Part shown: positions 1 to 64,000 of the stretch, piece by piece
How the letters are laid out: each line of letters starts with the position of its first letter
Numbering within the stretch: position 1 is the first letter of the stretch
Assembly (NCBI GenBank): GCA_030684575.1
Contig: JAUXVD010000003.1
Coordinates: 186,001-250,000 of the forward strand
Reading direction: 5' to 3'
Source of the DNA: Nitrospirota bacterium
GTDB taxonomy: Bacteria > Nitrospirota > Nitrospiria > Nitrospirales > Nitrospiraceae
Length of the DNA stretch: 64,000 bases
Notes under the pieces: model-generated
What the model was told of the DNA's origin: nothing
Database searches by the model: none
What the model saw: the letters and a program-made list of their open reading frames with translations, nothing else
Program-made: the position numbers and the translations under genes

Positions 1-558
1 TTCACCGGCATGGTCACGGCTTCGACGCTGGCCGATCCCTATACGGTCGTGGCCTCCGCGATTGGGGCGCTGAAGGGGCCGTTGCATGGCGGAGCCAATG
101 AAGAAGTCGTGCAGATGCTGAAGCTGATCGGCGAACCGGGGAAGGTTCGATCGTACCTTGAAGAACGGAAAGGCGAGAAGCAGAAACTGATGGGCTTCGG
201 CCACCGGGTGTACAAGGTGAAAGATCCCCGGGCAACAATCCTCCAGACGCTCTGTGAACGGCTCTTCAAGGCATCCGGCAGTTCACCGTTGTATGAGGTT
301 GCCCTGGAGGTCGAGCTGGTCGCGGAAGAGCTGCTGAAGGGGAAGGGGATTTATCCCAATGTCGACTTCTATTCGGGAATTCTCTACGAGAAAATGGGCA
401 TCGAGACCGATCTCTTCACACCCCTGTTCGCGATGGCTCGGGTCTCAGGGTGGTTAGCCCATTGGCTGGAACAGCTGAAGGAAAATAAACTCTACCGACC
501 GGGCCAAATCTACTCCGGCGAGCACAACCGAACCTATGTCCCCATGGGCGAACGCTAG
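1..558 (+). CDS. gltA: Citrate synthase, C-terminal part (5' end outside window)
   Basis: This is the C-terminal 185 residues of citrate synthase, which condenses oxaloacetate and acetyl-CoA to citrate in the cytoplasm. The reading frame is open from base 1 (FTGMVTAS), so the start lies upstream. Visible family motifs are GPLHGGANE with a catalytic-type His near residue 32 of the visible part, GFGHRVYK, NVDFYSGILYEKMG, and a C-terminal HNRTYVPMGER that fits the normal end of bacterial enzymes. A methylcitrate synthase cannot be excluded from the C-terminus alone. It is followed after 110 bp by hsp20, and no terminator is obvious directly after its stop. Confidence 0.93.
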   Translation, partial: FTGMVTASTLADPYTVVASAIGALKGPLHGGANEEVVQMLKLIGEPGKVRSYLEERKGEKQKLMGFGHRVYKVKDPRATILQTLCERLFKASGSSPLYEVALEVELVAEELLKGKGIYPNVDFYSGILYEKMGIETDLFTPLFAMARVSGWLAHWLEQLKENKLYRPGQIYSGEHNRTYVPMGER

Positions 559-668
559 CCTTCCCCCCTTGACTCTGTGGCAGCCAGAGTTATCTCGTTC
601 GGTGAGACGAACGGCGCGCGCACAGAGTCATTCTGAGACAGTCCATATATATGAGAGGGAGGTCTGCT

Positions 669-1118
669 ATGACACTCGTACGGTGGGATCCGTTTCATGA
701 ACTTGAAGAGATGTCGAATCGGTTACATCGAATGTACAGCCGTCCGGCTCCGCCGCAGACGAACGGCAAGGAAGCGATCGTCGTCGCCGACTGGGCGCCA
801 TCCGTGGATGTCAGCGAAACGGACGGAGCGTACCAGATCAAGGCGGAGATTCCTGACGTGAAGAAAGAGGATGTGAAGGTGACGCTGGAAGATGGTGTGC
901 TCACCATCCAGGGCGAGCGCAAGTTTGAAAAAGAAGAGCAGGGAAAGAAATACCATCGGGTCGAGCGGTCCTACGGGAGTTTCGTTCGCAGCTTTACCTT
1001 GCCCGATCTCGTCGATGAGGCGAAGGTAAAGGCCGAGTTCAAGGACGGCCTCTTGAACCTCACGCTGCCGAAGTCCGAAAAGATTAAGCCGAAAGCGATT
1101 GAGGTTACGGTCGGCTAA
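669..1118 (+). CDS. Hsp20/alpha-crystallin family small heat-shock protein
   Basis: The product (149 residues) is an ATP-independent holdase chaperone. The alpha-crystallin domain spans about residues 40-149: it starts at WAPSVDV, contains the ADIPDVKKED-like stretch EIPDVKKEDV and the GVLTIQGER strand, and ends with the conserved DGLLNLTLPK motif. The N-terminus MTLVRWDPFHELEEM is typical of the family. An upstream in-frame ATG at 651 exists, but the purine-rich AGAGGGAGG ribosome binding site lies between 651 and 669, so 669 is chosen. A strong hairpin terminator follows at 1147. No heat-shock operator was recognised upstream. Confidence 0.93.
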   Translation: MTLVRWDPFHELEEMSNRLHRMYSRPAPPQTNGKEAIVVADWAPSVDVSETDGAYQIKAEIPDVKKEDVKVTLEDGVLTIQGERKFEKEEQGKKYHRVERSYGSFVRSFTLPDLVDEAKVKAEFKDGLLNLTLPKSEKIKPKAIEVTVG

Positions 1119-1146
1119 TCGGTCCCCATCCCTTCCGGCTGGAATA

Positions 1147-1175
1147 GAGGCCCGCTTCGGCGGGCCTCTTCTTTT
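1147..1175 (+). terminator. Rho-independent terminator after hsp20
   Basis: A perfect 9-bp stem, GAGGCCCGC and GCGGGCCTC, encloses a TTCG tetraloop and is followed by TTCTTTT. It lies 28 bp after the hsp20 stop. Confidence 0.88.
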
Positions 1176-1241
1176 GGCTGACGACTCTCACCATTCCCAA
1201 GGACGGCTAGAAAAGTCGTTGCAGGTGGAATACCTTGAGGA

Positions 1242-1351
1242 GGCTCAAAAAGGCTGTTCAGCAAGGCCGCAGACGATGAATGCACCGAAGGCGTAGCCCC
1301 TGGCTACGTTGAGGATGCATTCGAGTCGAGAGCGCAGCTGACGGACTTTTT
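1242..1351. repeat. Dispersed intergenic palindromic element, copy 1
   Basis: This stretch matches a second copy at 20255-20380. Shared blocks are GCTCAAAAAGGCTGT, CAAGGCCGCAG, the segment before and after a short hairpin ending in TACGTTGAGG, and CGGACTTTTTCAGC. The outer ends are inverted relative to each other (GCTCAAAAAG against CTTTTTCAGC). The centre forms nested stems: GTAGCC/GGCTAC at 1293-1307 inside GAATGCA/TGCATTC. It sits between the hsp20 terminator and fumC. It could be a MITE-like element or a structured intergenic repeat; no ORF in it is convincing. Confidence 0.8.
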
Positions 1352-1451
1352 CAGCGTCCGCTCGATCGACCAACGCCCTTGTGCAAGCAGGTAGCCAACG
1401 TTTATCATGTCGCCCGCGGCAGTTGAGAACACTTACAACGGAGTAGGACGC

Positions 1452-2894
1452 ATGAAGAAAATAGCGGCAGCGACTCAATCATTACCTGCGACGAGAATGG
1501 AACGCGATACCATGGGCGAACTGGCTGTGCCGGCCACGGCCTATTATGGTGTCCAGACCGCCCGCGCCATTGAGAACTTCCCGATCAGCTCGTTACGATT
1601 TCCCCGCGCCATGATCCGGGCCATGGGCATGGTCAAGCGCGCTGCCGCGACGGTCAATCAGTCGCTGGGGCTCCTCGACAAAAAACCGGCAGATGCGATC
1701 AAGCTGGCCGCAACTGAAGTCGTCGACGGGAAGCTCGATGCCGAGTTCCCCGTCGACATTTTCCAGACCGGCTCAGGCACCTCGACGAACATGAACACCA
1801 ACGAGGTGATCTCCAATCGTGCCACCGAGCTGTTAGGCGGAGCCAGAGGCAGTAAGTTGGTACATCCCAACGATCACGTCAATCTGGGCCAATCCAGCAA
1901 CGACGTGATTCCCACGGCCATTCACATTGCCGCCGGGGAGATGATGCAGCAGCAGCTCATTCCCGCACTCACCCGTTTACAGAAATCGCTCGCGCGCAAA
2001 GCCAAGGAGTTCGACAAGATCGTCAAGATTGGCCGTACCCATTTGCAGGATGCCACGCCGGTGCGGTTGGGCCAGGAGTTCGGCGGCTATGCACGCCAGA
2101 TTGAATTGGGCATTCAACGAGTCCGGCGGGCACAAGAAGCGCTCAGCGAAGTCGCGCTCGGCGGCACCGCGGTCGGCACGGGGCTCAATTGCCATCCGAA
2201 ATTCCCAGCCAAGGTCATGGCCATCGTGTCGAAAGAAACCGGTTGCACGTTTAAAGAAGCGAAGAACCATTTTGAAGCGCAGTCCGCACAGGATTCGCTG
2301 GTCGAGGCGAGCGGGGAATTAAAGACTATCGCGGTCAGCCTGATGAAGATTGCCAACGATATTCGTTGGCTCGGTTCCGGTCCGCGTTGCGGACTCGGCG
2401 AAATCAATCTGCCGGAGACACAGCCCGGTTCGTCCATCATGCCGGGCAAAGTCAATCCGGTGATTGCCGAATCCGTCACAATGGTCTGCGCCCAGGTGAT
2501 CGGCAACGACGTGACTGTCACAGTGGGGGGCCAGGCCGCCAACTTTGAGCTGATCGTCATGTTGCCGGTGATGGCCTACAATGTATTGCAGTCCATCGAA
2601 CTCCTCTCGACCGCCTCCACCAATTTCGCCGTCAAATGTATCGACGGCATTAAAGCGAACGAAGAACGCTGCCGGAGCCTGATCGAGGAAAGCCTGGCCA
2701 TGTGTACGGCCCTGGCCCCTGAAATCGGGTACGAAGCGGCGGCAAAACTCGCCAAGGATGCCTACAAGTCAGGCAAGACCGTGCGGCAAATGGCCAAAGA
2801 GCAGAAAGTACTTTCTGAAAAACGTCTCACCGAGTTGCTCGATCCCTGGCGCATGACCATGCCTGGCGGACCAGTAGGGAGCGCTGGAGGGTAG
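1452..2894 (+). CDS. fumC: Class II fumarate hydratase
   Basis: FumC-type fumarase (480 residues) reversibly hydrates fumarate to malate in the cytoplasm, in the oxidative or reductive TCA cycle. It belongs to the aspartase/fumarase superfamily: the signature GSSIMPGKVNPV with the catalytic-loop serine is present, as are the SGTSTNMNTNEV and GRTHLQDATPV motifs that bind substrate. The length is close to the usual 460-470 residues plus a short N-terminal extension. An in-frame ATG at 1407 exists, but the GGAG at 1440-1443 points to 1452. Aspartase is the main alternative; the GRTHLQDA wording favours fumarase. Confidence 0.93.
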   Translation: MKKIAAATQSLPATRMERDTMGELAVPATAYYGVQTARAIENFPISSLRFPRAMIRAMGMVKRAAATVNQSLGLLDKKPADAIKLAATEVVDGKLDAEFPVDIFQTGSGTSTNMNTNEVISNRATELLGGARGSKLVHPNDHVNLGQSSNDVIPTAIHIAAGEMMQQQLIPALTRLQKSLARKAKEFDKIVKIGRTHLQDATPVRLGQEFGGYARQIELGIQRVRRAQEALSEVALGGTAVGTGLNCHPKFPAKVMAIVSKETGCTFKEAKNHFEAQSAQDSLVEASGELKTIAVSLMKIANDIRWLGSGPRCGLGEINLPETQPGSSIMPGKVNPVIAESVTMVCAQVIGNDVTVTVGGQAANFELIVMLPVMAYNVLQSIELLSTASTNFAVKCIDGIKANEERCRSLIEESLAMCTALAPEIGYEAAAKLAKDAYKSGKTVRQMAKEQKVLSEKRLTELLDPWRMTMPGGPVGSAGG

Positions 2895-2902
2895 ACTTCC
2901 CT

Positions 2903-2930
2903 TTGACAGCTCAAAATGCCCTATGCTAAA
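2903..2930 (+). promoter_or_regulatory. Probable sigma-70 promoter for the FprA-like gene
   Basis: A consensus TTGACA at 2903-2908 is followed after 16 bases by GCTAAA, a weak -10. The predicted start lies about 55 bases upstream of the ATG at 2991. Confidence 0.5.
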
Positions 2931-2990
2931 GTCCGCGGAACTGTTGATCTTCTAGACATTTATCTGTCAATTTAATCTAGGAAATTACGC

Positions 2991-4349
2991 ATGAGCGCAA
3001 CGAATTCCCATGTGATTATTGTGGTCGGCGCAGGGCCGGCAGGTATGGCGGCAGCCAGTTCTTTGGCAAAGGCCGGCCATGAAGTGATTATTCTCAATCG
3101 GGACATTAAGTTCGGTGGATTAGCCGAATATGGAATTTTCCCTGCGAAACTCAAGCTTCGCGGGGGCTTGAAGAAGCAATACTGGGACCTGCTTAAACAA
3201 CCCAATGTCCATTACTTTGGCAATGTCTCGGTCGGCAAGGGGAAAGACCTCACGGTCGAGGACGTGCGTGCCCTCGGTGCGAGTGCCGTCGTCTTTGCGA
3301 TCGGCGCGCAGGGCACTAAAGCGATCGGCGTGGAAGGGGATTCGGCCCAGGGCGTGTTTCACGCGAAGGATGTGGTCTACCACTTCAATCGGCTCCCGGG
3401 GTTCGGCGATCGTCCATTTGAGATGGGGAAACATGTGGCGATCATCGGGGCCGGCGATGTGATGGTCGATATCGCTCATTGGCTGACCCGCTATAAAAAA
3501 GTTGAGCGCGTGACGGCCATCGTGCGGCGTGGACCGGCTGAGCGTAAGTATAATCCGAAAGAAATTCGTGCGGTCTGTGCCAACATGGATGTAGACGGAA
3601 TCACCAAGGAAGTGGCCAGGATTAAGGACCGCCTCGCTGCGGTCGGCCAGAACGCGGACGAGATCCTCAAGTCTCTGACAGACGAGTTTGTCAAGTGCGA
3701 ACCGAAAGTCAGCGACACTAAAATGGGCTTCAAGTTCTTGGCTTCGCCGAAACGTATCCTGGTGGATGCCAACAATCGCGTGCGCGGGCTGGAGATGGAA
3801 GACAATAAGCTGGAGTCGAAAGGGACTGATACGGCGGCCGTCGGGCTGAAGCAGTTATATGAGTTCCCCTGTGACGCGGTGATCTTCGCGGTCGGCGACA
3901 AGGTCGATGAGACCGTCGGGCTCCCCTATAAGAGTGGCCTATTTGTGACGAACCCCACCAAGACCACCAACGATCCAGACGATGCGCTCTTTCAGGCCTT
4001 CGATGAGACGACCGGCAAAGTTGTGGACGGTGTCTTCCTGACTGGTTGGGCCAGGAAAGCCAGCGAAGGGTTGGTCGGCATCGCGAAGCGTGACGGAGAT
4101 TGGTGCGCGGAAGTCGTGACCCGCTATCTCTCATCCAACGTGCCGCATAGCCATTCCGGGGCGAAGGTCGTCCTGGATAAGCTGGCGACAGCCCTCGTGC
4201 ACCATAAGAGTCACCCGGTCGATGCGAAGGGGCTCCGCGCACTTGAATCGATTGAGCATACGCACCAGGGTGAAACCGATTGTATCGGGGTGTTCAAATA
4301 CGCAAGCAACAGGGAGATGATCGATCTGATCGAGAAGGGGAAGTCGTAA
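2991..4349 (+). CDS. FAD/NAD(P)-dependent oxidoreductase, FprA/GltD-like
   Basis: This 452-residue flavoprotein has two dinucleotide-binding folds. The first, at residues 8-40 with GAGPAG, would bind FAD; the second, with AIIGAGDVMVD near residue 155, would bind NAD(P)H. The RRGPAERKYNPKEI stretch recalls the arginine-rich NADPH region of adrenodoxin reductase/FprA-type ferredoxin-NADP reductases, and a C-terminal GWARKASEGLVG resembles the flavin-closing motif of that family. It probably transfers electrons between NADPH and ferredoxin. The glutamate synthase small-subunit family is related, but the N-terminal iron-sulfur domain of GltD is absent. It has its own promoter and is transcribed towards nadK. 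Confidence 0.75.
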   Translation: MSATNSHVIIVVGAGPAGMAAASSLAKAGHEVIILNRDIKFGGLAEYGIFPAKLKLRGGLKKQYWDLLKQPNVHYFGNVSVGKGKDLTVEDVRALGASAVVFAIGAQGTKAIGVEGDSAQGVFHAKDVVYHFNRLPGFGDRPFEMGKHVAIIGAGDVMVDIAHWLTRYKKVERVTAIVRRGPAERKYNPKEIRAVCANMDVDGITKEVARIKDRLAAVGQNADEILKSLTDEFVKCEPKVSDTKMGFKFLASPKRILVDANNRVRGLEMEDNKLESKGTDTAAVGLKQLYEFPCDAVIFAVGDKVDETVGLPYKSGLFVTNPTKTTNDPDDALFQAFDETTGKVVDGVFLTGWARKASEGLVGIAKRDGDWCAEVVTRYLSSNVPHSHSGAKVVLDKLATALVHHKSHPVDAKGLRALESIEHTHQGETDCIGVFKYASNREMIDLIEKGKS

Positions 4350-4374
4350 CGAGGCCACGAGCCATCAGCTTGCG

Positions 4375-5235
4375 CTAGCCGTCCCCCCACTTCAGCTTTT
4401 CACGCAAGACTTCATAGTATCCGCTTTCCGGGAAACGAATCAGTCTCGTCCGGTGTTCGGACATCTTGAGCTCAACCGTATCGCCCTGGACCATCGCCAC
4501 GCCGACTTGCCCGTCTGACGTCGCCATCGCACCATCGTCTCTACTCGTCAACGTGATTTCAATTTCTGCGGTTCCTGGAACGATCAGCGGACGATGCGTC
4601 AGGGTGTGAGGACAGATGGGGGTCACCATGAGTGATTGGACTGCCGGGTCAATGATTGGCCCTCCAGCCGAGAGAGAGTAGGCGGTCGATCCTGTTGGTG
4701 TACTGACGATGACGCCATCGCCACGCAAATTCGTGACGAACTGGCCTTGAATGGAAATCTTCACCTCGATCATCCGGGCCAGGGTCCCTTTGCTAATCAC
4801 GACATCGTTCAGCACCACGCCACGTGCGACGGTTTCTCCATGCCGATGGATATGCGTCTGGAGCATCAACCGCTCATCGAGTACGAAGTCATTGGCAAAG
4901 ACGCGTTCAAGGGAGGGATACAAGTTCTCCAGCCGGACTTCGGTTAAGAATCCCAAGCCTCCCATATTGACGCCGAGGATCGGGATGCTTCGTTCCCCGG
5001 CAAGCCTGGCCGCGTTGAGCATGGTTCCATCGCCGCCTAGGACGAGCAGCACATCCGCTTTGCTTGCCAGTTGAGTTTTCTGCAGACCCCCTTGCTCGCC
5101 GAGCAAGGCTGCCGATGTCGTATCTAAGATGACACCAATACTTTGGGCCCTGAGCCAGGTGACGACGTCCTGCAGGGTATTTTTGATTTCGGGAAACTTT
5201 GGCTTGGTTAAGATCCCGATACTTTTATTTTTCAT
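4375..5235 (-). CDS. nadK: NAD kinase
   Basis: The 286-residue product phosphorylates NAD to NADP in the cytoplasm. The diagnostic GGDGT motif is at residues 67-71, followed by the NMGGLGFLTE block at 90-99 and the TPTGSTAYSLSAGGPI segment that contacts NAD. Its length is normal for bacterial enzymes. It converges with the FprA-like gene with only 25 bp between stops, and is divergent from clpC across a 255-bp region. Confidence 0.95.
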   Translation of the reverse strand: MKNKSIGILTKPKFPEIKNTLQDVVTWLRAQSIGVILDTTSAALLGEQGGLQKTQLASKADVLLVLGGDGTMLNAARLAGERSIPILGVNMGGLGFLTEVRLENLYPSLERVFANDFVLDERLMLQTHIHRHGETVARGVVLNDVVISKGTLARMIEVKISIQGQFVTNLRGDGVIVSTPTGSTAYSLSAGGPIIDPAVQSLMVTPICPHTLTHRPLIVPGTAEIEITLTSRDDGAMATSDGQVGVAMVQGDTVELKMSEHRTRLIRFPESGYYEVLREKLKWGDG

Positions 5236-5393
5236 TGCGAGAGCCCTGACATACCGCTATTAAGATACTGGTGAAAAAGTCCGAGATTGTATCGGGAGGG
5301 TTCTTTTGAAGTCAACGAACCGGATCCGCTCAAGCCGCCATCTCCAGAATGGGATCTCGTCGAATTTCAGGCTTGTGTGATTGTCTCGTAGCC

Positions 5394-5422
5394 TTGACAC
5401 CCAAAATCCTTCTAGTTAAGAT
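5394..5422 (+). promoter_or_regulatory. Sigma-70 promoter of clpC
   Basis: A consensus TTGACA (5394-5399), a 17-base spacer and TAAGAT (5417-5422) sit about 70 bases before the clpC start. No CIRCE or CtsR-like operator was seen near it. Confidence 0.8.
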
Positions 5423-5490
5423 TAGGTCAAGTTTTTCGATAGGTTTGCGCAGATGGAACTGGTCATAGGTTTCACCTAAAAGGAGGCAGG

Positions 5491-7917
5491 ATGTTCGAAC
5501 GATTCACGGACAAGGGTCGGAAGATCATCATCCTCGCACGGGAAGAGGCTGAGCGTCACCAAAACGACTACCTCGGGACCGAGCATCTCGTCCTCGCGAT
5601 TCTCCGTGAGTCCGATGGGATTGCGCTGATGATCTTGAAAAAGATGGGGCTCTCGACTGAACAAATCCGTTTGGAAATTGAACGGAATTTGCCAGGAGGG
5701 GGGACCACGATGACCTTTGGGGAAATCCCATTCAGCCCCCGGGTCAAAAAAGTTATCGAATACGGGGTCGAAGAAGCCCGTCTCCTTGGACACAATCATA
5801 TCGGCAGTGAACACCTCTTATTGGGTCTGCTCCGAGAAGAGGAAGGGATCGGCGGGAAAATCCTTCGCAGCTTAGGCGCCAATCTCCTGACCGCCCGACA
5901 GTTGACTGTCACATTCTTACGGAAGTCCGCCCCTCGCGAGCGCGACCGGAAGAGCAACACTCCGGCACTCGACGAGTTCGGGCGTGACCTGACCCAGTTG
6001 GCCCAGGAAGGGCATCTGGATCCTGTCATCGGTCGCGCCGACGAAATCGAGCGTGTATTACAGATTTTGAGCCGCCGGTCGAAAAACAATCCTGTACTCA
6101 TCGGTGAAGCCGGGGTCGGCAAGACCGCTATTGTCGAAGGTCTTGCCCAGCGGATCGTTCAGTCTGAAGTGCCGGACAACCTTCTCTCACGGCGCGTCAT
6201 TGCACTCGACCTCGGAGCATTGGTTGCGGGGACAAAGTATCGCGGCCAATTCGAGGAACGACTGAAGGTCGTCATGAAGGAAATCGTCCAGGCCGGCAAC
6301 ATCATCATCTTCATTGATGAACTCCATACCTTGGTGGGAGCTGGGGCGGCAGAGGGATCGATCGATGCGTCCAACATGCTCAAGCCGGCATTGTCGCGTG
6401 GGGAGATTCAGTGCATCGGTGCCACGACGCTTGATGAATACCGAAAGCACATTGAGAAAGACGGGGCGCTCAAGCGGCGATTCCAGCCGATTCACGTGCA
6501 ACCCCCAAGTATTGATGAAACGGTATTGATCATCCAGGGCCTTCGCGATCGGTACGAAGAACATCATGGCGTCGAAATTTCCGAAGAAGCTATTCTGGAA
6601 GCAGTCAAGCTGTCCGACCGCTACATCAGTGATCGTTTCCTTCCGGATAAGGCCATCGATTTGATCGACGAGACTGGCTCGCGGGCAAAGCTACAAACCT
6701 ATGCATTGCCCACTGAGCTGAAGGCGATGGAGCAAGAGCTGAAAAAGGTTTCTCGCGAAAAAGAGCAGGCGATCTCCTTGCAGAACTTCGAGGAAGCCGT
6801 TCGTCATCGCGAGGAAGAAGAACGGCTGCGTAAGCTGCTCGACGAATCCAAGCGCGAGTGGAAGAAGAATCAGGAGAAGAATAAGCCGACGATCGGCAAA
6901 GAAGATGTGGCGTATGTCGTCTCCAAGATGACCGGTATTCCGCTCTTCAAGCTTGAAGAGGAAGAGTCGAACAAGCTGTTGCGCATGGAGGAGTTCCTTC
7001 ACAAGCGCGTGATTGGTCAGAACGAGGCCATCTCGGCCGTGGCCAGAGCCATTCGGCGGTCACGTGCAGGCCTCAAAGAGGCACGGAAGCCAATCGGCTC
7101 GTTTATTTTCCTGGGACCCACCGGGGTTGGGAAAACTGAATTGGCACGGACGTTAGCGGGGTTCCTCTTCAACAGTGAAGATGCACTCATTCGAATCGAC
7201 ATGTCGGAATATCAGGAAAAGTTCACCAGTACGCGACTCTTTGGGGCGCCTCCTGGATACGTGGGATATGAAGAGGGTGGTCAGTTGACTGAACGGGTTC
7301 GCCGTCGGCCCTATTCGGTGGTGCTTTTCGACGAAATCGAAAAGGCTCACCCGGATGTGTTCAATATCCTGCTACAGGTATTGGACGACGGGGTGTTGAC
7401 CGACAGTCTCGGGCGCAAGGTCGACTTCAAGAATTGCGTCATCATCATGACCTCTAATATCGGGACGAAGATGATCCAGAAGGGCGTCTCGCTCGGATTC
7501 CAGAGCACGGAAGGCGATCAGGAGCGCCATAAGAAGGAAGAAGTTTTGGGAGAATTGCGCCGCTCGTTCAGTCCGGAGTTCCTGAACCGGATCGACGAAA
7601 TCGTGGTCTTCCATCAATTGGACAAGACCCATCTTACCAGTATTCTCGATATCCTCTTGGGGGAACTCAACCTTCGTCTTCTTGATAAGGGTGTGGAACT
7701 TGAAGTCGAGGATGATGTGAAGCAATGGCTGATCAAAGAAGGCTATGAACCGCTGTACGGAGCCAGGCCGATGCGTCGGACTATTCAGCGCGCGATCGGT
7801 GATCCGCTCTCTGAAGAGATGATCAAGGGACGGTTTAAGGAATGCCGTAAAATCCGCGTCGTGCTTCGCGATGGCGCTCCGGCATTCATTGCGCAGGAGG
7901 CCATGGCTGGGGTTTAG
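5491..7917 (+). CDS. clpC: ATP-dependent Clp protease ATP-binding subunit ClpC
   Basis: ClpC (808 residues) is a hexameric AAA+ unfoldase that feeds substrates to ClpP. In order it has the double Clp-N repeat (residues 1-145), the first ATPase module with Walker A GEAGVGKT near 205 and Walker [13 protein letters not shown], a UVR-type coiled region with charged residues around 430-480 that marks ClpC rather than ClpA or ClpB, and the second ATPase with GPTGVGKT near 540 and [11 protein letters not shown]. The start is supported by AAAAGGAGG four bases upstream. No mcsA/mcsB/ctsR neighbours are present, unlike in Firmicutes. Confidence 0.96.
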
Positions 7918-7961
7918 GCACACAGCCTTGATCTGATCGATGTTAGGACATTGAGTACGGT

Positions 7962-7999
7962 ATGGCCCTTGTGGCGTCAGCGCCACAAGGGCCATGTTA
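7962..7999 (+). terminator. Strong hairpin terminator after clpC
   Basis: A perfect 15-bp inverted repeat, ATGGCCCTTGTGGCG and its complement, encloses a TCAG loop and is followed by GTTATTT. It lies 45 bp after the clpC stop and before tsaD. Confidence 0.82.
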
Positions 8000-8057
8000 T
8001 TTGCCCCTCAGCATGAGACCTGTTCGTCGTTTCGTTCACGTGATAGGTAATGATGTC

Positions 8058-9119
8058 ATGATTGTGACGCTTGATCAGCCTCTCAACGCCTGGATGCCAG
8101 GACCTATCCTTGGCATCGAGACGTCCTGCGATGAAACCGCGGCATCGGTGCTTGCTGCAGATGGCACCGTCCTTTCAAATATTATTACGTCACAACATGC
8201 CGTTCATCAGCGATTCGGTGGTGTCGTGCCTGAGCTCGCCTCCCGTGCTCATATTGAATCTATTGAAGTTGTCTCAGCTGAGGCACTACAGCAAGCTGGT
8301 TTGGTATGGACTGATCTCTCTGGAATCGCTGTCACTCAAGGGCCTGGTCTGGCTGGTGCGCTTCTCGTCGGGGTCAACTATGCAAAAGCATTGGCCTATG
8401 CCTTGAGTATTCCCGTAGTTGGTGTAAGCCACCTTGAGGGTCACATTGCCTCCGCCTGGTTGCAAGATCCAACATTTCCATTGCCCTGCGTGGTCCTGGT
8501 TGTCTCCGGCGGGCATACCCATCTGTATTTCAGGGAAGCCAGCGGCCACCACCGACTGCTTGGCGCAACTAAAGACGATGCAGCAGGGGAGGCCTTTGAC
8601 AAAGGCGCTCAGTTGCTTGGACTGGAGTATCCTGGAGGGCCAGCCATAGATCGCTTGGCGCGACAGGGAAATCCGGACGCAATAACCTTTCCAAGATCCT
8701 ATCTTAAGAAGGGTAGTCTGGACTTCAGTTTCAGCGGCCTCAAGACATCTTTGCTGTATATAGTTCAAGCAATGGATGAGCAATATAGAGCGGATAAACT
8801 GGCTGACCTTGCGGCAGGGTATCAGGAAGCTATTGTCGCCATCCTGGTTGAGAAGGCCTTTGCCGCAGTTCAATCTTCCGGCACTCGTGCATTGGCCGTT
8901 GTCGGCGGGGTGTCTGCAAATTCACGCTTGCGCCTGCTGCTCCAAGAGCGAGCCGCATCCGAGGGTCTGCTGTTGAGCCTTCCTCCGCTTAGCTATTGCA
9001 CCGATAATGCTGCGATGATCGCAGCGGCAGGGAGACAGGCTCTGTGCGCAGGAGCGCGGGCCCCCCTAGATCTGGATGCTCACGCCTCAATGGTTTCACC
9101 ATTGGCGCACGCGATCTAA
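8058..9119 (+). CDS. tsaD: tRNA N6-adenosine threonylcarbamoyltransferase TsaD
   Basis: TsaD transfers the threonylcarbamoyl group to A37 of ANN-decoding tRNAs, acting with TsaB and TsaE. The ASKHA-type fold begins with LGIETSCDETA; HAVHQRFGGVVPELASRAH and the metal-binding VSHLEGH follow, then GGHTHLY and the late GGVSANSRLR. The frame stays open back to 7962, but this lies inside the clpC terminator. ATGs at 8013, 8058 and 8094 are possible; 8058 (353 residues) is preferred for length and an upstream AGG. The 3' end overlaps the open frame of hflX. Confidence 0.93.
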   Translation: MIVTLDQPLNAWMPGPILGIETSCDETAASVLAADGTVLSNIITSQHAVHQRFGGVVPELASRAHIESIEVVSAEALQQAGLVWTDLSGIAVTQGPGLAGALLVGVNYAKALAYALSIPVVGVSHLEGHIASAWLQDPTFPLPCVVLVVSGGHTHLYFREASGHHRLLGATKDDAAGEAFDKGAQLLGLEYPGGPAIDRLARQGNPDAITFPRSYLKKGSLDFSFSGLKTSLLYIVQAMDEQYRADKLADLAAGYQEAIVAILVEKAFAAVQSSGTRALAVVGGVSANSRLRLLLQERAASEGLLLSLPPLSYCTDNAAMIAAAGRQALCAGARAPLDLDAHASMVSPLAHAI

Positions 9120-10827
9120 ATCTATAGAGAAGGATACGACGCTCATTCCTGAAATCTACGGACAAGTCCTGGGTCTCCGTGCCGGCCAGCTCGCCATGCT
9201 TGAACGGCTCTATCGTCGACGTATGCCCGTGGATGACGTTCTCTCATCTGAAGCGGCAAAAATCCTTGCGCAGTTCACGCACGAGATTCGCCGTCCCATC
9301 GGTCTGGTCATCACCAGGCGTGGTGCCGTGCAAGACGTCCTAGTCGGCGCTGGGACCGAGCCCTCTCCAACGACGTTGACCACCTTTCGTGCGAGTCCGC
9401 AATCGCTGAGGGGCCTTCGTCTAATTCGCTCGAGCGTGAAAGAGGAGCCCATCACTCAAGAAGACCTCAGCATGCTGGGCCTGCTTCGACTCGACATGAT
9501 CGGAACGTTGGCCGTCACGCCCAAAGGGGAACCGGGTTTGCTTTCTCTGGCCCATCTGAATCCACCTGGTCCTGAAAAATCCTTATATACGCTGCTGAAG
9601 CCCACGTTGGTCCATCAATGCCCGGTGAGTTTTGAAACCTTCATTCACGATCTGGAGTCGGATCTACAACGTCAGGGTGCATCGCACACGATGGCCCAGG
9701 GGCAAACTGCCATCCTCGTGAGCGCCTCGCCCAAAAGCAAGGCCGAGCAGGAAGAACGCCTCGCTGAGCTTGCAGAATTGGCGTCCTCTGCGGATCTCAC
9801 GGTCATCGACCGGTTAGTGCAACGGACACAGGGTGGCCACCATCGGTTTCAATTAGGAAGCGGTAAGCTCAAAGATGTGCTAACGCAAGCGATGCAGCAG
9901 GGAGCGGATCTACTCATTTTCGATCAAGACTTAGCTCCAGGACAGTTACGTGCGATTGCGGAGATCAGCGACCTGCCGGTCATCGATCGGACCCAGCTGA
10001 TTCTCGACATCTTTGCGCAACGCGCGCATAGCCGGGAAGGCAAGGTGCAAGTCGAGCTGGCGCAACTTCGCTATATGCTGCCGCGTCTTTCCGGTCAGGG
10101 TATAAGCCTCTCGCGTTTGGGCGGGGGCATCGGCAGCAGGGGACCAGGTGAAACGAAGCTCGAAACCGACCGACGCCGTATCCGAGAGCGTATCGACTAT
10201 TTGGAGAAAGAGATTGAGGGCTTTGCCCGCCACCAAGATCAGCGTCGCTCGCGCCGCGTCCGGCAAGATTTCCCGGTTCTGTCCATCGTGGGCTACACGA
10301 ACGCCGGCAAATCCACATTGCTCAACGTCCTCACGCGCAGTCAGGTGAGCGCAGCCCCACGCGTTTTTGAAACGCTCGACACCACCAGCCGGAGGCTCCG
10401 TTTCCCTCATGGCCGGGAAGTGATCATCACCGACACGGTGGGATTCATTCGCGACCTGCCCAAAGATCTCCTCGCTGCCTTCAGGACGACTCTGGACGAG
10501 TTGCGCGATGCCGACCTCCTTCTCCACGTGGTTGATGCAGGGACCAAAGATCTGGACGCCCATATCGCCGCCGTCGATACCGTGCTGAACAGCCTCACTC
10601 TTGATGAGATTCCGCAGATTCTGGTCTTCAATAAATGCGATCAGCTTCCACCAGGACAAGCAGAGGTTCTCTGTCAACGTTATGGGGCGATTGGAGTTTC
10701 AGCCCTGCATTCGGAGACCTTGCGCCCGCTCATTCGGCTGCTTGAAGAACGGGTGGCCGTGCTTGTTCCAGAGGAGGGCTTTTCCAGAAAATCCACGCCC
10801 CCAATCCCGCTTGCATCTCAGTCCTAA
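9076..10827 (+). CDS. hflX: Ribosome-associated GTPase HflX, N-terminally extended form
   Basis: HflX is a GTPase that splits or rescues stalled 70S ribosomes. The G domain is clear: GYTNAGKST (G1), DTVGFIRDLP (G3) and NKCD (G4), preceded by the HflX glycine-rich SRLGGGIGSRGPGETKLE linker and the N-terminal RFQLGSGKL domain. About 190 extra residues precede the classical HflX start, making it longer than the E. coli protein. The start is uncertain: the ATG at 9076 overlaps tsaD by 44 bases, while an AAGGA at 9130 precedes a possible rare ATT start at 9145, and IYGQVLGL, which looks conserved, begins just after it. Confidence 0.9.
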   Translation: MLTPQWFHHWRTRSKSIEKDTTLIPEIYGQVLGLRAGQLAMLERLYRRRMPVDDVLSSEAAKILAQFTHEIRRPIGLVITRRGAVQDVLVGAGTEPSPTTLTTFRASPQSLRGLRLIRSSVKEEPITQEDLSMLGLLRLDMIGTLAVTPKGEPGLLSLAHLNPPGPEKSLYTLLKPTLVHQCPVSFETFIHDLESDLQRQGASHTMAQGQTAILVSASPKSKAEQEERLAELAELASSADLTVIDRLVQRTQGGHHRFQLGSGKLKDVLTQAMQQGADLLIFDQDLAPGQLRAIAEISDLPVIDRTQLILDIFAQRAHSREGKVQVELAQLRYMLPRLSGQGISLSRLGGGIGSRGPGETKLETDRRRIRERIDYLEKEIEGFARHQDQRRSRRVRQDFPVLSIVGYTNAGKSTLLNVLTRSQVSAAPRVFETLDTTSRRLRFPHGREVIITDTVGFIRDLPKDLLAAFRTTLDELRDADLLLHVVDAGTKDLDAHIAAVDTVLNSLTLDEIPQILVFNKCDQLPPGQAEVLCQRYGAIGVSALHSETLRPLIRLLEERVAVLVPEEGFSRKSTPPIPLASQS

Positions 10828-10859
10828 CTCACGGCACAATCGCAGGTCGTCTACCAGCC

Positions 10860-11522
10860 ATGACTACGAAATCCTTACCAGCCGTGGATCGCCGAGAACG
10901 CCTCAAGACCATCGCCAAGGCCCTCCAGCGTACGATGCCGGCCCCTCAAATGGAACTCGACCACCGGTCGCCGTGGGAGCTGCTTGTGGCCACGATCCTT
11001 TCCGCGCAATGTACCGATCGGCGAGTTAATCAGGTGACGCCGGCGCTCTTTCGCCGCTATCCGGGACCGGCAGAACTGGCAGGGGCGGATCATCTCGAAG
11101 TTGAGCAGCTCATTCACTCAACCGGCTTCTTTAAAAGTAAGGCCAAGCATCTGATTGGCTGCAGCAAGGCTGTGACCGAGCGTTTCTACGAACAAGTCCC
11201 TCAGACGATGGAAACATTGATCACCTTGCCTGGCGTCGGGAGAAAGACGGCGAACGTCATACTCGGAAATGCCTTCGGCCAGCCCGGCATCGTCGTCGAT
11301 ACTCACGTGAAACGTGTGGCCAAGCGGCTTGCTCTGAGCAAATCTGATAATCCAGAACGTGTAGAAGAGGATCTGCAGCAACTGATGCCGAAGTCCCAAT
11401 GGACGGCCGTCTCGCAGCGATTGCTGTTACATGGCCGATATATCTGCCTCGCGAGAAAGCCCCGGTGCGGTACCTGTCCGGTTTATCAACAGTGCTCATG
11501 GAAAGAGAAAGGCCCGCAATGA
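10860..11522 (+). CDS. nth: Endonuclease III
   Basis: Nth is a DNA glycosylase/AP lyase that removes oxidised pyrimidines. The helix-hairpin-helix LPGVGRKTAN carries the catalytic lysine region, and the VDTHVKRVAKRL stretch carries the catalytic aspartate. At the C-terminus four cysteines in a C-x6-C-x2-C-x5-C spacing (CLARKPRCGTCPVYQQC) form the [4Fe-4S] site. The length of 220 is typical. Its stop overlaps the yicC start as ATGA, so the two are probably translationally coupled. Confidence 0.95.
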   Translation: MTTKSLPAVDRRERLKTIAKALQRTMPAPQMELDHRSPWELLVATILSAQCTDRRVNQVTPALFRRYPGPAELAGADHLEVEQLIHSTGFFKSKAKHLIGCSKAVTERFYEQVPQTMETLITLPGVGRKTANVILGNAFGQPGIVVDTHVKRVAKRLALSKSDNPERVEEDLQQLMPKSQWTAVSQRLLLHGRYICLARKPRCGTCPVYQQCSWKEKGPQ

Positions 11523-12397
11523 TTCATAGTATGACTGGCTTCGGTCGTCGGCAGGCTCCTTGGCAAGACGGGTCCGTGACGGTCGAAATGCGCTCCGTCA
11601 ACCATCGCTTTCTTGAAATTGCCTGCCGCCTTCCCCGGCCCCTGAGCCACTTGGAAGACGCCTTCAAAAAGTCTATCCAGCAACGCTGTACCCGTGGCCG
11701 CGTCGACATCACGGTGACGGTCCAGGCCGGCAAAGGCCGCGCCGGAAGTGTCAATCTTGACCAGGCGCTCGCAAAGCAGTACCATCAGGCCTTCCTCACT
11801 CTCAAGAAATCCCTGAAGCTGAGCGGGTCGGTCGATCTGGCGCTCATGGCTGGGCTCCGTGACGTGGTGTCGGTGTCGGATCAACCAACGGAAGACCCGA
11901 AACTGGCGAAGCTCGTGCAGCAACTGATGACCAAGGCGCTGACGGACCTTGCGGAGATGCGAACGAGCGAAGGGAAGGCTCTGGCTGAGGATATGCGCGC
12001 GCGGGTCCAGACCATTCGGAGCCACAAAGACCTGGTCGCAGCACGGACCCCGCTGTTGGCCCAAGAGGCCTTTGTCCGCATGAAAGCCCGTGTGGAGAAG
12101 CTCCTGGGGTCGGACATCTCTGATCCCCCGCGGCTTTATCAGGAATTGGCAGTCTATGCGGATCGTGGCGACATTACGGAAGAAATAGTCAGATTGGACT
12201 CGCATATGATACAGTTTGAGCAGACGCTCACTCGTGCAGAATCTGTTGGCAAGACACTCGACTTCCTGCTCCAGGAAATCGGGCGAGAGGTCAACACGAT
12301 CGGTTCCAAAGCCAACGACGCAGAAATTGCGGGTCATGTGGTGCAGATGAAGGCCGAACTTGAACGTATTCGCGAACAGGTCCAAAACGTCGAATGA
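11519..12397 (+). CDS. yicC: YicC family endoribonuclease-like protein
   Basis: YicC-family proteins (here 292 residues) are linked to RNA turnover; E. coli YicC was reported as an endoribonuclease. The N-terminus MIHSMTGFGR is the family hallmark, followed by VEMRSVNHRFLEI, and the C-terminal DUF1732 part has GKTLDFLLQEIGREVNTIGSKA. The ATG overlaps the nth stop, although the frame is open upstream to 11399. The stop overlaps the gmk ATG, as in the common yicC-gmk-rpoZ order. Confidence 0.93.
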   Translation: MIHSMTGFGRRQAPWQDGSVTVEMRSVNHRFLEIACRLPRPLSHLEDAFKKSIQQRCTRGRVDITVTVQAGKGRAGSVNLDQALAKQYHQAFLTLKKSLKLSGSVDLALMAGLRDVVSVSDQPTEDPKLAKLVQQLMTKALTDLAEMRTSEGKALAEDMRARVQTIRSHKDLVAARTPLLAQEAFVRMKARVEKLLGSDISDPPRLYQELAVYADRGDITEEIVRLDSHMIQFEQTLTRAESVGKTLDFLLQEIGREVNTIGSKANDAEIAGHVVQMKAELERIREQVQNVE

Positions 12398-13083
12398 GTA
12401 TTAGTACCACCACAAGTTCTCCTGCGCCCGTGTCAGGCCAACCGCGATCCTCGACGGATCGGCGTGGGATTCTTTTCATTATCTCTGCCCCGTCTGGCAC
12501 CGGGAAAACGACGCTCTGCAAGCAGCTTACGACGAACCTTCCCGATCTGTGGCACTCAATTTCTTATACGACAAGGCAGCCACGGCTCGGCGAAGAGCAT
12601 GGCCGCGAATATTACTTCATCGACGAACAGCCGTTCCAAGAGATGATCGATCGGAATGAGTTTGTCGAGTGGGCCCGTGTGTACGGGAACCTCTACGGCA
12701 CGCCATGGAAATCGCTGACCGAAAAGATCGATCAGGGGATCGATGTCTTGCTGGAGATCGACGTGCAAGGGGCGATGCAGGTCAGGAAGCGGTTTGAGGA
12801 CTCGGTATCGATTTTTATTCTTCCCCCCTCAATGGCCGTCCTCCGATCCCGGCTGCAAACCAGGGCCTCCGACTCAGCGGAAGAGATCCAACGACGCCTG
12901 CATAAAGTCAAAGAAGAGGTCTGGAGCTTTCGGGAGTACGCCTACATCGTCCGGAACGACGACATCGACCGATCGATTCGCGATCTTGAAAGTATCTTCT
13001 GGTCGGAGCGTCTGAAGACGAAACGATTGAATATGACGTGGCTCGAAAATAACTTCATTCTCGACGACGAACAGAAATCCTGA
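12394..13083 (+). CDS. gmk: Guanylate kinase
   Basis: Gmk (229 residues) phosphorylates GMP to GDP. The P-loop SAPSGTGKTTL begins near residue 30, after an N-terminal extension of about 25 residues. The GMP-binding SYTTRQPRLGEEHGREYYF and the lid region with EIDVQGAMQVR follow. It starts within the yicC stop (ATGA) and is followed by rpoZ. Confidence 0.95.
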   Translation: MSISTTTSSPAPVSGQPRSSTDRRGILFIISAPSGTGKTTLCKQLTTNLPDLWHSISYTTRQPRLGEEHGREYYFIDEQPFQEMIDRNEFVEWARVYGNLYGTPWKSLTEKIDQGIDVLLEIDVQGAMQVRKRFEDSVSIFILPPSMAVLRSRLQTRASDSAEEIQRRLHKVKEEVWSFREYAYIVRNDDIDRSIRDLESIFWSERLKTKRLNMTWLENNFILDDEQKS

Positions 13084-13124
13084 ACTCGCAACGATTGTTC
13101 ATTACACAAAGGAGCATTGCAGCC

Positions 13125-13481
13125 ATGATCGACATGTTGAGACTTTTGCCACAATACGCACCAGGTGAATTTGACTCCCGCCACCGGCTCGCAATCATCG
13201 CAGGTCAACGGGCGAAGCATATCTTGCAAGGATCGCGTCATGCCGCCTCGCGCTTCAACAAGGAAACGACCATTGCCCTCGATGAAGTTCTCCGAGGACA
13301 AACGACATACCTCGTCGGTCAAGAGGCCCGGGATGCGATGAAGGAATCGAAGCGCGGCAAAGAAGGTGAAATGGAGCGCATCGCCATGATGACCGGCGAC
13401 GATGCGAAGGAGATCAAAAAAGAACTGAGCGTCTATGTCGACGATACCCCGAAGGCGGTAGTGGGGACGAGCGAGGAGTAA
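13125..13481 (+). CDS. rpoZ: RNA polymerase omega subunit
   Basis: Omega (118 residues) assists assembly of the beta' subunit of RNA polymerase. The core shows DSRHRLAIIAGQRAKHI and the later KETTIALDEVLRG, which are the recognisable omega blocks, in the expected gmk-rpoZ-coaBC order. The start at 13125 is fixed by AAAGGAG ten bases upstream; the open frame from 13095 lacks such a site. The acidic C-terminal tail makes it somewhat longer than E. coli omega. Confidence 0.88.
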   Translation: MIDMLRLLPQYAPGEFDSRHRLAIIAGQRAKHILQGSRHAASRFNKETTIALDEVLRGQTTYLVGQEARDAMKESKRGKEGEMERIAMMTGDDAKEIKKELSVYVDDTPKAVVGTSEE

Positions 13482-13484
13482 TAC

Positions 13485-14747
13485 GTGGAAATCTCCGGCT
13501 CTACAGGGCCGACGTTGGTCGGGAGACGGATCGTGCTCGGCGTGACGGGCAGCATTGCCGCGTATAAGGCGGTCTTGTTGCTACGAACCTTGCTCCGTGA
13601 AGGAGCGGTTGTGCACGTCGTGATGACGCAATCGGCTACGAAATTCGTCACTCCGCTGACGTTTGAAGTGCTCTCAGGCCATCCCGTCTCGACGGAGGTG
13701 TTCGAGGCGCATCAGGAGATGAAGCACTTATCGTTGCCTGAGCAGGCAGATGCCATTGTGATTGCGCCGGCCACGGCCAATTGCCTGGCCAAGGTAGCTC
13801 TGGGGTTGGGTGACGATTTACTCTCGACCATGCTTCTCACGGCACAATGTCCCTTGATTGTGGCACCCGCTATGGATGGAGGGATGTGGACACATCCTTC
13901 TGTCACAGAGCACGTGCGGATATTGCGTGCCAGAGGGACCATGGTTGTGGATCCCGAAGAAGGCCCCCTTGCCTCAGGACGGATCGGGCAAGGCCGTTTG
14001 GCAGAGGAAAACAGGATTCTAGAGGCACTTCACGCAGCATTGGTGCCACTACGCGATTGGCAGGGGCACCGCATCCTGGTTTCGGCAGGCCCAACGCAGG
14101 AGCCGATCGATCCCGTACGATTCATTTCAAACCGCTCATCCGGGAAAATGGGTTATGCTATCGCCGAGGCCGCCCAGGCAAGGGGAGCCCAGGTAGTCCT
14201 TGTGACTGGGCCTACGGCTCTTTCTCTTCCGAAAGGCGTCGAGGTTGTTTCGGTCTCCACGGCTCAAGAAATGACACAAGCCCTGTCGATACGTCTGGCC
14301 TGGTCCTCCGCTGTGATCATGGCTGCCGCCGTTGCGGACTTTCGCCCCAAACACCCTGCTTCACAAAAAATGAAGAAACAAGGGCTGGCCGACCAGACCC
14401 TTGATCTCGAGCGAACCACCGACATCCTGGCTTCCTTATCCGCCCAGCGGACTACGCAACTTATCGTTGGCTTTGCCGCCGAGACCTGCGATCTGATCGC
14501 TCACGCGACAGACAAGCTTATGGCCAAAGGGCTCGACCTCATTGTGGCAAACGATGTCACGATGGCAGGCGCGGGGTTCGGCAGTGAACAGAATGCTGCT
14601 ACGTTAATCGATCGGGAGGGGGCTGTTACCGAACTGCCGTTGATGCCAAAGCGTGCGCTTGCTGACGCGATCCTGAATCGGGCGTATGAACTGCTTCGCA
14701 CCAGAGCGTCAGAACAGGCGCCAAAGCCGGTTGTAGGAGGACGCTAA
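13485..14747 (+). CDS. coaBC: Bifunctional phosphopantothenoylcysteine decarboxylase/synthase
   Basis: CoaBC (420 residues) makes 4'-phosphopantetheine for coenzyme A. The N-terminal FMN decarboxylase (about residues 10-185) shows GVTGSIAAYK and PAMDGGMW; the C-terminal CTP-dependent ligase shows SAGPTQEPIDPVRFISNRSSGKMG and AAAVADFRP. The start codon is GTG at 13485, with GAGGAG six bases before it and three bases after the rpoZ stop. Both activities appear complete. Confidence 0.95.
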   Translation: MEISGSTGPTLVGRRIVLGVTGSIAAYKAVLLLRTLLREGAVVHVVMTQSATKFVTPLTFEVLSGHPVSTEVFEAHQEMKHLSLPEQADAIVIAPATANCLAKVALGLGDDLLSTMLLTAQCPLIVAPAMDGGMWTHPSVTEHVRILRARGTMVVDPEEGPLASGRIGQGRLAEENRILEALHAALVPLRDWQGHRILVSAGPTQEPIDPVRFISNRSSGKMGYAIAEAAQARGAQVVLVTGPTALSLPKGVEVVSVSTAQEMTQALSIRLAWSSAVIMAAAVADFRPKHPASQKMKKQGLADQTLDLERTTDILASLSAQRTTQLIVGFAAETCDLIAHATDKLMAKGLDLIVANDVTMAGAGFGSEQNAATLIDREGAVTELPLMPKRALADAILNRAYELLRTRASEQAPKPVVGGR

Positions 14748-14753
14748 TACACC

Positions 14754-15599
14754 ATGGCACAGAATCAGCAATCAGCCGAGACGGCGATGGAGATTGATCG
14801 ACTGGCCATCCAATTGGCCAAAGATCCGCAATCCAAAGCGTTCCTGCCCTTGGCTGAAGAATATGGCAAAGTCGGCATGTGGCAGGAAGCCGCAGGTGTT
14901 CTCGAAGACGGGTTGAAATATTATCCCGGCTTCATTACGGCGATGGTCGCGCTCGGTCGTGCCTATGATCAGATGGGGCAGCCCACCAAGGCTAAGGCGA
15001 TTCTAGAAGAATCCATCAAATTAAGTCCTGAGAACCTGCGCGCGCATCGGACTTTGATCAAGATCTACGTGGGCCAGGAACAACATGCCTTGGCTCTGCA
15101 ATCCTGCGCTGTCATCTTGCGAGTTAATCCGCGGGATGAGGAGGCGCTCTCAGTTCAATCGGCGCTTGGTAAACCCCTGACTCTTAAAAAAGAGCCGGAG
15201 AGACCAAAGCCGGCTGATCCGGTCACACACAACAGCTCCGTGCAAGAGGTGCCGGTCGCTCCAATTGTTTCTGATCCACTCAAGGCCGCCATTCCCGAAG
15301 TTGGTACGCTACATGAAGACCCATCAGTTTCTACGTCAATCAAATTAGAGGCCGTGGCGCCGGATCCACTGATCGTCGATTCGGAGCTGATGGAGACGGT
15401 CCTCCATACGCACGATGACATAGGCGAACAACTCGCGTTGCCAGAGCAGGATACTCAACTCAGCGCCGTTGAGGCGATGTCTTCTCCATCTCCTCATACC
15501 GAAGTCGTGGCTCAATTAGAGGCTTGGCTTCGCACCATTCAATCACGGCGTCGAGACCGAGACACGACGAATAGGCCTCTCTCCAAGACTTCCCAATAA
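14754..15599 (+). CDS. Tetratricopeptide-repeat protein
   Basis: This 281-residue protein has TPR-like helical repeats in residues 10-140, with motifs such as AFLPLAEEYGKVGMWQEA and AMVALGRAYDQMGQPTKA. The remainder is low in predicted structure, rich in Pro, Ser, Glu and Val, with a basic C-terminus (RRRDRDTTNR). No signal peptide or catalytic motif is visible, so it is probably a cytoplasmic scaffold. It starts 6 bp after coaBC and likely shares its transcript. The partner is unknown. Confidence 0.75.
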   Translation: MAQNQQSAETAMEIDRLAIQLAKDPQSKAFLPLAEEYGKVGMWQEAAGVLEDGLKYYPGFITAMVALGRAYDQMGQPTKAKAILEESIKLSPENLRAHRTLIKIYVGQEQHALALQSCAVILRVNPRDEEALSVQSALGKPLTLKKEPERPKPADPVTHNSSVQEVPVAPIVSDPLKAAIPEVGTLHEDPSVSTSIKLEAVAPDPLIVDSELMETVLHTHDDIGEQLALPEQDTQLSAVEAMSSPSPHTEVVAQLEAWLRTIQSRRRDRDTTNRPLSKTSQ

Positions 15600-15704
15600 T
15601 TTTGCGAGTTTGACCGGTTTGAGGCGGACTGCTACAATGCCGCCCGGCTGGACTGTGGCAGGAGGAATCGCTCTCACCTATCGAGTAGTTGAAGATACAG
15701 AGTC

Positions 15705-16205
15705 ATGCTGCGCATACGAATATTACATGGTCCAAACCTCAATCTCCTCGGGAGCAGAGAACAGTCCATTTACGGCACCCTCTCACTTGATGCCATCAAC
15801 TCAACCATTGCAACGCTGGCAAAAGAGTTGAACGTGAAGGTGGACATACGCCAGTCGAATCACGAGGGAGAGTTGGTCACCTGGATTCAAGAGTCTCGGA
15901 TAGGATACGACGGGATCATTATCAACCCGGCCGCCTATACTCATACAAGCATTGCGATCCGGGATGCGATTGCGGCGGTCAACCTGCCCACGGTGGAAGT
16001 GCATTTGTCTAATGTCCATCAGCGGGAAGAGTTTCGCCATCACTCATATATTGCAGGAGTCGCGCTTGGGCAGATTACCGGTTTAGGTGTGACGGGTTAT
16101 CTCCTTGCCCTTCGTGGGCTTCAGGACCATCTAACCGCGTCCAAACGCCAGAAGAAGACATCCGTACCAGCGACAGCGCGACGGACGACAACAGGAACGA
16201 AATAA
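15705..16205 (+). CDS. aroQ: Type II 3-dehydroquinate dehydratase
   Basis: AroQ (166 residues) catalyses the third step of the shikimate pathway. Motifs are HGPNLNLLG, the active-loop tyrosine in [13 protein letters not shown], and [16 protein letters not shown] with the catalytic histidine. The last 20 residues are a basic tail beyond the normal fold. An aroQ-efp-accB-accC order is common in bacteria and is seen here. Confidence 0.95.
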
Positions 16206-16252
16206 TTACAGAGCGCGTCGAGTGGACGCAGACAGTGTGAAGGGAGTATCGA

Positions 16253-16813
16253 GTGATTTCCACGACCGATTTTCGCGGTGGCGTACGGCTGATGGTCGAT
16301 AACCAGCCATTTTATATCATTGAGTTTCAGCATGTAAAACCAGGTAAGGGTGGAGCCTTTGTACGCACCAAGCTCAAGGGCTATCTCACGGGTAGTGTGA
16401 TCGACCGTACTTTTCGTTCAGGGGAACGGTTCGAAGAGCCGAAGCTCGATGAACGGGATATGCAATTTCTTTACGCAACCGACGATGCCTATACCTTCAT
16501 GGACACGGATTCATACGAGCAATTGACGTTCGAAAAGGGCAAGCTCGGTGACAATGCCGATCTCTTGAAGGAGAACATGATCGTAAAGATTCTCGTGTAC
16601 GAGCATCGCCCGATCGATGTTGAGCTGCCGAACTTTATTGAATTAAAAGTTACGGACACCGAACCGGGTTTCCGTGGCGATACTGCGACGGGCGGCACGA
16701 AACTCGCCACCCTGGAAACTGGCGCTACCCTCAAGGTGCCGCTCTATTTAGAAAGTGGGACTGTGATCAAAATTGATACGCGGACGCGCGCCTACGTGGA
16801 GCGTGTTCGGTGA
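16253..16813 (+). CDS. efp: Translation elongation factor P
   Basis: EF-P (186 residues) relieves ribosome stalling at polyproline stretches. The KOW-like N-domain has [16 protein letters not shown], in which the lysine of PGKGGA is the usual modification site, and two OB-like domains follow, ending in the family signature stretch [23 protein letters not shown]. The start codon is GTG with AAGGGAG upstream. The stop overlaps the GTG start of accB. Confidence 0.95.
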
Positions 16814-17382
16814 GCACGCAGAAATCGAGCAAGTCAAAGAAACGAGGGAAGCCGATTATTCTCCCTCAGGCCTTTGCGACTCCTCCAGGTGTCCAGGGCA
16901 CTCCCTTGTTATCAGGGCAGCAGAGTAAACACATCCAGGAGCTGATCGACCTGCTCAAGAAGAATAATCTGACAGAACTGGAGCTGGAGCGGGAAGGCCT
17001 CAGAATCCGTGTTCGCCATGAGGTCGAGGTCAGAACGATCACGACCAGCGTTGCCGACCATGGCGTATCCGGCAAGGCCTCCGCGTCTCAACCCTCTGGT
17101 GCGGTAGCGGTGCAGACTGAAGATACGACCGGCATGATTACCATTGCATCTCCGATTGTCGGCACGTTTTATCGGTCCCCATCACCTGATGCCGATCCCT
17201 ACGTCGAAGAGGGCGACTTTGTGAAAAAGGGCCAGGTGCTCTGTATCGTTGAAGCGATGAAGTTAATGAACGAGATCGAATCCGAGGTAGAAGGTCGCAT
17301 CACGAAAATTCTGGCTGAAAGTACGAAGCCGGTGGAGTATGGCCAGGCACTCTTCCTCGTCGATCCGACAGCCACACCCTAA
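16810..17382 (+). CDS. accB: Acetyl-CoA carboxylase biotin carboxyl carrier protein
   Basis: AccB (190 residues) carries the biotin that shuttles carboxyl groups for malonyl-CoA synthesis. The biotinyl domain occupies the last 80 residues with EAMKLMNE; Lys151 is the predicted biotinylation site. The N-terminal helix region ([20 protein letters not shown]) is typical, preceded by a basic extension and an Ala/Pro linker. The GTG start overlaps the efp stop (GTGA). Confidence 0.94.
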
Positions 17383-17416
17383 TCCCTCTTCCCTCGACCC
17401 ACATCGGAGTACTGGC

Positions 17417-18757
17417 GTGTTCAAGAAAGTATTGATAGCCAATCGCGGTGAGATTGCCCTCCGGGTGATTCGCGCCTGTAAAGAGCTCGGCATTAAGACC
17501 GTGGCAATTTTCTCCGAGGCGGATGCGGCAAGCCTTCATGTGCGCGCAGCCGATGAAAAGATCTGCGTCGGGCCTCCTGACGCAGCCCTCAGTTATCGAA
17601 ACATTCCCAACGTCCTGAGTGCCGCCGAGATCACCGGGGCAGATGCCATTCACCCCGGTTACGGATTCCTCTCCGAGAATGCTCACTTCGCCGAAGTCTG
17701 CGAATCCATCGGGGTCAAATTTATCGGTCCGACATCCGAACACATCGCGCTTCTGGGCGATAAAGCCAAAGCGCGAGAAATCGTCGCCCGCCGAGGTCTC
17801 CCAGTCACACCGGGCAGCCCGGGCGAGCTCAAAAGCGAACAGGAAGCGCTCGAAGCCGCCACCAAGATCGGGTATCCCGTCATCATCAAAGCCTCTTCCG
17901 GTGGGGGCGGGCGCGGTATGCGTGTCGTCAATAAGGCCGAAGACCTCGCGCGTGCATTTCAAGCCGCGCAAGCAGAGGCAAAGACCACGTTCGGCAACGA
18001 TGCCGTCTATCTCGAACGCTATTTCCTCGAGCCGCGCCATATTGAAGTGCAAATTGCCGCCGACCACCGTGGGCATGTCGTGCATCTTGGCGAGCGCGAT
18101 TGCTCGATCCAACGACGGCATCAGAAGTTGCTCGAAGAAACCCCGTCGCCCGCTGTCGACGAGAAGCTCCGCCGTGAGATCTGCCGTGTCGCCGTCGAAG
18201 CCGTGAAAGCCGTGCATTACCGGAATGTCGGGACCGTCGAGTTCCTCCTCGATAAGGACCGCAACTTCTTCTTCATGGAAGTGAATACCCGCATTCAGGT
18301 GGAACATGCGATCACGGAGATGGTGACGGGTATCGATCTCATCAAGGAGCAGATCACACTTGCGGATGGACAATCTCTCTCATTCAAGCAGCAAGACATC
18401 AAGCTCAACGGACATAGCCTCGAATGTCGCATCAACGCGGAAGATCCTGAAAAGTTTACGCCCTGTCCGGGGATGATCACCAAGTACAGCGCGCCAGGGG
18501 GATTCGGCGTGCGTGTCGACTCGGCCATGGAATCGAACATGATGGTCGTTCCATTCTACGATTCCATGATCGCCAAGGTCATTACCCATGGCCGAGACCG
18601 GCAGGAATGCATCGCCCGCATGCGCCGCGCCCTCGACGAATTCGTCATCGAAGGTATCAAGACGACTATTCCACTGCACAAGCGCATCCTCAACGACCCT
18701 GATTTTCAGAAGGGGCACGTCTCTACCACGTTTCTCGAACGATTCCTCGTCAGTTAA
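17417..18757 (+). CDS. accC: Acetyl-CoA carboxylase biotin carboxylase subunit
   Basis: AccC (446 residues) carboxylates biotin on AccB using ATP and bicarbonate. It begins MFKKVLIANRGEIALRV, carries the ATP-grasp glycine loop KASSGGGGRGMR, the ERDCSIQRRHQKLLEE block and the FMEVNTRIQVEHAITE catalytic region. The GTG at 17417 is chosen for the family N-terminus and a GGAG seven bases upstream; the open frame from 17339 overlaps accB. Pyruvate carboxylase subunit A is the close alternative, but pairing with accB favours AccC. Confidence 0.94.
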   Translation: MFKKVLIANRGEIALRVIRACKELGIKTVAIFSEADAASLHVRAADEKICVGPPDAALSYRNIPNVLSAAEITGADAIHPGYGFLSENAHFAEVCESIGVKFIGPTSEHIALLGDKAKAREIVARRGLPVTPGSPGELKSEQEALEAATKIGYPVIIKASSGGGGRGMRVVNKAEDLARAFQAAQAEAKTTFGNDAVYLERYFLEPRHIEVQIAADHRGHVVHLGERDCSIQRRHQKLLEETPSPAVDEKLRREICRVAVEAVKAVHYRNVGTVEFLLDKDRNFFFMEVNTRIQVEHAITEMVTGIDLIKEQITLADGQSLSFKQQDIKLNGHSLECRINAEDPEKFTPCPGMITKYSAPGGFGVRVDSAMESNMMVVPFYDSMIAKVITHGRDRQECIARMRRALDEFVIEGIKTTIPLHKRILNDPDFQKGHVSTTFLERFLVS

Positions 18758-18829
18758 TCAAGCCCGGTTTGACGACATCAGGCCAATCGACTGGCAGCGC
18801 GTCGTGCTTCCAGCTAGAATTCTTCAAGA

Positions 18830-19486
18830 ATGACCGGCCCCATCCACTCCATGCACAACCGCCTCTACATCATTCTCGATCCGTCGGTCTGTCCTGGCCG
18901 CCCCCTGGTGGAGGTCCTGACGATCGCAGCTGAGGCCGGCGCATCGCTCTTTCAATATCGCAACAAAACCGCTTCGATGAAGGCCGCCTACGCGGAGGCC
19001 CTGATCCTCAGACGAGCCGCAGCACAGGCCGGGGTTCTCTTTATCGTGAACGATCGCTGCGACTTGGCATTGGCGGTGGATGCTGATGGCGTGCATTTGG
19101 GGCAGGGGGATTTGCCACTCGATATGGCAAGGAAGGTGATGGGGCCGGACAAGTTGATCGGGATCTCTACGCATAATACGGATCAGGTCATAGCAGCCCG
19201 CGCAGGGAAACCGGACTACCTTGGATTTGGCCCAATCTTCAAACCTGGCTCCAAGCAAGACCACGACCCGCTTGTGGGGCTTGAGGGGTTACGGACGGTG
19301 CGGTCGTCCACGGCGTTACCTGTCTTTGCCATTGGGGGAATTCAGGTCGAGCAGGTTCAGGCAGTCATGCAGGCAGGAGCGGATGGAGTGGCCGTCATCT
19401 CAGCCATCTTGAAAGCCACAGATGTTCGAGAGGCCGTCAGGAGTTTTCTCGACCGGATGCCGTCACCAGCTTCGCCAGCGTCATAA
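18830..19486 (+). CDS. thiE: Thiamine-phosphate synthase
   Basis: ThiE (218 residues) joins the pyrimidine and thiazole halves of thiamine. A TIM barrel is indicated by LFQYRNKTA, FIVNDRCDLALAVDADGVHLGQGDLP, the GFGPIFKPGSK phosphate loop and the late FAIGGI. No TPP riboswitch-like sequence is visible in the 70 bp upstream. Its last 50 bases overlap the 3' end of bioD on the other strand. Confidence 0.92.
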   Translation: MTGPIHSMHNRLYIILDPSVCPGRPLVEVLTIAAEAGASLFQYRNKTASMKAAYAEALILRRAAAQAGVLFIVNDRCDLALAVDADGVHLGQGDLPLDMARKVMGPDKLIGISTHNTDQVIAARAGKPDYLGFGPIFKPGSKQDHDPLVGLEGLRTVRSSTALPVFAIGGIQVEQVQAVMQAGADGVAVISAILKATDVREAVRSFLDRMPSPASPAS

Positions 19487-20207
19487 TCTCTACTGTCCAC
19501 GCGAGTGAGATCATACCGTCGTTCCAATTCTGTTGTATGCGTGAGCGATAGGGGACTGGACCCACCACAGGAATGTTCGCGAGATGTTGAAGGAGGGTCA
19601 GGGTCGATTGCTCCTGCATGCGCGCGATCTTCGTGCGCACAGGCCGAGGTTGATTCAAGACCAAGGCAATGACATTGATCTTTCGTTGGCGGAGGGCGTG
19701 AAGTGTTAATAAGGCATGATTGATCCCGCCCAACCCTGATCGGCCCACCACGATGACAGGAAGCCCCATGCGCTGTATGAGGTCTAATCCATCGATGCTG
19801 TTCGTTATCGGCACATGTATCCCACCGGCGCCTTCCACCGCCACAAAGTCGTGCTTCTGACAGAGGGCATGGAACGCTCGCAGAATGGTGGCCAGCCGTA
19901 TCGTCTGTTGTTCTGCGCGCGCAGCGGAGAGGGGCGCCATCGGGAGTCGAAAGACATAGGGACTGACTTCTGTCATGGGATCATGGCATTCAGCGGCTCG
20001 TCGCAAGCGCGCGCCATCAGACCGAGCTCTGGTCGATCGCGCGACCCCTGTCTCAACCGGCTTCATGACACCGATATCGATTCCTCGTTGCCTTAGATGC
20101 GACACAAGTGCAGCGGTGACGAGCGTTTTCCCGACTCCAGTATCGGTCCCGGTGATAAAGACCCCGCGCGGGCTGGAATCATGATGATGTATGTTGGTTC
20201 GTCGCAT
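19437..20207 (-). CDS. bioD: ATP-dependent dethiobiotin synthetase
   Basis: BioD (256 residues) closes the ureido ring of dethiobiotin. The P-loop FITGTDTGVGKT is at residues 17-28, followed by KPVETG and the acidic VEGAGGIHVPI active-site region. No other biotin gene is adjacent, but biotin demand is linked to accB nearby. The gene converges with and overlaps thiE by 50 bp, and a dispersed palindromic element lies just upstream of its start. Confidence 0.92.
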   Translation of the reverse strand: MRRTNIHHHDSSPRGVFITGTDTGVGKTLVTAALVSHLRQRGIDIGVMKPVETGVARSTRARSDGARLRRAAECHDPMTEVSPYVFRLPMAPLSAARAEQQTIRLATILRAFHALCQKHDFVAVEGAGGIHVPITNSIDGLDLIQRMGLPVIVVGRSGLGGINHALLTLHALRQRKINVIALVLNQPRPVRTKIARMQEQSTLTLLQHLANIPVVGPVPYRSRIQQNWNDGMISLAWTVEIMTLAKLVTASGRENS

Positions 20208-20254
20208 AGCGTGGATTCTCGCCTATTATAAAATCACTTTGGCAACTCGTTCAC

Positions 20255-20380
20255 GCAGAATGCTCAAAAAGGCTGTCCATCAAGGCCGCAGCGAGTGAAG
20301 GTCCGAGGCGTACCCGGCAGGGTACGTTGAGGGTCTGAACGATGCGAGAACGATGCTGGCGGACTTTTTCAGCATTCTGC
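20255..20380. repeat. Dispersed intergenic palindromic element, copy 2
   Basis: The ends form a 17-bp terminal inverted repeat with one mismatch: GCAGAATGCTCAAAAAG at the left and the complement of GCAGAATGCTGAAAAAG at the right. The centre holds a short stem, GTACCC/GGGTAC, at 20310-20325. Copy 1 at 1242-1351 shares the same blocks in the same order. The right end touches the stop codon of the short-chain dehydrogenase gene. A non-autonomous transposon (MITE) or REP-like element is likely. Confidence 0.85.
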
Positions 20381-21156
20381 TAAAGCAATCGGCTATCGCA
20401 ATTCCACACTTGTCCCGACACATCGTTGAGTTGAGCTAGATAGAAGACGGTCTTGGCCACTTCTTCGCGTGACGGTGGCCGGCCTAACAGATGGTCTTCC
20501 CATTGATCGTTCTCCGGCATGGCTCCATCGAACAAATCCGTCTTCTGCCAGCCAGGCAAGAGGAGGTTGACACGAACGTTGCCTGCTCCCCATTCTTTCG
20601 CTGCGGTCTGCACCAGACCGATGAGCCCGGATTTTGACGCGGCATAGGCAGCCTGCCCGGTTGAGCCATGGGACCCGGCATGTGATCCAATGACAACGAT
20701 CGACCCACCACCATGAGCGAGAAGGGGAGGGGCCATGGCACGGAGGCAGTGAAATGTTCCTGTCAAATTCGTGGCCATCACGTCGGCCCACGCGTCTTCA
20801 TGTTGTCGAAGCAGGAGTTGGCTCCCTCCGATTCCAGCATTACAGATAAACACCGACGGCATCGGGACCTGTCGACAGGAGGCCTCCACCATCTGTTGCA
20901 CCGACTGTGACTCGCGAATATCGGCGACGTACAATGCCCCAACGCCACCAGCGTCTTTTACGTGAGAGAGTGTGTCCTCAGCCGCAGATTTATTGCGATG
21001 GTAATGCACCCCGATAGACCAGCCAGCGGCAGCAAAGGCTAGGCTGATCGCTCGGCCAATTCCGCCTGATGCACCGGTCACCAGTACTGCACGTTGGGGG
21101 AGGCTTGCACCCGCGTGGCTTTTCATAGGTCCGCGATTATGGGGAGGATATCGCAT
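20380..21156 (-). CDS. Short-chain dehydrogenase/reductase, FabG-like
   Basis: A classical SDR of 258 residues. The cofactor loop TGASGGIG, the CNAGIGG motif and the catalytic S and YAASK (Tyr-x3-Lys) are present, and the C-terminus has the usual WNCDSR-type ending in place of the common DGG. It probably reduces a 3-oxoacyl or similar carbonyl substrate with NADPH; the substrate is not indicated. The ATG at 21156 has a GGAGG nine bases upstream; an internal ATG at 21126 lacks one. It is divergent from an exported-protein gene. Confidence 0.82.
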   Translation of the reverse strand: MRYPPHNRGPMKSHAGASLPQRAVLVTGASGGIGRAISLAFAAAGWSIGVHYHRNKSAAEDTLSHVKDAGGVGALYVADIRESQSVQQMVEASCRQVPMPSVFICNAGIGGSQLLLRQHEDAWADVMATNLTGTFHCLRAMAPPLLAHGGGSIVVIGSHAGSHGSTGQAAYAASKSGLIGLVQTAAKEWGAGNVRVNLLLPGWQKTDLFDGAMPENDQWEDHLLGRPPSREEVAKTVFYLAQLNDVSGQVWNCDSRLL

Positions 21157-21262
21157 GAAGGCAAGCCTCCAGCTCGACCGGAATACACGCCGATCTTCTT
21201 GCTGCCTCCAGGATTCCTATGGTACGGTCACGGGATCGCTCAACCAGTGGAGAACTTCACGC

Positions 21263-22192
21263 ATGTCGCTCACTACGCCTGGATCTCGAATGGCCATCAT
21301 GTTGGGAACCGCCCTGCTGTTCGCTTGTGCCACCTGGTCAGAGCGACTCGCAGCAGAAGAGGCCAGTATGATTGCCCAGTCCGCCGACTATTTCCCCGAT
21401 CAGATCGGGAACGAATGGCACTATAGCGGCCAGATTACTGAGGGACCGCTGCAAACGATCGAACATAGGTTTTTCTCTAACGTGTCTTCGGTCACCGGTA
21501 CGAAAACCATCAAGGGCATGACGGTCACCATGTTTCACGATACGAATCCAGGCAACCATGGCCCCTCGGACAGTTTCTACCGGCGTGACAGTGTTGGCAT
21601 CGTCTATCACGGTTCTGAGCCTGGTACGCCCTTGGAAAAACAGCTCGTGCCCTATCAGATCGTGCGTTTTCCCATGAAGGCGGCGACCTCGTTTCAGCAG
21701 TTCACCCGCAAAGGGCTGGACTTTGGCACCGATATGGATCGTGACGGCGAGAATGAAAAGGTCGACGCACAGGGTGACTCTACGGTGGTAGGGCAGGAGT
21801 CAGTGACCGTACCGGCCGGCACCTTCAAAGACGCGGTAAAGATGGAAGCGCGCATGTATATGCAAATTCATCTCTCCGGGTCGAAGAAGACGGCACAGGG
21901 CACCGATGTGATGACCGCCTGGTTTGTGAAGGGTGTAGGATTGGTCAAATACGTCGAACGGCAGGAACTCACTTCATTGGAAGACCGGGGCGTGATCACG
22001 GATATTAGCGAGGAGCTGGAATCCTACAAGATCAAGCCACCGAAGGCCTCACTCGGCCGGCGCGAATCCCCGACGGAGGGTTTGTTCGCTGATCACACGG
22101 GTCACGACGAATTGCGTCAGGTACTCTTCACCTCCGGCCTTCGCTCCGACTCCGGAGAGCCGATGGCCTCCAAACGGCTGGCGGCCGACTAA
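21263..22192 (+). CDS. Exported protein of unknown function
   Basis: The predicted protein has 309 residues. An N-terminal segment (MAIMLGTALLFACATWSERLAAEE) resembles a signal peptide cleaved after an Ala-rich motif. The mature part begins near YFPDQIGNEWHYSG, a pattern seen in uncharacterised lipoprotein-like proteins with a beta-rich fold, and includes TVPAGTFKDAVKMEAR. The start at 21263 follows GGAG. The last 47 codons run antisense through the 3' end of putA, and this tail has little resemblance to a structured domain. Function unknown. Confidence 0.65.
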   Translation: MSLTTPGSRMAIMLGTALLFACATWSERLAAEEASMIAQSADYFPDQIGNEWHYSGQITEGPLQTIEHRFFSNVSSVTGTKTIKGMTVTMFHDTNPGNHGPSDSFYRRDSVGIVYHGSEPGTPLEKQLVPYQIVRFPMKAATSFQQFTRKGLDFGTDMDRDGENEKVDAQGDSTVVGQESVTVPAGTFKDAVKMEARMYMQIHLSGSKKTAQGTDVMTAWFVKGVGLVKYVERQELTSLEDRGVITDISEELESYKIKPPKASLGRRESPTEGLFADHTGHDELRQVLFTSGLRSDSGEPMASKRLAAD

Positions 22193-25045
22193 CGCACCGG
22201 TGATCGGACGATTCAGATAGAGATTCCCGACATCGAACCGTTGCCGTGCCAACTCCAGATTGACGGGGCTTCGTGAGTAGACGCCACCGGTGAGGGCATA
22301 GGCCGTCGCATTCGCCATCGTGAGTGCGTCCTGAAATGAGGCAGCCTTCATCACCGCGAGAATCGGCCCGAAGATTTCCTCCTGGGCGACTCGATCGGTC
22401 GGCGCGACATCGGCGAAGACCGTCGGTCCGATATACCACCCAGGTCCCGTCACAGTCCCTTCCACCAGCAAGCGGGCTTCCTTCTTTCCAATCTCGATGT
22501 AATCCTGCACCTTCGCCTGCGCTCGACGATCGATCAGCGGCCCAACCTGGGTGCCAGGCTCTTCCGGATTTCCGACCGTCAAGCTCGACACCGCCTCTTT
22601 GAGGCGAACCAGAAAACTATCGTAGATCGCCTCATGGACGATTGCCCGCGAACAGGCGGAGCATTTCTGTCCTGCATAGCCGGTGAACGATGCGATCACT
22701 CCGGTAATCGCATCATCGAGGTCTGCGGACTCATCGACGATGATCGCGTTTTTCCCTCCCATTTCTGCAAATACCCGCTTGACCATCTGTTGCCCAGTGA
22801 TCTGAGTCCCGGCGTCTTTCAAAATGGCAAGACCTACGTCCTTCGACCCGGTAAAGACAATCGTGGCGACCTCTGGATGGTGGACTAATGCCTGTCCAAT
22901 GTCCGGCCCACCAGGTAAGCAGCTGAGTACCCCCTTAGGCACACCGGCCTCGTGCAAAATCTCTGTGAGCCAGTGCCCCATCATGGGCGAACGTTCGGAG
23001 GGTTTGAAAATGACAGGATTTCCCGTCACGAGTGCCGCCGACACCATGCCGGCAGGAATCGCGAATGGAAAATTCCATGGCGCAATGACGGCGGTGACTC
23101 CACGAGGATGATAGACCCGTTGGTTGAGTTCGCCCGGCTCCTGCCCTAACTGTCTTGGGGGAGCGAGCCTCATCCAGTCCGCTGCATAAAACTCCAGAAA
23201 GTCGATGGCTTCGGCAAGATCCGCATCTGCCTCGCGCCACGGCTTCCCGCATTCCAGTATTTCCCAGGCAGCCAACTCGTGACGCCGCATTCGCATGAGC
23301 GCGGCCGCTGCACGCAAAATCTCCACACGCCGCGTTGCTGTGGTGGTACGCCAGGAATCCCATGCCTGCATCGCCCGGCCTACAGTCTGTTCAACGTCAG
23401 CCATACTGGCGCTGGACAACCGACCTACGACTTCATCAGGGCGGGCAGGATTACGAGATTCAATGAGAGGCCCCGTGAGGCGCAATCCCTGGAACGACGA
23501 TGACCATTGGCGGCCCAGTTGTGACCGCACGGTCGTCAGGGCCTGCTGCATGGCCGCTCGGTGTTCTGCCTGCGCAAAATCACGCTGTGGTTCATTCCGA
23601 AACTTCAGCTTGTCGGCTTGCTGAGATGGGAGGGATGGTGTCTGAGGTTGCTCCTCAAGAGCAGGCGGTGATAACTGCCTGCGGAGCGACTGGGACTCCA
23701 CATATTCCTTGCGGAGGAATGATTCATTCGACGTGTTTTCCAATAATCGCCTGACGAGATAGGCCATGCCCGGCAATAGATCGCCCACCGGGGTATAGAG
23801 TCGCAGCCGCCGCCCATGTTGTAATATGGCATGCTGAAAGGGCTCGGCCATGCCATAGATCATCTGATATTCCCAGGTCTCAGGAGAGAGTCCGAGCGAC
23901 TCCGCAACCGCCTCGATATAGGCCAGCGTGCGGAGATTGTGTGTGCCGAAGGCCGGTCGAATAAGCGACGGATGAGATAAGAGGAGTTGCGTCAGCGACT
24001 CATAATTCGCATCCGTCTCCGCCTTCTGTTCAAAGAGCGGAACAGCCCAGCCTCGTTGCCGATAGCGGATGGTATCCGAATCCCAATAGGCCCCTTTCAC
24101 CAGCCGAATGGTGATGGGCACCCCACGTCGATGAACCCATGACAGCAGACCCTCGATATCTCGAGTCGTGTCACGATGGTAGGCTTGTAACGCCAGACCC
24201 GCATGAGGATAGTTTGTGTAAGAAGGCTCGGTCAAAAGTCTGGTGAAGATATCGAGTAGCAAGGTTTTTGTATCGGCTTGCTCCATGTCGAATATCAACG
24301 AAGCGGGGAGGCGCATCGCCAGATCGAGGATGGGTCGAAGCCGCGCCGCCACTGAACGGTAGCTGCCTTCCGGGTCGATCGGGTCAAGATGCGGAGAGAG
24401 GGCGGATATTTTGAGCGAGAGTTGTACTCGTGGGATGGGCCCGAGATGGTCGCGCTCTAATAGGGAGATCGATGGCCATACCTCCGCGACTCGTGCCAAT
24501 TGAGTGAGGGCATTCAGGCAGCGGTCGCGATACCGATCAGCCTCATCGTTGCTGATGGTGGCCTCACCCAACAAATCGACGGACCAGGCCCGGCCCTCCT
24601 TCCATAGATCTGCCAATCGCGGCTTCGCATCTTCGACCGTCGCTCCGGCAATAAAGGTCTTCGCCATCTGCTCAACCTGGCTTCTGATGGCCTTACCACT
24701 GAGGCGAGCCCCCAGGCTGGTGGAGGCAAGGACGTTGAGCCCCCATTGCGCGCCGAAGAGTCGCGTCTCTCCATCGCCTAAATATTCGCGAGCTAAGGTC
24801 ACCACCTGTTCATCATCGATGACCGATGGCAGGGCATCGATGAATCGAAATAACTGTGTTTTAAAAGCACTGTCATGCATGGCCAGGTTGAGGGCCTGGT
24901 GTGACCACCAGTGGCGCGTGAAGACCGTAGGAGTTCGGCCGGCAGAGAGACGAGCGAGCTGTTCACCGATGCGATGAACGATTGATTCAAGAGGAGATGA
25001 AGCGGTCGACATCGAGACCCCACTCGCCGTGAGATACAGGGACAT
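22049..25045 (-). CDS. putA: Bifunctional proline dehydrogenase / glutamate-semialdehyde dehydrogenase
   Basis: PutA (998 residues) oxidises proline to glutamate with FAD and NAD. The N-terminal half is the proline dehydrogenase barrel (KISALSPHLDP, RLVKGAYWD, GTHNLRTLAYIE); the C-terminal half is the aldehyde dehydrogenase, with APWNFPFAIPAG, the FTGSKDVG cofactor loop, the catalytic cysteine in GYAGQKCSACSR and EEIFGPIL. No ribbon-helix-helix DNA-binding domain precedes it, so it should not autoregulate. An alternative ATG lies at 25012. The 3' end overlaps an opposing gene by 144 bp. Confidence 0.95.
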   Translation of the reverse strand: MSLYLTASGVSMSTASSPLESIVHRIGEQLARLSAGRTPTVFTRHWWSHQALNLAMHDSAFKTQLFRFIDALPSVIDDEQVVTLAREYLGDGETRLFGAQWGLNVLASTSLGARLSGKAIRSQVEQMAKTFIAGATVEDAKPRLADLWKEGRAWSVDLLGEATISNDEADRYRDRCLNALTQLARVAEVWPSISLLERDHLGPIPRVQLSLKISALSPHLDPIDPEGSYRSVAARLRPILDLAMRLPASLIFDMEQADTKTLLLDIFTRLLTEPSYTNYPHAGLALQAYHRDTTRDIEGLLSWVHRRGVPITIRLVKGAYWDSDTIRYRQRGWAVPLFEQKAETDANYESLTQLLLSHPSLIRPAFGTHNLRTLAYIEAVAESLGLSPETWEYQMIYGMAEPFQHAILQHGRRLRLYTPVGDLLPGMAYLVRRLLENTSNESFLRKEYVESQSLRRQLSPPALEEQPQTPSLPSQQADKLKFRNEPQRDFAQAEHRAAMQQALTTVRSQLGRQWSSSFQGLRLTGPLIESRNPARPDEVVGRLSSASMADVEQTVGRAMQAWDSWRTTTATRRVEILRAAAALMRMRRHELAAWEILECGKPWREADADLAEAIDFLEFYAADWMRLAPPRQLGQEPGELNQRVYHPRGVTAVIAPWNFPFAIPAGMVSAALVTGNPVIFKPSERSPMMGHWLTEILHEAGVPKGVLSCLPGGPDIGQALVHHPEVATIVFTGSKDVGLAILKDAGTQITGQQMVKRVFAEMGGKNAIIVDESADLDDAITGVIASFTGYAGQKCSACSRAIVHEAIYDSFLVRLKEAVSSLTVGNPEEPGTQVGPLIDRRAQAKVQDYIEIGKKEARLLVEGTVTGPGWYIGPTVFADVAPTDRVAQEEIFGPILAVMKAASFQDALTMANATAYALTGGVYSRSPVNLELARQRFDVGNLYLNRPITGALVGRQPFGGHRLSGVGAKAGGEEYLTQFVVTRVISEQTLRRGFAPAE

Positions 25046-25071
25046 CGTCAGTATACACTCTGCGCATTCTG

Positions 25072-25100
25072 TTGAAACATTTGGATAAATTAAGTATGAT
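25072..25100 (+). promoter_or_regulatory. Sigma-70 promoter of the desaturase gene
   Basis: TTGAAA (25072-25077), a 17-base spacer and TATGAT (25095-25100) lie 33 bases before the first possible start codon, in the region divergent from putA. Confidence 0.78.
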
Positions 25101-25133
25101 GTTTGAGTGCTTCACCCCCCATGAGGAGGTTCG

Positions 25134-26030
25134 ATGAAGCGAGGGAGAGCTCTCCAAGGAGATCGAATGGCTGCTACAACAACCGACACCGCATTGACCG
25201 AAGATGTGTTTGTTCCGTTAAATTTCGTGCTGTTTTGCGCGATCGTTGCCGCCACGGTGGTCGGTATTCCACTCTATGGCTATTATTATGGATTCAGCCT
25301 CTTTGACTGGATCCTGTCCTTTGTGATGTACATCGTCACGGGCATGGGTATCACGGTCGGCTATCATCGGCTGGTGTCGCACCAGAGTTTCGAATGTCCA
25401 GACTGGGTCAAGGCCTGTATCCTCGTCGCCGGCGGGTGGGCGCTTCAAAACTCCGCCCTGAAGTGGGGCGGCGACCATATCCGCCATCATGCCAAGACCG
25501 ATCAAATAGAAGATCCCTACAACGTGACCAAGGGTTTCTGGCACAGCCACTGCGGCTGGCTCTTTTATAATACCCCCCATCGTACGGAGAAATACGAGAT
25601 CCGTCTGCGCCGCGATCCAATCGTGATGTGGCAACATCGCTACTACTGGCCCATCGTGGTCACCGGACTCCTGCTGCCTTTTGCCCTCGGTGTCGCCTGG
25701 CATGGTAGCTGGCAGGGCGGCATTGCCGCCTTTCTCTTGGGAGGCCTCTTTCGCATGTTCATGGTGTTGAACTCGACCTTCACCATTAACTCACTCTGCC
25801 ACATGATCGGGACACAGCCCCACGGCACACAGGACAGCAGCCGCGATAGCTGGCTGATCTCCTTTGTCAGTTTTGGCGAGGGGTATCATAACTTTCACCA
25901 CACCTATGCCCGCGATTTTCGCAATGGACCGAAGTGGTACAATTTCGATCCCTCGAAGTGGATCATTTACACCCTCTGGATGCTCGGATTGGCTCACAAC
26001 CTGCGCCGTAACGATCCCACCGTCGGGTAG
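25134..26030 (+). CDS. Acyl-CoA/acyl-lipid desaturase (delta-9 type)
   Basis: This is an integral-membrane di-iron desaturase that introduces a double bond in fatty acyl chains. Histidine boxes are HRLVSH, HIRHH and HNFHH, in the order expected for stearoyl-CoA desaturase-like enzymes, with hydrophobic segments around residues 30-75 and 180-220. Two starts are plausible: 25134 after GAGGAGG and 25167 (MAATTTD) after AAGGAG; they differ by 11 residues. Electron donor and acyl carrier are not indicated by neighbours. Confidence 0.88.
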   Translation: MKRGRALQGDRMAATTTDTALTEDVFVPLNFVLFCAIVAATVVGIPLYGYYYGFSLFDWILSFVMYIVTGMGITVGYHRLVSHQSFECPDWVKACILVAGGWALQNSALKWGGDHIRHHAKTDQIEDPYNVTKGFWHSHCGWLFYNTPHRTEKYEIRLRRDPIVMWQHRYYWPIVVTGLLLPFALGVAWHGSWQGGIAAFLLGGLFRMFMVLNSTFTINSLCHMIGTQPHGTQDSSRDSWLISFVSFGEGYHNFHHTYARDFRNGPKWYNFDPSKWIIYTLWMLGLAHNLRRNDPTVG

Positions 26031-26055
26031 TCCGGTTGCAACACCTTCACTGCCT

Positions 26056-26083
26056 GGGAATCCATCGTTTCCGATGGATTCCC
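26056..26083 (+). terminator. Probable terminator hairpin after the desaturase gene
   Basis: A perfect 12-bp stem, GGGAATCCATCG and its complement, encloses a TTTC loop. No T-tract follows, so termination is inferred from position only. Confidence 0.5.
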
Positions 26084-26206
26084 CCATTGAGCCATTCCTC
26101 TTCGCACAATAGGCCCATTTTCTTTCTCCCTCCTATTCGCTTATGATGGCGAGGCTGGCCCAAGAGCCAGTTGAATTCGACTGTGCCTCTAGAGAAGGAG
26201 TATTCC

Positions 26207-27082
26207 ATGGCTGATGAACAACCTGCCGGACCGCAGACTGGTCACGGGAAAGACAATCTGATTCCAGGCGTGAAATACGTCGTTGCTGTGAGCAGCGGAA
26301 AGGGCGGGGTCGGTAAGTCGACCGTCTCTGTCAATCTGGCCGTGGCTCTCGCCTTAACTGGCGCCAAGGTTGGACTTCTCGACGCGGATATCTATGGTCC
26401 CAACATTCCCATGATGATGGGAGTGAGTAAACCACCGGAACAGAAAGACGGCAAGATCGTTCCCGCCGAAAGTCACGGCGTGAAACTCATCTCCATGGGC
26501 TTCTTCGTCCCGGAAGACACGGCGGTCGTCTGGCGCGGACCCATGATCCACACGGCTATTCAGCAGCTATTTCGCGACGTATTGTGGGGCGAACTCGATT
26601 ATCTGCTCATCGATCTGCCGCCTGGCACCGGAGATGCGCAGCTCACTTTGACGCAATTGGTTCCGTTGACCGGTGCCGTCACCGTGACGACGCCGCAGGA
26701 AGTGGCGCTGCACGATGTCCGCAAGGGCATGATGATGTTCAAAAAGGTGAACGTGCCACTCCTCGGCATTGTAGAGAACATGAGTTACTTCCTCTGCGGC
26801 CATTGCGGCGAACGGACAGAAATATTTTCGCACGGAGGAGGGGAGCGAGCTGCCGCGACACTGGGTATCCCGTTTCTCGGCCGAGTGCCCATCGACCCGG
26901 CGATTCGAGACGGCGGTGACTCTGGCAACCCGATCGTCGTGGCCGATCCAGCCTCTCCACAATCGGCTGCGTTTCGTGAGATCGCACAGAAAATTGTAGC
27001 CGGGATCACCGGGGCAACAACGGCGGTTCCACCGATCGAAAGCCTGTTGAGTAAACTCAAGAAACCATTTGCGAAATCATAA
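26207..27082 (+). CDS. apbC: Mrp/NBP35 family P-loop iron-sulfur carrier protein
   Basis: This 291-residue Mrp/ApbC protein transfers [4Fe-4S] clusters to apo-proteins. It has the deviant Walker [24 protein letters not shown], and the late CGHC pair that binds a bridging cluster in a dimer. It starts at 26207 behind GAAGGAG; the frame is open upstream to 26171. The N-terminal DUF59 domain of longer Mrp proteins is absent. Rieske and lipoyl synthase genes follow downstream, consistent with an iron-sulfur role. Confidence 0.92.
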
Positions 27083-27097
27083 TCGACAGACGAAAGG

Positions 27098-27415
27098 ATG
27101 GGACTGGCGATGGGAGAGTTCGTACGAGTAACCGGGACTACCGATGTGAAGCCGGGCCATGGGATCGTCGCAGAAGTGAACGGAAAGACCCTTGCGGTGT
27201 TCAACGTGGACGGCACCTATCACGCCATCGACAATACCTGCCTCCATCGGGGCGGCCCGCTCGGCGAGGGGGATGTCGAAGGGTCCGTCGTTACGTGTCC
27301 TTGGCATGGTTGGCAATTTGATGTCACCACTGGTGTCTGCGTGGCCAATCCATCGGCGAAAGTGGAACGGTATGACGTACAGGTCGACGGCAGCGACGTG
27401 AAGGTGCGTCTCTAA
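27098..27415 (+). CDS. Rieske [2Fe-2S] ferredoxin-like protein
   Basis: A small soluble Rieske protein (105 residues). The cluster ligands are C-x-H in CLHRGG and C-x2-H in CPWHGW, spaced as in dioxygenase ferredoxins and nitrite reductase small subunits. No signal peptide is seen, so it acts in the cytoplasm, probably as an electron carrier. An ATG at 27110 is an alternative start. It lies 15 bp after apbC, and no oxygenase or reductase partner is adjacent. Confidence 0.9.
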   Translation: MGLAMGEFVRVTGTTDVKPGHGIVAEVNGKTLAVFNVDGTYHAIDNTCLHRGGPLGEGDVEGSVVTCPWHGWQFDVTTGVCVANPSAKVERYDVQVDGSDVKVRL

Positions 27416-27446
27416 CTCTCTTATTCGGAAAGGGGGCTCACGTATC

Positions 27447-27812
27447 ATGGCAACCTCCACTCAAGAACTCATTGATGTAACCGCCGCGCTTACGCGTCTG
27501 TATGTATTCCTGGCTCAATACCTCGACCGCTGCTATGACGATGCAGCCCGTAAGAGTTATCCTGACGCAGAGCTGCAAGGTCACTTGATCGAGACCAGAC
27601 GTCAACTCATGGAAATCCTGGCCGTCAATCCAGTTGTGAAGAATACGCTCGCGCAGGACTGCGATCGTATTTTGGCGTTGGGGGCATCCTGTCTGAAGGG
27701 CGGCGCGGCAGATACCAAGACCCGCGACGCGATCCAGGAGGAACGGGCCATCCTTAAAAATAAGACCGTCGCCTTAAGCGATCTTGTCGCCGTCTTCCGT
27801 GCCATGGACTAA
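27447..27812 (+). CDS. Conserved-looking hypothetical protein
   Basis: I do not recognise this 121-residue protein. It is predicted to be largely helical, with regular hydrophobic spacing (LTRLYVFLAQYLDRCYDDAA) and three cysteines, and lacks signal or membrane segments. AAGGGGG precedes its ATG. It lies between the Rieske gene and another unknown gene in a same-strand series with apbC and lipA, so a role in iron-sulfur or lipoate metabolism is possible but is only inferred from position. Confidence 0.6.
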   Translation: MATSTQELIDVTAALTRLYVFLAQYLDRCYDDAARKSYPDAELQGHLIETRRQLMEILAVNPVVKNTLAQDCDRILALGASCLKGGAADTKTRDAIQEERAILKNKTVALSDLVAVFRAMD

Positions 27813-27834
27813 CAGCTGTCGATCGGCATTCGAC

Positions 27835-28200
27835 ATGGAGGAGCGCTTCGACAAACATCAGTTGGCTGGGCTCGATGCCCGAGAGCGAGGCTTTAGCCGG
27901 CCAGTCCTGTTTGTCCAGGTGGAGGAAGGCTATCGAGCGATCCTGCGTTATGAAACGATCTTGCGAGAAACGGATCTCCATTCGTCGCAGGATGACGCAT
28001 TGCGCAGGCTCATTCACCTCTTGCATTCCGACGGATATCGGCAACTACGAACCCAGATGAGTTTTCGGAACGGAGTCTATCTCGGTTCACAAGAGCTCTG
28101 GGTCGAGTATCCCGACCCGGTATCAGCGCCGGAGCCATTTGGATTCATCGCGAGAATCTTGAACCGGTTTCGTATCCGCGCTACTCACGAATCGTCATAG
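27835..28200 (+). CDS. Hypothetical protein upstream of lipA
   Basis: An unrecognised cytoplasmic protein of 121 residues with an alpha/beta look: VLFVQVEEGYRAILRYETIL, then a helix, then FRNGVYLGSQELWVEYPDP. The ATG at 27835 is preceded by a modest purine stretch; the frame is open from 27784. Its stop is two bases before the lipA start, implying co-translation. No catalytic residues stand out. Confidence 0.6.
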   Translation: MEERFDKHQLAGLDARERGFSRPVLFVQVEEGYRAILRYETILRETDLHSSQDDALRRLIHLLHSDGYRQLRTQMSFRNGVYLGSQELWVEYPDPVSAPEPFGFIARILNRFRIRATHESS

Positions 28201-28202
28201 CC

Positions 28203-29135
28203 ATGAGCTTTATTCCTCTCGATCAGCTTCGATCATCATCCAAGGCCTTCAGCCTTCAGCCTTCAGCCGTGAGCCCTTCCACTCGCCTTCCGCCCTGGTT
28301 CAAAGTCCACGCGACAACCGGTCCGGACTACCTCGACATCAAGCAGACGATGGACCGGCTCAAACTCCATACCATTTGCGAAGAAGCTCGTTGTCCGAAC
28401 CGTTGGGAATGTTGGAACGCGCGCACGGCGACCTTCCTGATCCTGGGAGATATCTGTACCAGGCGCTGCCACTACTGTTCAGTGGAGACTGGCCGACCGA
28501 AGGCAATCGACCATGGAGAACCGCTACGCGTCGCGGAGGCGGTTCAGGCCTTGGGCCTGAGACATGCGGTGATCACATCGGTGAACCGGGATGAATTAGC
28601 AGATGGCGGCTCGGCCATCTTTGCCGAAACAATCCGACAAACCAGGCAGCTCAATGCGCACTGCACGATTGAGGTCTTGATTCCTGATTTCGAAGGGAAT
28701 GAGACTGCCCTCGCGACGGTCTGCGCCGAGAAGCCGGAGATTCTCAATCACAACATCGAAACCGTCAGACGCTTGTTCCCCTCCCTCAGGCCCCAGGGGA
28801 AATATCAGCGCTCGATCGAGCTCCTCGGCAAGGCGAAGCAATTGGGCATGCGCACCAAGTCCGGGTTGATCCTCGGGATGGGAGAAACCATTGACGAGGC
28901 CCGCGACGTCATGCGCGATCTCCGATCCGTCGGTTGCGATATCATGACCATCGGTCAATACCTTCAGCCGACAAGAGAGCACCTGCCCGTTGCTCGGTAC
29001 TACGACCCCAGCGACTTTGCGGTCTTGAAAGAGGAGGGGATGGCCCTCGGCTTTACCCATGTCGAATCAGGTCCGCTTGTCCGTAGCTCCTACCATGCTG
29101 AACAGCATCTCTCCACGGCAGATCATTCAGCGTAG
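28203..29135 (+). CDS. lipA: Lipoyl synthase
   Basis: LipA (310 residues) is a radical SAM enzyme that inserts two sulfurs into octanoyl groups on lipoyl domains. The auxiliary cluster cysteines are in CEEARCPNRWEC (C-x4-C-x5-C) and the radical SAM CxxxCxxC is CTRRCHYC. The late RSSYHAEQ supplies the conserved serine. The first 25 residues contain a degenerate 7-base tandem repeat (CTTCAGC units) and look non-conserved; a GTG at 28269 could be the real start. Confidence 0.95.
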   Translation: MSFIPLDQLRSSSKAFSLQPSAVSPSTRLPPWFKVHATTGPDYLDIKQTMDRLKLHTICEEARCPNRWECWNARTATFLILGDICTRRCHYCSVETGRPKAIDHGEPLRVAEAVQALGLRHAVITSVNRDELADGGSAIFAETIRQTRQLNAHCTIEVLIPDFEGNETALATVCAEKPEILNHNIETVRRLFPSLRPQGKYQRSIELLGKAKQLGMRTKSGLILGMGETIDEARDVMRDLRSVGCDIMTIGQYLQPTREHLPVARYYDPSDFAVLKEEGMALGFTHVESGPLVRSSYHAEQHLSTADHSA

Positions 29136-29213
29136 ATCCAACATGGCGTATGCCGCGTAGGAGCAGTCAGCGCGAGACATGACCCTGCCGTGAGATTTCA
29201 TGAAGGAGCGTTC

Positions 29214-29600
29214 ATGACGCCTGAGGCGATGCAGATGCTCATTGCCCGTTATTTTGCCGCGACGCGCGCGATGGATGTCGATGCCTGGCTGGCCTGCTTT
29301 GCGGATGATGCCGTCAGCTACGATCCCTATGGGTCGCCGCCTATCCAGGGGAAGGATGCGCTTCGAACGTATTTCCTCTCCGTCACGACCGCATTCACGG
29401 AAATTGGCTTTACTGAAGACTTTCTTGCCGTCACAGGCAACCGCGCAGCCATGAAGTTTACGGCTCGTGGAGTCGCAGCTAACGGGAAAACGGCAACTTG
29501 TGAGGGCATCGATGTCTTCGAAGTCAACGACGGTGGCGCCATTCAAACGATGTGGGGTTATTGGGATCCCGTTCGCATGATGGCGCAACTTGAGGCATGA
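29214..29600 (+). CDS. SnoaL/NTF2-like fold protein
   Basis: This 128-residue protein resembles the NTF2-like/SnoaL superfamily: a first helix (MLIARYFAATRAMDVDAWLACF), then FADDAVSYDPYGSPPIQGKDALRTYF, then beta strands ending in WGYWDP. Such proteins are small ligand-binding or isomerase folds; the substrate cannot be read. AAGGAG five bases before 29214 fixes the start against an upstream open frame from 29190. No clear partner gene. Confidence 0.78.
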   Translation: MTPEAMQMLIARYFAATRAMDVDAWLACFADDAVSYDPYGSPPIQGKDALRTYFLSVTTAFTEIGFTEDFLAVTGNRAAMKFTARGVAANGKTATCEGIDVFEVNDGGAIQTMWGYWDPVRMMAQLEA

Positions 29601-29757
29601 GCTCACAGGAGCGCGAGCCAGTCTCATAGAGGAGGAGTGTTGATCACGGCTTCTGCGCTCATCGCCGGTCGATTCATTCACTTTGACCAATAGGAACTTC
29701 GTCACTTTGCGGCAATATTGTATGCCCCCTCTTTGGATGGAGGTTCGCTCAATTCCT

Positions 29758-29787
29758 TTGACAAGGTTCAACCACTACAAATAGTAC
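29758..29787 (+). promoter_or_regulatory. Possible promoter for the small exported protein gene
   Basis: A consensus TTGACA (29758-29763) is followed after 18 bases by TAGTAC (29782-29787), a weak -10; the gene starts at 29826. Confidence 0.45.
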
Positions 29788-29825
29788 AGGATGAACCTTT
29801 TGCCCCTACAGGAAGGAGACTTGCA

Positions 29826-30296
29826 ATGCATTTAGCAACGAGTCGTATGTTTCTCTCCAGTTGGCTAGTCGTAGTCTTCGCCTGTCTTATGGCAGCACCC
29901 CTCTCTGCAGGACGTGCGATCCCCGATCCGTGTAAGCTCATCACCCTCGCAGAACTGGAAGAAATTGTGGGGAAAATTAGCAAGGGACCGACGCCGTCCG
30001 ACCCCAGTTCAGGCGAAGTGTCCTGTGAGTATACGGTCGCGAAAGATTCGAGCTGGTTCATGATCAATCTCCACGAAGGAAACTTCGATGCCATGCGAAA
30101 AAGCTTCGGTGGTAAATCACCTGCCCCAGTGCCTGAGGTAGCGAAAGATGCGTTCCTCAACGAGCAGTATTCAGATTTTTCTGCTGAACTCTTTGCCAAA
30201 AAAGGAGACCTGGCATTGGGAGTGAGCATGCCGAAGGGTCCTTCCGCTGCCGCCAAGATCAAGGCTGTTGCCCAAAAGGCCCTCCCTCGCCTCTAG
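29826..30296 (+). CDS. Small exported protein of unknown function
   Basis: The product has 156 residues with a clear signal peptide (basic start, FLSSWLVVVFACLMAAP, cleavage near LSAGRA). The mature start PDPCKLITLAELEEIVG resembles the N-terminal motif of DUF3558-like lipoproteins and related proteins, with a second cysteine in VSCEY that may pair with the first. AAGGAG precedes the ATG at 29826. Function unknown; it begins the exported-protein district. Confidence 0.7.
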   Translation: MHLATSRMFLSSWLVVVFACLMAAPLSAGRAIPDPCKLITLAELEEIVGKISKGPTPSDPSSGEVSCEYTVAKDSSWFMINLHEGNFDAMRKSFGGKSPAPVPEVAKDAFLNEQYSDFSAELFAKKGDLALGVSMPKGPSAAAKIKAVAQKALPRL

Positions 30297-30756
30297 CGGT
30301 CGACGCCGAATGGATCCACCCTGGGGTCTGTCTTGCGTGAAGTGGCCCAGGAGAGATCGGACTCACGGAACTCCTGCGCCTTGCTCATGCAGGGGCCCTC
30401 TCCATTTCAGCATCGTGCCAGGCTGGAGAGGGGAACTGCCGCTGCCTCTATCCAGAAAATGTGAGTTCCAGTGAAGATGCTGACATAAAACCAATACAGC
30501 GACGACGGATGCCCTATGCAGCGATTGACCCAGCGCACATGTATTGCCTATTCTTGTTGTCTTACAGGCCCATAACTCGGTGTTCCGCTAGGTTGCATGT
30601 CTCGGCTCTGAGGAGACTTCACTTGAGAGTCGAAACGTCCATCGCACAACCTCGCGTATCGCTTTCTCCATACCTATATCTATCGAACCTTTCTGAGTAT
30701 CCGTCCGACTTATTGTCCAGAACCAATAGGCTTGTCTGCTCCATGCCAAGGTCACG
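30297..30756. other. 460-bp gap with no recognisable gene
   Basis: Only short frames without family resemblance are present. An 8-bp inverted pair, CCCTCTCC and GGAGAGGG, with a loop of about 21 bases lies near 30389-30437 and may act as a terminator for the preceding gene. Confidence 0.5.
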
Positions 30757-31107
30757 ATGATACAGACAGTGCTGGGTATATTCATGTTCATGAGTCTGTT
30801 GGCCGGCTCTCCTCACGTCCAGGCGGCGGAGATTTCCTCCAATACTCCAATTGTAATCGAGACGCACGAGGAGCAGCGTAGGGGGCAGCCTGCCAGCACC
30901 ACCAGGATGACACCTCAATCTCTCTCAGACCATGCAGCTGCATACCAACAGAGTGCTGCGCCGAACTGCGAAGGGGAGGCGCCCACCGCCAGCTCTGTCA
31001 CCGCCCTGCTCGGTCGGATCATCCGCTCCTCCGGCACCATTCGTGGCGTGCAATGTCCGATACCACCGGTTCCCGAGCCTATGCCATCACAGGAGACTCA
31101 TCCATGA
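30757..31107 (+). CDS. Small exported protein coupled to a DsbA-like gene
   Basis: A 116-residue protein with a signal peptide (MIQTVLGIFMFMSLLAGS, cleavage near VQAAE). The mature part is polar and Pro/Ser/Thr-rich, with two cysteines (PNCEG and VQCPIP) and no recognised domain. Its stop overlaps the next ATG (ATGA), so translation is linked to the downstream thiol oxidoreductase. The two cysteines make it a conceivable substrate of that enzyme. The family is unknown. Confidence 0.6.
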   Translation: MIQTVLGIFMFMSLLAGSPHVQAAEISSNTPIVIETHEEQRRGQPASTTRMTPQSLSDHAAAYQQSAAPNCEGEAPTASSVTALLGRIIRSSGTIRGVQCPIPPVPEPMPSQETHP

Positions 31108-31877
31108 TCGAGCAGTTTACGTCTGTGCCACGCCGATGCAGTGAGTCAGCGATCTGTGTCCTGACTCTGTTTCTACTCATGCCGCCGTCGTTGTCGTTTG
31201 CCGAACCAGCTGCTTCAGCTGATCCCGCATCAAAGCAGGACATGGAACGGATAATCGAGCAGTACATTCGCACACATCCGGAAGTCATCGAGCAATCGCT
31301 GCAAACCTTAGAGGCGAGGCGGCTGGAAGACGAGCGACAACGCTCAAAGATAGCCCTCGCCACCAGGCAAAACGACTTATTGCATGATCCCGCGTCGCCC
31401 GTCAGCGGCAATCCAGCAGGGGAGGTGACCCTGGTTGAGTTCTTCGACTACCGATGCGGCTATTGCAAACGCGTGGCCGGCGCCGTGACGCAATTGCAAC
31501 AAGACGATGCGCGAGTGAAGGTCGTATATAAAGACCTCCCGATTCTTGGCGAAGCCTCTGAACTCGCAGCAAAAGCGGCGCTTGCCTCGAAGGCGCAAGG
31601 CAAACATCAGGCCTTTCATGAAGCGCTCTTGGCCGCCAATGGCGATATCACGAAAGACTCGATCCTGTCGATCGCCGGAGAGGTCGGGTTGGACGCGAAA
31701 CGCCTTGAAACCGATATGGCCAACCCGGAATGGCAGTCAGCGATCGATCGTAACCGCGCTCTAGCGCGAGACCTTGGTATCAATGGTACGCCGGGCTTCA
31801 TTGTCGGTACGGAACTCGTGCCTGGTGCATTAGATCTAACGGGATTACAAGATCTCATTACACGGGCAGAGAGGTGA
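31104..31877 (+). CDS. DsbA/Com1-family thiol:disulfide oxidoreductase
   Basis: A periplasmic thioredoxin-fold protein of 257 residues. After a signal peptide (VLTLFLLMPPSLSFAEP) and a helical N-terminal region (IIEQYIRTHPEVIEQSL) typical of Com1/ScsC-like proteins, the active site CGYC lies in FFDYRCGYCKR and the cis-proline loop is GTPGFIVG. It probably oxidises or shuffles disulfides in exported proteins. The start overlaps the upstream stop. Two cysteine-bearing exported proteins follow, which are plausible clients. Confidence 0.9.
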   Translation: MIEQFTSVPRRCSESAICVLTLFLLMPPSLSFAEPAASADPASKQDMERIIEQYIRTHPEVIEQSLQTLEARRLEDERQRSKIALATRQNDLLHDPASPVSGNPAGEVTLVEFFDYRCGYCKRVAGAVTQLQQDDARVKVVYKDLPILGEASELAAKAALASKAQGKHQAFHEALLAANGDITKDSILSIAGEVGLDAKRLETDMANPEWQSAIDRNRALARDLGINGTPGFIVGTELVPGALDLTGLQDLITRAER

Positions 31878-32007
31878 GGGAGAAATCGCTGGACGGAGAT
31901 TACGTGAGAAATTCAGTGGACATGGCCAGTTCGATCCTACCGTCACCAGTCCACAAGAGCCCTCGATGTGCCAGGCAGCTTGAGGTGTATGAGCCAGGAG
32001 GTATTCC

Positions 32008-32943
32008 ATGAAGGTGAGAGACCATGCCCTGCCCCTGTTCTTCGTCTGTGCCGTCACATTCACTGGCTGCGCCACTGAACAGACGGTCGGCAGGAGCGAG
32101 GCATCGTCATCACCTCCCACCGCATCCACTTGGGCGACAACCATTGAGCTTATTAAGCCGGTCCATTTCAGCTCTGCCGATGGAGCGGGCCTCCTAGCTC
32201 CAGCTGGACAATATGTGGTGGACGCGACCGCTCAATCACAGGTGCGTCTGATGCCAGAACAGGGCACCTCGCCCTTCGTCCTGACGGCGGCGTTACAAGC
32301 CCACGACATCGACATCGCTACCCCTGTTGCGGTGACCTTTTCCGAGCGGGAGGATGAGCCCCATGTGTTGCTCCTCTTGCCTGACGGACGAGCCCTGGAC
32401 GCGATTGGCTCGTTCAACGGCGTTCGCTCACGCGAGGTCATTCGCACGAATCGCCTCTACAGCCTTTACGCTGAAGCCGGGGTCGTACGCCTCGGCTCCC
32501 GCGTCGTGGAAACCCTGCCTTCTGACGGACCCGCATCTACCTCCTCGCACCCTCGAGCAGGACTCGGCTCATTCAACGAGCTCAGTTCAGTTGGTGATAC
32601 TGAGTCCATGCGGATGCAACTGTATATGGAGCGCCGGTCGAAGTTTAACGAGACGCTTTCGAACATCCTCGCGAAACAGAATCAGCCGTTTCAATTTGAG
32701 GTTGACTGGGACCGTCCGGGCGGCGATTACGCACAGCGAGCGGAGCCCACACCAGAGTCTTGTCGACTTGTGTGCGCCGCCAATCCAAGTTGCCAAGCGT
32801 TTACCTTTGTGAAAGCGGCTTCTGGCGCGGCGCTAGGACAATGTTTCCTGAAACGGACGGAGCCACCCCCTGTGGCCAACAGGGGGTGTATCTCAGGGAA
32901 ACGGACCAGCTTGCAGGAGGGGATAATAAAAAATATGAAATAG
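32008..32943 (+). CDS. PAN-domain lipoprotein with novel N-terminal module
   Basis: A 311-residue lipoprotein with FTGC lipobox (Cys21). Residues 46-150 form a module shared with the next gene: PVHF...DG, AGQY.VD, SPFVLTA, HVLLLLPDGRA and GSFNGVRSRE. Residues 228-300 are PAN/Apple-like, with SCRLVCAANPSCQAFTFVKA and two later cysteines, a fold that binds carbohydrate or protein. AGGAGG seven bases upstream supports the start. The DsbA-like gene upstream could form its disulfides. Probably outer-membrane anchored; the ligand is unknown. Confidence 0.8.
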   Translation: MKVRDHALPLFFVCAVTFTGCATEQTVGRSEASSSPPTASTWATTIELIKPVHFSSADGAGLLAPAGQYVVDATAQSQVRLMPEQGTSPFVLTAALQAHDIDIATPVAVTFSEREDEPHVLLLLPDGRALDAIGSFNGVRSREVIRTNRLYSLYAEAGVVRLGSRVVETLPSDGPASTSSHPRAGLGSFNELSSVGDTESMRMQLYMERRSKFNETLSNILAKQNQPFQFEVDWDRPGGDYAQRAEPTPESCRLVCAANPSCQAFTFVKAASGAALGQCFLKRTEPPPVANRGCISGKRTSLQEGIIKNMK

Positions 32944-33080
32944 CAATCCTATCACTCAGAGGGAGGATGCCGATGAGGCATCTCATCGTAATTCCTCGGA
33001 ACAGCGCAAGGCAAAGGTTCCAGGAACCGTATCCTTGGCTTCTAGGTTTTTAGCGGAACGGACCATCTCCAGGAGAACCT

Positions 33081-35993
33081 ATGATACGTAAATACACAGC
33101 CCTCGCGGCAGTGGGTACAGCGATCTTTTCAGCGGTTGCCTGGATGACCGTTCTCGCCCTTACCTCCTGGGCGGGCTCATCGTCGGCTGTCACGTTGCAT
33201 CAACCGGTTCATTTCATAGCGTCGGACGGCAGCGACCTCACCGTCGACGCCGGAAGCTACGAGGTGGATATGTCGGTCGGGGCGCAGCTCAGATTGCATG
33301 CGAAAGATGGAACGCCTTTCTTCCTCGATGCGCAGGCGACAACTCATGGCGAAACGATTGATTCGCCGCTGGCCGTGACCGTCTCAGGCGACGCCCCAGA
33401 CCTGGTTCACATTGTCCTTCTCTTGCCGAACGGCCAGGCCTGGGATGTGCCAGGTACATTCTCCGGCGCTCGGCCGCGAGGCACTCAATTCCTGCTTGCC
33501 TCCTCATCGCAGATCAAGTTTTCAGTCGCGCAAACAGCACCACCCGTACAGTCGGTCGTGCCATTCGAGGGTGCCAAAGGGCATGTCCTTCAAGAGCTGG
33601 TTTCTCCCCAATTAGGCAACTTGCAATTCGAAGTCATGAAGCAATCACCCACGTTTTCCGTGGTTAGTTACGGGGGCAAATGTCTGGATTTCGGCGCTCC
33701 ACCACAAATAGTTGGAGCGCCCGTGTTCCTCTACGAATGTAATGGGACGATAGCCCAGCAGGTTCTTGTGCAGGAGATCAATGAACAGCATGATGTGATT
33801 CTCCGAGCCGGCTCGAAGGTGATCGGTGTGAAGGGAGGAAATTCGGCTCCACCTGTCCTCTCTCGCGGCATCGATCAGACATTCTTGGGACAGCTTCAAG
33901 GTCAGGTGTTTGCGGTTATGGCACAACAGCCGACATTGGAACTTCAGGATGAGCAAAACCGCCAAACAGTGCTGTCGTCCGGGGCCGGTCAGGTCTTCGC
34001 GCTCGACGGTGACAGCGTCATCTTGGCCTCGGATCGGACTCGTGTGGTGGAAGTTCTGAAAAATCGTGGTGCCAATCGGACTCCTCTCGTCTTAGGCGCT
34101 CGAGATCTTGCAGATAACGAGTTCTGGACCTTTGTGGCCACCGACAAGAGCAACCGGAAGCCCACCAGCGGATTTGTGCGTGTGCCGCAGGAAATGAGTT
34201 TTGTCAGCGCCTTGGAGCAGGCACATTGGGGTACCGTCATTGAAATCGCGCCTGGCACCTCGATCGAGTTGAGAGACTACCCCAATCCCTATAATCCGGC
34301 GCTGGACTATGCCCATGTGCACCTTGGGGGTGGCATAACCATTCGCGGCGATCGACGTGGTACCCTCCTCGGGCCTGAACTGTCGATGCGGAAGGTCACG
34401 AAAGGAGCGATGATCGCAGTTGAAGGCCCTGATGTACGTATCACTGGACTGCGGTTGCGAGGACCAAGCCGGGATACAGACATTGATCAAACCCCCGTCT
34501 GGGGAATTCTTATCGAGCAAGACCATCTCCACGTCAGAATGATCATCGACCATAACGACATCTCGGACTGGCCGGGCGCAGCGGTGACTGTCACTGGGGC
34601 CGCAGAGCCTGGAATCTGCACGGACAAGGGGGACCCGAGAGGTTCACGGCTCAATAACCTCCGCGTAGTGCGCAATTTCATTCACCATAACCAAAAGCAG
34701 AATGCGGGATACGGTGTTCGGGCCGAGCAGAACTCGTTCCCGCTGATAGAGGGCAACACCTTCGTCTCGAACCGTCACGCCATCAAGGCATCTGGATGGG
34801 GATGCACCAGCTATCTCGCCTGGAACAACCTTGTGCTCTGGGCCGCGCCGACACAGACTAAAGCCGTGGTTGCAAGATGGACCGCTCATGACTTTGATGT
34901 GCACGGAACCGGTGACAACGGGTTTGGTGGCCGCGCAGGGCAGTACTTCGAGATTGCAGGGAATACGTTCTTGGGCACCCAATACAAACATGAGAATTTC
35001 GACCTGCGTGGCGAACCGACTTACCGAGTCGAGTTTCATCGCAACGTGTCGCTGCGAAGCCGAGAAGACTCCGTCGTCTGCAGTAATTGCGAGGCAAAGA
35101 ATAAACTCCTCGTATATGACAATAATCAGTTCAAAACGAATCCAAATCCAACGACTCGACTAGGCGTGGGAGATTTCGACGGCGACGGAACGGACGATGT
35201 CTTTCTCGCCACTGGGGCGGCATGGTATTACGCGCCTGCAGGCAATGCCGAGTGGCGTTTTCTCAATGCGCAGACGGACGGAATTGTGAACTTACGTTTT
35301 GGAGATTTCGACGGAGATGGACGCACGGATGTCTTCACTCAGCGTGGACGCGACTGGCTCATCTCCTGGGGCGGGGCCTCGCCATGGGAAAAGATCAACG
35401 AAAGCAATCCTGCACTGAGCGAGTTTCGTGTCGGCGATTTCATCGGTGATAAACGTGCCGATATTTTTTATGCCGACGGGCAGCGTTGGTGGGTCTCCGA
35501 TGGCGGAGTTGGCCCGTTCGTCAATACGCAGGATTCAAGCAAACGAACCGCCGATCTTGGGTTTGGGGATTTCAACGGCGATGGCAAGATGGATGTCGTG
35601 GGCGTCGAGAGCGGCAAGTGGAAGGTCTCGTTGAACGCCACTGGACCGTGGGATGGCTTTCCATTGCGCGCGGCACTGACGAAAACAATGGCGGGGCTGA
35701 TGATTGCCGATCTCAATGGCGACGGCCGTGCCGATATTGTTACCGCTGAGCTTGGCATCAAGATGAATGGCACCCAAGGCATTCCTGTCTGGAAGTGGAA
35801 AGTCTCCTGGGCAGGCACAGGTAATTGGACAGCGCTTCGCACGGTCTATGGCCCTCCGGTTGGGATCGGGCGATTCGATGCAGGGCGTGGCGCAGATATC
35901 CTGTTCTGGGGAAGCACAACCGTCAACACCCTCTATATGCTCTCCTCAGGAGTGGGCACTCCTATTCTGCAAAGCCGGCAGGATATGCGCTGA
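33081..35993 (+). CDS. Large exported protein: shared module, lectin-like, beta-helix and FG-GAP repeats
   Basis: A 970-residue protein with an N-terminal membrane/signal segment (residues 8-32). Residues 38-140 repeat the module of the upstream lipoprotein (QPVHF, AGSYEVD, HIVLLLPNGQA, GTFSGARPRG). Residues 190-250 resemble a ricin-type lectin segment (GGKCLDFG, VFLYECNG). Residues 380-680 look like a right-handed beta-helix (GGITIRGDRRGTLLGP, VRITGLRLRG, NTFVSNRHAIKASG). Residues 690-890 carry at least five FG-GAP/VCBS-like repeats such as GVGDFDGDGTDDVF, with calcium-loop spacing. It may bind or cleave a surface polysaccharide; catalysis is not evident. Confidence 0.82.
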   Translation: MIRKYTALAAVGTAIFSAVAWMTVLALTSWAGSSSAVTLHQPVHFIASDGSDLTVDAGSYEVDMSVGAQLRLHAKDGTPFFLDAQATTHGETIDSPLAVTVSGDAPDLVHIVLLLPNGQAWDVPGTFSGARPRGTQFLLASSSQIKFSVAQTAPPVQSVVPFEGAKGHVLQELVSPQLGNLQFEVMKQSPTFSVVSYGGKCLDFGAPPQIVGAPVFLYECNGTIAQQVLVQEINEQHDVILRAGSKVIGVKGGNSAPPVLSRGIDQTFLGQLQGQVFAVMAQQPTLELQDEQNRQTVLSSGAGQVFALDGDSVILASDRTRVVEVLKNRGANRTPLVLGARDLADNEFWTFVATDKSNRKPTSGFVRVPQEMSFVSALEQAHWGTVIEIAPGTSIELRDYPNPYNPALDYAHVHLGGGITIRGDRRGTLLGPELSMRKVTKGAMIAVEGPDVRITGLRLRGPSRDTDIDQTPVWGILIEQDHLHVRMIIDHNDISDWPGAAVTVTGAAEPGICTDKGDPRGSRLNNLRVVRNFIHHNQKQNAGYGVRAEQNSFPLIEGNTFVSNRHAIKASGWGCTSYLAWNNLVLWAAPTQTKAVVARWTAHDFDVHGTGDNGFGGRAGQYFEIAGNTFLGTQYKHENFDLRGEPTYRVEFHRNVSLRSREDSVVCSNCEAKNKLLVYDNNQFKTNPNPTTRLGVGDFDGDGTDDVFLATGAAWYYAPAGNAEWRFLNAQTDGIVNLRFGDFDGDGRTDVFTQRGRDWLISWGGASPWEKINESNPALSEFRVGDFIGDKRADIFYADGQRWWVSDGGVGPFVNTQDSSKRTADLGFGDFNGDGKMDVVGVESGKWKVSLNATGPWDGFPLRAALTKTMAGLMIADLNGDGRADIVTAELGIKMNGTQGIPVWKWKVSWAGTGNWTALRTVYGPPVGIGRFDAGRGADILFWGSTTVNTLYMLSSGVGTPILQSRQDMR

Positions 35994-36012
35994 GGGGCCT
36001 CACGCACATACC

Positions 36013-36218
36013 TTAGAATCGTACGAAGTAGGGGAGAGTCGCCAGGACGACACCGACAGCGACGAGAACATATAGGTTGGCAATACCGTAGGGGACCACA
36101 CAGAGCGCCATGCCGACGATTAGCGGACAATGGCTCGTTGTCTCTTTCCTTAAAGACAATATCCACAACTGATCGACCAGAAAAGCATGCTCCACATGAG
36201 ACCGGCCGTGCTGCTCAC
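36013..36218 (-). pseudogene. Broken small two-helix membrane protein gene
   Basis: Read from a GTG at 36218, the frame gives VSSTAGLMWSMLFWSISC, GYCL, a TAA stop, then GKRQRAIV; shifting one frame then gives PLIVGMALCVVPYGIAN, LYVLVAVGVVLA, TLPYFVRF and a stop at 36013. Joined, this matches from memory the small (about 70-residue) family often annotated as amino acid transport protein, which has GY-x-x-YGK and ends in PYF. The stop replaces the expected Tyr, and one C is missing in GTCCGCTA. Two lesions favour decay over sequencing error. Confidence 0.72.
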
Positions 36219-36234
36219 CTTAAACAGCTTCCTT

Positions 36235-37884
36235 TTACGTGGCAGATGCCAGTACCTGTGTAATCAGCGCCTGGGCCTCTTCCTGTATCCGCGTGAGGTG
36301 GGCTTGCCCTCGGAAACTTTCCGCATAGAGCTTATAGACGTCTTCGGTACCGGACGGGCGAGCCGCAAACCAGCCTTGTTCAGTGACGACTTTCAGTCCA
36401 CCAATTGCGGCACCATTGCCAGGGGCTGTCGTCAGTTTGGCTACGATGTTGTCGCCGGCTAGCTCAGTTGCCTGCACCTGGTCCGGCGACAGTTTCGAGA
36501 GGATCGTTTTCTGCGCAGGTGTCGCGGCTGCATCGATCCGTTGGTACAAGGGTTCTCCGAGTTCTTTGGTCAGTTCTCGATACAGCTCACCAGGATCACG
36601 GCCGGTCTTCGCCATCATCTCTGCCGCCAATAGGTTCATGATGATGCCGTCTTTGTCCGTCGACCAGACCGTGCCGTCGCGACGGAGGAATGACGCCCCC
36701 GCGCTTTCTTCACCGCCAAAGCCGAGCGAGCCGTCTAATAATCCCTTCACGAACCATTTGAAGCCGACCGGCACTTCAATGAGCCTGCGCCCGAGTTTGG
36801 CCGCAACACGATCGATGAGACTACTACTGACCAACGTCTTCCCGATCGCGGCCTCGGTCTTCCATCCAGGACGGCTCGTGAAAAGATAGGAGATTGAGAC
36901 GGCCAGATAATGGTTGGGGTTCATCAGGCCAGCGGAGCGGGTGACGATGCCATGTCGGTCATTGTCTGCATCGTTCCCGAACGCGACATCGAACCGGTCT
37001 TTCAGCGCGATGAGGTTCGCCATCGCAAAGGGCGAGGAACAGTCCATTCGAATCTTGCCGTCCCAATCAAGCGGCATAAAACGGAAGGTCGGATCGACGG
37101 CGGGATTGACAATCTCAATGTGTAAGCCATATCGCTCTGCGATCGGCTGCCAGTAGGCGACGCCGGATCCGCCCAGCGGATCGATGCCAAGTTTCAAGCC
37201 GGATGATCGAAGCATCTCCATGTCGATAATCTGTGCGAGATCATCGATGAAGGTGCCGAGGTAATTATAGGGCTTGGTCGTCGCCGCTCGTCTGGCTCTG
37301 GCATAGTGGAGGCGGGCCACTCCATGGAGATCGACATTCATCAGGGCGTTGGCACGGTCCTCGATCCACTTCGTCACGACGGTGTCAGCCGGTCCACCAT
37401 GTGGCGGATTGTATTTGATCCCGCCATCTTCCGGCGGATTGTGCGAGGGGGTGATGACAATACCATCGGCCAATCCTGCGATTTTTCCTCGATTGTAGGT
37501 GAGGATGGCGTGGGAGATGACCGGGGTCGGTGTATAGCCGCCATCCTGGTCCACCATGACCTCGACCCCATTGGCTGCCAGCACCTCCAGGACGCTCGCA
37601 AAGGCCGGCTCCGACAAGGCATGTGTATCCATTCCCAGGTAGAGTGGGCCGCTGATGTTCTCCATCTTGCGATATTCGTAAATGGCCTGTGCGACTGCGA
37701 CGATATGGACTTCGTTAAAGGATCGCTTGAAGGATGTTCCTCGATGCCCTGAGGTCCCAAATGCGACGCGCTGCTCTCGTACGTTCGCATCGGGCTTTTC
37801 TGTGTAGTAGGCCGTGATGAGACGAGGGATATTAACGAGCATCGATGCCGGTGCCGGTTGACCTTCGAGAGGATGGTGAGCCAC
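36235..37884 (-). CDS. pgm: Phosphoglucomutase (alpha-D-glucose type)
   Basis: Pgm (549 residues) interconverts glucose 1-phosphate and glucose 6-phosphate, connecting glycogen and sugar metabolism. The N-terminal [11 protein letters not shown], the phospho-serine loop [20 protein letters not shown], the metal loop [10 protein letters not shown], and the [15 protein letters not shown] sugar-binding loop are all present; [13 protein letters not shown] at the C-terminus binds phosphate. Start codon is GTG with AAGGA eight bases upstream. glgX at the far end of the window belongs to the same glycogen metabolism. Confidence 0.95.
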
Positions 37885-38180
37885 GAGATGATCCTTTGAT
37901 ACAGGTTAGGAATAGGGAGTCTTCGCGCTGTGGACCTCTGTGACAGTACCTCTTTCACGCCAAGATGATCAACTGAAGGAGAGGAAGATCTCGGTTGAAT
38001 GAAGAAGGGTCTTGTCTCTTAATCAAAAGGCCTGTCCGTGGACATACAAGTCGTTACAGCCCTCACGTATAAGTCCTACAGCTGCTCTCGTCAGTATCGT
38101 GTTTCCCCAGATCAGATCGAGAAGTGCATGTGCTGACAGAGACGCCATCCACGATCTAGCGGCAAGGCAAGCATGAGGCC
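37885..38180. other. Gap between pgm and the IS remnant
   Basis: No gene is recognised. The part from about 38100 may be a degraded upstream portion of the transposase; the frame that leads into it carries a TAG at 38157-38159. Confidence 0.4.
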
Positions 38181-38483
38181 GTGTTGCATCACTCCGATCT
38201 GGGGAACCTGTACACCAGTGAGCCCTTCAAGCGGAATATGGCCGGCCACGGCGCGATCTATGGCATGAGCCGAGCCGGCAACTGCTTGGACAATGCCGCG
38301 ATGGGGAGCTGCTTCTCCTCGCTCAAGACCGAACACGCCGTGACGAAAACGTATCGCACGCGAGACCAAGCCAAAGCGGACCTGTTCGATTACAGTGACC
38401 GCTGCTATCATCCTAGGCGGTGGCACTCGACGTTGGGCTATCTCAGTCCGATGGAGTTCGAACGACAGTCGGAATTAGTGTAG
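38181..38483 (+). pseudogene. IS3-family transposase remnant (C-terminal integrase part)
   Basis: About 100 residues match the C-terminal half of IS3-family OrfB: LHHSDLGNLYTSE carries the second catalytic Asp, then CLDNAAMGSCFSSLKTE, YRTRDQAKADLFDY and PRRWHSTLGYLSPMEF. At the position 36 residues after that Asp, where the DDE Glu belongs (NAAME in active enzymes), there is Gly42. Only the C-terminal part is visible, there is no orfA, and no inverted ends were found. It cannot be an active transposase. Confidence 0.85.
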
Positions 38484-38740
38484 ATTGGGATCAACTAAAC
38501 CGGCAGCAGCCCACCGATCCCGGCTCCAATCAGCAGGCGAGTACCGCCACGAGGCCCACCGAAATCTTCTTCTCTCGAGCGACGTTCAATCATGGATACC
38601 AGTCCGTACGGAGCAACATTGGGAAGGGTGCTGCAGGTTTCCAGGACATGTGCGGCGTACAAGCCAGTCTTAATCCCGGAACTGATCCGTTGTATCATCG
38701 GACTTTCAACCGATTCCCTTGCACGCTAGTCGGCCCGCTG
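38484..38740. other. Gap after the IS remnant, with a possible gene fragment on the minus strand
   Basis: Between 38495 and 38698 on the minus strand a 67-codon frame ends with GTRLLIGAGIGGLLPV, which recalls a glycine-zipper membrane segment. It could be the end of a gene cut by the IS element. No start, signal peptide or complete domain supports it. Confidence 0.3.
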
Positions 38741-38768
38741 GTTACAGGCTGTTCGAACGAGGTATGAT
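38741..38768 (+). promoter_or_regulatory. Possible promoter for the broken sensor gene
   Basis: GTTACA (38741-38746), 16 bases, then TATGAT (38763-38768), about 20 bases before the ATG at 38789. The -35 is weak. Confidence 0.35.
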
Positions 38769-38788
38769 AGCCGGGGGGCGGACGTCTG

Positions 38789-39309
38789 ATGAGCATGCAA
38801 TGGTTCAAAGGCGTCCTGGTCTGGGTCGTGGTGGCCGACGTCGTCATGGTCGGCCTGACGATCTTCGTCCTTCATGTGTTCGATCGACAGATCATCGAAC
38901 AGACGGGGGCCCAGGACCTTCACGAAGAGTTTCTCCGTGATGCAAAATCCGTGAAACGGATCATGAGTAAGGCCGGTGATTTCTACGATATTACCGCGCT
39001 GATGAAGTGTTTCAAGACATCATGGAACTGAGTCCAGGCATTCGACGCCTCTCGGTGTTCGAACTCCTGCCTGACTCCAGTACGCGCATCTATACTAGCG
39101 ATCCCACTTCCGCCCCTCTGATGCTCAGTATTTATGAACGGCATGAAATCGCTGCCGGTCGTTCAGTGACTCAATTCGACATGGAAGGATCTGATCGGGG
39201 ATGGGTGTTCGCCGCGCGCCTACTCGTGGATGGGGAAGTCGTGGGCGCGCTACGTGGTCATTTTTCGCTCTGGGGGTACGACAGGCTCATTCGCCAAGAA
39301 GGGGAATAA
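38789..39309 (+). pseudogene. Frameshifted membrane sensor-domain gene
   Basis: The first frame (38789-39031) has a transmembrane helix (VLVWVVVADVVMVGLTIFVL) and a periplasmic-looking helix; the second (from 39007) continues with VFQDIMELSPGIRRLSVFEL and GWVFAARLLVDGEVVGALRG, the look of a histidine-kinase or PAS-type extracytoplasmic sensor. Inserting one G at 39007 (AAG GTG) joins them into about 173 residues. The gene then stops where a second membrane helix and a kinase module would be expected, so it is both frameshifted and probably truncated. Confidence 0.6.
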
Positions 39310-39450
39310 GGTGTCCGAGGGCGGGCGATCTCCTTGCCAGTGCCTCGGACGGAGTGATATGCCTGGCGCTGCAAGGCCCCTTCTGTCGCAAGCCGCCACG
39401 TCATAGGGCCCGACGATTTTTGAACGATTGATCCGTTTCTAGAGGATTCT

Positions 39451-40797
39451 ATGGCCAATGCGCTGCTCTATGACCGTCTGCAATTCGCCTTTACCGTCAC
39501 GTTTCATTATCTCTTTCCGCAATTGACGATGGGGTTGGCGCTGCTGTTGCTGTACCTGAGGAGCCGGGCGCTCGCCATCGGGGACGACCATTACCAGCAG
39601 GTCGCGAGGTTCTGGACAAAGATCTTTGCCTTGAGTTTTGCTTTCGGTGTCGTGACCGGGATCCCGCTGGAATTCCAGTTCGGTACCAATTGGGCGAAAT
39701 TCTCTAATTTCGCCGGCGGTGTGATCGGCCAGACGCTGGCGATGGAGGGACTGTTTGCGTTTGTTCTGGAGTCGTCGTTTCTTGGCATCGTGCTGTTTGG
39801 GGAGGGGCGGTTTAGCCGCCAGGTGCAATGGGCTGCATCGTTGATGCTCTTTCTCGGTTCCTGGCTTTCCGGTTATTTCATTCTGGCGACGAACGCGTGG
39901 ATGCAACATCCGGTCGCCTACACGGTCGCCCCCGATGGACGGTTGTTCGTCGATAGTCTTTCCGGCCTGCTCACGAATCCTTGGCTGTTCTGGCAATATG
40001 CCCACAACATGACGGCCGCAGTCGTGACCGCCTCGTGTGTCATGGCTGCGGTCGGTTCATTCTATCTTCTGTCCGGTCAGTATGTGAGCTACGCGAAGAC
40101 CTTCCTCCGTATCGGCGTGGTGACGGGCGCCATCGCCACCGCGCTGATGATCTTTCCGACCGGCCACGAGAACGCCAGGCAGGTTTTTGAGCATCAACCG
40201 GTCAAGGGCGCCGCATTCGAAGGGCTCTTCAAGACCGAGCGAGGCGGCGCCGATATGATGCTCATCGGCCAACCGAATATCGAAACTATGACGATCGACA
40301 ACCCGCTCGTCGTGCCGGATGCGTTGAGTTTTGTGCTCTTCTACGAACTCTATGCCACGGTGAAAGGGCTCGATGCCTTTCCACGTCCTGAGTGGCCAGA
40401 CAATGTGGCGCTGCTTTACTATGCCTACCATATAATGGCCGGGCTCGGAACCATGTTGGTATCGGTTATGGGATTGGCGCTGCTCTGGCTTTGGCGGGGG
40501 CGATTGTTTACCGCGAACTGGCTGCTCTGGCTACTCATGCTTGCTGCGCCGTTTCCCTATCTCGCCACCACGGCCGGCTGGATGACCGCCGAACTCGGTC
40601 GTCAACCCTGGCTGGTATACGGCCTGCTCCGCACGGCTGACGGCGTCTCACCGCTGGTGCATTCCGGCAACGCGCTGTTTACGCTCCTCGGATTTCTCGG
40701 GATCTATCTCGTATTGGGGTTACTCTTCCTCTTCCTGATCGTGGAAACAATCAGGCATGGCCCGGCACGCGTGTCACCTGAATCGTCGCACTCATAG
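39451..40797 (+). CDS. cydA: Cytochrome bd-type quinol oxidase subunit I
   Basis: CydA (448 residues) carries the hemes of the bd oxidase, which reduces oxygen with quinol electrons in the cytoplasmic membrane. The N-terminal RLQFAFTVTFHYLFPQLTMG holds the heme-ligand His, followed by GIPLEFQFGTNW and EGLFAFVLESSFLG with the conserved Glu pair. It is shorter than E. coli CydA, consistent with the short Q-loop (CIO-like) subgroup. cydB follows after 11 bp. No small CydX-like frame was recognised. Confidence 0.94.
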   Translation: MANALLYDRLQFAFTVTFHYLFPQLTMGLALLLLYLRSRALAIGDDHYQQVARFWTKIFALSFAFGVVTGIPLEFQFGTNWAKFSNFAGGVIGQTLAMEGLFAFVLESSFLGIVLFGEGRFSRQVQWAASLMLFLGSWLSGYFILATNAWMQHPVAYTVAPDGRLFVDSLSGLLTNPWLFWQYAHNMTAAVVTASCVMAAVGSFYLLSGQYVSYAKTFLRIGVVTGAIATALMIFPTGHENARQVFEHQPVKGAAFEGLFKTERGGADMMLIGQPNIETMTIDNPLVVPDALSFVLFYELYATVKGLDAFPRPEWPDNVALLYYAYHIMAGLGTMLVSVMGLALLWLWRGRLFTANWLLWLLMLAAPFPYLATTAGWMTAELGRQPWLVYGLLRTADGVSPLVHSGNALFTLLGFLGIYLVLGLLFLFLIVETIRHGPARVSPESSHS

Positions 40798-40808
40798 GAA
40801 CCGGTACG

Positions 40809-41843
40809 ATGGAAACCTTCTGGTATGTTGCCGTGACGTTGATGCTGGCTGTGTATGTTGTTCTTGACGGTTTCGACTTCGGCCTGGGCATCGTCTATCG
40901 TCTCGTCGCGAAAACTGAAGCGCACCGGCGTGCAGCGTTGGTCTCCATCGGCCCTATCTGGAACGGCAACGAAGTATGGCTGATCGCCGCGGGCGGTCTG
41001 TTGTTCTTCGCCTTTCCCAAAGCCTATGCATCGGGGTTCAGTGGATTCTATCTGGCGTTGCATATGGTCTTGTGGTTGCTGATCGCCCGCGGACTTGCGC
41101 TTGAACTCCGCTCGCACGTGGATCACCCATTGTGGCGGCAGTTTTGGGATGTGGCGTTTGCGGGAGCGAGCCTGCTATTGGCTGTCGTGTTCGGCGTGGC
41201 CTTGGGAAATCTTATTCGCGGCGTGCCGTTGAATCACGAAGGCTATTTCTTCGTAGTGCTCTGGACAAATTTCATGACAGGACCGCAGCCGGGTATACTC
41301 GATTGGTTCACCATCCTCATAGGGTCCACAAGCGCGGCGATCCTTGCCCTTCACGGCGCAAGTTATCTGGCTGTAAAAACGGAAGGCGAGTTGCGGGAAC
41401 GGGCGAGACGAGCGGCCTGGCTGACTGGACCGGTCGTGGTCATTCTGGTCGGACTGGCCCTGACCGCCGTTCCCTTTGTTCAACCTCTAGTCTATCTCAA
41501 CTATGCCGCCCATCCCATCGGCCATGTCTTTCCCTTTCTCTGCATAGCGACGCTCGTGTCGGCTCTTGAGATGCGAAGACGCAATTGGGATGCGGGAGCA
41601 TTTTCCGCGACGAGTCTCTTCATCCTCGCGATGCTGGCCAGCACGGCCTGGGGGCTGTACCCGAACATTCTGATTGCCACGGATGATCTTACCAACAGCT
41701 TGACCGTCACCAATGCCACTGCCGGCGACTATGGGATGCAGGTCGGTCTTTGGTGGTTCCTGATCGGATTTAGTCTGCTCCTTACCTATCAAGCCTATGC
41801 GCATCGGGCGTTCTGGGGAAAGGTCAAGCTCGACGAGGACTAA
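40809..41843 (+). CDS. cydB: Cytochrome bd-type quinol oxidase subunit II
   Basis: CydB (344 residues) is the second membrane subunit of the bd oxidase, with about eight to nine hydrophobic segments. The N-terminal VVLDGFDFGLG and GPIWNGNEVWLI, with the conserved Trp/Glu, are diagnostic, and DLTNSLTVTNA lies near the end. It is co-directional with cydA. The complex would give high-affinity oxygen use or protection from oxidative and nitrosative stress; that role is inferred from the family. Confidence 0.94.
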   Translation: METFWYVAVTLMLAVYVVLDGFDFGLGIVYRLVAKTEAHRRAALVSIGPIWNGNEVWLIAAGGLLFFAFPKAYASGFSGFYLALHMVLWLLIARGLALELRSHVDHPLWRQFWDVAFAGASLLLAVVFGVALGNLIRGVPLNHEGYFFVVLWTNFMTGPQPGILDWFTILIGSTSAAILALHGASYLAVKTEGELRERARRAAWLTGPVVVILVGLALTAVPFVQPLVYLNYAAHPIGHVFPFLCIATLVSALEMRRRNWDAGAFSATSLFILAMLASTAWGLYPNILIATDDLTNSLTVTNATAGDYGMQVGLWWFLIGFSLLLTYQAYAHRAFWGKVKLDED

Positions 41844-42288
41844 CCCTGCTTGCTCTGTACGTTCGCTCGCTCGCACTCACCCAACTACCAGCCTATCGGC
41901 TAGGACTAGGCCACGGCCCGTTCTTCTAAGGCCGCCGGAACTAGAAAACCGAATCTCCAAATGCACCGATTGGCAAAGAATCTTCCTCTCATTGATCTGT
42001 GTCATCTTGGCACAGTGCGCCACAATACTTCATTCTTCATCGTCCTCCTTCAGGCTTGCTAACCTACCTCATGCAGTAAGCACACGATAAGTGGCCTTCT
42101 ATTCGAACGTGCCTGACCCGAATAAAATCATGAGGGTTGGCATCGACATTGCTGACTGGACTGATAGGTATGTGCGAAACGCGAGATTCCCATCACCGTT
42201 GAGGGTCACAAAGAGTTACGGAAGCAAACGCCGATTTGGAATGGTTCGACGACGGGCCTTATTTTTTCTCTAACCTACAGGAGACAGT
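41844..42288. other. 445-bp gap with no recognisable gene
   Basis: Short frames only; base composition is lower in GC than flanking genes. It presumably carries the promoter of the small exported-protein gene, but no confident -35/-10 pair was found. Confidence 0.45.
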
Positions 42289-42576
42289 ATGAAAAGGCAT
42301 CTCGCTCTGTTCCTGTTCACGCTGATCAGCAGTATCGGAATCGCGACCCTGTCGTACGCAGCAGGCTCTATGCCTGTTGAGGGGGATATCCTGAAGATTG
42401 AGGGGGAGTATTACACGGTGCATGATACGGTCGGCCACAACGTGCGCCTGCATGTGAACAAGACGACTCATCTGGAGGGCGCCTTCAAGGTCGGGGACAA
42501 GGTCGAGGCTTACGTCACGGATAAGGGGCATGCTCGGTCCATGTATCATATAAAAGACTTTACCCTGGTCCCCTAA
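42289..42576 (+). CDS. Small exported protein (DUF-like, beta-barrel look)
   Basis: A 95-residue protein with signal peptide (MKRHLALFLFTLISS, cleavage near SYAAG). The mature part has alternating strands: DILKIEGEYYTVHD, HNVRLHVNKTTHLEG, DKVEAYVTDKGHA, ending in HIKDFTLVP. This pattern is like small periplasmic OB-fold proteins; I recall similar short proteins in Nitrospira. AGGAG lies before the ATG. Function unknown. Confidence 0.75.
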   Translation: MKRHLALFLFTLISSIGIATLSYAAGSMPVEGDILKIEGEYYTVHDTVGHNVRLHVNKTTHLEGAFKVGDKVEAYVTDKGHARSMYHIKDFTLVP

Positions 42577-42875
42577 GCCGAAAGATATCGTTCTGAATGC
42601 TTTGTCGTCGAAGGAGGAGAGTGAGGAGCAAGTTATACGTACGGGGGGCTATCTCGCATGTGTGAGTGTATTTCTGGCTCTAGGAGCCTTGACTTAGCTC
42701 CATGGAGTGCAGCCTAGGACCGCAAGCAATTCCAAAGATGGGAGAGCGGTACTCGTTGCAGAAAACCTTGTCGCTCTGGCTGAGTGATCCGGCTCGTGCC
42801 GGCGGATCTATCGGTCAACAAACGCAGGATGGGACGCGACTCCATGAGGTCCATGCATCAATCTAAATATCTAGG
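42577..42875. other. Gap before modA 3' end, nothing recognised
   Basis: About 300 bp without a supported gene between a small exported protein gene and the convergent modA. Confidence 0.4.
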
Positions 42876-43661
42876 TCATCCATTCAATGAAACAGAATCA
42901 AATCCATACTTGACCAAAAGCTTCTGTATGCGGGGACTCATTAAGAAATCGGAAAATTGGATTGCGACCGGAAGGGATTCCGCTCGACAAGTCCAGACCA
43001 CCGCGTGCCCGAACTGGACGGGCATATACGTCCCTGACGGAGCTTCGTCTATGATGCGCACTTGGCCGCCATTGATGGCGTCCACACGAAAGACGAGGCC
43101 CACGTCGACCTTGCCTGAATGAATGAGGTTCATGATATCTACGCTATGTGACGCAAGGTAAATGAGGGAACGGCTTTGATATCTTGGATTGAGTTCGGTG
43201 AGCATCTGGGCCGTCGTATCTCCCAAGGAGGATGTCCGAGGATCTCCGAGGGCAATGCGTGTGGTTCGATCCGGTAGCGCGTCGCGAAAAGAGATCGGTA
43301 TTGCGTCGAAGAAGGTTGACATCACGAGCACGAGAGAGGTCTGTGCGTAGATCCGCGGTCCGCCGTTCAGCGTTAGGCCTTTCTTGTGGAGATTTTGGAC
43401 CTCCTCAGTCCCTGCGGCGAGGAAAACATCGATCGGGGCGCCTTTTTCAATTTGCCGACGAAGCGTTTTCGAGGGGCTGTAGACGACGCGAACTGTCGTT
43501 CCATACTCTTTCTCGAACATCGGTACAATTTCCTCGAGGGTGGCCTTCAAGCTGGGTGGGGCTCCAAGCGTCAGCGGCTCAGCCTGCACAGATTCCCAGA
43601 TTCCAGGGATGACTAGCCCAACTCCCAACAAGACCACGACCTTGAGCGTTCGAATATCCAT
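42876..43661 (-). CDS. modA: Molybdate ABC transporter substrate-binding protein, ModA-like
   Basis: A 261-residue periplasmic binding protein of the ModA family. After a signal peptide (VVVLLGVGLVIPGIWESVQA) come the family blocks TLGAPPSLKATLEEIV, VRVVYSPSKTLRRQIEKGAPIDVFLAAG, DPRTSSLGDTTAQ and SGKVDVGLVFRVDA. It would bind molybdate or tungstate, although the signature AASL-type start is replaced by GAPPSL and other oxyanions are possible. modB and modC are not in the window. AGGAGG precedes the start. Confidence 0.85.
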   Translation of the reverse strand: MDIRTLKVVVLLGVGLVIPGIWESVQAEPLTLGAPPSLKATLEEIVPMFEKEYGTTVRVVYSPSKTLRRQIEKGAPIDVFLAAGTEEVQNLHKKGLTLNGGPRIYAQTSLVLVMSTFFDAIPISFRDALPDRTTRIALGDPRTSSLGDTTAQMLTELNPRYQSRSLIYLASHSVDIMNLIHSGKVDVGLVFRVDAINGGQVRIIDEAPSGTYMPVQFGHAVVWTCRAESLPVAIQFSDFLMSPRIQKLLVKYGFDSVSLNG

Positions 43662-44145
43662 ATGAACCTCCTATTACATGCCCCACCAGCGATTCATGGC
43701 TACCAAGAAATTCAATATGCGTCCGGAGATGTGTGTGCGATCGGACATCTAAGATCATCGCAAGATCAATACCAACTGACGCATTCATTCAATGGCCGGG
43801 AGCCAGGCACTGTAACTAGCCAATTTATTATGAATTGTCGTCGTGTGTTTTCAGCACTCTGTAAGCCGCATGTCTGGCGAATAGTGAGATTCCGCACATT
43901 GCGCGCATTGTTATATTGCACACCTACATTCATGCTGCGTGGCTACCGGACTTGGTCCGATAGATCAGTCAACGGTTATTATCCTAATAAATTATGCACC
44001 TTCGTCCAGTTCACGCTCGCGTGTCGGATGAATATGATGAGTGGTAAGGACCTTGCACTATGAGGCCTTGTCTTGATCAGAACCGGTTTTATTCAAGCGG
44101 GGCGCATATGACCGTACATCAACCGACTTTTAAGGGGCCTTTCGC
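43662..44145. other. 484-bp AT-rich gap upstream of the RND operon
   Basis: No recognised gene. A 133-codon open frame exists on the plus strand but has no family resemblance or ribosome binding site. The promoter of the RND operon must lie here or in the modA divergent region; no consensus pair stands out. Confidence 0.5.
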
Positions 44146-45645
44146 ATGAATCAGCTTGTCCTCATCGCCCTGAAACGGCCCTATACCTTCGTCGTTATGT
44201 CCATCCTGATCGTGCTGATGGGCACCCTGACGGTGCGTCACATGCCGACTGACGTCTTCCCGAATATCACGATTCCCGTCACCTCTGTGGTCTGGATTTA
44301 TAACGGTATGCTGCCGCAGCAAGTGGAAGGGCGCATCACATATCTATTCGAACGCTTCCTGACCTCGACGGTCGAAGGCATCAAGTACATCCACAGTCAT
44401 TCCTACTTTGGTAGCAGCATCACCAATATTTATCTTCAGGATGGAGTCGACGTGGGCAGGGCCGAAGCGGATATTGTGGGCATTGCGCAGAATGTCGTCA
44501 AGGCGCTGCCGCCGGATATTTCCCCGCCCATGGTTATGCGCCTCGCGCCATCCTCGATACCGGTGGCCATGCTCCAAATTAGCTCCGACAACATGACGCC
44601 AGCAGAGCTCTATAATCTCGCCTACATGCGTATCCGCCCCCTGCTGGTGACGGTGCCTGGGATCGTCCTGCCGCACCCATACGGAGGCCAGGACATGCAG
44701 GTTATGGTGAACCTTGATCAACAGAAATTGCTTGCTCGTAACCTGACGCCAGCGGATATTCACGATGTGCTCACGCGGCAATATCTCGTGCTGCCGTCCG
44801 GGGACGTCAAGATCAAGGAGACCGACTGGATCGTCATGACGAATGCCTCACCTCTGAAAATTGACCATTTCAACGATATTCCGATCAAGCGGGAAGGCAA
44901 CGCGTTCGTGTACTTGCGCGATGTCGCGACCGTACGTCTCATGGGCCGAGTGCAACAGAACGCGGTGCTGGTGAAGGGCAAACAGACTGTCATCATCGTC
45001 GCCATGAAGAGCACAGAGGCCTCGACTCTGGACGTTGTGGCTGGGATCAAGAAGATGATCCCGCGTGCCGAGCAAGTCTCTCCGGAGGGCGTGCAGGTTA
45101 AGCTCCTCGACGACGCCTCGACCTTCGTGAAGGATTCGATTTCTGACGTCCTGCATGAAATGCTGATGGCCGGTGCGTTGGTCGGCCTTATCGTGCTGTT
45201 GCTGCTCGGCTCATGGCGAGCCACGGTCATCGTCTGGACCTCGATCCCTCTGTCCATTTTGGTCGCCATCATCGGTCTGCATCTGCTCGAAGAGACGATC
45301 AACGTCATGACCTTGGGGGGGTTGGCGCTGGCCGTCGGCATCTTGGTCGACGACGCGACCGTGATGATCGAAAATATCGATCGCCATATCGAGATGGGGA
45401 AGCCGCTTGAGCAGGCCATCGTCGATGCCGCCAATCAGATCGTCGTCCCGACGCTCGTCGCCACCCTCTGTATCGCGATCGTCTGGCTCCCGCTCTTCCA
45501 GCTTGGCGGTGTCGCAGGCTACCTGTTCAAACCCATGGCGGAGGCGGTCATCATCGCGATGCTGGCTTCTTTTATCTTGTCGCGCACCTTGGTGCCGACG
45601 ATGGCGAAATATATGCTAAAGGGGCACCATGTCGAAGTTGCATGA
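44146..45645 (+). CDS. RND efflux permease, N-terminal half
   Basis: This 499-residue protein is the first half of an AcrB-like proton-driven permease. It begins with the first membrane helix (PYTFVVMSILIVLMG), has the porter region with NMTPAELYNLAYM, and TM2-TM6, including LAVGILVDDATVMIENIDRH where the Asp pair of the proton relay sits. It ends in the cytoplasmic linker (LLKGHH-like MLKGHHVEVA). The second half is a separate overlapping gene. Together they total about 1060 residues, the length of a full RND subunit. Confidence 0.85.
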   Translation: MNQLVLIALKRPYTFVVMSILIVLMGTLTVRHMPTDVFPNITIPVTSVVWIYNGMLPQQVEGRITYLFERFLTSTVEGIKYIHSHSYFGSSITNIYLQDGVDVGRAEADIVGIAQNVVKALPPDISPPMVMRLAPSSIPVAMLQISSDNMTPAELYNLAYMRIRPLLVTVPGIVLPHPYGGQDMQVMVNLDQQKLLARNLTPADIHDVLTRQYLVLPSGDVKIKETDWIVMTNASPLKIDHFNDIPIKREGNAFVYLRDVATVRLMGRVQQNAVLVKGKQTVIIVAMKSTEASTLDVVAGIKKMIPRAEQVSPEGVQVKLLDDASTFVKDSISDVLHEMLMAGALVGLIVLLLLGSWRATVIVWTSIPLSILVAIIGLHLLEETINVMTLGGLALAVGILVDDATVMIENIDRHIEMGKPLEQAIVDAANQIVVPTLVATLCIAIVWLPLFQLGGVAGYLFKPMAEAVIIAMLASFILSRTLVPTMAKYMLKGHHVEVA

Positions 45646-47320
45646 GCCTCAGAGGCAGCTCGGCGCGGGGCCCTCGCCGAACGTCTTTGTCCTATTTCAG
45701 AAGGGGTTCGAACGCGGCTTTAATCGGTTCCGCGAGCGCTACGGTCTGCTGCTCGAAGAGGCGATCGTGCACCGCAACACCTTCGTCATGATCGCTCTGG
45801 CCATCGCGGTGGCCTCGCTGTCCCTCTTTTTCTTCCTCGGGCGCGATTACTTTCCCGAGATCAGATCGGGGATCATGACGATGCATATGCGGGCGCCCCT
45901 CGGGACACGCATCGAGGTGTCAGGACGCATTGCCACTCTTGTCTCCAACAGCATCGAGGAGTTGCTGGCCGGTCAGGTCGAACATATCGTCAGTAATTGC
46001 GGCCTCCCGGTCGGACCGCACAACCTCGCCTTCATTCCGACACCGACAATCGGCTCTCAGGACTGTGACCTGACGATCCTTCTGAAAGACGAAAAGTCTC
46101 CGGTGTGGGATTATCGTCGCATTCTCCGCAAGGGCCTGAAGGAGCGCTATCCGGGAACCGTCTTCACATTCCAGCCGTCCGATCTGACGGCGAAAATTCT
46201 CAACTTCGGCGCGCCTGCGCCGATCGACGTGCAGATCAGCGGGCCGGACATGTACCCCAATTTCGAGTTCGCCCGCACATTGGTAGGCAAGTTTCGCGAG
46301 ATCCCCGGCGCTACGGATGTGGTGATCCAGCAGACGATGCGCACGCCGACTCTCATGGTCGAAGGCAACCGCTCGTTCGGACTGGGTGTCAACAGGACGC
46401 TGAAGGACATCGCCGACAATCTGATTATGACGACCGCCGGGAGCCAACAGGTTGACCAGGTCTATTGGCTCGATCCCAGTACCGGCATGTCGTACCTGAT
46501 CAATGTCTATACGCCACAGTCGCAGGTCAACAGCCTGAACAGTCTCAAGACCATCCCGGTCGAGTCCTCGGGCAATTCTTCGAAGGAGGGGGTGCAGCTT
46601 CTCGGAAATTTAGCCGATATTTCTGCGGAGGGAACGCCGGGCGTGATCACGCATGGAAACATTATGCCGCTGTTCAATATCTATATCTCCGCCGAAGGGC
46701 GCGACCTCGGCGGTGTGCTGGCGGATGTCGAAAAGGTTGCCGAGAGCATGGAAGGCGCGTTGCCCCGCAGCGCCAAGCTCAGCATCCATGGGCAGGCCTC
46801 ATTGATGCACGATGCCTATTCCCAGCTGATCTTCGGACTGCTTGCCGCAATCGTGCTGGTCTATCTGCTGATTGTCGTCAACTTCCAATCCTGGCTGGAT
46901 CCCTTCATCATTATTACAGCCCTGCCAGGTGCGTTGGCAGGCATTGCATGGGCGTTGTTTTTGACCCATACGCGTCTGTCGGAGCCCGCACTGACGGGCG
47001 CCATTCTGACCATGGGCACAGCGACCGCCAATTCGATCCTCGTCGTCTCCTACGCCAGAGAGCGGCTTGAAGAGCATGGCGATGCGGTGCGGGCCGCGAT
47101 CGAAGCGGGAACGACCCGCTTCCGTCCGGTGCTCATGACGGCTTCGGCCATGATCTTCGGGATGTTTCCCATGGCGACAGGGTATTCTACGAACGCGCCG
47201 CTGGGGCGCGCCGTCATCGGCGGCTTATTCGTTGCCACATTGTTCACTCTGTTCTTTGTGCCCTGTGTCTACGCTATTTTCTATACCAGGCGGTCTTTGC
47301 GTCAAAAAGGCATTGAATAA
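45629..47320 (+). CDS. RND efflux permease, C-terminal half
   Basis: This 563-residue protein supplies TM7-TM12 and the second porter repeat: ALAIAVASLSLFFFLGRDYFPEIRSG at the seventh helix, NSLNSLKTIPV, and the C-terminal membrane region with ATANSILVVSYARERL and FRPVLMTASAMIFGMFPMA. Where AcrB has the proton-relay Lys of TM10, the aligned residue here is Ala. Its ATG overlaps the first half by 17 bases and follows AAAGGGG, so it can be translated separately. A single base insertion in an ancestral fused gene is the alternative. Confidence 0.85.
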   Translation: MSKLHEPQRQLGAGPSPNVFVLFQKGFERGFNRFRERYGLLLEEAIVHRNTFVMIALAIAVASLSLFFFLGRDYFPEIRSGIMTMHMRAPLGTRIEVSGRIATLVSNSIEELLAGQVEHIVSNCGLPVGPHNLAFIPTPTIGSQDCDLTILLKDEKSPVWDYRRILRKGLKERYPGTVFTFQPSDLTAKILNFGAPAPIDVQISGPDMYPNFEFARTLVGKFREIPGATDVVIQQTMRTPTLMVEGNRSFGLGVNRTLKDIADNLIMTTAGSQQVDQVYWLDPSTGMSYLINVYTPQSQVNSLNSLKTIPVESSGNSSKEGVQLLGNLADISAEGTPGVITHGNIMPLFNIYISAEGRDLGGVLADVEKVAESMEGALPRSAKLSIHGQASLMHDAYSQLIFGLLAAIVLVYLLIVVNFQSWLDPFIIITALPGALAGIAWALFLTHTRLSEPALTGAILTMGTATANSILVVSYARERLEEHGDAVRAAIEAGTTRFRPVLMTASAMIFGMFPMATGYSTNAPLGRAVIGGLFVATLFTLFFVPCVYAIFYTRRSLRQKGIE

Positions 47321-48580
47321 ATGGGTACGATCTTGCGTGGAAGACTCTTTATCATCTCAGCAATCCTCATGTGTGTGCTCTACCTTGGCTATCGGGTGTA
47401 TGAGAGCCAAAGTGACGCCGCGCTGTTGCGCGAGACAACGCTCGAAGACGCCATCCCTACGGTGGCGACCATCCATGCCACGCCGGTGGCGCCGACCGAA
47501 ACCATTACGCTTCCCGGCAACGTTCAGGCTTGGTTCCAGGCGCCGATCTACGCGCAGGTCTCCGGCTATGTGAAGATGTGGTACAAGGACTACGGTGCGT
47601 TGGTGAAGAAGGGCGATATCCTCGCCGAAATCAACGCGCCGGCCCTCGACGCCCAGTATGCGCAGGCCAGAGCGGATCTGGAGTCGGTGCGGGCCATCTA
47701 TGCCCTCGCCGACCTCACTGCGAAGCGTTGGCTGGCGCTCCGCAAAAACCATGCGGTCTCCGAGCAGTCGATTTCGGTGAAGGTGGCAGAGGCGAAAGCC
47801 GAATTGGCGAAGGTCCGGGCAGCAGAGCAGAATGTCAAGAACTTCGAGGCATTAATCCGGTTCAAAACTATTGTCGCGCCCTATGACGGGGTCGTGATCG
47901 TACGAAACATCAACGTCGGTGACTACGTCAATAAGGAAGGCACGATCAGTAGCCCCAGTTCGGTGGCCAATCTCTTTACTGTGGCCGACGTTAGCATGTT
48001 GCGTCTCTTTGTCTCCGTGCCGGAATCGTTCGGACCCTTTCTCCAACCTGGCCTGACGGCCGAGGTGACGGTGCCGCAGTTGCCCAATCGTCGGTTTACC
48101 GCCAAATTCCTGACCGTCGCCCGTGGATTCGACGTGAACACGCGCACCGCGATCACCGTCTTTACGATTGAAAACGAGGACCGGGCTCTCTGGCCAGGCT
48201 CCTACGCTCAGGTCTCGCTCACGGCGCCGGTTGACAGGAAGGTGGTCATGATCCCGTCCACCGCGCTGGTGTTTCAGGAGCATGGCACTGAAGTGGCGGT
48301 GGTATCGGAGGACGACGGCCGCGTCCACTTTAAACCGATCACCGTGAGCAAACTCCTCGACAGCGCCGTCGAAGTGGAAGAGGGGATTTCCGCGGGCGAC
48401 CGCATCGTGAATAATCCGAATGCCGCGTTGCTCGAAGGGGACAAGGTACGCATCGTCACACCGGCACCCGGTTATGACCTCCATAAGACAGACATGCCTG
48501 CGCTGAAGGGCGCTCCCATGCCGAAGGACGCTCCCGCGCCACACGATGCGGCCGCATCAAAGGAATTACCTTCGCAATGA
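47321..48580 (+). CDS. RND periplasmic adaptor (membrane fusion protein)
   Basis: This 419-residue adaptor bridges the inner-membrane permease and outer-membrane channel. It has an N-terminal membrane anchor (IISAILMCVLYLGYRVYES), the lipoyl/barrel-sandwich region (GNVQAWFQAPIYAQVSGYVK), a helical hairpin with repeated Ala/Glu, and beta-barrel PYDGVVIVRNINVGDYV. The C-terminal tail is Pro/Ala/Lys-rich and low complexity. The ATG immediately follows the permease stop, and its own stop overlaps the next gene (ATGA). Confidence 0.92.
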   Translation: MGTILRGRLFIISAILMCVLYLGYRVYESQSDAALLRETTLEDAIPTVATIHATPVAPTETITLPGNVQAWFQAPIYAQVSGYVKMWYKDYGALVKKGDILAEINAPALDAQYAQARADLESVRAIYALADLTAKRWLALRKNHAVSEQSISVKVAEAKAELAKVRAAEQNVKNFEALIRFKTIVAPYDGVVIVRNINVGDYVNKEGTISSPSSVANLFTVADVSMLRLFVSVPESFGPFLQPGLTAEVTVPQLPNRRFTAKFLTVARGFDVNTRTAITVFTIENEDRALWPGSYAQVSLTAPVDRKVVMIPSTALVFQEHGTEVAVVSEDDGRVHFKPITVSKLLDSAVEVEEGISAGDRIVNNPNAALLEGDKVRIVTPAPGYDLHKTDMPALKGAPMPKDAPAPHDAAASKELPSQ

Positions 48581-50220
48581 CCGTCTCGATACGCCTAAAT
48601 GGCAAGCGCTTAGGAACGAGTCCGGGCGGATCCCGCATCGTTCGCGCATGCACATGCATATGGCGCAACGGTCTCTTACTGCTACTGTGCAATTTGTCGG
48701 CGTGCAGTGACTGGTTGCCACATGTCGATCTGGCGCCGGACTATTCACCGCCTCAATACGTCGTTCCCGTCTCATGGCGTGGGTCGAGTCCGTTCGTCGA
48801 GGCTAAGCCGTCTGATGCCGAATTGCGGCTGGATTGGTGGACGGCGTACAACGATCCGGTCTTGAACCGGCTTGAAGAGCAGGCCATGGCGGCCAATCCG
48901 GATTTGCAGGCCGCCGCCGAGCGGTTTGTCCAGGCACGCGATATGATGATGAAGGCCCGCTCGCGCCGTATTCCTCAGGTCGGCCTGGGGTTCGGCCCAT
49001 CGGACAACCGGCAATCAGACAATGCTCTGTTTCGTCCCCCTGGCATCCCGAACCAAGAATCGAGCGTGTCCGCCGGAGGGCTCGCGTCCTGGGAGCCGGA
49101 TTTCTGGTCGGCGATTCGTAACGCGACGCGCGTGGAGACCTACCGTGCCGAAGAACGCGCCGCCGACTACGGACTTGCGCGTCTCAGCCTGCAGGCGGAA
49201 ATCGGGGCGAATTATTTCACGCTCCGCGGCTACGACGCGCAGGCTGAAATTTATGCTCAATCGATCGATCTCTATACGCGGTCGCTCAACCTCGTCAAGG
49301 CCCAGTTCGCCGGCGCAATCGCATCGGCCCTCGACGTAGCCCGCGTGGAATCGCTGCTATTCACCACTGAGACGAAACTCGCCCAGATTGAAGGCCAACG
49401 CCAAGTGACGGAACAGGCGATTGCTATCCTCGTGAACATGGCGCCGGCCGGTTTTACCATTAAACCGATAGGTGAGCTTCGTGTGGCTAAATTTACGATT
49501 CCAGAGATGATTCCGTCAACCTTACTGGAGCGTCGGCCTGATATCGCCGGGATGGAGCGGCGGATGGCCCAGGCAAACCGCGCCATTGGGATTGCACGCG
49601 CCGCCTTTTACCCCGATGTGAAGTTCCGGATCGGCGGAGGGTTCGAAGATGCCGGCTTCAACCTGCTCTCGCTCGCCAATAGTTTCTGGTCCTACGGGTC
49701 CACTGTTTCGCTGCCGGTCTTCCAGGGCGGCTATCGTCGCGCCCAATTGCAGCAGGCCTGGTCGTCCTATCGCGAGACTGAAGATCAATACCGCTCGACG
49801 GTACTCAACGCCTTTCGCGAAGTCGAGAATAACCTGAGCCTCACGAATCGTCTCACCGTCGCGGCTGACCGGCAGGACGCCGCCGTCGGGGCCACGCTCA
49901 AGGCACAGAATCTCACGATGGAACTCTATCGGGGCGGACTGGCTTCCAGCCTTGAGCTCATTTATGCGCAGGTCGCCACGCTCACGGCGCGCATCGACTC
50001 AGTCCAGATCAAGGCAGAACTGCTGAGAAATTCAGTGGAGCTCATCCGCGCGCTTGGCGGAGGGTGGACTCGTGACCAATTGCCCGCTGACGAGCAGATC
50101 CAACCCTTCGATACGTTCCAATACACCGGCCTTGACAAACCACTGCCTGCGGGAGGAATCGATGTCAACGCGGACAATAATGCAAGGCATCATGATTTGA
50201 CCAAGCCCTCGGTTCCTTGA
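48577..50220 (+). CDS. Outer-membrane efflux lipoprotein, NodT/OprM family
   Basis: A TolC-like outer membrane factor (547 residues) forming a trimeric channel. A long basic leader precedes a hydrophobic stretch and lipobox LSAC, then DWWTAYNDPVLNRLEEQAM, a family hallmark, and two repeats of helical OEP domain (ATRVETYRAEERAADYGLARL and LERRPDIAGMERRMAQAN, AFREVENNLSLTNR). It is last in the RND operon, so the tripartite pump is complete apart from the split permease. Substrate unknown. Confidence 0.93.
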   Translation: MTVSIRLNGKRLGTSPGGSRIVRACTCIWRNGLLLLLCNLSACSDWLPHVDLAPDYSPPQYVVPVSWRGSSPFVEAKPSDAELRLDWWTAYNDPVLNRLEEQAMAANPDLQAAAERFVQARDMMMKARSRRIPQVGLGFGPSDNRQSDNALFRPPGIPNQESSVSAGGLASWEPDFWSAIRNATRVETYRAEERAADYGLARLSLQAEIGANYFTLRGYDAQAEIYAQSIDLYTRSLNLVKAQFAGAIASALDVARVESLLFTTETKLAQIEGQRQVTEQAIAILVNMAPAGFTIKPIGELRVAKFTIPEMIPSTLLERRPDIAGMERRMAQANRAIGIARAAFYPDVKFRIGGGFEDAGFNLLSLANSFWSYGSTVSLPVFQGGYRRAQLQQAWSSYRETEDQYRSTVLNAFREVENNLSLTNRLTVAADRQDAAVGATLKAQNLTMELYRGGLASSLELIYAQVATLTARIDSVQIKAELLRNSVELIRALGGGWTRDQLPADEQIQPFDTFQYTGLDKPLPAGGIDVNADNNARHHDLTKPSVP

Positions 50221-50327
50221 CTGTGGCCACAAAATTCAGTGTGAGTCTGTCGGTATCAGGAAATGATTGGTGTCGCTTCGACGCATCGTGAACGATAACG
50301 TTGCAAGGCATCGACAAGGAGACACGG

Positions 50328-50624
50328 ATGACCAATGAGGAAAAAGCCGAGAAGATTCGCCAATGGAACGATCCGGAAGAGCGAGTCACGGTCAACTTCC
50401 ATGATGAACAGGGCTTGAATGCGGAAGTAACAGGGTGTAGTGCCGAACTTGTGGATCTCTCCATCGAGACGCGCGTGACCCATATGAAGCAAAGAATTTC
50501 AGTCCCCCTAAGCCGAACAGAATTGTCAGAAGATTTGTCGCACTATACGCGGGATCCAGAGCGACCGCTGAAACATCGCCGACTGATGTTGGTTATAGAT
50601 GATACGGGTCTTCCGATCATCTAG
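50328..50624 (+). CDS. Small hypothetical protein
   Basis: A 98-residue charged, soluble protein with no recognised family. Residues 18-80 have a beta-rich look (RVTVNFHDEQGLNAEVTGCS). AAGGAG lies six bases before 50328. It follows the RND operon after about 100 bp; a link to it is only positional. Confidence 0.6.
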   Translation: MTNEEKAEKIRQWNDPEERVTVNFHDEQGLNAEVTGCSAELVDLSIETRVTHMKQRISVPLSRTELSEDLSHYTRDPERPLKHRRLMLVIDDTGLPII

Positions 50625-50850
50625 TAGCGGAGGAGGGGAGGCTGATGATCATGACGGTGTCGTTGGCACAGCAGTCTCTGGTTTCTCGATTTGATGCTAA
50701 TAATCTTGTCGTGAGGTTGTTCTGCGTCAGGCAGGACAGATTGCCTTGTACTTGGTTAGCCGGATTGCCGTGAGCAGTCACGGGTGGTTTGAGACGTCTC
50801 TTGCGTAGCCCCAAGAGGATCTGCGCACATTCGATCTCGAGCGCAACCAC

Positions 50851-51160
50851 ACGATCATTCTCCAGTCGGCTGATGCGGCGCTGATGATCCTCAATCTTCC
50901 CTTCGTCCTCATCGGGGGCAGGGTAGCCCTTCGCGCAAGGAATTGTGTCGGGGGCGCAGCGTTCTCTGGCAGTCGTGGTGCTCGGTGGCCTCGTCGGTTC
51001 GACATTCCTGCCCCTTGTCGTCCTGCCAGTCTTATACCGGTGGATAGAAACCAGACGGTCAGAATCGTTCGAGTCGATCAGGCTGCTGCCGAAGGGGCGG
51101 AACGTCTATCAGGTCATTCGTTCCTGGCAGGAGTTTTTTCTGAATATTATGGTGGCATAA
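50851..51160 (+). pseudogene. Remnant of a CusA/CzcA-type heavy-metal RND permease
   Basis: Two pieces of an HME-family RND subunit survive in different frames. The first (about 50851-50935) reads ADAALMILNLPFVLIGGRVAL, the loop after a TM helix; the second (from 50945) reads SGAQRSLAVVVLGGLVGS, TFLPLVVLPVLYRWIETRR, the C-terminal helix that in CzcA follows AEVQRPLATVVIGGL. Everything between them, and most of the N-terminal part, is missing. It is a deletion-bearing pseudogene beside the intact efflux operon. Confidence 0.75.
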
Positions 51161-51280
51161 GTCTTTCAAGTGTGGTTCGATCATAAGAAGACAGGGTTTT
51201 CTCGAAATCGGTCTCCTCTGCGGGCTGGCGCAAAGGGTATTTTGTCCGGACGATTGGTTCTATTTACAGAGGAGGCAACA

Positions 51281-52231
51281 ATGACAACAGTGATGCAGAG
51301 GTGCCTAGTCGTTATCTCTGCGGGGGTCATGAGTCTGGTTCTCGCGCAAGCGGCAAGAGCCTATGAAGAGATGCCTGTTGCCGAGGGCGGCACGCTGACA
51401 GGGACAGTCCGCCTCGACGGCAAGGTGCCTGGGCCGAAGGGGTACAACCTCACGACATTGCCGGATGCAATCTACTGCGGACGGATTTCCGATGGGCGAG
51501 GCTGGCGCTTGCTTCAGCCGTTTAATGTCGGACCGAACGGCGAGTTTCGACAAGTTGTGGTCCTGTTGGAGGATATTGAGAAAGGCAAGCCGTTCGGCAC
51601 GTATCAGATGCCGCGAATCGAAGCGGTCGATTGCCGGTTTCAGCCGTTCGTCAATGTGGTGCGCAATCTTCACGATGTCGTCGTCGTCAATATGGACCCG
51701 GCCTTTCACGACATTCAAGCGTATGAAACTTCCCGCCTGGGGCCGCGGGTTCTCTTTAATGTTCCGCTGCCGATCAGTAAGCGCTATCCGAACGAGGTTG
51801 GCTTGAGCAACCATTTTCATAAGCACTACGAAGGCGTTCCTATGGTTCAGACGATCCGGATGACGAAGGACCGCCGAATTTTCACCATGCAGTGCGGGTT
51901 TCACGCCTATATGGAAAGTTGGGCGCTCGTGCTCGATCATCCGTACTATGCCGTGACGGATCAGGAGGGAAGATTTGAGATCGGGGATATCCCTCCCGGA
52001 ACGTACAAGGCGACGATCTGGCATCCGTATCTGCATGATCCGTATGTGCAGACCGTCACGGTGAAGCCGAAGGAATCGGCGACCGCTGAGTTTACAGTCG
52101 CGGCTCCAACGGGACGTCTCTATGCCAATCAAATGGTGGAGGACGCTTTCGTTCGCTACACCATTACCGAAGACGTGCAGTCGCAAATCGTCCCTACGTT
52201 AGAGAAGCAATATCTCTCCGAAGACCGGTGA
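51281..52231 (+). CDS. Exported plastocyanin-like / carboxypeptidase-regulatory-like protein
   Basis: A 316-residue exported protein with signal peptide (cleavage near AQAARAYEE). It contains TLTGTVRLDGKVPGP, a motif of carboxypeptidase regulatory-like domains, then a cupredoxin-like region. FTMQCGFHAYMESWALVLDHPYYAVTD carries a C-x2-H-x2-M copper-site pattern, and GRFEIGDIPPGTYKATIWHP follows, as in methylamine-utilisation-type and plastocyanin-like proteins. Further His residues (FHKH) could join the site. It may be a periplasmic electron carrier or copper protein. GAGGAGG precedes the ATG. Confidence 0.75.
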   Translation: MTTVMQRCLVVISAGVMSLVLAQAARAYEEMPVAEGGTLTGTVRLDGKVPGPKGYNLTTLPDAIYCGRISDGRGWRLLQPFNVGPNGEFRQVVVLLEDIEKGKPFGTYQMPRIEAVDCRFQPFVNVVRNLHDVVVVNMDPAFHDIQAYETSRLGPRVLFNVPLPISKRYPNEVGLSNHFHKHYEGVPMVQTIRMTKDRRIFTMQCGFHAYMESWALVLDHPYYAVTDQEGRFEIGDIPPGTYKATIWHPYLHDPYVQTVTVKPKESATAEFTVAAPTGRLYANQMVEDAFVRYTITEDVQSQIVPTLEKQYLSEDR

Positions 52232-52305
52232 TACGTCGAGCTTTTTCCTCATCAACCGATTTCGCACGGTCGCGGCAGCCTCCCCAGCAAATGTGCAGAT
52301 GGAAA

Positions 52306-52344
52306 CCGGAAGAGCGTCTCCAGATCTTGGAGGCGCTCTTCCGG
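52306..52344. other. Long near-perfect hairpin in the gap before the CNNM gene
   Basis: Left arm CCGGAAGAGCGTCTCC and right arm GGAGGCGCTCTTCCGG pair over 16 bp with one T:G wobble, around a seven-base loop. No T-tract follows. It may be a terminator or attenuator; the surrounding 52232-52529 holds no other supported gene. Confidence 0.6.
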
Positions 52345-52529
52345 CATCGTCTGCCCGGAGCATTGGTCCTGGTTGAGCCCGATAGACGACGCTGGCTTGT
52401 ATCTCGAAATCCGAGGACCAGGCTCCTGTTCCTGGAAAACGACAACCGCCATTCGGAGTCCGCATGTGCCTGGCGCCTTCACGGAGAAAACAGTAGACTC
52501 TACGGCACTATGGAAGATGAGCAGCGGTC

Positions 52530-53564
52530 ATGACCAGTGACCTATTGACGTGGATCGGCATCGCGGTGTGCCTGAGTCAATCGGCGCTCTTTTCCGGTTT
52601 GAATCTCGCGGTCTTCAGCCTGGGCCGGCTACGATTGGAAGCAGAGGCGGCGAGCGGCAGCTATCAGGCGCGGACCGTCCTGGCCTTGCGCAATCAGCCC
52701 AACGACATTCTGGCCACGATTCTCTGGGGCAACGTCGGCATCAACGTGCTGCTGACCCTGCTCTCGAACTCGGTGATGGCCGGGGTCAGCGCCTTCCTCT
52801 TTTCGACCATGATCATTACGATCCTCGGAGAAATCGTCCCGCAGGCCTACTGTTCACGCCACGCGGTACGGGTGGCGGCCTTTTTTTCCCCCATTCTCTG
52901 GGTCTACCGAATCCTGCTTTTCCCCGTCGTCAAACCCTCCGCAATGGTGTTGGATGCCTGGCTCGGCAAGGAAGCGATTGCCTATTATCGCGAGGCGGAG
53001 ATCAAGGAACTTTTGCGCCTGCATATGTTGGACGCGAAGACGGAGGTCAGCCGTGTGGAGGCGATCGGCGCCTTGAATTTTTTGACGATCGACGACATTC
53101 CGATCGAGGAGGAAGGCGTGCCCGTAGCGCCCAGCAGCATTCTACGGGTGCCCCATCGAAATGGCCTGCCTGACTTTCCGGCGTTTCAAAAAAATCAGGA
53201 TGATCCGTTTCTCCGTCGGGTGAATGCCGCGGGCAAACCCTGGGTCGTCATTGTGGACGAACAGGACGATCCAAAATTCATCCTGGATGCCGATGGGTTT
53301 CTGCGCCATGCGCTCTTGTCCAGTCAGGAGACGGACCCTGCCGTCTATTGCCATCGGCCCGTGATCGTCAGAGATCCCAAAGAGCCGCTGGGGAAAGTCG
53401 TGGGTCAACTCAGCTTCGATCGGCTGTCACCGGGAGATCACTTGATTGCCGATGACGCGATTCTGCTCTGGACGAAGGCCCCGCGTCTCGTGACCGGCGC
53501 AGACCTATTGGGACGTCTACTCAGAGGTATTGTGAAACGCACACGTACGGAATCAGAATTCTAA
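52530..53564 (+). CDS. DUF21/CNNM-type transmembrane protein (CorC/HlyC-like)
   Basis: A 344-residue membrane protein of the CNNM/DUF21 group, linked to magnesium or cobalt transport. The N-terminal DUF21 domain spans residues 8-150 with SALFSGLNLAVFSLGRLRLE, ALRNQPNDILATILWGN and ILGEIVPQAYCSRHA, all recognisable family blocks. The C-terminal half would be the CBS-type regulatory part but matches the consensus only weakly. It faces mgtE convergently across 67 bp. Confidence 0.85.
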   Translation: MTSDLLTWIGIAVCLSQSALFSGLNLAVFSLGRLRLEAEAASGSYQARTVLALRNQPNDILATILWGNVGINVLLTLLSNSVMAGVSAFLFSTMIITILGEIVPQAYCSRHAVRVAAFFSPILWVYRILLFPVVKPSAMVLDAWLGKEAIAYYREAEIKELLRLHMLDAKTEVSRVEAIGALNFLTIDDIPIEEEGVPVAPSSILRVPHRNGLPDFPAFQKNQDDPFLRRVNAAGKPWVVIVDEQDDPKFILDADGFLRHALLSSQETDPAVYCHRPVIVRDPKEPLGKVVGQLSFDRLSPGDHLIADDAILLWTKAPRLVTGADLLGRLLRGIVKRTRTESEF

Positions 53565-53631
53565 ATGGCACAGAAGGATGATGCCCTAGGTTGCGTGAAC
53601 CTGCCGACGATAGGCCATGCCCTTGGCTGGT

Positions 53632-54927
53632 CTATCCCAGGAGGTGAGAGAAGACCGTGGCCAGGCCGAGGAAGCTGAAGAACCCGACGATATCCGTCAC
53701 GGTGGTGAGGATAATGGAGGACGATTGCGCAGGGTCCTGGTTGAGGGACTGCAGCACGATAGGAATGACGGCTCCGGAGAGCCCCGCGATACACATGGAG
53801 GCGACCATGGAGATCCCGATGACCATCGTGAGTCCAACGGAATGGCTCCACAAAAACACAGCGGCCGAGGTCGTTGTGGCAACGGCGATCCCGTTGAGGA
53901 GCGCAACGCCCCCCTCCTTGACGGTCACCCGCAACCACTGAGTCGGTCTGATGTCCCGCAGGGCCAGGCCCCGCATTACGACCGCCAGGGATTGCGCCCC
54001 GGTGTTACCGGATTGTCCGGCTACGACCGGCAGCAGGATGGCCAGGGCGGTAAATCTGGCAATCGTGTCTTCGAAAATGCCGACCACTAGTGCCGCCAAG
54101 AACGCCGTAACCAGATTGACTTGTAACCAGCCCAGCCGTTTGCGCACCGAAAATAACACCGGCGACAGTGCCCGTTCGTCTCGGCTCGCGCCGACCATGG
54201 TCTGGAGATCCGCGGTCGCGTCTTCTTGATTCGCTTTGATGATATCTTCGTTCTTGATCACGCCGAGCAGCCGTTCGTCGAGGTCGATGACTGGAATCGT
54301 CATGAACCGATGGGCAGCGAAGAGCTCGACGATTTGTTCGCGATCCTCCATCGGATGAATGCTGGGGATATCTCGCCGCATGACCGATTGCAGCCGTTCG
54401 TCGGGGTCGAGCAATAGCAGGTCTCGCACGGAGAGCATGCCGACGAGATGTCGGTGGCGATCGATGACATAAATGTCGTGCAGGTCTTTGGGCGCGCGCG
54501 TGCGCACATGGCGCACCGCCTCTTCCACCGTCAGGTCTTCGGGCAATGCGAATGCCCTGACGTCCATGAGGTTTCCGACCGAGTTGGCCGGATAGTCCAT
54601 GAATACGCGAACCTCTTCAGCCAGCGGACTCGGGAGGCGTTGCAGGAGCGCCTTTCTCCGCCTTTTGTCCAGCCGCAATAGTAAATTGGCGATGTCGCCT
54701 GGGGAGAACGCCTGCAAGACCTCCATGCCGATCGCATCAGGCAGTCCCCTCAGGGCATCGGCGGTTACCGCGGGATTCATGGTGGATAACAGCTCTGCGA
54801 TGGTTGCGGGTTTGGTATGGGCAAGCAAACGGACGATCTCTTCGGTGTCGAACGACTCTAGAAGTTGGCCGGCCTCTTGAGGATGATCGATGAAAAAGGC
54901 GTCATGGAGTTTGTGATGGAGTGCCAT
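53632..54927 (-). CDS. mgtE: Magnesium transporter MgtE
   Basis: MgtE (431 residues) is a magnesium-gated channel. The N-domain (residues 15-120) shows helical repeats; a CBS pair (about 120-245) contains LVGMLSVRDLLLLDPDE and LLGVIKNEDIIKA; the C-terminal membrane domain has the pore-lining PVVAGQSGNTGAQSLAV and GLSGAVIPIVL. It overlaps the end of the upstream MgtE-N/CBS gene by 26 bases, forming one operon with it and the MscS-like gene. Confidence 0.94.
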   Translation of the reverse strand: MALHHKLHDAFFIDHPQEAGQLLESFDTEEIVRLLAHTKPATIAELLSTMNPAVTADALRGLPDAIGMEVLQAFSPGDIANLLLRLDKRRRKALLQRLPSPLAEEVRVFMDYPANSVGNLMDVRAFALPEDLTVEEAVRHVRTRAPKDLHDIYVIDRHRHLVGMLSVRDLLLLDPDERLQSVMRRDIPSIHPMEDREQIVELFAAHRFMTIPVIDLDERLLGVIKNEDIIKANQEDATADLQTMVGASRDERALSPVLFSVRKRLGWLQVNLVTAFLAALVVGIFEDTIARFTALAILLPVVAGQSGNTGAQSLAVVMRGLALRDIRPTQWLRVTVKEGGVALLNGIAVATTTSAAVFLWSHSVGLTMVIGISMVASMCIAGLSGAVIPIVLQSLNQDPAQSSSIILTTVTDIVGFFSFLGLATVFSHLLG

Positions 54928-55795
54928 CGGTGGTCTCGCTTTCCTGTGGCAACAAGGGGGCTGCGTCTATCACGGTCGTTTCGACCGCCTGAGCCAAATC
55001 CGTCATGACACGAAGACCGGTCAAGGCATAGGCCTCCCACATCTGTAATAACGCATCGGGGAGCGACCCTGCCGTCTGCTGGACGGTGGATCGTCCCTCA
55101 ATTTGGCGGAGGGTCCGGTACCGGAGCGCTCCGAGGAAGTGCTGTTCGCGGTCAACGACCGGGAGGGTGTGATAGAGCCGCCACTGAGGGTTTTGGAGCA
55201 ATTCATCCTCTGTGGCCTCGGCCGAGACGGTTTCCAGTTGATCTTTCATAATGGTCGCGACGAGTTCGGTTGGATCAGCGACGACCAGTTCCTTTGTGGT
55301 GACCAGGCCGACGAGCACCCCATCCCGCTCGACCACGTACTGGTAGTAGGTGGCGCGTCGGGGATCGTGCTTGACTCGTTCCAGTGCGGCCGACACAGGA
55401 ATATCCGGTGGCAACGTCACGACTCGGGGGTCAGCCAGGCTGGCAGCCGTGCTTTCAGGATAGGCGGCGCTCAATCTGAGACTTGGACCGACAGTCTGGT
55501 CCACAAGGGCGAGCAGGTCCCCCTGCACGGCCGGTTCAAATTGACGGAGGATGCCGATGGCGGCATGGGTCGGCAGCGCAGCAAGAATTGCAACGGCCTG
55601 ATCCTGCGGCAGCAGGAGCAGCACGGAGGCAGCCTGGTCCGACGAAAATTGCTCTAGCACGGGTGCCGCGTCTTCCGCGGTGAAGCCACCCATCACGTCG
55701 GCGATGTCTTCAGTGGGCCACGTTTCCAACTGTTTGGCGGCGTCGAGGGGGTAGGCGTTGAAATAGGCCAGTGTCACACAAAGTTCTGCATCCAT
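54902..55795 (-). CDS. Soluble MgtE N-domain/CBS protein without membrane part
   Basis: This 297-residue protein has two regions: residues 10-115 with an MgtE-N-like helical repeat (VMGGFTAEDAAPVLEQFS), and a CBS pair at about 125-250 (YQYVVERDGVLVGLVTTKELV; LPVVDREQHFLGALRYRTL). No transmembrane helices follow; the C-terminus is short and acidic. It resembles the cytosolic half of MgtE cut off from its channel. It starts 3 bp after the MscS-like gene and overlaps mgtE, so a regulatory partner role is likely but inferred. Confidence 0.82.
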   Translation of the reverse strand: MDAELCVTLAYFNAYPLDAAKQLETWPTEDIADVMGGFTAEDAAPVLEQFSSDQAASVLLLLPQDQAVAILAALPTHAAIGILRQFEPAVQGDLLALVDQTVGPSLRLSAAYPESTAASLADPRVVTLPPDIPVSAALERVKHDPRRATYYQYVVERDGVLVGLVTTKELVVADPTELVATIMKDQLETVSAEATEDELLQNPQWRLYHTLPVVDREQHFLGALRYRTLRQIEGRSTVQQTAGSLPDALLQMWEAYALTGLRVMTDLAQAVETTVIDAAPLLPQESETTDGTPSQTP

Positions 55796-55798
55796 AGA

Positions 55799-56629
55799 TC
55801 AACCGGATTTCTCGATAATGGCACTGGATTCCTGAAAGCGGCCGGCGGGGACGATGACACGGCCTCCCGGTGTATCGACGACGATGGCGACTGGCGTTAA
55901 GGCGACGATCTGTCCATGTACCTCATCGATGCGAATCGTCTGTCCAACACGGAAAACCGGTTGGAGATAATGTGCCGCGATCAGATTGGATACGGCGCCG
56001 CGCGCCCCCAGTCCGAACGACAGGGCAGCCCCCGCGATCAATCCGCCGAAGGCGATCATGATTGTGCTGTTCAGGAGCGTCGTATCGATTCCCAGTTCGT
56101 TGATGGCGGTCACGAAGACGACCAAGATCGCGGCAACGTAAAATGTTTGAGACACGACCGCGCCCTGGGAGACGCCAGCCGATGTGCAGGCCAGGCTGAT
56201 CACGTCTTTGATGTAGCTGGCCGCCAGCATGCCCAATACGATAATCAGGATCGAGATGCCGATTTTCGGCAGATAGAAGGCGAACGCGGTCAGGGCCCCC
56301 GAGACCGCCGAGAGGCCGATCGCTTCCGTTGCCGAGATACCGAAGAGCAGGAAGATCAGCCAGAACATGAGAAATCCCAGGATGTCGGCGCTGGTTTTGT
56401 TGGATGCGGCTTTGTCCAAGAGACTCTGGATCGGCGTTCTGGCGAGCAACCGATTGAAGCCGAGCACTTTCAAGAGCGCCGCGGTGGCCGCTCCGACCAT
56501 GCGTGCCAGCAGATATCCAGCCACCAGCAACAGCAGGGCCCCGAGCAGCTTGGGAAAGAAGGCCACGATGATGGCTACGCTGTGTTCTGCGGACTCTCGG
56601 AACGTGTCAAACCAGTCGGACGGATTCAC
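55799..56629 (-). CDS. MscS-like mechanosensitive ion channel family protein
   Basis: A 276-residue membrane protein with about four to five hydrophobic segments (SVAIIVAFFPKLLGALLLLV; LGFLMFWLIFLLFGI; ISILIIVLGMLAAS), the ALSFGLGARGAVSNLIAAHYL pore-helix region and an MscS-type beta domain (FRVGQTIRIDEVHGQIVAL, RVIVPAGRF). It would gate on membrane tension or osmotic change. The operon partners suggest coupling to magnesium balance. It is divergent from the sugar transporter genes across a 330-bp gap. Confidence 0.85.
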   Translation of the reverse strand: MNPSDWFDTFRESAEHSVAIIVAFFPKLLGALLLLVAGYLLARMVGAATAALLKVLGFNRLLARTPIQSLLDKAASNKTSADILGFLMFWLIFLLFGISATEAIGLSAVSGALTAFAFYLPKIGISILIIVLGMLAASYIKDVISLACTSAGVSQGAVVSQTFYVAAILVVFVTAINELGIDTTLLNSTIMIAFGGLIAGAALSFGLGARGAVSNLIAAHYLQPVFRVGQTIRIDEVHGQIVALTPVAIVVDTPGGRVIVPAGRFQESSAIIEKSG

Positions 56630-56959
56630 AGGTGTTCCCTTTCACGCGTCGAAGGATTTTCCCCACACGTATTGTCGATACAGTGGGCATTATGCCTGAG
56701 TGATGCGTCTTACGCAGTAGCTTATTCTAACAAGATGATGGATTCCTCAAGACGCAGATGGGCACTGGTCGCTCAGCGTCGCTGAGAAACCCTCATTAGA
56801 TTCCATACCGTAAGGCCTGGCGTCAATGCACGGATGAGACGTGCAGCATGATGCCCGATGTGCACGAACTATCTGTCAATTGCTCCTGGCCCTGGACTGA
56901 AGATGTAAGAGGTGTTCGAGCGTCAAGATTTTCACTGGGATAAGCCTGTGGAAGCTGTC
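56630..56959. other. 330-bp gap between MscS-like and sugar-transporter genes
   Basis: Divergent promoter space. No supported gene. The frame of the binding-protein gene is open from 56912 with a GTG start, so its 5' end may lie slightly earlier than annotated. Confidence 0.45.
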
Positions 56960-58282
56960 ATGCTTGCGATGAGGATTACGCGGTCCATAAGAAAGAATAT
57001 GATGCATGTGATCGTCATTCTTATCGTCTGTGCGGTGCTGGGGTTCGGCTGCACACCGGCGGAGGATCGACTTGATCATGCGAGAGTCGTGCTCGTGTTC
57101 AAGCACGGAAAACTCTCCAGCGACGGGGCGACTCTCTCCGCACTCCTCCGCGAGTTTGAGCGGCGCCATCCCGGTGTGGCCGTGCGGGAGGAACTGCTCC
57201 CGTCCTCGTCCGACCGACAACATCAATACTATGCCATGAATCTCGACGGAGGCCAGGCCCCGTTCGACCTGCTCGGCGTCGACACGATCTGGGTGCAGGA
57301 ATTTGCACGGGCCGGGTGGATTGCTTCTCTCGACAGGCTCCTCCCTCCAGCGGAGCGAGAGCAGTTCTTCCCAGGGCCGATCCAGGCGGCCACGTTCGGA
57401 GGACAGCTCTACGCCGTGCCCTGGTATATCGATGCAGGGGTGCTCTATTACCGGCGTGATCTACTGGAACGTCATGGACTGGCTCCGCCGACAACTTGGC
57501 CGGACCTTGTCCGATCCGCCGAGCTGGTTCTTGATGCCGAACAGGAGGCCGGGCTCGTGGGGTTCCTTTGGCAAGGGAAACAATATGAGGGACTGATCTG
57601 CCTCGCGCTGGAAGTGCTTCGTAGCAACGGTTCAGATCTGTGGGACGGGGATCGAGCGCGGGCGGAAGCAGGCCTGCAGTTTTTGCGCGACACAGTCGCA
57701 GGACATCGGATCACGCCACTCTCCGTCAGCATGGCCGATGAAGAATCGACGCGTCTGGTATTCGGGTCCGGGCGCGCGCTGTTCATGCGCAACTGGCCCT
57801 ATGCCTGGCCCCTATTCCAACGTGAAGGCTCGCCGGTTCGAGGGAAGGTGGGGATCGTGCCGCTTCCGTCCTTTCCGGGCTATGCCAGCGCACCAGTGCT
57901 GGGCGGGTGGTTACTCGCCATGCCGCAAGGATCCGCCCATCCACAGGAAGCAGGTGAGCTGATTCGCTTCTTGACCTCGCCCGACGCGCAGCGCATGGCC
58001 GCTTTGGAATGGGGATATAACCCTACACGCCTGGCCCTCTATCGCGACGCAACGTTGGTCGGGGCTCGGCCTCTGCTGAAAGATTTGTATCCTATCTTTC
58101 TGGAGGCACGGCCTCGCCCGGTCTCGCCCTACTATCTGATGTTGTCCCAAGCGGTGCAACCGGAAGTCAGTGCCGTCGTGGTCGGACGGAAAACCCCGCG
58201 CGAGGCGCTCGAAGCCGCGCGTCGTCAGGTGAGAAGGATCGTGGGGAGTCGCGACCTGTCGGTCGCAACGGAAGGCCTATGA
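56960..58282 (+). CDS. Sugar ABC transporter substrate-binding lipoprotein
   Basis: This is a group 1 extracellular solute-binding protein (440 residues from 56960) of the MalE/LpqY type. A lipobox GFGC follows a hydrophobic stretch. The mature part has LLREFERRHPGVAVREE, FDLLGVDTIWVQEFARAGWI, and YAVPWYIDAGVLYYRRDLLERHGL, which are typical of trehalose/maltose binding proteins. Starts at 56912 (GTG), 56960 and 56999 are possible. Its stop overlaps the first permease (ATGA). Probable ligand: a disaccharide, unproven. Confidence 0.88.
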   Translation: MLAMRITRSIRKNMMHVIVILIVCAVLGFGCTPAEDRLDHARVVLVFKHGKLSSDGATLSALLREFERRHPGVAVREELLPSSSDRQHQYYAMNLDGGQAPFDLLGVDTIWVQEFARAGWIASLDRLLPPAEREQFFPGPIQAATFGGQLYAVPWYIDAGVLYYRRDLLERHGLAPPTTWPDLVRSAELVLDAEQEAGLVGFLWQGKQYEGLICLALEVLRSNGSDLWDGDRARAEAGLQFLRDTVAGHRITPLSVSMADEESTRLVFGSGRALFMRNWPYAWPLFQREGSPVRGKVGIVPLPSFPGYASAPVLGGWLLAMPQGSAHPQEAGELIRFLTSPDAQRMAALEWGYNPTRLALYRDATLVGARPLLKDLYPIFLEARPRPVSPYYLMLSQAVQPEVSAVVVGRKTPREALEAARRQVRRIVGSRDLSVATEGL

Positions 58283-59217
58283 CCGGACAGCCTGTTACTG
58301 GAACGAGTCACGCGAAGGGCCGAGTTCGGTTATCCGAACGGGCATGGGGATATCTGCTGGCGAGCCCCGCATTCCTCTTGGTCGGTCTGATCGCCGTCGC
58401 TCCCATCGCGGCGGCGCTCTGGCTGAGCCTGCACCGTCGCTTGCCGACCTTCGGGGTGGATGAGTTTGTGGGGGCCTGGAACTATCTCCAACTCTGGAGC
58501 GACGACCGTTTCTGGGCCGCCTGCCGGACGACGCTGTATTTCACCGCTCTGTCGGTATCGGCTGAACTGCTGCTAGGTTTCGGGCTGGCGCTGCTGTTGG
58601 ATAGCCTGACTAGCGGCTCAGGCAGGTCGCCGCGTTGGGCCCAGGTAATGATCGTCGTGCCCTGGGCGATTCCGACCGTCGTGTCGGCCCAGATCTGGGC
58701 CTGGATGTATCAGCCGGATTACGGGCTGCTGAATTATCTGCTCCATCAAGTGCACCTGATTACCCAGCCCATCGACTGGCTGGCGGACCCTGACTGGGCG
58801 ATTCATGCGGCGGTCGTGATGGACGTCTGGAAAACTGCGCCGTTTGCCGCGCTGTTACTCTTGGCCGGATTGAAAACGGTTCCACGGGATCTCTACGCGG
58901 CCGCACGGGTCGATGGGGCGGGGGCCTGGCAACAGTTTCGCCACATCACGTTGCCGCTCCTGATGCCAGTCGTCGTGATCGTGCTCGTATTCCGCACGAT
59001 GGATGCGGTTCGGGTGTTCGACGCGGTCTATGTGTTGACCGGCGGCGGCCCCGGCAACAGTACCGAAACCCTATCGATCTACGCGTACAAGACTCTGTTT
59101 CAAACGCTACAGTTCGGGTACGGGTCGACGCTGGCCACGGCGATGTTTCTGATCGTCGCGGCCCTTTCGTCCCTCTACCTCCTGTTGTTGCGTCGGCATT
59201 TGCAGGAGGCGACCTAA
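58279..59217 (+). CDS. Sugar ABC transporter permease, MalF/UgpA type
   Basis: A 312-residue permease with six hydrophobic segments beginning LASPAFLLVGLIAVAPIAAALWLS. The EAA loop DLYAAARVDGAGAWQQFRHITLPLL contacts the ATPase. ATG overlaps the binding-protein stop, and its stop overlaps the next ATG (TAATG), indicating coupled translation. Confidence 0.93.
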   Translation: MTGQPVTGTSHAKGRVRLSERAWGYLLASPAFLLVGLIAVAPIAAALWLSLHRRLPTFGVDEFVGAWNYLQLWSDDRFWAACRTTLYFTALSVSAELLLGFGLALLLDSLTSGSGRSPRWAQVMIVVPWAIPTVVSAQIWAWMYQPDYGLLNYLLHQVHLITQPIDWLADPDWAIHAAVVMDVWKTAPFAALLLLAGLKTVPRDLYAAARVDGAGAWQQFRHITLPLLMPVVVIVLVFRTMDAVRVFDAVYVLTGGGPGNSTETLSIYAYKTLFQTLQFGYGSTLATAMFLIVAALSSLYLLLLRRHLQEAT

Positions 59218-60077
59218 TGGGTCTTGCCTGGGAGAAGGGGCGGCACGGCCTGTTTCACTGGTTTCGCACCCGTGGACTGGCGCTCTGCGTCGTCGCGTTG
59301 GCCGCCTTGTTCTGTCTGGGGCCGGTGCTCTGGCAGGCAGTGACGTCCATTAAGCCGGATCAGGATATCGTGCGACTCCCGCCGCTGTTTCCTGAGCGGG
59401 CAACCGCGGACCATTATGAACGAGTCCTGCTCCAGTCGTCGCTGGCGCAGTCTCTGGTCAATAGCGCGGTGGTGGCGAGCAGCGCGACGGCGGTGGCCCT
59501 TGTGGTCGGAGGATTGTGCGCCTTCACGTTAGCGCGTTTGCCGATTGCCGGTAAGCCGTTGATTCTCGGCCTCGTCCTTGCGACGTCGATGTTCCCTCCC
59601 ATCGCCGTCATCAGTCCGTTGTATCTCTTGATGCGCGGTCTCGGCTTGAGGGACACGTTGATTGCGGTGGGGTTGACCCATGCGGTCTATGCGCTGCCTC
59701 TGGCCATTTGGATCCTGACAAGTTTTTTCCGACAACTGCCGGGGGAACTCTATTACGCCGCGCGCGTCGACGGGTGTACGCCTTTGCGGGCCCTCTGGTC
59801 GGTGTTCTTACCGCTGGCGCGTCCGGGGCTGGCTGTGGCAGGGCTGTTGGTGTTCATCTTCTCGTGGAACGAGTTCATGTTCGCCTTGACCCTCACGGCG
59901 AGCGATGCCACGCGCACGGCGCCGGTAGCGGTGGCGTTGTTTCCCGGTCTGTACGAAATTCCATGGGGCGATATCGCCGCCGCGTCTCTCATTGTGACTC
60001 TGCCGGTAGCAGGACTGGCGGCTCTGTTTCAACGTCACATTGTAGCGGGGTTGACGGCCGGCAGCGTGAAGGGATAG
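59217..60077 (+). CDS. Sugar ABC transporter permease, MalG/UgpE type
   Basis: This 286-residue second permease pairs with the preceding one. TM1 is LALCVVALAALFCLGPVLWQ; the MalG-type ILTSFFRQLPGELYYAARVDGCTP EAA loop (Glu, Ala-Ala, Asp-Gly) sits near residue 190. It begins within the stop of the first permease and is followed by the ATPase after 6 bp. Confidence 0.93.
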   Translation: MGLAWEKGRHGLFHWFRTRGLALCVVALAALFCLGPVLWQAVTSIKPDQDIVRLPPLFPERATADHYERVLLQSSLAQSLVNSAVVASSATAVALVVGGLCAFTLARLPIAGKPLILGLVLATSMFPPIAVISPLYLLMRGLGLRDTLIAVGLTHAVYALPLAIWILTSFFRQLPGELYYAARVDGCTPLRALWSVFLPLARPGLAVAGLLVFIFSWNEFMFALTLTASDATRTAPVAVALFPGLYEIPWGDIAAASLIVTLPVAGLAALFQRHIVAGLTAGSVKG

Positions 60078-60083
60078 GAGCTA

Positions 60084-61211
60084 ATGGCGGAAGTACGAGT
60101 CGAGCATCTATGCAAACAGTTTGGGACGACGACCGTCCTGCCTGATGTGACCCTGACCATTCGGGACGGCGAGTTTTTTACGATCGTCGGACCATCTGGC
60201 TGCGGGAAATCCACACTCCTTCAGCTCCTCGCTGGACTGGACCGCCCGACATCAGGACGCATCCTGTTCGATGGCGTGGACGTGACGAGCTTGGAACCGC
60301 GTGAACGGGACGTGGCCCTGGTGTTTCAAAGCTATGCCCTCTATCCGCACATGACCGTGCGTGGCAATCTCGCATTTCCGCTTCGCGTGACGAGACGCAA
60401 GACCGGTCTCGATCGGCCGCGCATCGAAGCCGAAGTGCAACGGGTGGCCGGATTGCTGGGCCTGGAGTCGTTGCTCGATCGATGGCCGCGGGAACTCTCC
60501 GGCGGCCAACGTCAACGGGTGGCGTTGGGCCGTGCGTTGATCAGACAGCCACGGTTGTTTTTGTTGGATGAGCCGCTCTCCAACCTCGATGCGCAATTGC
60601 GGGCTGTCATGCGCGCGGAACTGCGCCGTCTCCATGACCGACTCGGAACGACGATGATCTATGTGACGCATGATCAGACCGAGGCCATGACGCTGGCAGA
60701 TCGAGTCGCGGTGCTGGATCGGGGCGTCGTGCAACAGATCGGGCCGCCGCAAGCGCTCTACGATCATCCCAGCAATCTGTTCGTTGCTCGATTCCTCGGC
60801 CATCCGGCGATCAATATTCTTGAGGGTAAGGCTTGTGCCGGTCGACTGCACGTGGGGACGACAGAATTGCCATTGTCTGCTGTGGAGGGTGGAGACAGGC
60901 TTCGCGATGGCATGCGGATGACCGTGGGTATTCGTCCCGAGCATGTACGGGTCATGTCAGGAAACCGTTCTGATACGGTGCCACATGAAGTAGGGCCACA
61001 GATCGCTGGCGTGGTGCGGCTTCTCGAATATACCGGAAGCCAGACCTGGGGGATCGTCGAGGTCGATCAACCCGGCAAAGCCACGATCATGATCGGCGCC
61101 GTTCCGGCCGGAGAATTATTGCGGCCCGGTCAACCGGTTTCAGTCCATCTCACAGGAGGCCCGCATCATCTCTTCGACCGCGACACCGGTATGCGTCTGG
61201 GAGACGCATAA
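60084..61211 (+). CDS. Sugar ABC transporter ATP-binding protein, MalK/UgpC type
   Basis: A 375-residue ATPase that powers the import complex. Walker A GPSGCGKST, the Q-loop VFQSYALYPHMT, signature LSGGQRQRVALGRAL, Walker B LFLLDEPLSNLD and the switch THDQ are intact. A C-terminal TOBE/OB region (residues 240-375) is of the MalK regulatory type. The set binding protein-permease-permease-ATPase is complete. Confidence 0.95.
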   Translation: MAEVRVEHLCKQFGTTTVLPDVTLTIRDGEFFTIVGPSGCGKSTLLQLLAGLDRPTSGRILFDGVDVTSLEPRERDVALVFQSYALYPHMTVRGNLAFPLRVTRRKTGLDRPRIEAEVQRVAGLLGLESLLDRWPRELSGGQRQRVALGRALIRQPRLFLLDEPLSNLDAQLRAVMRAELRRLHDRLGTTMIYVTHDQTEAMTLADRVAVLDRGVVQQIGPPQALYDHPSNLFVARFLGHPAINILEGKACAGRLHVGTTELPLSAVEGGDRLRDGMRMTVGIRPEHVRVMSGNRSDTVPHEVGPQIAGVVRLLEYTGSQTWGIVEVDQPGKATIMIGAVPAGELLRPGQPVSVHLTGGPHHLFDRDTGMRLGDA

Positions 61212-61224
61212 TTCGCGAAGACTG

Positions 61225-63366
61225 TCACTGCGTGTCGTCGAGCTTCAGGACGGCGATCGATCGGGATTCAAGCTCATACTGCTCGCCTCCCTTGAGCATA
61301 ATGACCGTTTTTTCATTATCGGCGGTGATGCTGGTATCCAGGAGGGGTTGCCACCGGATCCCGCGTTTGTGGGCCGGTAGGGTAAAGGTGATCGAGGTAT
61401 GGTCGGCATTGAGTAAGATGAGCAAGGTGTCGTCGATGATGGCCCGCCCTTTCTCGTCCGTTTCGCCGATCGCGTCGCCTGCCAGCCGGAACGCTAATGA
61501 TTTTGCGTAGCCGGCGTTCCAATCGTCGTCGGTCATTTCTTTTCCATCTGGCTTGAGCCACGAAAGGTCCTTCACTTCCGATCCGCGGATGTGGCGGCCC
61601 TGGAAAAAACGGCGTCGGCGAAGGACCGGATGTTTATTGCGAAAGGCAATGAGGCTTCGCGTGAACTCCAGCAGTTGGCGACGCTCGTGATCCAGATTCC
61701 AGTCAAACCAACTGATATTGCTGTCCTGGCAATAGGCGTTATTGTTGCCCCTCTGGGTGCGGCCGATTTCGTCGCCGCCGCAGAGCATGGGGACGCCCTG
61801 CGACAGGAAGAGTAGGGTCAGGAAGTTCCGCTGCTGGCGCCCACGTAATTGGTTGATGGCAACATCCTGCGTCGGCCCTTCGATCCCGCAATTCCAGCTG
61901 GCATTATCGTCGGTTCCGTCCCGGTTCTGTTCTCCGTTTGCGTCGTTGTGTTTCTGGTCGTAGGAGACGAGATCGCGGAGGGTAAATCCGTCGTGCGCGG
62001 TAATGAAATTGACGCTGGCAAAAGGGCGGCGACCGCTCATGCTATAGAGGTCGCTGCTGCCTGTCAGTCGATAGGCCCATTCGGCGACTTGGCCGCCGTC
62101 GCCTTTGACGTACCGGCGGATCGTGTCCCGATACTTGCCGTTCCATTCAGCCCAGCCCACCGGAAAGTTTCCGACTTGATAGCCCCCTTCCCCGACGTCC
62201 CACGGTTCCGCGATCAGCTTGACCTGCGACAGAATGGGATCTTGATGGAGAATATCGAAGAAGGCGCTCAGGCGATCCACGGCATGGAGCTCACGCGCGA
62301 GGGCAGAGGCCAGGTCGAAGCGAAAGCCATCCACATGCATCTCCGTGACCCAGTAGCGCAGGCTGTCCATAATCAGTTGAAGGGTGCGTGGATGTGTGGC
62401 GTTGAGTGTGTTGCCGCAGCCGGTGTAGTCCATGTAATGCCGCTTGTCCTGTTGGACCAGCCGGTAGTACGACGCGTTGTCGATGCCCCTGAAGCAGAGG
62501 GTGGGCCCCAGTTGATTGCCTTCCGCCGTATGGTTGTACACCACGTCGAGGATGACCTCGATGCCTGCGCTATGCAGTGTCTTGACCATCGTTTTGAATT
62601 CCCGCACATGCCGGCCGCGGACGGGAGAGATGGCATAACGAATGTCGGGGGCAAAGAATCCGATCGTGTTGTACCCCCAATAATTGATGAGTCCGCTATC
62701 GGCCAGGTGCTTGTCGCGCACGAAGTGATGGATCGGGAGCAACTCGACCGCGGTGACCCCCAGCCCGACCAAATGGTCGATGACGGCGGGAGTCGTGAGG
62801 CCCGCGTAGGTCCCTCGCATTTGTTCGGGGACGTCGGGATGGCTCGCGGTGAAGCTCTTGACGTGCATTTCGTAAATGACGGTTTTATCCCATGGGGTCT
62901 TGAGCAGGCGGTCGCCGCCCCACGTGAAGGCTTGATCTACGACGACACACTTGGGAATATTGCCGGCGTTGTTTCTAGTGTCGAAGGAGAGGTCGGCCGT
63001 GGGATCGCCGATACGATAGCCGAACATGGCGTCGGACCATTCGATAGTTCCTGCAATGGATTTCGCGTAGGGGTCGATCAGCAGTTTATGCGGATTGAAC
63101 CGATGTCCCTCATGTGGCGCATAGGGGCCGTGGACCCGGTATCCGTAATGTTGCCCAGGCCAGAGGCCAGGGATATACACGTGCCAGACCTGATCGGTGC
63201 GTTCTTCGACGCGGACACGATGTGATTCTTTGACGTGTTCAGGCCCGTCGAAGAGGCAGAGCTCCACGCCTGTGGCATTTTCGGAAAAGAGGGCGAAGTT
63301 GACGCCTTCACCGTCCCACGTCGCGCCGAGCGGGTAGGGGGTGCCTGGCCAGACTCTCATGCTCAT
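61225..63366 (-). CDS. glgX: Glycogen debranching enzyme GlgX (isoamylase type)
   Basis: GlgX (713 residues) hydrolyses alpha-1,6 branches of limit dextrins. It has the CBM48-like N-domain (WPGTPYPLGATWDGEGVNFALFSENA), then a GH13 barrel: DVVYNHTAEG, the nucleophile Asp in DGFRFDLA near residue 345, the acid Glu in LIAEPWDVG near 385, and FITAHDGFTL. The ATG at 63366 is chosen because it overlaps the stop of the MscS-like gene (ATGA) and follows AAGGAAGAG; the frame is open further upstream. It converges with the sugar ATPase gene. Confidence 0.95.
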   Translation of the reverse strand: MSMRVWPGTPYPLGATWDGEGVNFALFSENATGVELCLFDGPEHVKESHRVRVEERTDQVWHVYIPGLWPGQHYGYRVHGPYAPHEGHRFNPHKLLIDPYAKSIAGTIEWSDAMFGYRIGDPTADLSFDTRNNAGNIPKCVVVDQAFTWGGDRLLKTPWDKTVIYEMHVKSFTASHPDVPEQMRGTYAGLTTPAVIDHLVGLGVTAVELLPIHHFVRDKHLADSGLINYWGYNTIGFFAPDIRYAISPVRGRHVREFKTMVKTLHSAGIEVILDVVYNHTAEGNQLGPTLCFRGIDNASYYRLVQQDKRHYMDYTGCGNTLNATHPRTLQLIMDSLRYWVTEMHVDGFRFDLASALARELHAVDRLSAFFDILHQDPILSQVKLIAEPWDVGEGGYQVGNFPVGWAEWNGKYRDTIRRYVKGDGGQVAEWAYRLTGSSDLYSMSGRRPFASVNFITAHDGFTLRDLVSYDQKHNDANGEQNRDGTDDNASWNCGIEGPTQDVAINQLRGRQQRNFLTLLFLSQGVPMLCGGDEIGRTQRGNNNAYCQDSNISWFDWNLDHERRQLLEFTRSLIAFRNKHPVLRRRRFFQGRHIRGSEVKDLSWLKPDGKEMTDDDWNAGYAKSLAFRLAGDAIGETDEKGRAIIDDTLLILLNADHTSITFTLPAHKRGIRWQPLLDTSITADNEKTVIMLKGGEQYELESRSIAVLKLDDTQ

Positions 63367-64000
63367 GACTCTTCCTTCCATGTTCGCGCTGCCGGATAGC
63401 GCACCAGGGTCAGCGCCGGGGACGCGATCTCGATTCCGGCTGCTGCCAAGGCCTTGAGCGCCTTGACCTGTAATTGGTGTTTCACCGTGCGTCTCGACCG
63501 GGCATGGACCACGTAGCGTAATGTGCACGCGACCCAATGTTCTGTGAGGGAGATATAGGCTTGCGCCTGCGTCTCCGGCGATCCGATGAGTGACATGCCG
63601 GGCAATTGCTGGAGTGCGGCCTTCGCGGGAGCCGCGACCTCGTTCATATAGTCGGCCACTGATGCAAGGATTGTGGGCTGTGCCTCTTCCCAGCGGGGCC
63701 CGTACGAGATCGGTACGGTGAACTCATCCCAGATGTACGGAGCCCCTTGGGTGTAATTGAAGACAGGATCTTTGAAGACGGCGGCGTTCGATACTGCGAC
63801 CACCCGGCCCGTGAGTTGATCGGCCTGGACCCAGTTTCCGATTTCCAAGAGCGAGGTGCGAAGGATTCCCACATCCGTGACGTCACCGATGACTCCACCA
63901 AGTTGTACGCGATCACCTACCTTGTAGAGATTCGACGACACGATTAATGCCCAGCCCGCCATGCTGACGATGACCGGAGACAGCGCAATGGCCAATCCCG
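63363..64000 (-). CDS. MscS-type mechanosensitive channel, 5' end outside window
   Basis: The visible C-terminal 211 residues show the MscS fold: a pore-helix-like stretch (ALSPVIVSMAGWALIVSSNL), then the beta domain YKVGDRVQLGGVIGDVTDVGILRTSLLEIGNW and VAVSNAAVF, followed by an alpha/beta tail. The frame is open to the window edge, so the start is not visible. Its stop overlaps the glgX start as ATGA, indicating translational coupling of an osmotic channel with a glycogen-debranching gene. Confidence 0.85.
   Translation of the reverse strand, partial: GLAIALSPVIVSMAGWALIVSSNLYKVGDRVQLGGVIGDVTDVGILRTSLLEIGNWVQADQLTGRVVAVSNAAVFKDPVFNYTQGAPYIWDEFTVPISYGPRWEEAQPTILASVADYMNEVAAPAKAALQQLPGMSLIGSPETQAQAYISLTEHWVACTLRYVVHARSRRTVKHQLQVKALKALAAAGIEIASPALTLVRYPAARTWKEES

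Follow-up and report, generated by a model that had tools for sequence, protein, structure and literature searches.

PorU, the sortase of the Porphyromonas type IX secretion system, is a clan CD (caspase-fold) cysteine peptidase. For bacterial metacaspases, the natural substrates are to our knowledge largely unknown. Metacaspases prefer Arg/Lys substrates (PMC4357240), and two Asp residues set this preference in TbMCA2 (PMC6426788). In type IX secretion, unrelated exported proteins of Bacteroidota share a C-terminal signal domain (CTD), which is removed at its boundary (PMC8545088, PMC4560394). The cytoplasmic Csx29/Csx30/CASP-sigma system, which is RNA-activated by CRISPR, combines a protease of the caspase type with an ECF sigma factor inhibitor under proteolytic control (PMC10028731). 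In RseA/DegS-type regulation, described in the same source, an anti-sigma factor is cut in the periplasm, close to its membrane helix. Marker domains of eCIS and T6SS, e.g. DUF4157, are common to varied passengers and lie near phage-tail-like genes (PMC8213781). An earlier description of an exported metacaspase arranged with an ECF sigma factor and its anti-sigma factor was not found in the open-licence literature.

The operon and its two module proteins

The window, the whole stretch of DNA analyzed here, comprises 64,000 nucleotides of a Nitrospirota genome (GCA_030684575.1, contig JAUXVD010000003.1, here C3). It contains an operon in the order small exported protein, DsbA, PAN lipoprotein, 970-residue protein, with the following features:

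30684..30712, + strand, ECF-type promoter-like element CGAACCTTTCTGAGTATCCGTCCGACTTA, one mismatch, 73 bp upstream of the operon's first ORF
30757..31107, + strand, small exported protein of 116 residues, first operon gene, signal-peptide-like N-terminus
31053..31877, + strand, DsbA/ScsC-like thiol-disulfide protein (PF01323, E=1.3e-27; PF18312 ScsC_N)
32008..32943, + strand, putative lipoprotein of 311 residues with module and PAN domain (ORF list, BLASTP, Pfam, AF2 model)
32140..32433, + strand, module copy 1, residues 45-142 of the lipoprotein (hmmsearch, E about 1e-31)
32416..32436, + strand, junction Arg motif NGVRSR|E, residues 137-143 of the lipoprotein (profile alignment, AF2 model)
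32710..32853, + strand, PAN domain, residues 235-282 of the lipoprotein (PF14295, E=1.9e-10)
33081..35993, + strand, exported protein of 970 residues with module, beta-helix and FG-GAP (ORF list, Pfam, orthologue)
33189..33479, + strand, module copy 2, residues 37-133 of the 970-residue protein (hmmsearch, E about 1e-30; AF2)
33462..33482, + strand, junction Arg motif SGARPR|G, residues 128-134 of the 970-residue protein (alignment, AF2 model)
35568..35741, + strand, FG-GAP repeat region, best stretch, residues 830-887 of the 970-residue protein (PF13517, E=9e-19)

The lipoprotein and the 970-residue protein share one module, as an earlier note on this DNA had proposed from an ordered series of motifs. 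BLASTP aligned residues 40-142 of the former with residues 28-133 of the latter (42% identity, E=3e-20). The motif series is genuine: among 28-39 family members, F, G, Y, H, P, G and the last R show little or no variation. The PAN domain of the lipoprotein was confirmed by its Pfam match. The cargo assigned to the 970-residue protein was recovered in part: the FG-GAP repeats are clear, the beta-helix match (E=3.3e-5) lies just below the Pfam cut-off, and a ricin-type lectin is matched weakly (E=0.035). An orthologue with 78% identity occurs in relative G017. The putative lipobox of the PAN lipoprotein, FTGC, has an atypical though plausible sequence.

A homologue of the small exported protein precedes DsbA in G017. 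Module genes lie beside DsbA homologues in G017 and in relative G002, as they do in the window. DsbA probably serves the Cys-rich PAN cargo.

A previously undescribed domain family

A 106-residue stretch of the 970-residue protein, used as query, detected 8 module copies in the genome, two in the window and the other six on contig C23, from 87.8 to 123.6 kb. The module was matched in 7 of 41 genomes of close relatives. A profile search of the collected DNA yielded 53 domain matches in 48 ORFs, with a median pairwise identity of 35%. Among 395 sampled Nitrospirota genomes, 19 are module-positive, all from two families of Nitrospirales, the order of the window; copy numbers in this sample are lower bounds, with at most 12 candidates scored per genome. 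About 90 copies were collected overall. With these numbers, the homology between the two window copies is far beyond chance. A search with a single peptide pattern retrieved named records of Nitrospira, Nitrospirales and Nitrospirae, besides one MAG called Gammaproteobacteria.

No named domain had been recognized at first reading, and database searches agree. In a comparison of 39 members with Pfam-A and NCBIfam, no family was matched by more than two members (best single E=0.0019), and the module profile had no match among PDB sequences (best E=0.022). A known domain is thereby ruled out at the level of Pfam, NCBIfam and PDB sequences. The profile built from the module describes a large family without characterized match, and the module is a large, previously undescribed domain family.

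AlphaFold2 (alignment of 28 sequences) predicted an all-beta module of about 97 residues for the 970-residue protein (mean pLDDT 90.5). In the full model of the PAN lipoprotein, the module is an independent domain (residues 44-133, pLDDT about 90 or above). Structural matches to the module model were weak (Foldseek, best E=0.036; VIA-align, best Z=4.2 with 70 aligned residues at 3.1 A), and PH-, lipocalin- and beta-barrel-like fold assignments were left unused. Weak matches of a predicted model do not establish a new fold. A viral origin was rejected, with no relative in viral contigs and no confident viral fold match.

The module was initially regarded as an N-terminal cap. It is found mostly directly after the signal peptide, but some proteins carry two modules, and in genera g15 and g22 it lies near the C-terminus of some proteins, preceded by a further SG[VIL]F[AS]RGVE-type site. 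A pure cap is ruled out by these doubled and C-terminal modules. PAN recurs in 7 of 64 module proteins, tachylectin, FG-GAP and beta-helix in two each, and GDSL lipase, endonuclease/phosphatase, M19, CARDB, TIG and other domains in single proteins. Short module proteins comprise little beyond the module and a Lys-rich tail. A lipobox precedes the module in 12 of 72 proteins. Two conserved core genes of unknown function (123694 and 124616) accompany the modules.

The predicted ECF regulon

Genes for an ECF sigma factor, an adjoining zf-HC2 anti-sigma factor (PF04542, PF04545 and PF13490 matches for the pair) and a metacaspase with a Sec signal, C23:127826, are located near the modules. A bipartite element of the ECF promoter type, TGAACC-N16-CGACTNA, marks a candidate regulon. 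TGAAC-N17-CGAC was found upstream of module and sigma genes in 27 of 98 regions, while shuffles gave at most 4 for any pattern. With a spacing of 16-18, the element lies upstream of 25 of 90 module genes and of 57 of the 303 other genes for exported proteins at module loci, together 82 of 393, versus 2 of 679 control genes. In this genome, it is present before metacaspase, gp19-like, papain-like, C14 and module genes.

The element at 30684 is the best of 63 upstream regions in the window (score 16.6). The pattern GAACCTTN{13,15}CGACNNA has 7 exact matches in 3.79 Mb, 5 of them at two module loci, the element at 30684 included; a reversed control pattern has 4 matches genome-wide. No separate promoter was found directly before 32008 or 33081, and the element stands before 30757 instead. 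The shared bipartite sequence argues for an ECF-type regulon, predicted to be driven by this sigma factor. The module is common to otherwise different exported proteins of one coordinated system, in line with the earlier note.

The junction Arg motif

The last residue is Arg in 89 of 89 complete distinct modules, a count restricted to matches that extend to the end of the model, a requirement in favour of Arg. The consensus is SG[IV][RQ][SP]R[GA]. In the AF2 module model for the 970-residue protein, confidence drops to 57 from residue 101 on, so that the junction Arg (103) lies outside the confident fold. In the lipoprotein model, Arg142 is located past the last strand of the module. P1' is Asp in eight of 77 distinct junctions, including several PAN lipoproteins, and Glu in the window PAN copy; such junctions may be poor sites.

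Similar sites follow the signal peptide in other exported island proteins, e.g. GIESRGLN and EVGSRGMP. Exported ORFs were called with an in-house rule for signal peptides. Among them, [VI]x[ST]R[GA] was found after the signal peptide in 25 of the 313 that lack the module at module loci, in none of 34 in the window and the C23 flanks, and in 1 of 214 in control DNA (680 kb). The motif-bearing ORFs represent 14 unrelated families, compared with a shuffle mean of 3.3 and a maximum of 10 in 1000, and scrambled motifs reached 1-3 families only; this enrichment test is partly circular, because the first island proteins had been read before the pattern was set.

The exported metacaspase and the anti-sigma factor

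C23:127826 belongs to PF00656 (E=1.7e-26) and matches metacaspase-1 structures (E=2e-25). The His-Cys dyad is intact (SGHG and DSCHSG). The Asp residues of the IND and DSC motifs align with Yca1 and, judged by spacing, would correspond to Asp95 and Asp211 of TbMCA2 as the pair of a putative acidic S1 pocket for basic P1. The protein contains four copies of the junction motif (0.2 expected), one of them in the p20/p10 linker. Among 18 orthologues that retain the catalytic Cys, this linker has [ST]R in 17 and PR in one; the candidate autoprocessing site reads VKTR|AV. A matrix trained on the junctions ranked the best linker Arg between first and seventh of 37-59 Args, and the ranking is suggestive only because of this spread.

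The anti-sigma factor has R[GS][LIV] beside its membrane helix, on the predicted outer side, in 16 of 16 orthologues; the periplasmic peptide with the candidate site is DQVTTRGLGAP. The matrix from module junctions alone ranked this juxtamembrane Arg first of all Args in 14 of the 16, a test free of the circularity of the motif enrichment.

The occurrence of one motif in module junctions, protease linker, anti-sigma factor and other exported proteins suggests that the exported metacaspase cuts there. Alternatively, the module may stay attached as a domain for surface binding, sorting or recruitment that acts with an outer-membrane partner from the regulon, the Arg motif being a recognition element or linker. 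The well-folded, conserved module, the lipobox in about one in six proteins, the accompanying core genes and the short proteins of module and Lys-rich tail are consistent with attachment, but the motif in the metacaspase linker, in the juxtamembrane segment of the anti-sigma factor and in module-less exported proteins is left unexplained, and lasting attachment is considered unlikely. The evidence points to a pro- or sorting-type domain with a conserved C-terminal Arg boundary site. Of the reading in the earlier note, the undescribed, shared module of a coordinated system is supported, while a pro- or sorting-type role is favoured over attachment or recruitment.

Of the relatives, 6 of the 7 with the module have an orthologue of the metacaspase, as against 0 of the 34 without the module. 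In the phylum sample of 395 genomes, 16 have both, out of 19 with the module and 19 with the metacaspase (Fisher p=7e-23, which overstates the association because genomes are not independent). In this sample, no metacaspase orthologue was detected in three module genomes, and no module in three metacaspase genomes. Another protease might process the Arg site, such as the papain-like C1 protein (C23:101404), other C14 proteins or a general periplasmic or trypsin-like enzyme. The same island encodes the papain-like protein as well as two further C14 proteins, and the promoter element occurs before the papain-like gene and one of these two C14 genes. However, the C14 protein beside the sigma and anti-sigma genes, the sole protease checked for co-inheritance, tracks the module closely and has its own copies of the motif. 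None occurs in the two remaining C14 proteins of the island, and a general C14 association was rejected on this basis. Processing by a protease other than C23:127826 appears rather improbable.

Among the other island genes are those for gp19-like tube proteins with a Tat signal and for a VgrG-like spike with a Sec signal. A role of the module as cargo label for an exported phage-tail-like device, similar to T6SS/eCIS effector marker domains, is very improbable: within the genus, Tat-gp19 or exported VgrG occurs in 5 of the 6 genomes with the module and in 0 of the 19 without it (p=1e-4), and gp19 genes share the promoter element, but G006 and G038 have module genes with neither gp19 nor VgrG detected, the island has no sheath gene (the only one of the genome is on contig C14), and the cargo takes the Sec or lipoprotein route. 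The search for baseplate genes covered GPD only.

Proposed mechanism

An ECF-controlled secretome, in which the module/cargo junctions are cut by the exported metacaspase of the regulon, has in our judgement an even chance of being correct. The module would label a polymorphic set of exported proteins (Sec or lipoprotein) of one ECF-sigma regulon in Nitrospirales, with a candidate cut site, [VI]x[SP]R|[GA], at its C-terminal edge. The domain family, the common promoter, the co-inheritance with the metacaspase and the recurring motif are computed results; from these we infer proteolysis and the following order of steps. After export, the metacaspase would activate itself through the copy of the motif in its p20/p10 linker. 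It could then cleave the zf-HC2 anti-sigma factor at its juxtamembrane site in the periplasm and so release the ECF sigma factor. The sigma factor would turn on the TGAACC-N16-CGACTNA promoters, that of the window operon included. DsbA may aid the folding of Cys-rich PAN cargo. A cut after the junction Arg would finally part module and cargo, so that lectin, PAN, beta-helix or enzyme domains are exposed or released. Before cleavage, the module may act as a chaperone or sorting domain.

The complete extracytoplasmic caspase circuit, with one metacaspase that self-activates, cuts the anti-sigma factor and matures module-bearing surface and secreted proteins, is put forward tentatively, and we lean somewhat against it. 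If true, sensing, transcription and protein maturation would be coupled via one protease motif. The analysis names, for one exported metacaspase, a set of candidate substrates, the exact position of a candidate cut and a possible regulatory loop. The host group comprises ecologically important nitrite oxidizers, and the new domain family marks surface and secreted proteins in the repertoire of Nitrospirales.

Comparison with known systems

The type IX secretion CTD resembles the module as a shared domain on unrelated exported proteins, with removal at the boundary predicted for the module. A sorting domain of this system had no Pfam or NCBIfam match in the module, which is mostly N-terminal instead of C-terminal, belongs to Nitrospirales and has a C14 metacaspase as candidate protease. 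The eCIS/T6SS marker domains share with it the combination of a common domain, varied passengers and a location near phage-tail-like genes. They differ by the absence of a sequence match, by the Sec-exported cargo and by an island without sheath.

The Csx29 system is similar in the pairing of a caspase-like protease with a protease-regulated ECF sigma inhibitor. In contrast, the Nitrospira metacaspase has a Sec signal peptide, the anti-sigma factor is a membrane protein of the zf-HC2 type, and the candidate substrates are exported. The candidate periplasmic cut by the membrane helix of the anti-sigma factor is reminiscent of RseA/DegS; here, the candidate protease is a metacaspase and the site is found on secreted cargo as well. 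C23:127826 has the His-Cys dyad and the p20 similarity to Yca1 in common with Type I metacaspases and orthocaspases, a family with a preference for Arg/Lys (PMC4357240, PMC6426788, PMC3501461). Unlike these, it is exported, encoded beside ECF sigma and anti-sigma genes, and accompanied by a candidate substrate set.

Module position and related loci

In some genera, the module is located near the C-terminus (loci L100, L103, L112, L113 and L091), and these C-terminal modules are preceded by an additional site of the SG[VIL]F[AS]RGVE type. Cleavage at both sites would release the module itself. Two modules lie side by side at locus L095 (JANYHD010000039.1), on the same contig as homologues of the metacaspase and of the sigma factor. 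The MAG is labelled Gammaproteobacteria, which may reflect gene transfer or mis-binning. One in-frame TGA interrupts the metacaspase orthologue of another genome (G375:C26:132444-134732), which may represent a pseudogene or a sequencing error. In the window, an ORF at 38181-38483 (+) is similar to the C-terminus of IS3-type transposases and is probably a remnant.

Exported and tail-like proteins of the island

The module island on contig C23 of the studied genome (G000) and a separate cluster on its contig C14 encode the following proteins.

C23:91485-93014 (L009:11486-13015), inside the island: autotransporter beta-domain protein (E=2.8e-37)
C23:104052-104720 (L010:4053-4721): exported protein, weak eCIS_core (DUF4157) match (E=0.036)
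C23:97217-98452, 106095-107192 (+) and 107270-109195 (-) (L009/L010): twin-arginine-signal gp19 proteins and VgrG-like protein
C14, about 106-112 kb: sheath, two gp19 tube proteins, weak GPD match

The autotransporter beta-domain protein has an orthologue in genome G009. The protein with the weak eCIS_core match carries a VESRGL site behind its signal peptide. The twin-arginine-signal proteins match the T4 gp19 tail tube, and the VgrG-like protein, which has a Sec-like signal peptide, matches Phage_GPD at E=3e-64. No sheath gene was found within the C23 island; a tail-like tube, if exported, would be unusual. The C14 cluster is probably an ordinary eCIS.

Follow-up and report, generated by a model that had tools for sequence, protein, structure and literature searches.

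Our analysis of a 64-kb stretch of genomic DNA (the window, with positions counted from its first letter) revealed an RND permease that is encoded by two overlapping half-genes. The arrangement is probably a fixed and functional gene fission of the permease of a tripartite pump, in which two polypeptides would assemble into one protomer. The gene pair had been predicted from the DNA letters as two half-genes, and we did indeed find two open reading frames (ORFs) in different frames, the second one being +1 relative to the first, with an overlap of 17 bases. An adaptor and an outer-membrane factor follow in the same operon, as is expected of an RND pump. The features of the locus are the following:

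44146-45645, plus strand: N-half of the RND permease (TM1-6 and first periplasmic loop, 499 aa), from the ORF list; matches ACR_tran profile positions 4-495
45617-45619, plus strand: stop codon TAA in the frame of the C-half, shortly 5′ of the C-half ATG, from the sequence
45618-45624, plus strand: AAAGGGG, ribosome-binding-like stretch 5′ of the C-half ATG, from the sequence and duplex energy
45629-45645, plus strand: 17-base start/stop overlap of the half-genes, the conserved junction, from the sequence and split relatives
45629-47320, plus strand: C-half of the RND permease (TM7-12 and second periplasmic loop, 563 aa) with its own ATG; matches ACR_tran profile positions 500-1020
47321-48580, plus strand: RND_mfp periplasmic adaptor of the same operon, family profile over cut-off
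48577-50220, plus strand: NodT/OEP outer-membrane factor of the same operon, outer_NodT profile over cut-off

A profile search identified ten full-length RND genes elsewhere in the same genome; neither the genome nor its assembly is therefore prone to splitting. A search of positions 40000-52000 for RNA families gave no match.

Protein family and position of the cut

The two matches to the Pfam profile ACR_tran (PF00873, length 1021) are both far above cut-off and take up the profile one after the other, so that no part of the family profile is missing. By profile the feature is an RND permease, short of the single chain of about 1000-1100 residues, in place of which two ORFs (499 and 563 aa) are present. 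By analogy it would act like the RND permease of a tripartite pump, with a protomer built from two chains as in SecD and SecF. Neither half exceeded the cut-off of the named NCBIfam subfamilies (CusA/CzcA, MdtB, AcrB and others), which are set for full-length chains, and the secD/secF profiles were likewise below cut-off (N-half with secD, 20.6 vs 244.4 bits; C-half with 2A0604s01, 25.5 vs 148.6).

Residues 9-492 of the N-half align with MdtB 17-500 and residues 10-495 with AcrB 7-505, and in the C-half the alignment picks up again at MdtB 510 and CusA 525. Aligned to solved structures, the cut is located between residues 500 and 510 of MdtB, a region which we take to be the cytoplasmic linker from TM6 to the helix preceding TM7, going by the TM assignment of AcrB. 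With this assignment, the alignments to MdtB, AcrB and CusA bear out the original prediction, which had placed the break in the cytoplasmic linker between TM6 and TM7.

A VDD motif at N-half residues 401-403 aligns with the VDD of a solved permease, i.e. the Asp pair of TM4, presumably part of the proton relay, is present. At TM10 the C-half carries T466-A467-N468 (window positions 47024-47032) at what we assume to be the position of the proton-relay Lys of AcrB, and this AcrB-type Lys is missing. The T-A-N triplet is invariant in fused relatives too, those from other phyla included, and the TM10 Lys is not present in every RND subgroup. Since fused relatives equally have the Asp pair and lack the Lys, neither state is due to the split. 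Structure prediction for the two halves, based on 15 and 18 rows, was of poor quality, with a mean pLDDT of 47.0 and 58.6, and values this low hold no information on assembly.

Occurrence of the split among relatives

According to the named loci, the relatives belong to Nitrospira and other Nitrospirales, and many of them fall in the GTDB family of the window genome. Among 32 genomes of the genus, the sole near ortholog outside the window genome (88%) is likewise split, and many matches in 175 genomes of the family and 235 genomes of the order show a C-half frame of approximately 565-575 codons. We classified 80 loci, a subset of the matches from the genus, family and order searches. Forty-five of these are split with a 17-base overlap, one per genome, and two more (L084 and L088) are clean splits with an overlap of 32 bases. 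The 45 genomes include 11 that consist of a single contig and eight that belong to a second GTDB family of the Nitrospirales (f4). The remaining classified loci are fused (26), without N-half at a contig edge (three, of which L066 retains the junction string) or damaged, gapped or cut (four; L064, L087, L099 and L207).

A bacteria-wide scan gave a named set, consisting of the best 80 of 284 matches, which overlaps with the unnamed loci so that the counts are not additive. Clean splits account for 22 of these 80, among them the locus of the complete Nitrospira moscoviensis genome (NZ_CP011801.1), the rest being fused (54), damaged or gapped (two) or without N-half on the contig (two). All 15 named loci from outside Nitrospirota among these best 80 of 284 are fused, and more distant homologues are all in one piece. 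Of 395 genomes sampled across the phylum, 61 gave a match at E 1e-150, every one of them in the Nitrospirales. The original prediction had suggested looking for the same split in related genomes, and there it is found, with either the 17-base or the 32-base overlap. Neither a single continuous frame nor fusion in all homologues, each of which would speak against a natural split, was encountered, and purifying selection acts on either half (see below).

Two irregular loci were seen in the course of this comparison. L064 (genome G039) is the only split-clade copy in which the N-half apparently changes frame before its end; its overlap would be 14 bases, and the junction may reflect damage or a sequencing error. 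L087, the same locus as L149 (genome G161), contains an N-half with the usual junction string, then the start of another permease and then a run of N, an order suggestive of tandem copies joined during scaffolding.

Start and stop at the junction

The junction was compared over 45 split loci, L149 and L064 being left out. These sequences are related and thus not independent, and the codon counts given here overstate significance and are not to be read as probabilities. An ATG in the C frame lies ahead of the N-half stop in 45/45 loci, the overlap being exactly 17 bases in 43 of them, a conserved proximity of start and stop as is seen in coupled genes; L142 and L088 have no ATG at 17 bases and instead one at 32 bases. 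A stop codon in the C frame is found 12 bases upstream of the ATG in 38/45 loci, and the start of the C-half can therefore not be much earlier.

The overlapping codons show which bases are kept. The N-frame codon that contains the AT of the C-half ATG, with the T as its wobble base, is CAT in 42 of the 45 loci, and the preceding codon reads CAC in 35 loci and CAT in two; among His codons elsewhere CAT occurs 398 and CAC 419 times. The second base of C-half codon 2, which is a free wobble position in the N frame, is C in 38/38 core loci and gives Ser or Pro (residue 2 being Ser in 36, Pro in seven and Asn in two of all 45 loci). In the other direction, the T of the N-half stop occupies the wobble position of a codon in the C frame, and this codon ends in T in 45/45 loci. 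Both the start of the C-half and the stop of the N-half are kept against silent alternatives. This conservation favours a separate translation of the C-half, which probably proceeds via termination-reinitiation.

The original prediction had also given the C-half ATG its own AAAGGGG site. The motif is indeed present, four bases upstream of the ATG, but it is only the local form of a variable purine-rich stretch. Using a consensus sequence of the 16S tail, pairing of the bases preceding the ATG amounted to -7.0 kcal/mol for the start in the window, to a mean of -5.16 kcal/mol for the 45 split starts and to -2.47 kcal/mol for 2776 internal ATGs, and it was weaker than -3 kcal/mol in 11 of the 45 split starts. 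The purine-rich stretch is a helper and not a constant feature.

We propose that an insertion or deletion in the poorly conserved cytoplasmic linker would have shifted the second half of the gene to another frame, and that an ATG within the linker would have taken over as the start of the C-half. The operon would then yield two polypeptides, TM1-6 and TM7-12, each with one periplasmic half. A ribosome terminating at the N-half stop would reinitiate, assisted by the purine-rich stretch, at the C-half ATG, which precedes this stop by 14 bases, and with such coupling both halves would be made together. The halves would pair in the membrane and restore one 12-TM protomer, and three such protomers would operate with the adaptor and the outer-membrane channel encoded downstream.

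A different reading of the same junction is that ribosomes undergo a programmed +1 frameshift within the overlap and so produce a full-length permease, either alone or alongside the separate halves. It would agree with the +1 offset of the C frame from the N frame at all clean split loci, with the short tail of the N-half and with a shift window of just 26 bases in 38/45 split loci; in the window itself the TAA at 45617-45619 confines any change of frame to positions 45620-45645. We nevertheless regard a frameshift as unlikely. The last sense codons before the stop vary (GCA, GCC, GTT, GCT, GAA and others) with none common to all loci, and to our knowledge none of them fits a +1 shift site. 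Moreover, the conserved element is a start codon, with ATG in 45/45 loci including the two in which it has moved to 32 bases, and a frameshift requires no ATG. A programmed -1 slip at A-AAG-GGG was ruled out, the C frame being +1 and not -1.

Selection, operon context and broken genes

Strong purifying selection acts on both halves. Over 15 pairs of relatives, dN/dS ranged from 0.007 to 0.189 for the N-half and from 0.015 to 0.146 for the C-half. The operon is conserved as well, with the adaptor directly downstream of the split pump in 22/22 clean named split loci and an outer-membrane gene downstream in 18 of the 22; two of the other four end early and two are without a match. An old pseudogene shared by the relatives, or a pair in which one half has taken on an independent role and the other is decaying, is conceivable insofar as several fused paralogues in some genomes could take over the original function. 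We consider this very unlikely, since both halves are constrained in 15/15 pairs and the adaptor and outer-membrane genes have been kept next to them.

Draft genomes often contain single-base errors and a second RND gene is broken in two in the same genome, but an error of sequencing or assembly, or a pseudogene of recent origin confined to this genome, is barely conceivable at a junction that is common to 45 genomes, 11 of them single-contig, with dN/dS far below 1 in both halves and with a linker length that, in the 28 of 115 loci compared, is 1 modulo 3 in 12/12 split and 0 in 16/16 fused loci; conservation across genomes rules this candidate out. The one-base insertion that had been considered as the alternative to a natural split consequently falls as an artefact, the split being common to many genomes, and stands as history in the form of an ancestral frame-changing indel.

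The second broken gene (L068:2245-5312, minus strand, on contig C23 of the same genome) encodes a metal-type RND permease in two pieces of 691 and 381 codons, and its break lies mid-protein, inside the N-terminal half. A single frame of 1026-1052 codons is present in its relatives listed at 93%, 90%, 89% and 88% identity, and in another relative at 87% identity the frame measures 938 codons. Because the close relatives listed have one frame, L068 represents a private break or an assembly error, unlike the conserved split. Another locus, L069, contains a run of unread residues.

Probable fission and re-fusion

For the phylogenetic analysis 14 rows were dropped (contig edge, internal stop or frameshift), as were identical duplicates and then L149 and L064. 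The tree comprised 113 permeases, of which 45 are split and 68 fused, and every split row is found in one well-supported set of 65 rows, which also includes 20 fused rows, and the outgroups are fused. This tree requires at least four changes between the split and fused states, three of which are forced by its starred branches. The tree of the N-half requires four changes (three forced), that of the C-half five (two forced), and a tree of 69 rows three. A single split clade without reversal was rejected in the 69-row set, where the constrained tree was 123 log units worse (AU test, p = 0.003; the test was picked after inspection of the tree and the split label was assigned from the sequences). 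The simplest history is one old split followed by at least two re-fusions. The change counts alone would also agree with several independent splits at one spot.

The linker itself retains traces of these events. Compared with the outgroups, the split resembles in the alignment a net loss of two bases or a gain of one. The fused loci L091, L094, L140 and L145 retain the string of the split clade (CACCATG then CATGAA), which is missing from the outgroups L152, L153, L154 and L161 and from fused L124 and L090, and they differ from their split sisters by a frame-restoring change of linker length. A variant of the string is present in fused L093, and it was not seen in the nested fused loci L095 and L096. 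Since fused copies of the nested group still carry the old start/stop string, the gene appears to have been joined again in some lineages. The existence of re-fused copies indicates that the split is not indispensable. It is also imaginable, but in our opinion quite improbable, that the split has been retained for a use, be it control over the supply of half-protomers or an exchange of halves with fused or split paralogues that gives mixed pumps, and that fission acts as a reversible switch, at least one lineage having re-fused by an indel.

Comparison with known systems

RND permeases are thought to derive from a duplicated 6-TM half and are treated as single chains. The nearest known split RND protein is SecD/SecF, for which one study describes both split and fused forms, even within one genome (PMC4139356). 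As is predicted for the split permease, SecD/SecF is a 12-TM protein of RND fold that neighbouring genes supply as two polypeptides of 6 TM each (PMC4139356). However, SecD and SecF serve protein export without an adaptor or outer-membrane channel, whereas the split permease is encoded in an operon with an adaptor and an outer-membrane factor, its half-genes overlap by 17 bases and its close relatives are fused. The window genome has separate secD and secF genes in addition (L067; identified by eye, with weak matches to RND profiles).

The halves align to MdtB, AcrB, CusA and MexK and share the RND_mfp and NodT operon context of AcrB/MdtB/CusA-type permeases, but these are single chains of about 1030-1050 residues, while in the split permease the cut separates TM6 from TM7. 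An RND pump formed from two different permease gene products is known from MdtB/MdtC, as described in PMC8277102. The MdtBC subunits are full-length permeases each, whereas each gene of the split pair provides half a protomer. The GeneTack survey reported conserved frame transitions with a downstream start near the upstream stop and read them as coupling (PMC3711429), an arrangement that the split permease shares with those overlapping pairs. Among its examples are ABC transporters, a MATE protein and genes of the flagellum, and the term RND was not found in its text (PMC3711429). In the open-licence literature searched we came across no account of an adaptor-linked RND permease in split form, and the terms RND and efflux were not found in the main text of the Nitrospira moscoviensis papers searched.

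A conserved and selected adaptor-linked pump in two pieces would offer a natural test of whether the halves assemble without a covalent link, and it provides a case for studying how an indel gives rise to an intragenic start and for what reason fission is maintained. Sisters that are fused and descendants that have re-fused occur in some of the same genomes, which should aid such tests. Gene callers may mark dozens of functional pumps of this kind as frameshifted pseudogenes.

Neighbourhood of the split pump

Upstream of the split pump and divergent from it, positions 42876-43661 (minus strand) encode a solute-binding protein that is ModA-like by eye. A homologue of it precedes the split pump in 15 of the 22 named loci with a clean split, and some of the others, several in number, are cut by contig ends. 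Positions 50933-51046 (plus strand) encode a 38-residue remnant that matches the last stretch of the RND profile, positions 983-1020, and has stops upstream; it is a fossil of another RND gene adjoining the split-pump operon. Further downstream, two ORFs at 53632-55795 (minus strand), both MgtE/CBS-like by eye, overlap by 26 bases (54902-54927).
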